The notes beneath the pieces were generated by a model, which saw only the letters and a program-made list of their open reading frames with translations, made no database searches and was not told the DNA's origin. Below are positions 1 to 24,185 of a stretch of DNA of 24,185 nucleotides, piece by piece; position 1 is the stretch's first letter, and each line of letters opens with the position of its first letter. Source of the DNA: a virus; IMG/VR virus record IMGVR_UViG_3300025096_000133, positions 1-24,185 of that record, one strand, 5' to 3'. The position numbers were made by a program, and so were the translations under genes.

Positions 1-3000
1 GTGGACGGCAATAGAAGTCGTAGTCGTGTTGCCGTTGGTAGTAACGTCTTGGAGCGTTTGCGTCTCTGCTGGCGAATCTCCTGAGAGGAGATAGGGCGTT
101 CCGTTGTTCGTGATTCGGTTGCCAACACCCGTGCCCAAGAAGCTACCTGAGCCCGAGATGTCGCCCCTTACGTCAAGCGTTGCTAGCGGACCAGTGGTGG
201 AATACCAATTTGCTCCTATGCCGACACTGCCGTCTGTCTCAATTGTCACCCACGGTGTATTGTGAGCCATTAAGTAAGACGGCCTTGCATCGACTGGCCC
301 CAACCATTGTGCTGTAGCATCGTTATACCATCTAGATAACCTTGTGCTATTCGCTGGGTCTTGCTGCTGTATTGTGCCCTCTACAGCGAGTGTTCGTGCT
401 GGAGCATCTGTTCCTATGCCAACATAACCTAAGCTTCTATCTATCGTTAGTCTTGCGGTATCTACATCACTTACTCGCGAAAGAATATCAAGTCTGTTAT
501 TAGACCCATCATATTTAAACTTGAAACCAAACTGTCCATTTCGTTGCTCATACAATCCTAAGATAGCAGCCCCATCTGAAGACCCGTCTCCACCATCTAT
601 TCTTATTTGAGGACTTAAACTAGAATCTTGTAAATGTAGTAGCTCGCTCGGAGCACTTGTTCCTATCCCGACCCTATCGCTAAACAGTCCCGTCACACCT
701 GAGATGTGCGGTCCTGTGGAGAGGATAGAATTCGTTGTCGTGTTACCACGATCCGTAACAGTCTGAAGCGTATCCTCGTCATAAGGATTGACTCCCGTCA
801 TCACAGGGATTCCGTTTAGATAGAGTCCACTTGTCGATTCAACGTAGACCCCATCTTCGAAGTGGAGTCCTAATGTATTAGTCCCCGAAGAAAGAGCTGG
901 GGTTGTGGAGCTATCAGAGAAAACAAATGCCCCAGTATGCCCAGCTTGGACATAAGAATGATTGCCGCCTACTACTCCTCTGTCTGCTTCTATTTTATTG
1001 TCGCTGCCGCCCATGATTACGGCCATGTCGCCAGAGATCTCATGGTTTATGCCACCAGCGATGACGTTGTTCTGGCCCCTGATAACATTTGATCCACCAG
1101 CACCGATGAAACTATAGATGCCTCCCTCATGGATGGTGTTACTTTGGCCACCAACAATAACGGAGTTTGTCGCTTTTAATGTGTTATCGAAGCCACCCCC
1201 TAAGACTCCTCCTGCCGCACCAGAAACTAAGTTGTCATAACCCCCAGCAATAGTGGCATAATCAGAAGATAAAATATCATTATTATATCCCCCCATACTA
1301 GAAGAATAATCACTTCCAGTGACATCAATTCCTGAGCCTCCACCAATAAAGTTAAAGTCGCCACCCGATATGTTATTGATGATTCCCCCCGCGATTACAT
1401 CAAAGTCGCCGCTTATCTGGTGATTTGCTCCACCAAGGATAGCAGAACCAGTAGAATTAATCTTACTGTTAGCGGCTCCAATATTTGCTTTTGCTACATT
1501 AGAGGCATCAAACGGAAATTGTGGATTTGACGTTCCGACGCCCACGTATCCTGCCGAAGTGCCCACTCCTACCGAAAGGATTGTGGCGCTCGCATCGGGA
1601 GAGTAAACCTCAAATGAATTTGTCGATTCAACAGCACTTGTTCCGATACCAACGCTGGGGAGGTTTAAATAAGAATCGTTGGAGGAATTAGTATCTATAT
1701 TGACTAATTTACTTCCTGCTGCGTCGGTCGCTTCTATTATTGCGTTTTTACTTGAATCGCTATAAAGCTTAATGCTGTCGGCTTCGGTGTCGTCTTTAAG
1801 GGTAAGATAACCCATATCATCAGCACTTGCTCCAAGCCTACCTCTCTCTTCAGTGCCATCAGGATTTAATACTACCGTGTATCCTCTTTTGTTGGCATCG
1901 CTACCCATTTTGGCGCTGTCATTACCATCTGTGTCCTTAGCTTTACTCACACCGCCATTGGCGTCTACGCTTAAGGTGACTTGTTCTGTGTCGCCATCGG
2001 GATTGTAGATATTCACCTGCCCCGCCTTGGCTGTATCGCTACCTAGTTCGACGCTGGGCTTCGCTAAAGTATCCCTTAAGGTCATTAGACCCGCAGCGAA
2101 AGCGTCTCCTCCTATAGTAACAATAGCATTAGTTGTATCACCGTGGTCATAAATATCTACCCCCCCATCATCAGCGCCCTCAGTGACAACAGTGAGAGGT
2201 GCTGTCGCGGCTAGAGGGCCACCATAAGTTGTAGGTATTGTTGTTGTGCTACCTTTTTCTGTAACCTTCTGAAGAGTTTGGGTTTCTTCTGTAGAATCTC
2301 CAGTAAGCAGGTATGGTAGACCTCCTGGACCCGTTAATCTTCCACCATCTCCCGTTCCTGTAGCGTTTCCGCTACTGACACTCAAACAATATATATCTAA
2401 ACACCCATCTATAGTTTGGTCGCCTGCATTGGCAACAAAAAGTTCCCCCCCGTGAGGAATTCTTTCTATTGTTACGGGGCCGTAAGTGTAGAGGGTGGAA
2501 GTTGTGGCCTCAGGAGTGTCAACAGCCAACTTTAGATATAACCCTGTGTTTTCAGGTATCCCATCATTTGAGAAGAGGGGGAAGTGTTGCCCTTTTTGAA
2601 TTTGCTGGAGAGGAGTGAGGGAAAGCAAGCTCCCCTCATTAGTCTCGAAATTCTCTTCCGTCCCCGCGAAGATGGCCAAGTTGCCATAATCAGTATAAGT
2701 GGGATCGTTCTCAAAAGATACTTGGATGCCGAGCTGCCCCGAAATTCCCTCTGCTCCTGTTATTTTTTGATTATTAAAGTATTTTACTGCTTCAGCAGCA
2801 TTCTCCTGACTCAGCCCCCCTGTGGGGCGCGGTGAGAAGTTCCCCGTATTATCAGATTGGTTTAGGAATGTCGCTCCTGAAGCTTTGACAGAGACGTTAT
2901 CTATATATAGATCATTCCCATAGAGGTAGAATTCACTTCTTTGGGTGGTCCCATCATAATTAACTACATCGTTTCTTACGCCGAAATCTTTAGTATAAGT

Positions 3001-3744
3001 TCCGAATACATCTGCGTTCTGTGATACAGTAAAATTGAAAATAGAATCCGTGGTGACCCTATAATTAGGAAATACAAGACCTCCATTGATATCTAAAATA
3101 CTTATTTTTTGACCGCTAATGAATGGATCTTGTGCGATTGCAGCGGAAGATGTCATTGTCCCTCCGACTGGGTTTCCTAAACCAAATTGCAAGGTAACAT
3201 CTCCGCGCCTATGGACGCCACTTCCTGTCGTTACAGATACGAGATCACCTGTATCCACATTGAAAACAGATGCGAATTCATAAAGATTCTTAGTAGTGAA
3301 CTCTCCTTCGTAATAACTGCTAGGAGAAGAGATTCCGATGCCTACTTTTCCCGTGTAGTTGTGGGTTCCTTCATATATCGCATATATAGCGCCACTGTAA
3401 GTAGTGTTTCTAGGTAACGTAGACGGAGCAGAACCTATCCCTACATAATAGCCAGTGCCCTCTCCCCTAATGTCTCCTGTGGGTCCGCTTACCCCTTGGA
3501 TTACTGTTCCTGTGGATTTATATAATGTGGTGGGGTAAGTAATCTCAGGATTGTCCACAGGCATTGAAAGCCCTGCCCCTACAATATTAACAAAGCGCAC
3601 ATCCGTCCATCCTGAAGCGAAGGCTCTAGGGTATAAATGGCCACCAGCTCCAGTCGCACCTGTTGCATCATCATAAGCCCCCGAGGCATAAATATAAGCC
3701 CCGTCGTCTTTAGTTACCTTTAAAACTGTATATCCTGCGTCCAT
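1..3744 (-). CDS. Long tail fibre / receptor-binding protein, C-terminus off the left edge
   Basis: An uninterrupted frame of 1248 codons starts at the ATG at 3744 and is still open at base 1. Its start overlaps the stop of the J-like gene by 1 nt (TAATG), so it is the next gene in the tail operon. Visible modules are: VGIG-type motifs near residues 101 and 133; a beta-rich stretch ending in LYIDNVSVKA near 285, similar to carbohydrate-binding jelly rolls; three copies of a TQTLQ-x-VT-xx-G-x-TTT-like module near 480, 990 and 1225; and VGIGTSA/VGIGTDAP repeats near 700-740, 1025, 1110 and 1175. At about 765-930 lies a run of GG-x-N/D-N-x-I repeats like the YadA-type head of trimeric adhesins. 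Such VGIGT-x-P repeats commonly precede a C-terminal S74 intramolecular chaperone, which would lie outside the window. The likely role is host recognition as a trimeric fibre; this is inferred from composition, not from a catalytic motif. Confidence 0.85.
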   Translation of the reverse strand, partial: MDAGYTVLKVTKDDGAYIYASGAYDDATGATGAGGHLYPRAFASGWTDVRFVNIVGAGLSMPVDNPEITYPTTLYKSTGTVIQGVSGPTGDIRGEGTGYYVGIGSAPSTLPRNTTYSGAIYAIYEGTHNYTGKVGIGISSPSSYYEGEFTTKNLYEFASVFNVDTGDLVSVTTGSGVHRRGDVTLQFGLGNPVGGTMTSSAAIAQDPFISGQKISILDINGGLVFPNYRVTTDSIFNFTVSQNADVFGTYTKDFGVRNDVVNYDGTTQRSEFYLYGNDLYIDNVSVKASGATFLNQSDNTGNFSPRPTGGLSQENAAEAVKYFNNQKITGAEGISGQLGIQVSFENDPTYTDYGNLAIFAGTEENFETNEGSLLSLTPLQQIQKGQHFPLFSNDGIPENTGLYLKLAVDTPEATTSTLYTYGPVTIERIPHGGELFVANAGDQTIDGCLDIYCLSVSSGNATGTGDGGRLTGPGGLPYLLTGDSTEETQTLQKVTEKGSTTTIPTTYGGPLAATAPLTVVTEGADDGGVDIYDHGDTTNAIVTIGGDAFAAGLMTLRDTLAKPSVELGSDTAKAGQVNIYNPDGDTEQVTLSVDANGGVSKAKDTDGNDSAKMGSDANKRGYTVVLNPDGTEERGRLGASADDMGYLTLKDDTEADSIKLYSDSSKNAIIEATDAAGSKLVNIDTNSSNDSYLNLPSVGIGTSAVESTNSFEVYSPDASATILSVGVGTSAGYVGVGTSNPQFPFDASNVAKANIGAANSKINSTGSAILGGANHQISGDFDVIAGGIINNISGGDFNFIGGGSGIDVTGSDYSSSMGGYNNDILSSDYATIAGGYDNLVSGAAGGVLGGGFDNTLKATNSVIVGGQSNTIHEGGIYSFIGAGGSNVIRGQNNVIAGGINHEISGDMAVIMGGSDNKIEADRGVVGGNHSYVQAGHTGAFVFSDSSTTPALSSGTNTLGLHFEDGVYVESTSGLYLNGIPVMTGVNPYDEDTLQTVTDRGNTTTNSILSTGPHISGVTGLFSDRVGIGTSAPSELLHLQDSSLSPQIRIDGGDGSSDGAAILGLYEQRNGQFGFKFKYDGSNNRLDILSRVSDVDTARLTIDRSLGYVGIGTDAPARTLAVEGTIQQQDPANSTRLSRWYNDATAQWLGPVDARPSYLMAHNTPWVTIETDGSVGIGANWYSTTGPLATLDVRGDISGSGSFLGTGVGNRITNNGTPYLLSGDSPAETQTLQDVTTNGNTTTTSIAVH

Positions 3745-6700
3745 TATAAAATTGTTATTTGGTTAACAAAAGAAGTGCTAAGGGCTAGTAAGTCGTCGTA
3801 AACCACAAAAATTCCCGAACAGTCATAGGAGGAATCATAATAAGCATTAACTTCTGCATCTCCCCCTTTATTCCCGAGGGCGTTTACACAAAAATTAAAC
3901 ACGCCCACTTGCCCTAAGCCTGTAATTTCATGTCCTGTGGTAGTTACAAAGTCACTTATTACTAATCCATTAGGTTGGGTTAAGCGGACATTATAACCTG
4001 TGCCGTCTGATACATCGCTCCACATTCCCGTAATAGTAAAAGTGTCGGTGGCTACGTCTGGCTCTCCTGTAGTAACGTTATCTAATACAGGGGTGGGAAG
4101 AGTGCTGTATGTTACCCCGTTAATGGTTTGGGCCACCTGATAACTTTGAGTATCAACTTTGTTTTCTATGCTGATATTTTTTTCAATTAAATTAAATTTG
4201 CCTGTATCGTATTTGGTAGCGGTGACAAGATATTCGTTTGGAGCTTCCTCCTTCATTGAGATGACCTTGTAAATAAAGGGGCTTGCATTAGCGATTTCAA
4301 ACTTGGCGGGACTCCCTAATTTCACAAAAGGCAAAAGCTGCGGCTTATCAAATCCAGAGGCCAAAGTTCCGTATGGATTAAATCCTGAAGCTTCTAATAC
4401 AGCTGGATCGGATATAACGTATCCCGTAATTTTCAACACAGCCATCTGGTTAGGAGAGGTCTCTGCGATTTCTGAGTTTAAAACTCCTTGGTAGGGTCCG
4501 ACGAGGCTTTCAGTATCGAGCCCCGAAAAAGTAACCCCTTCGGATTCTCTTTTAGTCCCAGTCATTGCCATCGGCGCTATTTTTCCACTGTTAAAAGCGC
4601 CCAAAGTTTGGGCACCAGTTAGCTCTTGAATAAAATCTCCCGAAGCTAAATCAAAAGCCCCTACATTTCCCTCCCCTGTTCCTGAAGCAAATGTCCAGCC
4701 TGTTACTCCTGTTTCAAAGTAAAGAAATGTCCCACTAATTCCTGTGTATAGACCGTATTCTTGATGGCGGGGATCGGTACCTGTCATGCTCACATTATAA
4801 CCTGATGTATAACCTGAAAATGCGTAATCTCCCGTATACCTTATCCATGGGGGGGTGTCCCATCCAGTTATAGAGAAACTTTGATAACGGTCCCTGTCTA
4901 TGGTAGCGAATTCTTGTATTCCTTCGATTGTATCTCTTCCCGTCGGGTTATAAACGGTCAGGGCGCCAGTGTTCATATTGTCGGCATTTACAGCATTGCT
5001 CAGCCTAATCGTTTCATTGGTGAGGTTGACCTCCAGAATCTTCCCAAAATTAACTTTATTGGTTTTTAATTCGTCCTCAATAGTCACCAAGTCTCCAGGT
5101 TGACAAAGGAGGCTTTCGAGTCCCGCTGTGAAGGCAACGGTTTGGTTCTCCTCAATCGAAGCAAATATTTTGTGCTGTCCCACGCGCCTAGCCATTGCGC
5201 GAGAAGTTATACCCACCCCTTCTATTCGGGTTTTAAAGACTCCTCTTTCTTTAATATCCTCCTCGTCTTCTATGACTTCGACTTTCGGAGAAAAATTATC
5301 GAAGCGATCTTTAAAGCTTACTTCGATAGTGTTGTATTGTTGGTCTCTTCTATTGTTTGAATAGAAAAACTGACCTTCTTTTACAGATTCATTAGTAAAC
5401 AAATTAATGGGCTCTCTTGGACGGTCATCGACAAAGTTTATTTCTGAGTTGCCAAAGAAAACTCTTCCCCTAAATATTTCGGTGATTGTTGTGATGGCAT
5501 CATAAATTTTCTGTCCTTGATCAAAAACCACATTACAAGAAAATCTAGGCTCCTTCCCCCCTCTTCCATCAGTCACTCCTTCGAAATAACCATCGTCATC
5601 TACCGCATCACAAAATCTTCCTATTTTATAGAGTTGCCATTTGTTAATTTTTGATTCATCAATATGACTTCCCATCCCATAACGATTGTTGGTGAGAAGA
5701 TCATATAAAATCCAAGCAGGATTATCAGTCCATTGCAGTTCGTTATGGAATTCTCCGTTCCAGTCTCCTACATATACAAGTTTATTATCTTTTGTGGTAT
5801 CCGTGAACTCCTTGTTAGTTTTGTAATACCTTCGATCTTTTCCGTCGTCTGTTGTGGGGAGGTAGTTACTTGGAGTCTTTACTAATTTTAGTTTGCAGTC
5901 AAAACTGCGCTTGGGGATAGAGGAGAAAGCTCTGGAGTCTAGCTTCGTCCCCACAATTGCTGAAAACGGGTAAGGACAATTCGCTTCAATAATTTCGGTG
6001 ACCTTATTAAGGGATACTACTTTATTTATCAATACAGAATTAGTCTCGTAGGACAATTTAGTTACTCTAATAAACCGTTTTTGCACACTATCCTGATAGG
6101 CCGTTCCGCTTTCGTGTCCTTCCGTTGTGTCTGCGTTAAAGGTTGTGGTTGGAGTTATCTTCGCGGGGGGGAGATTAAAAGGTATATTCAAGCTCGTCTG
6201 CCTGTCATCTAAATTAACAACATACTCTTTATGAGATGGGCTTGAGGTGCTGTCGGGATTCCCGATATCAATTAATGTCTGCCCCTCTACTAATGCGACT
6301 ATTCTATAATTATAGGTATCAGAAACATCTTCGCCGCCTTTCGCGCCATTCGTATAGTTTCCTGCTGTTCCTATTTCTACCTTTATGTTTAAAACCGTGG
6401 GAAATTTATGCCCCACTTCAAAATCTACGTCGCTGTCACCACCCACATCATCCACTTTCTTCACTAATGTATCTTGTAGAGCCTGTACATTTAATGTAAT
6501 AAAAGCTTTCGTGACATTGGGGTTATATACAGTATGAGTGGCAGGTATGGACGCTTCGTCCCAATGTATTAAAGAATTAGCTCCCCACTTAGAATAGTTT
6601 TTATTTCCTCTACTATATCGTATGTCATCACTTCCCTCATCTATGGGAAGTTCTCCTTCCATTGCTGTGTTGAAATTTGTTGCGTTTAAATCTAATACTT

Positions 6701-8408
6701 CCTCGCGAGTAAGCAGGTCGGCATTAGCGTGAATTCTTTGGGGTGCGTTTTTCTGGTCTCCTTGCACGGTGGGATTACCGCTTGCAGAAGCTGTTCCGAA
6801 AGGTCCGTAAAGCTCCTTATTATAAAGATGATCAATAAATATTCTTTGGAAGGATTTTAAAGGTTCTTGGTCCTCTTCTCCCGTCTTGACTTCCGCTAAG
6901 ACATTCGAATAATTAAACTTCAAGTTAGAAGAAGATTGGTATTCGTTTATGGCCTTCACTCCCCCCTCTAATTTATGTGTATATTGTAAAGAGTGTATAT
7001 CAGCGAACAACTTATTCAGAGGCTCCGCAAAAGCTATAGTAAATGTTTGGAAAAGATTCCCGCCATTGTTGCGGAATCCAAAGCCTGTAACCAATTGGTT
7101 AGCAGTCTGATAGTTATATTTGAAACGCAAAAGCACAAACCCACGCATAGTTCCTGTTAACTTTCCATCGGTGTCTACTGTCGGGCAAGTAACATCAAAT
7201 TTTTGGAAGCCGCCGTGAAGAACATTTCCCAGAGCGGTCTCTAGATTCCACCTTTCGTTAGCTCCATAAAGAACGCTCTGCATATCGAGTAAGTTATCAT
7301 CCCCATCGAGAACAGTTTGATCGAGATTAGAATTATTTTCTTCAACCTTAATTACAACAAACAATCCTTTGCTTTCGTTTACTCTCTCTGATAGCAACCC
7401 TGCTAGATTTGTTTGGCTTCCATCCCAACCTGAAGCTAATTCACTAATAGCTTTTGCTGCTAATTCTCTTTGGAATGAGTTACCCCCCTGTTCGTTGCTG
7501 GTATTCCACAGAGCAAGAATAGCAGCTAATTCGTCTTCGACAAACTTTTCAGCGGCATCGGTTGTCTGAGTAAATTGTCCGAGAGATTGCCCTTCCGAAG
7601 GTTGAAACCCCAGAAAAAATTTGGAGCTATCTAACGTGTTAGCATCTGTCCAATATAAAGATTGAGGGAAACCTGTTCCTGTATTCGTTTGTATTGCCTC
7701 AACGCGATGAGAAATCCCGTTTATGTCATTCCCCCGAGGAAACCTTTCATTTCTATAAATTGCGTCATTTTGGGAGTCCCCGTGACCTTCATAATTTAGG
7801 GTTCCATCAAGATACCAATAAAAACGTTGGGAGGTGTAAGTGTCTTCGATAAAAGCTCTAATAAACAACCCTGATTGAGACCACCCAGGAGCGAGTTCGG
7901 GGAGGTATCTCAATGCTCTGAGCTTCAAATACAAAAACGTTACATTAGGTAACGTAAGACGCTCCCCCCTGTCTAACGGTCCCCCATAAAAAGTAGATAT
8001 TTTCCCATCTGGGCTACGGGTGTTTTGACTGTTTACTCCCTTAAAAAAATTCCTCAGTCCTCTTATTCCTGTATTGGCGCCGCTTTCCAAGGCCATGGAC
8101 TTGATTTCCATCGCATCTCGCTCCAGTTCCGAGAGATCAGTTTGTATAGCGGTGTTGTCATTTGATATCGCTATAGGAGTGTCATCTAAATAAATCCCTT
8201 TCAGGATATTTATTCCCTTCATTACCTCTCCCCCCTCATTAACCAATCCCGCGATAGGGCCATCACTAATCAGATCGAGAGTTTCAGAATAACTAAAGGA
8301 GGCTCCATATTGCAGTTGTCCCATCTCAGGGGGTTTATAAATGGGGGGTTTTGGCTTTTTCTTTTTACCCGCCCCAGCGATCTGCAATTTCTTTAATACA
8401 TGATTCAT
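3744..8408 (-). CDS. J: Tail tip attachment / host specificity protein, lambda J-like
   Basis: This 1554-residue protein is the central tail-tip fibre protein that contacts the receptor. Near the N-terminus it has the J signature LDLISDGPIAGLV (about 45-57) and ILKGIYLDDTPI (about 68-79) after a K/P-rich start. Residues about 880-1110 hold the strongly J-like core: NPAWILYDLL followed by NRYGMG, FCDAV, a VEV/EV beta region, SRAMARRVGQ and QPGDLVTIED. A fibronectin III-like segment lies at about 1450-1540. Lambda J is about 1130 residues; the extra length is mainly between about 170 and 870, roughly 450 residues more than lambda has there. The ATG at 8408 lies 2 nt after the stop of the I-like gene and has no clear Shine-Dalgarno, so translation is probably coupled. 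The gene order L-K-I-J supports the call independently. Confidence 0.93.
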   Translation of the reverse strand: MNHVLKKLQIAGAGKKKKPKPPIYKPPEMGQLQYGASFSYSETLDLISDGPIAGLVNEGGEVMKGINILKGIYLDDTPIAISNDNTAIQTDLSELERDAMEIKSMALESGANTGIRGLRNFFKGVNSQNTRSPDGKISTFYGGPLDRGERLTLPNVTFLYLKLRALRYLPELAPGWSQSGLFIRAFIEDTYTSQRFYWYLDGTLNYEGHGDSQNDAIYRNERFPRGNDINGISHRVEAIQTNTGTGFPQSLYWTDANTLDSSKFFLGFQPSEGQSLGQFTQTTDAAEKFVEDELAAILALWNTSNEQGGNSFQRELAAKAISELASGWDGSQTNLAGLLSERVNESKGLFVVIKVEENNSNLDQTVLDGDDNLLDMQSVLYGANERWNLETALGNVLHGGFQKFDVTCPTVDTDGKLTGTMRGFVLLRFKYNYQTANQLVTGFGFRNNGGNLFQTFTIAFAEPLNKLFADIHSLQYTHKLEGGVKAINEYQSSSNLKFNYSNVLAEVKTGEEDQEPLKSFQRIFIDHLYNKELYGPFGTASASGNPTVQGDQKNAPQRIHANADLLTREEVLDLNATNFNTAMEGELPIDEGSDDIRYSRGNKNYSKWGANSLIHWDEASIPATHTVYNPNVTKAFITLNVQALQDTLVKKVDDVGGDSDVDFEVGHKFPTVLNIKVEIGTAGNYTNGAKGGEDVSDTYNYRIVALVEGQTLIDIGNPDSTSSPSHKEYVVNLDDRQTSLNIPFNLPPAKITPTTTFNADTTEGHESGTAYQDSVQKRFIRVTKLSYETNSVLINKVVSLNKVTEIIEANCPYPFSAIVGTKLDSRAFSSIPKRSFDCKLKLVKTPSNYLPTTDDGKDRRYYKTNKEFTDTTKDNKLVYVGDWNGEFHNELQWTDNPAWILYDLLTNNRYGMGSHIDESKINKWQLYKIGRFCDAVDDDGYFEGVTDGRGGKEPRFSCNVVFDQGQKIYDAITTITEIFRGRVFFGNSEINFVDDRPREPINLFTNESVKEGQFFYSNNRRDQQYNTIEVSFKDRFDNFSPKVEVIEDEEDIKERGVFKTRIEGVGITSRAMARRVGQHKIFASIEENQTVAFTAGLESLLCQPGDLVTIEDELKTNKVNFGKILEVNLTNETIRLSNAVNADNMNTGALTVYNPTGRDTIEGIQEFATIDRDRYQSFSITGWDTPPWIRYTGDYAFSGYTSGYNVSMTGTDPRHQEYGLYTGISGTFLYFETGVTGWTFASGTGEGNVGAFDLASGDFIQELTGAQTLGAFNSGKIAPMAMTGTKRESEGVTFSGLDTESLVGPYQGVLNSEIAETSPNQMAVLKITGYVISDPAVLEASGFNPYGTLASGFDKPQLLPFVKLGSPAKFEIANASPFIYKVISMKEEAPNEYLVTATKYDTGKFNLIEKNISIENKVDTQSYQVAQTINGVTYSTLPTPVLDNVTTGEPDVATDTFTITGMWSDVSDGTGYNVRLTQPNGLVISDFVTTTGHEITGLGQVGVFNFCVNALGNKGGDAEVNAYYDSSYDCSGIFVVYDDLLALSTSFVNQITIL

Positions 8409-8410
8409 TA

Positions 8411-9007
8411 TTATCGGCGGTTGCTAGTTGTTATATTTGAGCCTTCCTGCCCCGCTTTTAAAGCCTCATCAACTGGTTGGTGTTGGGGATAAGATTTAAT
8501 AGTGGCCTGTATCACCTGAGATCCTACTTTTAAACGCCCGTATCCAATGGGTAATGGGGCTCCCTGACTTGCGGTATTAACGGTATTGCTAAAAACCATA
8601 GACGTTTTAGACGCTTGGGCCGTGGCTTCTATTTGTTGTACTTCGGGGGTGGGGGTTAAAGCGTAAGAGACTGCTGCAAAAAATACAGCACTTGCGATGT
8701 GAGCCAGAAGGGCATTTCCCCCGAATAGGGGTAAAAAAACCGCTGGACCTGAGCCTGTAATGGCTGGGACTAAATCAATAATTTGGGAGGAATCATAATT
8801 TTGTGGTTCCTTTTGATTATTAAGTCTTTTTTTATTAATAATAATCTCATACACACACCCCTCTTTTTGTAATTGTATAATCCTTGAGATGAATCCATCC
8901 CTGTTAGCGTCGATGGCGTGTAGCAAATTTTTAGGATTTCCTACGTTTAGGCAGAAATTTTGACCGTATTCCTTTGCGAGAATTCCATGTAATCTTATAA
9001 TTGTCAT
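8411..9007 (-). CDS. I: Tail assembly protein, lambda I-like
   Basis: This 198-residue protein matches the lambda gpI / tail assembly protein I family. The N-terminal ubiquitin-like part reads IRLHGILAKEYG then F-x-LNVGNPKNLLHAI and NRDGFI (about residues 4-41). The family's Gly/Ala-rich hydrophobic centre is at about 80-118 (ITGSGPAVFLPLFGG, then AHIASAVFFAAVSYAL). The C-terminal part has the NTAS-GAPLPIGYGRLKVGS motif (about 144-163), where these proteins describe a pore or tail-tip interface. Its ATG overlaps the stop of the K-like gene by 4 nt (ATGA), and it ends 2 nt before J. In lambda, gpI is needed for tail-tip initiation but is absent from the virion; the same role is inferred here. 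Confidence 0.9.
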   Translation of the reverse strand: MTIIRLHGILAKEYGQNFCLNVGNPKNLLHAIDANRDGFISRIIQLQKEGCVYEIIINKKRLNNQKEPQNYDSSQIIDLVPAITGSGPAVFLPLFGGNALLAHIASAVFFAAVSYALTPTPEVQQIEATAQASKTSMVFSNTVNTASQGAPLPIGYGRLKVGSQVIQATIKSYPQHQPVDEALKAGQEGSNITTSNRR

Positions 9008-9426
9008 GCTACAGCCTTAATCCGTTCTAGTATCTTTACATCTGCTTCTGTGTTTTCGGGGGTATAAATATTTATTTTTTTACTATTCAAGCTGTATATT
9101 AAAAATGGTTGGCAACAATTTTCAGCCATTTTCACATCAAACTCTGATGCACTTTCATCTCCCACAATATGGCTATGGAAAATAGCGACCATTTCATAGG
9201 CATCCTTAAAGAGTAAATAATTCAAAGGGTTGATTAAAAAAAGAGAAGAAGGGTCGGGGGCGATGTTCTCTTCTTTTTGAATTATATATCGGTCTGTCTG
9301 ATAATCGTAACCCAAAAAGCCACAGATTTCTCCTTTGAAATTTTGGTGAGAAAGCTTCTTGATATATTCAAGGGCTTTCTTTTCCTCTTTAATATGCTCC
9401 TCCATCTCTCCCGTAGCTAAATCCAT
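9004..9426 (-). CDS. K: Tail assembly protein with JAMM/MPN metallopeptidase domain, lambda K-like
   Basis: This is a JAB/MPN+ domain protein in the lambda K position. Counting from the ATG at 9501 used as residue 1, the zinc site is complete: Glu58 in GEICGFLGY, then His109-Ser-His111, seven residues, Ser119-x-x-Asp122. Lambda K carries an additional C-terminal NlpC/P60 domain; here the protein ends about 40 residues after the JAMM motif, so that half is missing. Start choice: the ATG at 9501 would overlap L by 113 nt and adds a proline-rich stretch antisense to nothing useful. The ATG at 9426 has AGGA 4 nt upstream and overlaps L by 38 nt; 9405 is a third option. It probably processes or remodels a tail protein during assembly. 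The domain call is firm, the start is uncertain. Confidence 0.88.
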   Translation of the reverse strand: MDLATGEMEEHIKEEKKALEYIKKLSHQNFKGEICGFLGYDYQTDRYIIQKEENIAPDPSSLFLINPLNYLLFKDAYEMVAIFHSHIVGDESASEFDVKMAENCCQPFLIYSLNSKKINIYTPENTEADVKILERIKAVA

Positions 9427-11548
9427 CAGTTCCTGGGAATCCTCCAAATCTAGGGTTAGAGGGGGTGGGGTTGGCAAGAGAGTGTATAGATGCGTCTTCA
9501 TAGGTTTTATTGACTCCTGAAAAGTCCCCGCTTCCCGTTAAATGATTGCCCCCTGTGTGGATATCAAGGAGTCCATTGCCGATGCTTGTGTCTCCTGTGG
9601 TTCCGTCCCACCACGCGACTAAGCTATGCTCTCCATAAAGAAGGGGGGCTGTTCCTTCGGGCACCACCTCCCCTGCGGGATCGCTCCACCCCGTGCCCCC
9701 TGTTAAGGTGCTCATCCTTCCGACGCATTCGTCGTATGTCCGTGGAATATGAGTGTAGGAGTTACTGGTGGCGAAGGGGGAGACGATTGACTTTCTCAAA
9801 AAACGTATTTCCTCTTCCTTTAAAGCCCTATTCCACAATCCCCACATCCCTATATGTCCATTAATAGTAGAGATAAAAGACGGGCCAGTATCGTAATAAT
9901 CTCTGTCTCTGAAAAACTCCTGTGCTCCAATCATAAATGTTTCAGGAAGCATCGGCTTGGAGCTATCCCATGTGGCATTTGCTCTTTTATTCCATGATGC
10001 AAAGTTCCCTAAATTATTTTGGATCTGTTCTCTATCGGCGCTGTGGGAGAATTTCCTCTCATTTACAAAGAATTCTATCACAGTAGTTTCGTCCTCCCCT
10101 TCTCCATTAATAAAGTTCGCGCTTCCTGTGCGATGCCTAATAATAAACTGGTGCCACTTTTCATTACCCGCATCAGCTTGTTGGAGGTTACCTAAAGATT
10201 GAGTTCGGTAAGCATTGTTGGAGGAGCTAGCCGAGGTTTCGTGGAGTTTATATCCAATGTATTGAGCTTGGATGTCATTAGACTTATCTGTGTTTCGTTG
10301 GCTCCACGTTGAGTTGCGGTTGATATTTACAAATCTACCTGCGGGGAACCCATCGCCATCGGCTTGGGAGGTGCTAAAAATTCCTGCTCCCCGAGGAGAG
10401 AGTTCATTAATGTTTGCCCACCCAACAAGAGTCCACTCCTTTCTTGGGTCTAATGCTCCCGTAACACTAGATTCTGTTGTGTGGAATAGGCCGCTATTTT
10501 TAATATAGTTTACATTGCCTTCGCTTGCTCCTGAAAACTTAACCGTTGGGAAGGTTTGTTCGCCTTGAGTGGCCCCCAAGAAATCCACATTTGCGGCTGT
10601 ATTAAATCGCTTTTGACATGCGTCTAATTTTTTAGTGCAACCATCCTTTCGCCAGTAACTAGGGTTTTTTTCAGGATTGTTCCCTGAGTTGAAGCTTCCT
10701 TCAAACCCAGCTACAGATACATAAACAGTTTTAAGGGGCACTCCTCTGGCATTAACATTCCCTCCCTGTGGAGGGAGGAGTATTGTGGGGCTTTCTATTG
10801 TGACTATGTCTCCCGAGACATATCCTTTAGATCCCTTCCATATGGCAGCTGGGTCATTAAAAAAATTACTCTGTGAGGGCACCCCCTCGTCATTTTCAGG
10901 GGGGATATATTGGGGCGCCACTAGGTCATCATCAGGATTTCGAAAAGGAGTCCCATCTTCTTGCTCGATGGGGAGCCCTTGGTATCGGCACCCCTCCCCC
11001 CTATATTGCCAGTAACAAAACTTAGCTTGGACTCCTCTAGAATTAACATTAAAGTTTTCTAAATCTAAGGGAGAATTCAATTCGAATTCTACGAATACCT
11101 TAGACTCCTGAGTCTTTCTCCCCATTATCCACTCCTCGTCTAGCAGTTCAGCCTTGCTGTCTGCTATTCCAAATGGATTTCCCCCATCAAAATTATCATC
11201 ATCTAGAAATTTGAGTTGAACCTTTTTTCTTACGACTTTTGCATTTTTAAAGTCTTTGTGATTTTGGAGAAGATTGGTAATAATGTTGTTCACATTAGCC
11301 ACTCTTATTTTGGGACGCGCCAGCTTACCATCCCCCAACACATCAAAACCCTCGCTTTCCATGGTAAGGGGAAGGTATTGGATGCCTTGCCACTTAATTG
11401 ATTTATTAAAAATAGCTCCCCCGTGAAACCCCATATATACTGTTGGTGTATTGATCCTATCAGGATAAACCTTGAATAATTCTAATATCGCAGTAGGCTG
11501 TAGATCTAAAAGACTACTTGCTGCTTTGTTGTGTCCTTCTGCCGCCAT
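9389..11548 (-). CDS. L: Minor tail protein, lambda L-like, with inserted LamG-like domain
   Basis: This 719-residue protein is the first gene of the tail-tip operon. Residues 1-180 match phage minor tail protein L (LLDLQPTAILELFKVYP, then PLTMESEGFDV and NPFGIADSKAELLDEEWI). Four cysteines typical of the L iron-sulfur site are present: Cys178-x8-Cys187 and Cys304-x6-Cys311. Between the pairs (about 235-302) sits a small W-x-GS-x-GY-x-SGDIVT ... YW module resembling CBM5/12 folds. After Cys311 a LamG/concanavalin-like domain (about 335-590, ending IGMWGLWNRALKEEEIRFL) is inserted, and the usual L C-terminus NPRFGGFPGTDGF comes only at about 698-710. Lambda L is about 232 residues, so two thirds of this protein is insertion. 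The likely role is tail-tip structure, with the extra modules exposed for glycan binding (inference). Confidence 0.88.
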   Translation of the reverse strand: MAAEGHNKAASSLLDLQPTAILELFKVYPDRINTPTVYMGFHGGAIFNKSIKWQGIQYLPLTMESEGFDVLGDGKLARPKIRVANVNNIITNLLQNHKDFKNAKVVRKKVQLKFLDDDNFDGGNPFGIADSKAELLDEEWIMGRKTQESKVFVEFELNSPLDLENFNVNSRGVQAKFCYWQYRGEGCRYQGLPIEQEDGTPFRNPDDDLVAPQYIPPENDEGVPSQSNFFNDPAAIWKGSKGYVSGDIVTIESPTILLPPQGGNVNARGVPLKTVYVSVAGFEGSFNSGNNPEKNPSYWRKDGCTKKLDACQKRFNTAANVDFLGATQGEQTFPTVKFSGASEGNVNYIKNSGLFHTTESSVTGALDPRKEWTLVGWANINELSPRGAGIFSTSQADGDGFPAGRFVNINRNSTWSQRNTDKSNDIQAQYIGYKLHETSASSSNNAYRTQSLGNLQQADAGNEKWHQFIIRHRTGSANFINGEGEDETTVIEFFVNERKFSHSADREQIQNNLGNFASWNKRANATWDSSKPMLPETFMIGAQEFFRDRDYYDTGPSFISTINGHIGMWGLWNRALKEEEIRFLRKSIVSPFATSNSYTHIPRTYDECVGRMSTLTGGTGWSDPAGEVVPEGTAPLLYGEHSLVAWWDGTTGDTSIGNGLLDIHTGGNHLTGSGDFSGVNKTYEDASIHSLANPTPSNPRFGGFPGTDGFSYGRDGGAY

Positions 11549-11589
11549 ATTTAAATTTACACTTTATTATTATATAATATAATAAAGAA
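11549..11589. promoter_or_regulatory. Divergent promoter region with AT-rich palindrome
   Basis: These 41 bp separate the minus-strand tail operon from the plus-strand block. On the plus strand TTTACA (11556-11561), 16 nt, then TATAAT (11578-11583) resembles a sigma70 promoter, and the GTG start follows exactly 6 nt after the -10 box. On the minus strand a GTGTAA element (11562-11557) lies 8 nt before the L start codon. Arms CTTTATTAT (11562-11570) and ATAATAAAG (11579-11587) form a 9-bp inverted repeat around an 8-nt centre, which could be an operator or merely overlapping -10 boxes. Confidence 0.55.
11557..11562 (-). promoter_or_regulatory. GTGTAA element upstream of L
   Basis: The minus strand reads AAAGTGTAAATTTAAATATG, with the element 8 nt before the L start. 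It is one of at least six copies in front of unit-leading genes in this window and is nearly identical in context to the copy at 23584. It may be a phage-specific promoter element. Confidence 0.45.
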
Positions 11590-12309
11590 GTGAAAATTAA
11601 ACGTATAAAAGACGCTTCAGCGGTTTGGTCGTTTTTTTACGCTTACTCTGTGAAATCCAAGCCTTACAGCGGCTGCGAGTTTGCGTCTCCGCGCCTAAGA
11701 AAAGAAAAAATAAAAGACTTTTTTGAGGAGTTGGTTTCCACCTCTAAAATATACATGGCTGAAGAAGAGGGGGAGCCTTTTGGGTTTATGTTTGTTTCAG
11801 AAGAGGAAAACTTTATGTATCTCAGATTTGCTTTCGGGATTAGCACTAGCAGTAAATTCTCGCACACAAAATGGACGGAGTGTGTTTACCGTCTTTTTGA
11901 TTCTCTTTTAGAACAACATAATAAAAATTACTTTGTAGCAGAAATATCGCGAGAGCATAATGTGGAGGCGTTTAAAAAGTGGATTGAAAAATATCAAAAA
12001 AGGGCTATAGTATTTAAAGACTCAAAAAATACCATAGTTTGGTGTAAATCAGAACGTATGAGTGTAATATTTAAGGTGGTCGGAACAAACAAGACCACAG
12101 AACACCTAATGGGGAAGGAAGCTTCGCTAGGACATACCCGCAAGGGACCACGCCATGTAGTGCGAGAACTTTTTTTCGAAAACGACCGTTATATTTTAGA
12201 TGAAAAAAGTGTTGACTTCCTTCCAGACTGTGTTTTAATTCACGGGATGTTGTCAGACGACAAAGAAAATGTTGGAAGAGTAGCACTTGAATTTAAACCG
12301 CAAAAATGA
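11590..12309 (+). CDS. Hypothetical protein, possible GNAT-like acyltransferase fold
   Basis: This 239-residue protein starts at GTG; the first in-frame ATG would be 55 codons later and would lose a folded-looking N-terminus. Residues about 50-145 have a GNAT-like rhythm: YMAEEEGEPFGFMFV (beta strands), then FMYLRFAFGIS, a helix TKWTECVYRLFDSLLEQ, FVAEISREHNVEAFKKWIEK and a final strand. The classic Q/RxxGxG/A acetyl-CoA loop is not obvious, so the enzyme call is weak. The C-terminal 80 residues are unrecognised. It is the first plus-strand gene after the divergent region, with a -10-like TATAAT 6 nt before the start, and it overlaps the next gene by 4 nt (ATGA). Confidence 0.7.
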   Translation: MKIKRIKDASAVWSFFYAYSVKSKPYSGCEFASPRLRKEKIKDFFEELVSTSKIYMAEEEGEPFGFMFVSEEENFMYLRFAFGISTSSKFSHTKWTECVYRLFDSLLEQHNKNYFVAEISREHNVEAFKKWIEKYQKRAIVFKDSKNTIVWCKSERMSVIFKVVGTNKTTEHLMGKEASLGHTRKGPRHVVRELFFENDRYILDEKSVDFLPDCVLIHGMLSDDKENVGRVALEFKPQK

Positions 12310-12509
12310 GTAAAAAACCAGTTATTTATAGGGTATACACCCGCAAGGGTCAGTTCCACCATTGTTACAGTTCGGCCTTGGAAGGGGCATTGGGCTGGGC
12401 AATTGATTGCGCCAAAGTAGTTGGCGGCTCCGTTAGGGAGGTTACTCCCGAGGGAGTGGAAACAGAGGTATTCTCCTGTTCTAAGGAAGCAGATGTTAGC
12501 ACTACTTAA
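12306..12509 (+). CDS. Small hypothetical protein (67 aa)
   Basis: This 67-residue protein is not recognised. It begins MSKKPVIYRVYTRKGQFHH and looks like a compact alpha/beta fold without signal peptide or membrane segment. The start overlaps the preceding stop as ATGA, and its 3' end overlaps the i-spanin start by 17 nt, so it is embedded in a tightly coupled operon leading into the lysis genes. Confidence 0.65.
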   Translation: MSKKPVIYRVYTRKGQFHHCYSSALEGALGWAIDCAKVVGGSVREVTPEGVETEVFSCSKEADVSTT

Positions 12510-12747
12510 ATCCCTTATAAAATCTTTAGAATTATTTTTAAATCTTAAAAACAAGAGATTCTATTATGATCTTCACCGTGAACAAAGAGAACGAGAAGAT
12601 GAAATCCTCCAAGAAATTGAAAAGCTTAGGGGTAGCGGGGATGGCAATGATGCTGATCGCGCTGACCTCTTGCGGAAGCGACTCACCACCGAGCGTGAGC
12701 AATTTGAACATATATCAGCCTTCTACTCTGAGACTCAGGATGAATAG
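12493..12747 (+). CDS. Putative i-spanin (Rz-like)
   Basis: This 84-residue protein begins at an ATG with AAGGA 5 nt upstream, one of the few clear Shine-Dalgarno sequences here. Residues 1-16 (MLALLKSLIKSLELFL) are hydrophobic to amphipathic. They are followed by a long charged helix or coiled coil, REQREREDEILQEIEKLR, and a GSGDGNDADRADLLRKRL region of the kind often seen in short Rz-like proteins. The decisive evidence is architecture: a lipoprotein gene with a perfect lipobox is nested in the +1 frame, exactly as in Rz/Rz1 pairs. The membrane anchor is short and contains Lys and Glu, so inner-membrane insertion is less certain than usual. Its role would be outer-membrane disruption at the last step of lysis. 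Confidence 0.7.
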   Translation: MLALLKSLIKSLELFLNLKNKRFYYDLHREQREREDEILQEIEKLRGSGDGNDADRADLLRKRLTTEREQFEHISAFYSETQDE

Positions 12748-12850
12748 CCCCATTCAAACAAAGGATGGAACCTATACCCCCCAAACTGATGAGGTTTGGC
12801 ACTCTGATGCTCGTTTTAGGAGGCTTGAAAGAGAAATTTATTCCAAATGA
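12599..12850 (+). CDS. Putative o-spanin lipoprotein (Rz1-like)
   Basis: This 83-residue protein starts MKSSKKLKSLG, with a hydrophobic core AGMAMMLIAL and the lipobox LTSC (lipidated Cys near residue 25), and then a small mature domain with several prolines and GTYTPQTDEVWHSD. The start lies inside the i-spanin gene in the +1 frame; 149 nt of it overlap the i-spanin and the rest extends beyond. An ATG at 12566 would add 11 residues ahead of the signal peptide and is less likely. It would sit in the outer membrane's inner leaflet and bind the i-spanin across the periplasm. The next gene begins at an ATGA overlap. Confidence 0.8.
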   Translation: MKSSKKLKSLGVAGMAMMLIALTSCGSDSPPSVSNLNIYQPSTLRLRMNSPIQTKDGTYTPQTDEVWHSDARFRRLEREIYSK

Positions 12851-13893
12851 AACAAATAATCATCCCCTCCAAAGAGGAGGTTGAAGCCGAAATAATTAAA
12901 GCAAGAGAAATTCTTGAAAAATATGGTATTGATAACGCACACCCAGAACTCCCAGTTGACTGGGCTGCATATTTTGAGCGGGCTCAGAAGCAGTTAAACA
13001 AGTCGGGTAGTCGTCAACACAGTGGGACTCTCGTATTGACTGATTGGTATCCCCTAAACAGAACCCTCTTTTTGGACAGTCATGTGCAGTTAAAGGGATC
13101 GGTGAGAGCGGGGCATCATCTAGGATCTTCCTGTGGTTTTCGCGCTGAAGAAGATTTTGAGGGCGACTGGATTCTCAGCTGGAAACAACCAAACAAAAGG
13201 TCATTTTATAGCAACTTTGGTGCGGGGATTCGTAATATACACATACAATCACAGCACGGTCTCAACGGTGTTTGTTTTCGTGGTGCCCAACAGTCAGCGG
13301 GGGTAGACAATTTGGTGGTGCGCGGATTTGGTGAGAATGCTGTGGGGGTCAAGTTAGGGGGAGATACTTACTCTGTCCGAGATGTATTTAGTGATGCAGC
13401 TAAAGGTGGAGAGGATTCTGTTGCGAGAGAGGGTGCAGTTGCATTTGAGCTTGGTTCAAGCAGGGTTTATTCTCTTAGGTTGGAGAATATTACCTCTCAT
13501 AATTGTGGAACAGGACTCCAGTGGGGGGATGCTCACCAAATAACGATTGAAAATTTTGAGACAGAGCTGACCACGCAGCCCCTTGTGTGCACATGGGATG
13601 CGAGAGGAATAAATATTAGAAACGGTTGCTTCCGTCACACAAAAAACCTTCTTAAACTAGAGAAAGTGCGTTGGCCTTCCGATTCCCGAATAAAAATCGA
13701 TGGGATGATGGCAGATAACTCACCTGGGGAAATACTCCTTCCCAATGGAGATCAGGTAATCGTTCCCAAAAACTTTGATCTGGTAATTGAGGGGGACAGG
13801 ACAAAAGGGTTGAGGGTGGTAGATCTTAAGAAGATGCGCGAATCTTACTTAGATAGCATTAGTGCTGGCGTAGGCATCGGCACCTCCGCGTAA
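12847..13893 (+). CDS. Right-handed parallel beta-helix protein (pectin-lyase-like fold)
   Basis: This 348-residue protein has no signal peptide. It has a helical N-terminus (about 1-55), then from about 60 to 310 repeating short beta strands with pectin-lyase-fold rhythm, such as GIRNIHIQSQHGLNGVCF, VDNLVVRGFGENAVGVKL, SLRLENITSHNCGTGLQW and ITIENFETE. No catalytic residues can be assigned. Phage proteins of this fold are often tailspikes or depolymerases, but its position directly after the o-spanin (ATGA overlap) and away from the tail operon leaves the role open. The C-terminus ends GVGIGTSA, the same motif that repeats in the long fibre, so it may be a fibre-related or truncated virion protein. 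The HMA-like gene follows after 7 nt. Confidence 0.75.
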   Translation: MKQIIIPSKEEVEAEIIKAREILEKYGIDNAHPELPVDWAAYFERAQKQLNKSGSRQHSGTLVLTDWYPLNRTLFLDSHVQLKGSVRAGHHLGSSCGFRAEEDFEGDWILSWKQPNKRSFYSNFGAGIRNIHIQSQHGLNGVCFRGAQQSAGVDNLVVRGFGENAVGVKLGGDTYSVRDVFSDAAKGGEDSVAREGAVAFELGSSRVYSLRLENITSHNCGTGLQWGDAHQITIENFETELTTQPLVCTWDARGINIRNGCFRHTKNLLKLEKVRWPSDSRIKIDGMMADNSPGEILLPNGDQVIVPKNFDLVIEGDRTKGLRVVDLKKMRESYLDSISAGVGIGTSA

Positions 13894-13900
13894 ATTAGTT

Positions 13901-14209
13901 ATGAAAAAATTATTTATACTTCTCATGTTGGGGCTGGCCCCTTTGATTAAGGCCGACGAGACACGCTACAGAGCTGTTATGTCGGGGGTCACCTGAGCGG
14001 ATTGCCAGAATGATGTTCGTCGAGCATTAAAAACTACATTTGAAGCTGTTAATATAAACATTATTAAAAGTGACAAGCCTCGTTTCCAAGAGGTGACCTT
14101 CACCGCTTCTGATAAAAGCATTACGAGGAGAGCCATTGAGGCAGCAATGGGAAAAGATAAAGACCGATATCAAGTTTGGAGATTAATAAAAAAGGTGGGG
14201 AAAAAATAG
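13901..14209 (+). CDS. Secreted HMA/MerP-like protein with in-frame TGA, candidate selenoprotein
   Basis: From the ATG at 13901 a frame of 102 codons ends at TAG 14207-14209, interrupted only by TGA at 13994-13996 (codon 32). Residues 1-18 are a signal peptide (MKKLFILLMLGLAPLIKA, cleavage before DE). The text around the TGA is MSGVT-TGA-ADC, then a helix QNDVRRALKTTF, a strand VNINII, a strand FQEVTFTASD and a helix ITRRAIEAAMG: the beta-alpha-beta-beta-alpha-beta order of heavy-metal-associated domains. The TGA falls exactly on the first cysteine of the GxTCxxC metal motif, and the second (Cys35) is intact. Other genes here end with TGA, so the code is not globally reassigned. A small GAU-GUUC-GUC hairpin lies about 16 nt after the TGA, too weak to call a SECIS. 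Alternatives are a nonsense mutation or a sequence error. Confidence 0.62.
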
Positions 14210-14282
14210 CGACAGCGATGAATACGTATTCACATGTAGATAATAAAAATAAGCCCTTATATTCTCTTTTATGACACAGAAT

Positions 14283-14288
14283 GTGTAA
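14283..14288 (+). promoter_or_regulatory. GTGTAA element upstream of the beta-barrel gene
   Basis: The context AATGTGTAAAATTAA lies 43 nt before the start, just upstream of a TTGACA box. It is the most distant of the copies of this motif. Confidence 0.35.
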
Positions 14289-14295
14289 AATTAAT

Positions 14296-14325
14296 TTGAC
14301 AATCGCTTTAAACCGTTAATAATAC
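14296..14325 (+). promoter_or_regulatory. Sigma70-like promoter, probably giving a leaderless mRNA
   Basis: TTGACA (14296-14301), 18 nt, TAATAC (14320-14325). The ATG of the beta-barrel gene follows exactly 6 nt after the -10 box, so the expected transcription start coincides with the start codon. No Shine-Dalgarno is present. Confidence 0.6.
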
Positions 14326-14331
14326 AAAAAT

Positions 14332-15024
14332 ATGAAGACACTATTATTTAGTCTTGCAACCATGTTGGGCGTTACCCTTGGTAACGCAGGTGTTACTATC
14401 ACTAATCTCTTGGAGAGTGTTTCTCCTGAGCTTGGCGTTAACTATAGCAATTTATCGACTCATCGTGGCGTAGCCACAAGAGAAGATTCTCTTGCTTTTT
14501 CTGCCCTTGTGGGAATTCCCGTTGAGGGAGCGCATCTTTCTGTGGGTATTGACCTTCACGATGTTGATGGCGATACAGAGAAAGATTGGTCTGTTGCTTA
14601 TGCTCGTCCAATTGAGATTTTTGGTCAGAGCTTGGGCGCTAGAGCGCATCTCAAGAGGATTGATTCCTCTAATGGGGGTTGGGAAGAGGTTGGTCTTGCG
14701 CTAACTTATGCCCACGATATTGCTGACCTCACGGCTACCGTGTGGCACGAAGCTGATTCGTCTGGCCCTTATGGGGTGGAAGTGATGGTTTCTCGCGATT
14801 TCGCTACTCCCGTGGCGAATCTTACTATTACTCCATTTGCGGCAGTTAATATTGCTGACGAGTATGATGGGGTAGAAGCTGGGGTCGCAGCCACCTATGA
14901 GCTTAATGATAGTCTCTCTCTCTTTGTGAAGGCGGCTTATCATGACAATGATCTTGATTCTTCTAGTGCTTATGCTTTAGAGCATGATTGGTCGGTTGGT
15001 GGAGGGGTTTCTTTCAGGTTCTAA
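14332..15024 (+). CDS. Secreted outer-membrane beta-barrel protein
   Basis: This 230-residue protein has a signal peptide (about 1-19, MKTLLFSLATMLGVTLGNA). The mature part consists of alternating amphipathic strands with polar turns, for example ARAHLKRIDS, EVGLALTYAHD, LTATVWHEAD, GVEVMVSRDF, LTITPFAAVN, GVEAGVAATYEL and LSLFVKAAYHDND. The last strand WSVGGGVSFRF ends in the C-terminal Phe recognised by the BAM machinery. It resembles 8-10-stranded porin-like or OmpW/opacity-type barrels, but no specific family is claimed. It has its own promoter and is followed by a strong terminator, so it is a monocistronic unit. In phages such proteins can alter the host surface, for instance to block superinfection (inference). 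Confidence 0.78.
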   Translation: MKTLLFSLATMLGVTLGNAGVTITNLLESVSPELGVNYSNLSTHRGVATREDSLAFSALVGIPVEGAHLSVGIDLHDVDGDTEKDWSVAYARPIEIFGQSLGARAHLKRIDSSNGGWEEVGLALTYAHDIADLTATVWHEADSSGPYGVEVMVSRDFATPVANLTITPFAAVNIADEYDGVEAGVAATYELNDSLSLFVKAAYHDNDLDSSSAYALEHDWSVGGGVSFRF

Positions 15025-15049
15025 GATAAATCTTTTAAAAACGAAATAA

Positions 15050-15078
15050 AAAGTCCCCCTAGTGGGGGGCTTTTTTTT
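15050..15078 (+). terminator. Rho-independent terminator after the beta-barrel gene
   Basis: The stem AGTCCCCC (15052-15059) pairs with GGGGGGCT (15064-15071) around a TAGT loop and is followed by a run of eight T. It ends the beta-barrel transcript before the holin. Confidence 0.9.
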
Positions 15079-15085
15079 GTAGAAA

Positions 15086-15091
15086 GTGTAA
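15086..15091 (+). promoter_or_regulatory. GTGTAA element upstream of the holin
   Basis: The context GAAAGTGTAACTAGTTTAAC lies 10 nt before the holin ATG and directly after a terminator, where a new promoter is needed. It shares GTGTAACTA with the copy before the LamG operon. Confidence 0.5.
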
Positions 15092-15101
15092 CTAGTTTAA
15101 C

Positions 15102-15428
15102 ATGGAACCTGAAAAGTCTATAATAAAAGAGTTTCTTGGCGGGGGGTGGCTTGTTCCTTTAATCGGGGCTGCTGCTATGTTTGCTAGGCTTCTGACTGGC
15201 ACTAACCACCTTACTGTTAAGGAGCAGTTTAAAAAGATTGCAATCGCTGCAATTGCCGCAGGAATTGCTTGGTTTATCCTAGAACAAACAGAGGTCTCAT
15301 CCCTTATGAAGGCAGTAACGTATGGTATAATTGGTGCAGTAAGTCCAGAAGTAATCGGAGGAATTGTTTGTTTGGCTAAAAAGTTTGAAAAGCACCCGTT
15401 AAAATTCCTTAAAAAGAAATCTAAATAA
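15102..15428 (+). CDS. Holin
   Basis: This 108-residue membrane protein has about three hydrophobic segments (roughly 14-32, 43-60 and 70-92), the glycine-rich start GGGWLVPLIGAAAMFARLL and a strongly basic tail KKFEKHPLKFLKKKSK. The pattern fits class I, LydA-like holins. Its stop overlaps the start of the CHAP endolysin (TAATG), a classic lysis-cassette arrangement. It would form the inner-membrane lesions that release the endolysin. No Shine-Dalgarno is seen. Confidence 0.82.
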   Translation: MEPEKSIIKEFLGGGWLVPLIGAAAMFARLLTGTNHLTVKEQFKKIAIAAIAAGIAWFILEQTEVSSLMKAVTYGIIGAVSPEVIGGIVCLAKKFEKHPLKFLKKKSK

Positions 15429-16048
15429 TGAATTTTAAAGGTAAAAGAGAGGTAGTAAAGGCCGTCCAAAGACTTTTGGGTGTTTCTAGTGATGGAGCAG
15501 ACGGTCCAGTAACTTGGAACGCTATACTGGCCAAATTATCCACCAAGGAACCCGCGATTTCTGGGAGCAGCATACCCGAGAAGATGGTATCGTTGGCCCG
15601 TGGAGAGATTGGTGTTTCCGAGGTAGATGGAACTAATTGTGGCCCCAAGGTAGACGAATACAAGGCGGCGACATGGCTCGACGCCGATAAAGGATGGCCT
15701 TGGTGCGCGGCTTTCATCTGCTGGCTTGTAAGGGAGGCTATAGAGGGTGAGGATGTGAAATTCTCAAGACCCAGAACAGCGGGGGCATGGGACTTTGAAA
15801 ACTGGGCTAAACAACAAGCCGCGAATGGAGTGGGGCTTCGCAAACCCACCAACGAGGACATTAATGCTGGAGACATTATAGTTTTTACTTTTTCTCATAT
15901 CGCTATCGCTATCGCAGACGTAGATTCAAGGGGCTATGTGAAAACCATTGAGGGTAATACTAATGGAGCAGGGAGCCGAGAGGGTGGTTCTGTGCTAGAA
16001 AAAAACAGACATGTTTCTAAGATTAGAAGCAGAATAAGAATTCTGTAG
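15428..16048 (+). CDS. Endolysin with CHAP amidase/peptidase domain
   Basis: This 206-residue protein has no signal peptide. Residues about 5-40 look like a short peptidoglycan-binding repeat (VVKAVQRLLGV, DGADGPVTWNAI). A CHAP domain spans about 50-206, with the nucleophile Cys93 in GWPWCAAFICW, His157 in FTFSHIAIA and the acid/Asn pair in IEGNTN (175-178); DINAGDIIVF is the usual strand before the histidine. It would cut peptide or amide bonds in peptidoglycan. It is translationally coupled to the holin. Its release through the holin fits the absence of a signal sequence. Confidence 0.92.
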   Translation: MNFKGKREVVKAVQRLLGVSSDGADGPVTWNAILAKLSTKEPAISGSSIPEKMVSLARGEIGVSEVDGTNCGPKVDEYKAATWLDADKGWPWCAAFICWLVREAIEGEDVKFSRPRTAGAWDFENWAKQQAANGVGLRKPTNEDINAGDIIVFTFSHIAIAIADVDSRGYVKTIEGNTNGAGSREGGSVLEKNRHVSKIRSRIRIL

Positions 16049-16055
16049 ATTTTTG

Positions 16056-16083
16056 TTGACACGGGGGGAAAACTCTCTATTGT
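16056..16083 (+). promoter_or_regulatory. Possible promoter downstream of the endolysin
   Basis: TTGACA (16056-16061), 16 nt, TATTGT (16078-16083); the next ATG (16092) follows 8 nt after the -10-like box. The -35 is perfect and the -10 is a partial match. Confidence 0.4.
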
Positions 16084-16091
16084 GGGCGTTG

Positions 16092-16586
16092 ATGAAAGAA
16101 CAAGCGATTCAAGTCCGCAAACAAGATGTCCTCAGGTATGTTTTGGGGGAGTCTGGTTACCATCCCGTTGAGGTTTCCCTTGATGAAAATTATTTGCTTA
16201 ATGAACGTTATGAGGCGTTTGATGCCTTTATTTATGATAGTCATTTAAAGAAGCGGATTGTCCAAGAGTTGGATTATATTAATTTTTGCAAAGAAGTTGA
16301 CAAGTTGAGGCGCATGTCATTGAGCGGCGAGCCGATAAGCAAAAGAGAAATCTTCTCTATGTGTGTCGAATTACAGGAAATCGCCCCTAAGAAAGTTTTA
16401 GTTGATGACTCTCTTGATGTTTCGGAGATGCCTGTAGTTGACAACAAACAAATTAAAAAAATATTTGGCTTAGATGGGTCAACGTCTACGTTTGGCGATT
16501 TCAAAATGACCGCAGAGGATCACGCTCTAGAAGAATACGAACAAGAAAAAAAGAAACTATTCGAAGGACTTGAAGAAGATGAATAA
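16092..16586 (+). CDS. Hypothetical protein (164 aa)
   Basis: Not recognised. The ATG at 16092 is preferred over the in-frame TTG at 16053 because the intervening bases hold a TTGACA box and a G-run with no initiation signal. The protein is soluble, helical and acidic (EQEKKKLFEGLEEDE at the end), with a central VDKLRRMSLSGEPISKREIF helix. Its stop overlaps the MazG-like start by 8 nt, suggesting joint expression. No motif supports a function. Confidence 0.65.
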   Translation: MKEQAIQVRKQDVLRYVLGESGYHPVEVSLDENYLLNERYEAFDAFIYDSHLKKRIVQELDYINFCKEVDKLRRMSLSGEPISKREIFSMCVELQEIAPKKVLVDDSLDVSEMPVVDNKQIKKIFGLDGSTSTFGDFKMTAEDHALEEYEQEKKKLFEGLEEDE

Positions 16587-16947
16587 TTTTTCCGAATTAG
16601 AAAGCAAGGTAATCGGTTGGGCAAAAGACCGAGGTATCTTTGATAATGGAGATACTTTAGCTCAGTTAGACAAAACACAGGAAGAACTTGAAGAAACAAT
16701 TCTTGCTGTAAAAAATCTACGAGACTGGCATCAAGCGATGGATCGCGAGCCTAGTCATGTTCACGCCAAAACAATAGAAGCATTAGAGAATGAGGTGGCC
16801 GATGGTATCGGAGATATGTTGGTGACCATTATTATTGCAGCTGAAATGGTTGATCTTGAGAGCACTTCTTGTTTGCAGTTGGCTTACGATGAGATCAAAG
16901 ACAGGACTGGTAAGATGGTCGAGGGGCAATTTGTTAAGGACAAATGA
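16579..16947 (+). CDS. MazG-like nucleotide pyrophosphohydrolase
   Basis: This 122-residue protein starts at the ATG at 16579, with GAAGGA about 10 nt upstream. It has the all-alpha NTP-PPase signature: KTQEELEETI (ExxE metal ligands), then NEVADGIGDMLVTIIIAAE (ExxD), and the family's closing YDEIKDRTGKMVEGQFVKD. These enzymes hydrolyse (d)NTPs to monophosphates and pyrophosphate, cleaning aberrant nucleotides or lowering alarmone levels; phage copies are common. Which substrate is used cannot be read from the sequence. It overlaps both neighbours (8 nt and ATGA). Confidence 0.88.
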   Translation: MNNFSELESKVIGWAKDRGIFDNGDTLAQLDKTQEELEETILAVKNLRDWHQAMDREPSHVHAKTIEALENEVADGIGDMLVTIIIAAEMVDLESTSCLQLAYDEIKDRTGKMVEGQFVKDK

Positions 16948-17078
16948 AGACTAAACAATCATCCTCCTACGAAGAAAAGAGAAAGAAGAGTTATAAGGGA
17001 TTTAACTCTAAAAAGAAGACTTCTTTTAACAAAGCCAGCAAATTTTATAAGAAAAAATCCAGAGGACAGGGGAAATAA
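16944..17078 (+). CDS. Small lysine-rich protein (44 aa)
   Basis: The start overlaps the MazG-like stop as ATGA. The product is 44 residues with about one third Lys or Arg and clusters such as EEKRKKSYKGF and FYKKKSRGQGK. It has no hydrophobic stretch. The composition suggests nucleic-acid or ribosome contact, but no family is recognised. The coupled start and clean stop before an intergenic region support a real gene. Confidence 0.55.
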   Translation: MKTKQSSSYEEKRKKSYKGFNSKKKTSFNKASKFYKKKSRGQGK

Positions 17079-17098
17079 CGGTTGAAATACCATTAAAA

Positions 17099-17104
17099 GT
17101 GTAA
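17099..17104 (+). promoter_or_regulatory. GTGTAA element and promoter-like boxes before the small membrane protein
   Basis: GTGTAA in AAAAGTGTAAATAATATT lies 25 nt before the ATG at 17130. TTGAAA (17082-17087), 18 nt, TAATAT (17106-17111) spans it and could be the actual promoter. Confidence 0.45.
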
Positions 17105-17129
17105 ATAATATTAATAACAACTATTTAAA

Positions 17130-17315
17130 ATGGACATTATTCTTCAATTAATTCAGGATAACCCTTGGTTTGGCGTGGTAACTAGCGCTATTGCACTTGC
17201 TTCCGCTGTGGCCGCAGCTACCCCTACCCCCACAAAGGGGAGTCTCTGGTCGAAGGTCTACGCAGTCATCGACTGGGCAGCTTTAAACATCGGAAAAGCA
17301 AAGGATAGACGCTAA
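17130..17315 (+). CDS. Small membrane protein (61 aa)
   Basis: The N-terminal half has one hydrophobic helix (about 13-30, WFGVVTSAIALASAVAAAT), followed by a TPTPTKGSLWSK linker and an amphipathic VYAVIDWAALNIGKAKDRR end. Very similar short phage proteins with an ALNxGKAK ending are common and of unknown function; some are annotated as holin-like, but a better holin sits beside the endolysin. It has its own promoter-like region and a terminator about 20 nt after the stop. Confidence 0.72.
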   Translation: MDIILQLIQDNPWFGVVTSAIALASAVAAATPTPTKGSLWSKVYAVIDWAALNIGKAKDRR

Positions 17316-17337
17316 TCCCGATACCATACGCCTCATG

Positions 17338-17371
17338 AAAACCCCCATCCATTGCGGGTGGGGGTTTTTTT
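17338..17371 (+). terminator. Rho-independent terminator
   Basis: AAAACCCCCATCC (17338-17350) pairs with GGGTGGGGGTTTT (17356-17368) around ATTGC, followed by more T. It closes the plus-strand block that ends with the small membrane protein. Confidence 0.92.
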
Positions 17372-17373
17372 GC

Positions 17374-17401
17374 TTGCGAAGCTAACCAATTCCTCTATAA
17401 T
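17374..17401 (+). promoter_or_regulatory. Promoter with -10 box 6 nt before the start codon
   Basis: TTGCGA (17374-17379), 16 nt, perfect TATAAT (17396-17401), then 6 nt to the ATG at 17408. As with 14332 and 11590, the expected transcription start is at the start codon. Confidence 0.6.
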
Positions 17402-17407
17402 AAACCT

Positions 17408-17941
17408 ATGATGTCAGATAAAGCGCGGGGTTTGTCGGGTTCTAAGCATGTAGCCCACACCCAAAAACTAATGGATGAATCCACAGAGAGGTATCACGGC
17501 TCTTGTTTATCTGCTGGTTTGACGATCAAGAAAGCCACCAAAAAACAAGACATCGGTCATGTTGATTTCATAATAAACGGTGAAACTGTAGATTTAAAAG
17601 GATTAAAAAACTCCACCCGAGAGGGCAAAATTCTCCTAGAGTTCTTCAATGTCCGAGGAAAGACGGGGTGGTGCAATGAAAAGGGCACTCCCTTGTGGGT
17701 AGCTTTTGATTTGGGGGCTTTTTTCCTCCATGTAAAAAACATCGACCTCTACAACCTCGCAAAAGAAAAATGCGACTTAAGGGACACGGTTACCCGAGTA
17801 GATGAGTGTCTCTATAAAGGATATAGACGCAAGGGACGAAAAGATTTAATGTCTATGGTTCTTCTTAAAGATGTCTTGGAGAGCTGCGAGCATTGGTTCT
17901 TACCCTATGCTAAATACCAAATACCTCTTGAAGAGGTTTAG
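17408..17941 (+). CDS. Possible PD-(D/E)XK-type nuclease
   Basis: This 177-residue soluble protein has the core HVDFIINGETVDLKGLK (about 51-67), which fits the beta hairpin of PD-(D/E)XK nucleases, with Asp53 and Asp62-x-Lys64 as candidate metal and catalytic residues. A strand ILLEFFNVRGKTGW and a helix follow, as in such folds. The upstream helix would supply the conserved Glu, which is not obvious. The function is therefore a fold-level guess. A second ATG directly follows the first, so the start may be 17411. The gene is a single unit between a terminator and the convergent LamG gene, whose stop overlaps it by 4 bp. Confidence 0.6.
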   Translation: MMSDKARGLSGSKHVAHTQKLMDESTERYHGSCLSAGLTIKKATKKQDIGHVDFIINGETVDLKGLKNSTREGKILLEFFNVRGKTGWCNEKGTPLWVAFDLGAFFLHVKNIDLYNLAKEKCDLRDTVTRVDECLYKGYRRKGRKDLMSMVLLKDVLESCEHWFLPYAKYQIPLEEV

Positions 17942-19317
17942 GGAGCGTCTGCTACTATGTCGGAGGCAGTCATGTTTTCCATTAGTCCTGCATATCCGTT
18001 GACTTGTTTAACGGAGACGTTGTCGAGGTAGAGAGTTGAATCACCGCCAAGGCTTTGGAAGACCTGAAAAGAGCTACTAGAGCCTGTTGCAGTTGCTGTG
18101 GTGTAGAAGGTAATATTTGTCCAAGCACCCGTTACTGCTAGGTTGTGAGACGGATCAAGGTCACTACCGTCTCCATCTTTGAGCTTCATAATCCACCGAT
18201 ATGTGGGACCAGCGGCTATCTCCAAGTAATAATAGAACGACACCTTATACACTGTCCCAGCGACCAATGAAAACGTATCGCTCTTGAGTCCCTCTGATCC
18301 TGCGTTGGCAACGCACTTCCTTGAATACGTTCCAGAATATACTTGTTCCGTGCTACGTTCGTTAGTGGTTGGAGAACCAAGGTCGTTCCAATTATCGTCA
18401 AGCTCCATGTCCCCGTTGAGGACCAATTCGCTCCCTAGAGTAGGATTTACCTGATCTCCGATTAAGCCGTTTCCAGCAACATTTCCGTCGTCTAAAGGTC
18501 CGTCGCCCATTCTCCACCATGCGGTTGGGCTGTATGGGGCGAGAGATTGGGGTGTCCCGCCATTGTAGATGGCGAGGACTTGGGCGGCAGAAAGGGCTCT
18601 GTCGAAGATTGCAACTTCGTCGATCTTTCCGTCGAGAAACTGGGTGGGGTGGGGATGGCTTATTGCCCCAATAAGAATATTGGTGTCGGGATTCGTCGCA
18701 GCGTCTTGCGTGTAGGACATGGTGTCCCTAGAAACCCCGTCGATATAGTAGCTCGCAGTTCCACCGTCCGCGACGAGGCAGATGTGGAGCCATGTGTCTA
18801 CCGAAACGTAAGCGCTAATATCTGTTGTTCTTTTGAAGGAATCTTGGACGCCGAACTTGGCGTTGGTGCCGTTAAACCCGCAGTAGAATCTGTGGCTGTT
18901 GCTCGCCCCACATAGTTGGTCTCCATTAAAATTGTCCATCTTGCACCAGAAACACATCGTGGCATTCGTGTTGATGAAGTCGGGTTGGTAGTTAGTGTCC
19001 ACATAATCATCAGCGCCATCAAAAACGACACTATAGGTATCCCACTTATAATCTCTAAAATCTCCCGTTCCCTGATAACTAAACCCTGCATTATAGGGTT
19101 CCAAAAACAATCCCGTTGCGTTGGGTTCTGTGGGTGTCCAGCTTGTATAAAGGGAATTAACATTGCGATTATATTCTCTTATTAAATGCTGGGAATCCCA
19201 CTCTCCTCCCTGACCACTCAACAAATACATACCAGTGACCTCACCCCTGAAAGTGGCCCAATCTGGCGATGTGACCGCAGTGCTGGAATGTATTTGTCCT
19301 AATAGGTCAGTAGGCAT
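17938..19317 (-). CDS. LamG-domain virion-type protein, short paralogue
   Basis: This 459-residue protein has three parts. The N-terminal region (about 1-90) begins DLLGQIHSST and continues SPDWATFRGEVTGMYLLSG; it is shared nearly identically with the 882-aa paralogue. A LamG/concanavalin-like domain (about 92-248) includes DGADDYVDTNY, WLHICLVADGG, YYIDGV and GKIDEVAIFDRALSAAQ. A linker follows (YNGGTPQSL, then AWWRMGDG; about 247-272), and then a carbohydrate-binding-like jelly roll (about 290-445) ending TLYLDNVSVKQ. It ends NMTASDIVADAP, the same point at which the longer paralogue continues into further LamG domains. No signal peptide is present. The likely role is an appendage or adhesion protein of the virion; this is inferred from the modules and from LamG use in the tail protein L. 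Confidence 0.8.
   Translation of the reverse strand: MPTDLLGQIHSSTAVTSPDWATFRGEVTGMYLLSGQGGEWDSQHLIREYNRNVNSLYTSWTPTEPNATGLFLEPYNAGFSYQGTGDFRDYKWDTYSVVFDGADDYVDTNYQPDFINTNATMCFWCKMDNFNGDQLCGASNSHRFYCGFNGTNAKFGVQDSFKRTTDISAYVSVDTWLHICLVADGGTASYYIDGVSRDTMSYTQDAATNPDTNILIGAISHPHPTQFLDGKIDEVAIFDRALSAAQVLAIYNGGTPQSLAPYSPTAWWRMGDGPLDDGNVAGNGLIGDQVNPTLGSELVLNGDMELDDNWNDLGSPTTNERSTEQVYSGTYSRKCVANAGSEGLKSDTFSLVAGTVYKVSFYYYLEIAAGPTYRWIMKLKDGDGSDLDPSHNLAVTGAWTNITFYTTATATGSSSSFQVFQSLGGDSTLYLDNVSVKQVNGYAGLMENMTASDIVADAP
18500..18573. repeat. 74-bp LamG linker repeat, copy 1
   Basis: This segment encodes the end of a LamG domain plus the YNGGTP/WWRMGDG linker. It is very similar at the DNA level to 20318-20391 and 21392-21465, sharing the perfect core GGTGTCCCGCCATTGTAGAT. 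Confidence 0.85.
19040..19131. repeat. 92-bp perfect direct repeat, copy 1
   Basis: Identical over 92 bp to 21956-22047, inside the shared N-terminal region of the two LamG paralogues. Flanking sequence differs at scattered sites, which points to recent duplication or gene conversion. Confidence 0.95.
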
Positions 19318-19322
19318 TTTGA

Positions 19323-19571
19323 TTAGTGTGGGTCAGGCGCTGTCCAATCAGGACCACTCATGATTTCAAGTATCTCTGCATGGGTATAGGTAGTAATCCC
19401 ATTAAATACCGCAGGCCTTTCGCCTTCGTATTTTAAGACAACCCTATCTGCTCCCTCTCCCTCTACGGAATGGCGCAAGGTGTCGAAGGATGACTCCATC
19501 GCCGCGTCCATCATCCCCGAGGTTACGTTAGAAAAGGGAAGGGTCATGTAATGTCTGTTATTATAATTCAT
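19323..19571 (-). CDS. Hypothetical protein (82 aa) between the LamG genes
   Basis: Not recognised. This 82-residue protein begins MNYNNRHYMTLPFSN, has a helical SGMMDAAMESSFDTLRHSV and an EILEIMSGPDW near the end, with no signal or membrane segment. It lies 5 nt upstream of the short LamG gene and 13 nt downstream of the long one, so all three are probably one transcript. Its size and position suggest an accessory or attachment factor for the LamG proteins, but nothing in the sequence shows this. Confidence 0.65.
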   Translation of the reverse strand: MNYNNRHYMTLPFSNVTSGMMDAAMESSFDTLRHSVEGEGADRVVLKYEGERPAVFNGITTYTHAEILEIMSGPDWTAPDPH

Positions 19572-19584
19572 ATTTTTTTTATTT

Positions 19585-22233
19585 TTAAGGTGTATCCGCT
19601 CTTAAAGCGGCGTCATTAATGATAACTCCGTCAGTTGCCCCCCGAATTACGGCTGGGTTGGCAATGGAGGTAGTGTTGATTGTAACGGTTTGCCCACTGG
19701 TCGCCGTGAAGCTGGGTGCTCCTTTGGTGGCCAAGGCGAAGTTGATATCTAGCACTGGGGTTTCTGTTGGTGCCGCTTGGTTGGCGACCGCTGAGTTCCA
19801 CACCCGTGCTCTCTGCACGGAGCCGTTAAACGGGAGACTCCCTCCCGCGTTGTTAGTGCCAACCTCAAGAGGGGCCGAACTATTGTATAGGGCGGTTGCG
19901 ACACAAGTCACATCGGTGCCCAGTTGGACCCCATTCACATAGAATCGAACATCCAACCCGTTTCGCATCACCATGAGGTCGGCGGTCGCTCCAGCAGCCA
20001 ACACATTTGCGGCAGTCGAAGTATAGGTATTAGTGGCAGACCCATTAAAAGACAAAGTTAGTTCCAGTTTTCCGTCCGTTCGTAAATACAGATACCACGC
20101 ACGTTGGTTGCCCGTTGAGTTATACTTTGAGATTAGCATCAAGGAAGCGGAAGGAGTCCAATCCGCCGTCGTCACACCTTTCGCTTCCAACGTGAAGTCA
20201 GTGAACCCGTCCAAGTCGGCGGCATCAGGGACACTGGCGTAATTTCCCGCAACCGCAGGCAAAAACAAAGCATTTGCGTCGGTTGCAGCAGCGTCATGAA
20301 GGATGCGATAACAATCGCCGTCTCCCATTCTCCACCATGAGACGGGGCTGTATGAGGCGAGAGATTGGGGTGTCCCGCCATTGTAGATGGCCGTAATTTG
20401 TGCTGCCGACAGAGCCGAGTCCCAGACGGCTACCTCGTCGATGTTGCCGTCGAACGGGTAAGAGGATGATGAATATGCCCCGATAATTGTTTTGAGACCC
20501 GCAAAGTCCATGTCCCCAGCGGAAGGGAACGTGCCAGTGGTGCCAAGGGCAGTCTGGTCAACCCCGTCTACATACATCTTGCTGTTTGCCTCGCTACCAA
20601 CCGAATAAACGCAGACGATATGATGCCAACTCGCAGTGTCGGTGAATGCAGCAATGCGTTCCCACCCACCACCATTGAGCTTGAATCGCAGGTGGTTGCT
20701 AGCCAACGCTACGTCGATTTCACCATAAGCAGCCGAGAAAGGGCCAATTTCAAACATCCCATCGTCTCCGCTAGTGACACCCGCTTTGAACCACATCGAG
20801 ACCGTCAGACTCCCAGCGTAATTGTCTCCCAGAGCATCCCCAAGAGCTGTTCCTGCGTCCACATACTCATCAACGCCATCGAAAAGAACACTATAGACAT
20901 CCCATTTATTACTTAGGGGTGTGTCTGCTACTATGTCGGAGGCTTCCATGTTGATCATGCCTCCCTGATTTCCGTTATAGTCTTTGACTGATACGTTGGT
21001 AATAGAGCCTACAAAGTCGGAGTAAGCCTCAAAGTAAGCCTTACCGCCAACATTTGTGAAAAAAGTATATTTTTTGTGACCCACGCTAGTCTCAACCATA
21101 TCAAAGATTACCTGAGATCCGTTGACCCAATACTTAAGTCCTTCGCCGTTAGTGGAAACTAAATCAAATTCTAGAACACAGGCTTTATTTATTGTGTGGA
21201 CATGATCTTGTATCAACGAGGTAAAACTTGCTTGGGTTCCATCACAAGAGGCTACTCCTCCAGCGATACTCCACCCCGCCGCCTTTGTCCAATCTGTGTC
21301 AGAGGCGAAATTCCCGTTCGTTATCAGTTCGCTCCCCAAAGTCAGGTTCATCTGATCTCCGATTATTTTGTCACCCCCATCATCTAAAAGCCCGTCTCCC
21401 ATTCTCCACCATGCGAGGGGGCTGTATGGGGTTAAGGATTCGGGTGTCCCGCCATTGTAGATAGCTCTGATTTGCACTGCCGACAGAGCAGAATCAAAAA
21501 TGGTCACTTCGTCCATGAGTCCCTTGAACTCCCGTGCCGTGGAGTGGTTCCAAGTGCCAATCCGCATATTGGTTGTGTCACTGGGAGGACGACTAGTATC
21601 TGCCGCCGTAGTGTCGAGACTTCCGTCGATGTAAAATTTGTAATTCGTTCCGTCCCATGTCCACACGACATGATGCCATGTAGCGTCTGTTATGACCCCC
21701 ACGGAGGAAGATTGCGTAGACTCATCAATCGCTCCAGCAACTTGCCCATTAGTCCGAACCCACAGTGCGTATCCCTTTCTACCGCTGCCTTCATCCGATT
21801 TATCTACGATGCGTTTGGAATTATCATCCGCAGAAACGTCATCAATTTTAATCCACGCGGAAATGGTCCCGTTGGAATTGTAGAGTCGTAAGGCTCCCGC
21901 TTGACTGCCCAGCTCAACGTAATCATCTACCCCATCAAAATCTAAACTATAAGTGTCCCACTTATAATCTCTAAAATCTCCCGTTCCCTGATAACTAAAC
22001 CCTGCATTATAGGGTTCCAAAAACAATCCCGTTGCGTTGGGTTCTGTTGGCGTCCAGCTCTTATACAAAGAGTTAATGTTTCTATTGTATTCTCTTATTA
22101 GGTGTTGGGAACCCCACTCCCCCCCTTGGCCGCTTAATAAATACATTCCAGTGACCTCACCCCTGAAAGTAGCCCAATCTGGTGACGTAGTGTCGGTGCT
22201 GGAATGGATTTGTCCTAATAAGTCGTTGGGCAT
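19585..22233 (-). CDS. Multi-LamG virion-type protein, long paralogue
   Basis: This 882-residue mosaic protein has, in order: the shared N-terminal region (about 1-90); LamG 1 (about 95-253); linker YNGGTPESL/AWWRMGDG (about 254-278); a jelly-roll, carbohydrate-binding-like domain (about 295-420, ending ITNVSVKDYNG); the ASDIVADTP junction; LamG 2 (about 445-612); a second linker (about 613-638); and LamG 3 (about 655-830) with a C-terminal tail ending ALRADTP. LamG signatures include DFDGVDDYVELG, ATWHHVVWTWDGTNYKFYIDG and DEVTIFDSALSAVQ. The ATG at 22233 is preceded 11 nt upstream by a GTGTAA element, and it leads a three-gene operon. It is probably a surface adhesion or decoration protein that binds glycans (inference). 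Confidence 0.82.
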   Translation of the reverse strand: MPNDLLGQIHSSTDTTSPDWATFRGEVTGMYLLSGQGGEWGSQHLIREYNRNINSLYKSWTPTEPNATGLFLEPYNAGFSYQGTGDFRDYKWDTYSLDFDGVDDYVELGSQAGALRLYNSNGTISAWIKIDDVSADDNSKRIVDKSDEGSGRKGYALWVRTNGQVAGAIDESTQSSSVGVITDATWHHVVWTWDGTNYKFYIDGSLDTTAADTSRPPSDTTNMRIGTWNHSTAREFKGLMDEVTIFDSALSAVQIRAIYNGGTPESLTPYSPLAWWRMGDGLLDDGGDKIIGDQMNLTLGSELITNGNFASDTDWTKAAGWSIAGGVASCDGTQASFTSLIQDHVHTINKACVLEFDLVSTNGEGLKYWVNGSQVIFDMVETSVGHKKYTFFTNVGGKAYFEAYSDFVGSITNVSVKDYNGNQGGMINMEASDIVADTPLSNKWDVYSVLFDGVDEYVDAGTALGDALGDNYAGSLTVSMWFKAGVTSGDDGMFEIGPFSAAYGEIDVALASNHLRFKLNGGGWERIAAFTDTASWHHIVCVYSVGSEANSKMYVDGVDQTALGTTGTFPSAGDMDFAGLKTIIGAYSSSSYPFDGNIDEVAVWDSALSAAQITAIYNGGTPQSLASYSPVSWWRMGDGDCYRILHDAAATDANALFLPAVAGNYASVPDAADLDGFTDFTLEAKGVTTADWTPSASLMLISKYNSTGNQRAWYLYLRTDGKLELTLSFNGSATNTYTSTAANVLAAGATADLMVMRNGLDVRFYVNGVQLGTDVTCVATALYNSSAPLEVGTNNAGGSLPFNGSVQRARVWNSAVANQAAPTETPVLDINFALATKGAPSFTATSGQTVTINTTSIANPAVIRGATDGVIINDAALRADTP
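20318..20391. repeat. 74-bp LamG linker repeat, copy 2
   Basis: Marks the junction between LamG 2 and LamG 3 of the 882-aa protein; nearly identical to copies at 18500 and 21392. Confidence 0.85.
21392..21465. repeat. 74-bp LamG linker repeat, copy 3
   Basis: Marks the end of LamG 1 of the 882-aa protein. It shares the core with the other two copies, with most differences in the middle third. Confidence 0.85.
21956..22047. repeat. 92-bp perfect direct repeat, copy 2
   Basis: Identical to 19040-19131. The two copies are 2916 bp apart in the same orientation, so recombination between them would delete one LamG gene and the 82-aa gene. Confidence 0.95.
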
Positions 22234-22244
22234 TACTCTATTAG

Positions 22245-22250
22245 TTACAC
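22245..22250 (-). promoter_or_regulatory. GTGTAA element upstream of the LamG operon
   Basis: The minus strand reads AAAGGTGTAACTAATAGAG, 11 nt before the ATG of the 882-aa gene. It shares GTGTAACTA with the holin copy. Confidence 0.5.
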
Positions 22251-22276
22251 CTTTTTCAGAAATGTTGAAATTGTGC

Positions 22277-22305
22277 TTGAAATTTGATTTAAATTGTCCT
22301 AGAAT
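22277..22305 (+). promoter_or_regulatory. Sigma70-like promoter for the right-hand plus-strand genes
   Basis: TTGAAA (22277-22282), 17 nt, TAGAAT (22300-22305). It sits in the 113-bp divergent gap between the LamG operon and the small membrane protein, leaving a leader of about 35 nt. Confidence 0.55.
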
Positions 22306-22317
22306 ACCTAGGAGATT

Positions 22318-22350
22318 ATGAGGAAGAGTGTAAGTCGTCTACAGCAATGA
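22318..22350 (+). CDS. Possible 10-codon leader peptide
   Basis: ATG at 22318 opens MRKSVSRLQQ and its TGA (22348-22350) overlaps the next ATG as ATGA. AGGAG lies 3 nt upstream, the best Shine-Dalgarno in the region, whereas the downstream gene has none at standard spacing. It may couple translation; at this length chance is also possible. Confidence 0.25.
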   Translation: MRKSVSRLQQ

Positions 22351-22598
22351 ATATTAAATTAATAAAAATACTATACGCAATCCTGTGCATTTTGGCGGGA
22401 TTGACAGTGGGATTAGTTTTGGCCCTTTATGTGGGGATAATGTCCTTCTTACACACTTTCATTGTGTTTCCTGTTCAAGTTTATAAGGGATGCGTAAAAA
22501 GCGCTATAGACAAAAAGAACGGAGAAGACTCAGATGATGTTGGGGGAATGTGGGAGCGTCACATACGCAAGATGAAAGATCTAAACGAAAAGAATTAA
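22347..22598 (+). CDS. Small membrane protein (83 aa)
   Basis: A long hydrophobic N-terminal half (about 5-43, LIKILYAILCILAGLTVGLVLALYVG then MSFLHTFIVF) suits one long or two short membrane helices. It is followed by a charged cytoplasmic-type tail, KSAIDKKNGEDSDD and ERHIRKMKDLNEKN. No family is recognised. It is the first of three closely spaced genes before the tRNA, driven by the promoter at 22277-22305. Confidence 0.65.
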   Translation: MNIKLIKILYAILCILAGLTVGLVLALYVGIMSFLHTFIVFPVQVYKGCVKSAIDKKNGEDSDDVGGMWERHIRKMKDLNEKN

Positions 22599-22609
22599 AA
22601 TAAAAAACA

Positions 22610-23122
22610 ATGACATCAATTGACATCAGCAGGTGGAATCACAATATTGGGCTGGGTGATCCTCATTACTCGTTAGTTTTACGAGACAGCAAAATATCAG
22701 ACAAGATATTAAGAGCCTTAAAGCTTAAAGAAGAAAAGGAAAATTTAGTTTTCCCCTTTTTCTCTTTGCTCGATCCAAATAAGATCGTTGGAGCATTTAC
22801 AGCTACGTGGAATAAAAAACAAGACTATCAAGGGCTAAGGGGACGCGCTAACGATTATCTTTATCCCTTGTGTGTTCCCAATGTTGATTTAGATCCGACC
22901 AAATTACTTCACCTTGTGAGATCTCCTCTTTCTGTGGCCGAGTATTTAAGTGATAACAAAAATGCCATAGCGTTTTGTCGGGACGATAAAATATCGGATA
23001 GCTTGGTTGAGTATATTATTAATAATGATATCAAAGAAATAAAATGCGTGGGTCTGCGGAGAAGCTATATTTTGGAAAGAAACCTTTATGAAGCTGGTCA
23101 CAATTGTCTTGTAAGGTCATGA
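22610..23122 (+). CDS. Hypothetical protein (170 aa)
   Basis: Not recognised. This 170-residue soluble alpha/beta protein begins MTSIDISRWNHNIG, with VFPFFSLLDPNKIVGAFT, a central LLHLVRSPLSVAEYL, and the ending IKEIKCVGLRRSYILERNL. No catalytic motif stands out. The start follows an A-rich leader without Shine-Dalgarno; its stop overlaps the next gene as ATGA. Confidence 0.65.
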   Translation: MTSIDISRWNHNIGLGDPHYSLVLRDSKISDKILRALKLKEEKENLVFPFFSLLDPNKIVGAFTATWNKKQDYQGLRGRANDYLYPLCVPNVDLDPTKLLHLVRSPLSVAEYLSDNKNAIAFCRDDKISDSLVEYIINNDIKEIKCVGLRRSYILERNLYEAGHNCLVRS

Positions 23123-23490
23123 ACACAAAAGAACTACTCCAACTCCATGATGATACCTGCAACGCTTGTAGGGTAATCATGCAAAAGAAAAACAGTGACT
23201 ATACTGGCGGCAAAGGTGCCACCGATGTGTTTGCTAATTTTAATGCATCTACAATACTGAACATCCACCCCGTTCAGGGATTACTCCTCCGTGTAATCGA
23301 CAAAATACAAAGGATTCGTTCCTTTACTAACGATAAAGAGCTGTTGGTCCCTAATGAAACCGTGGAGGATGCCTGTGATGACATAGTAAACTATGCTATC
23401 TTAGCTAAGGCAATGCTGATGGAAGAAAGATCCCAGATCGAACAGGATTCGCCAAATAAAGAACCTTATCCATACGATTTGGTGAAATAA
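23119..23490 (+). CDS. DUF1599-like (nucleotide modification associated) protein
   Basis: This 123-residue protein begins at the ATG at 23119; an in-frame TTG 15 nt upstream lacks support. The pattern IMQKKNSDYTGG, then FANFNAS, HPVQGLLLRVIDKIQRI and a VEDACDDIVNYAILAKAM helix fits the DUF1599 family, small all-alpha proteins found beside nucleotide-modification genes in phages. The biochemical role is not established. Together with the MazG-like protein it suggests handling of nucleotides, but no base-modification enzymes are seen in the window. The stop is immediately followed by the tRNA. Confidence 0.72.
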   Translation: MNTKELLQLHDDTCNACRVIMQKKNSDYTGGKGATDVFANFNASTILNIHPVQGLLLRVIDKIQRIRSFTNDKELLVPNETVEDACDDIVNYAILAKAMLMEERSQIEQDSPNKEPYPYDLVK

Positions 23491-23567
23491 GGGTGCGTAG
23501 TCCAACTGGCAGAGACAACGGACTTAAAATCCGTCCAGTGCGGGTTCGAATCCCGCCGCGCCTACCA
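23491..23567 (+). tRNA. tRNA-Leu (anticodon UAA) with short variable loop and encoded CCA
   Basis: A full cloverleaf can be drawn: acceptor GGGTGCG with CGCGCCT (two G-U pairs), D arm GTC..GAC, anticodon stem ACGGA/TCCGT with loop CTTAAAA (anticodon TAA, reading UUA), a 5-nt variable loop CCAGT, T arm GCGGG-TTCGAAT-CCCGC, discriminator A and an encoded CCA. Bacterial tRNA-Leu normally has a long variable arm, so this class I shape is atypical. The gene starts on the base after the stop of the upstream CDS, suggesting it is processed from that transcript. Confidence 0.9.
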
Positions 23568-23583
23568 TATTTGCGTGGTTTGT

Positions 23584-23589
23584 GTGTAA
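23584..23589 (+). promoter_or_regulatory. GTGTAA element upstream of the right-edge gene
   Basis: GTGTAAATATAAATATG: the element is 8 nt before the start, almost identical in sequence and spacing to the one before L (GTGTAAATTTAAATATG). Confidence 0.5.
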
Positions 23590-23597
23590 ATATAAAT

Positions 23598-24185
23598 ATG
23601 AAGCCCCTTTCTCAAATATTAATCTTTTTATTAGTATTTTTGTCCCCTGTCAACGCCCAACAATCAATATCTACTTATTTTGGGTTCCATACCGAGGTGG
23701 TGCGAGCACATGCGACTACCCCGCTTTGTTCCAATGTTACCCCTCTCCCGAATGAGTCGTTTAACCAGACAATTGAAGAACTCTTTGGTCCGAACAACGA
23801 GATCGGCCTCAAGGCAGGTAACATACAAACGGGAGACCCAGATATAGTGTGGGTCGAGAACAGGGATGAACGGGTGCCAATTCATTACGACAACGGTTGG
23901 CGTAGCGTCGAGTTTGAAGGTGAGAATATGTCTGGTTTCATAGCTAAGGACAGTAATTTCTCCATTGAATCGCATAAGGATTTGGATTGGTATATTGGTT
24001 TCTTAGGATACGTTTCCCAAAAAGCGATGGTCTATGATGTCCACGCGGGATATAATACCCTCAATCGAGGTTTTCCCGTGCCTATTCGGCTAGACAAGTC
24101 AGGCATAGCAACATCTGCTGGATTCAAGTGGGGGGACGAGCTGACAGGTGATATAGTCTATATATTTAATAATGACGGGGCCTTT
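23598..24185 (+). CDS. Secreted protein, truncated by the right edge
   Basis: A frame of 196 codons opens at the ATG at 23598 and is still open at the last base. Residues 1-20 form a signal peptide (MKPLSQILIFLLVFLSPVNA, cleavage before QQS). The mature part is beta-rich and soluble, with NESFNQTIEELFG, DPDIVWVENRDE, LDWYIGFLGYVSQ and WGDELTGDIVYIFNND, suggesting an exported or surface beta protein. No family is assigned with confidence. A host-derived periplasmic or surface protein carried by the phage is one possibility. A minus-strand open frame opposite it (23664-23975) is rejected as a shadow. Confidence 0.72.
   Translation, partial: MKPLSQILIFLLVFLSPVNAQQSISTYFGFHTEVVRAHATTPLCSNVTPLPNESFNQTIEELFGPNNEIGLKAGNIQTGDPDIVWVENRDERVPIHYDNGWRSVEFEGENMSGFIAKDSNFSIESHKDLDWYIGFLGYVSQKAMVYDVHAGYNTLNRGFPVPIRLDKSGIATSAGFKWGDELTGDIVYIFNNDGAF

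Follow-up and report, generated by a model that had tools for sequence, protein, structure and literature searches.

A phage gene with a conserved in-frame TGA as a candidate selenoprotein gene of the heavy-metal-associated type

Which described systems come closest to a selenocysteine (Sec)-containing, HMA-like protein encoded by a phage? HMA-like selenoproteins are known from cells, among them the NF041115 proteins with a UxxU motif, MerP, which the GOS survey counts among Sec proteins (PMC2398784), a UxxC cation ATPase and a mercuric transport protein, and none of these is from a phage (PMC13188914, PMC9312934, PMC2398784). In the literature searched, selenoproteins have been catalogued for cells, whereas all that has been noted for phages is tRNA-Sec genes. 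Such genes occur in Basilisk-like phages (PMC6145125) and huge phages (PMC10747093), which likewise tie a phage to selenocysteine, but via tRNA genes; the portions of these two papers that were available report no selenoprotein gene with a SECIS. The 24,185 nucleotides analysed here (the window; IMG/VR virus record IMGVR_UViG_3300025096_000133, positions 1 to 24,185) come from a marine virus of bacteria and differ from those phages in that they contain a putative selenoprotein gene, while a search for tRNA-Sec gave none. No earlier phage selenoprotein was found in the literature searched, outside of which most subscription journals and preprints lie, and priority is not proven.

The candidate gene (13901-14209, plus strand) would encode a probably exported HMA-like protein of 102 residues. 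An earlier note on this DNA had described a frame broken by a single internal TGA at codon 32 (13994-13996), flanked as SGVT-TGA-ADC and then continuing for 70 codons to a TAG, and on re-reading the window both the frame and the flanks are correct. The frame begins with a probable signal peptide, MKKLFILLMLGLAPLIKA (13901-13954, plus strand), recognized by inspection, which corresponds to a low-confidence N-terminus in the structure model; a hydrophobic N-terminus is common to the homologues. The TGA belongs to a GVT-U-ADC motif and occupies an alignment column that invariantly holds TGA or Cys. The second ligand cysteine of UxxC, C35 (TGC at 14003-14005), is invariant in alignments A5 and A8, and Y23 and G29 are the other invariant columns. 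A random open stretch of 70 codons has p ~0.02 by base composition alone, and conservation of the TGA in other contigs and in a more distant phage copy, L015, is stronger evidence than this. A downstream internal start was dropped, since the sequence just behind the TGA has no in-frame ATG, GTG or TTG at which a separate gene could begin. Sequencing error was dropped as the source of the TGA because many independent contigs carry it, and code reassignment because TGA acts as a stop elsewhere in the window, where it is the ordinary terminator of five other genes. The frame is neither an error nor a product of decay.

The same TGA is found in seven near-identical IMG/VR contigs from different samples. 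L015 (IMGVR_UViG_3300048880_000430), reached via synteny with the neighbouring beta-helix gene, shares 67% protein identity and 78% DNA identity with the window copy and has the TGA in the same place. Decayed sequence downstream of the TGA in relatives would count against Sec; between the window and L015, however, the NG86 estimates are dN 0.18 and dS 0.67 after the TGA (dN/dS ~0.27) and dN 0.16 and dS 0.82 before it, and across the whole frame the three codon positions have 20/10/38 substitutions. After the TGA, 23 amino acid changes were observed, and 23 or fewer arose in 0.7% of 20,000 neutral simulations. As judged from these substitutions, purifying selection acts downstream of the TGA between the phage copies. 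It is hardly credible that the gene is a pseudogene in which the TGA is a nonsense mutation, followed by decaying sequence or permitting only a 31-residue peptide: TGA is a normal terminator in the phage and the protein is known from sequence alone, but the TGA and a constrained downstream protein are kept in L015 and in three more phages, and a TGA stands at the ligand-Cys position in 33 of 33 bacterial loci described below.

Those three phages came from a DNA pattern combining codon and hairpin (SECIS) features, run on 2.9 million IMG/VR contigs. It matched 11 contigs, all members of the family (eight already known plus L245, L246 and L247), and a systematic search for phage selenoproteins is therefore feasible. 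In total the TGA form is present in 12 phage contigs representing five lineages, so that the search for other phage contigs keeping the TGA, proposed in the earlier note, yielded four further lineages. A degenerate protein alignment of two phage copies had produced no further contigs from IMG/VR, since its Cys codon pattern cannot match TGA. There was no match to the protein in the cultured phages searched, nor in a genome-contig scan with exact peptides, and the T4-like phage region, searched as DNA, returned diffuse short matches only. L129 and L133, with frames full of stops, were rejected as chance matches of a first TGA pattern.

The 196.9-kb contig L245 is from a T4-like virus, with genes for terminase, sheath, family-B polymerase and a sigma factor. 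Its DUF1549/DUF1553 and DUF1501 genes are of kinds typical of Planctomycetes-Verrucomicrobia bacteria. One large gene of this virus, which we take to be a ribonucleotide reductase gene, has a counterpart of ~69% identity in a relative of the window phage. The 197-kb T4-like phage (IMGVR_UViG_3300030419_007641, L251-L260), in which a tmRNA and a sigma-70-type factor accompany the DUF1549/DUF1553 and DUF1501 genes, likely has a host in the Verrucomicrobia or Planctomycetes. L247 and the window have the outer-membrane protein (OMP), holin and endolysin genes in common, but in L247 the selenoprotein gene lies at another place. The copies in L245-L247 are all extended at the C-terminus, with NGEWHLLL or DGTWHLLL; the window copy has no such extension.

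Homologues of the phage protein are found in bacteria. A profile of two phage proteins retrieved homologues from 7 of 388 Verrucomicrobiota genomes, all of them small exported proteins with G-x-x-C-x-x-C, and with a wider profile members turned up in 173 of the 289 genomes of one order, which also includes the MAG 'uncultured Verrucomicrobiales bacterium' (L146 = G017). Many bacterial members have one in-frame TGA, and in each of the 33 TGA-bearing Verrucomicrobiales loci fetched it is at the same codon (motif, for example, MTGVT-U-AGCK). In Cys members this position holds the first Cys of GxxCxxC; the homologues with Cys aligned to the TGA that would favour Sec were found as 39 distinct Verrucomicrobiota genes. 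Several bacterial TGA genes are also terminated by TGA, so the genetic code is unchanged. These exported Sec/Cys proteins (L149-L226) resemble the phage protein in length, in the hydrophobic signal-like N-terminus, in the G[VI][TV]-U/C-xxC site and in the position of the SECIS, and by tree they are its nearest relatives. Unlike the phage gene, the bacterial genes often adjoin ZnuA, or MnmH-like, cysteine desulfurase or tRNA-Sec genes. For this family, neither a curated name nor a matching NCBIfam model was found. Two bacterial members, L210 (G526:C333) and L211 (G421:C79), have tandem HMA domains, the second of which contains a further in-frame TGA, and are probable multi-Sec proteins. The Cys member L154 (G376:C16) retains the CGU loop and an MTGVT-x-GGCQ motif but little of the stem, and comes from a genome with no tRNA-Sec or SelB over the cut-off; it looks like a Sec-to-Cys reversion.

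The weak hairpin with GU in its loop that had been noticed after the UGA is real. It spans 14012-14028 (plus strand), with stem GAUGUU/AGCAUU and loop CGUCG (14018-14022) containing the GU (14019-14020), and its identification as a bSECIS is based on covariation at third codon positions, on invariance of the GU and on its absence from Cys homologues. Counted from the U of UGA, positions 19-24 pair with 30-35 around loop 25-29, and G26-U27 is invariant. Two of the pairs join third codon positions: among 33 distinct sequences, pair 21-33 is CG in 21, UA in 11 and UG in one, and pair 24-30 is CG in 30 and UA in three, with no mismatch at either. Pairing is formed in 92.4% of cells as against 30-48% with slid partners, the covariation score was reached by none of 500 shuffles, and the bacterial sequences alone give the same picture. 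The GU is in the loop of 34/34 Sec genes and of 1/39 Cys genes, with 5.5 of the six pairs formed in the former and 2.2 in the 39 Cys homologues. The bacterial SECIS model (PMC13188914) specifies a loop of 3-9 nt with G in the first two positions, a stem of 4-16 bp, a distance of 16-37 nt from the UGA and an MFE of -7.5 or below. The phage hairpin agrees with this model in loop (CGUCG, G second), stem (6 bp) and spacing (21 nt), and only its free energy is borderline, at -7.0 to -7.6 kcal/mol depending on the length folded; that of L015 is -9.4. Single-sequence folding of the window gave a local fold no better than shuffles (z 1.1). A covariance model trained only on the bacterial sequences has one match in the window, 13994-14035, which starts exactly at the TGA; its E-value gives only rough support because, in a larger set, a short 20.6-bit chance match also appeared in an unrelated phage gene.

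Are the bacteria with TGA genes able to make selenocysteine? A tRNA-Sec was counted only at 57 bits and 90 nt or more, because matches below ~57 bits resemble other tRNAs (several, with 47-52 bits, exceed the Rfam cut-off but measure only 82-90 nt). By this measure tRNA-Sec is present in 22/31 genomes with the TGA form and in 1/29 Cys-only genomes, the latter picked by score and not at random, and SelB is over the cut-off in 24/31 and 3/29, respectively. Either one is present in 28 of the 31 TGA genomes and in 3 of the 29 Cys-only genomes (Fisher p 3e-10, related genomes not being independent). The tRNA-Sec and the TGA gene share a contig in G463, G488, G469, G484 and G526, where they are within ~2-5 kb of each other. 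Neither tRNA-Sec nor SelB was found in three of the nine nearest bacterial genomes, the assemblies of which are likely incomplete. The Sec machinery sought as a check on the reading is present in most of the bacterial genomes that carry the TGA form, while the phage's own host is one that we infer. The window DNA and its OMP had no match in 75 genomes of the bacterial family, and the endolysin was rejected as a host marker, being ambiguous between Kapabacteria (60%) and Verrucomicrobiales (54%). No tRNA-Sec above the cut-off was found in related phages, and the phage would therefore depend on its host for decoding. Rfam found one tRNA and nothing else in the window; this tRNA-Leu (TAA) gene occupies 23491-23567, and a 3'-open ORF begins within it at 23493.

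Stop-codon recoding occurs in phages, and homologues often have Cys at the position of the UGA, so one might suppose that the UGA is read as Trp, Cys or another residue through a changed code or plain readthrough. This is very unlikely: TGA ends other genes in the window, only TGA members have the hairpin with its invariant GU and covarying third positions, and the TGA form co-occurs with tRNA-Sec and SelB. The proposal that the TGA encodes Sec at the first ligand cysteine is supported by the conserved TGA, its replacement by Cys, the covarying SECIS and the Sec genes of the TGA bacteria, and the case for a virus-encoded selenoprotein, built on sequence comparison, is very well supported.

The assignment to the HMA domains, also made in the earlier note, holds for motif and fold and for the Pfam scores of three of the four bacterial homologues tested, which pass the PF00403 gathering score of 24.8 with 26-32; the phage protein (17.1) and the L015 protein (16.3) score below it. 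AlphaFold2 predicts a ferredoxin-like HMA-type fold (pLDDT 86.6; E21-28 H33-47 E50-56 E62-69 H76-82 H84-89 E91-99) in which U32 lies just before helix 1, and the ligand motif GVT-U-ADC (residues 29-35) is between beta-1 and alpha-1 of the beta-alpha-beta-beta-alpha-beta fold. Structure comparison placed HMA domains (ZntA, Atx1, RAN1) at Z 8.0-8.5, among other ferredoxin-like proteins, and Foldseek alone ranked generic ferredoxin-like folds first. The NF041115 'UxxU' metal-binding (seleno)proteins likewise carry Sec at the first ligand position of an HMA-like domain, although the similarity is weak (E 0.013), they have two Sec residues where the phage protein has UxxC, and the score of 15.6 bits is far from the cut-off of 95. 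MerP (TIGR02052) is likewise an exported periplasmic HMA protein, with a GMTCxxC-type site, but the scores are 13.0 and 17.0 bits against a cut-off of 92.55; no mer genes were seen in the window. NF045683 (MerT_CopZ_Se) is likewise a heavy-metal transport selenoprotein with a CopZ-like part; unlike the phage protein it is a membrane fusion protein, and a bacterial homologue scores 13.6 against 375.

What would such a protein do? Motif, fold and gene neighbours suggest a periplasmic metal-binding role. The main rival on function, which we regard as possible but unlikely, is a selenoprotein with a redox role, such as a thiol/selenol reductase or a peroxidase-like protein, given that prokaryotic UxxC selenoproteins are mostly thought to be redox proteins (PMC9312934, PMC13188914) and that one bacterial neighbourhood contains Ni superoxide dismutase together with selenium genes. 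The HMA-type motif and fold speak instead for metal binding, as does a ZnuA zinc-uptake gene directly upstream, on the same strand, in 7/9 nearest bacterial loci (PF01297 E 1e-35 for L205). In one bacterial clade the family gene is adjoined by a cysteine-desulfurase-like gene and a gene with a rhodanese domain that we read as MnmH-like (2-selenouridine-synthase-like).

The gene order reported earlier, with the selenoprotein gene between beta-helix/lysis surroundings and an outer-membrane-barrel gene, is borne out. Directly upstream, across a 7-nt gap, is a gene for a beta-helix (pectate-lyase-like) protein (12847-13893, plus strand; PF12708 E 7e-5, below cut-off). Downstream is an outer-membrane-barrel-like gene conserved in related phages (14332-15024, plus strand; MipA-like E 9e-4, below cut-off), followed by a holin (15102-15428) and a CHAP endolysin (15428-16048) on the plus strand, a late/lysis context. 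Farther upstream, an ORF with a hydrophobic start and a charged helix (12421-12747) overlaps a lipoprotein-type ORF in another frame (12566-12850), and the two look like an Rz/Rz1-type spanin pair. The segment from the lipoprotein to the barrel gene (12850-14332 in the window) is a variable slot in the window, L016, L057, L119 and L121-L127, holding beta-helix, dCMP-deaminase-type or selenoprotein genes, or nothing. The selenoprotein gene is absent from the nearby relatives L016, L057 and L073, and in other relatives the slot is empty or is taken by a dCMP-deaminase-type gene; the selenoprotein gene is thus optional cargo. Elsewhere in the window (17938-22233), two large LamG-like proteins have nearly identical N-termini (MPxDLLGQIHSST...), and their repeated blocks have matches, in mosaic order, in contigs L022 and L025.

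Since only part of the phage group has the gene and the slot elsewhere holds other cargo or is empty, the gene could be viewed as a recently captured selfish hitchhiker with no role for the phage. We consider this improbable in the light of the purifying selection between phage copies and of their forming one clade across siphovirus-like and T4-like phages at different genome positions. The five phage copies form a single clade (100/99) nested in a bacterial Sec clade (100/99), whose members are Verrucomicrobiales mostly with small genomes and 39-54% GC, in a tree of a short family with many forks unresolved. Because the phage clade is nested, transfer from bacteria to phage is favoured and the reverse less likely, and the topology would fit one capture followed by spread among phages. 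Comparison of the sequences shows the conserved TGA, Sec/Cys replacement at a metal-ligand position and a covarying SECIS, as well as Sec genes in the bacteria carrying the family, a host origin and spread to at least five phage lineages.

With high confidence, we view the gene as a phage-borne selenoprotein gene from a Verrucomicrobiales bacterium, decoded with host SelB and encoding an exported HMA-type protein that most likely binds a soft metal. After capture of the gene from such a bacterium, a ribosome of the infected cell would reach the UGA at 13994-13996, where host SelB with Sec-tRNA(Sec) would bind the hairpin at 14012-14028. Selenocysteine would be inserted and a ferredoxin-like, HMA-type domain exported, with a U-A-D-C site instead of CxxC. 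The selenol/thiol pair would most likely bind a soft metal ion in the periplasm, as part of zinc- or copper-type traffic, and the protein may act as a metal chaperone or scavenger during infection, to the presumed benefit of the phage.

The Verrucomicrobiales family of Sec/Cys HMA-type proteins, with its clean SECIS contrast between Sec and Cys forms, is useful for studying Sec-Cys exchange. A phage selenoprotein gene is easily missed by standard gene callers. It is probable that this is the first phage-encoded selenoprotein family, derived from one capture from Verrucomicrobiales and exchanged between siphovirus-like and T4-like marine phages, and that it makes infection partly dependent on the Sec machinery and selenium of the host. 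A phage gene requiring host SelA, SelB, SelC and SelD and selenium would tie infection to a trace element.
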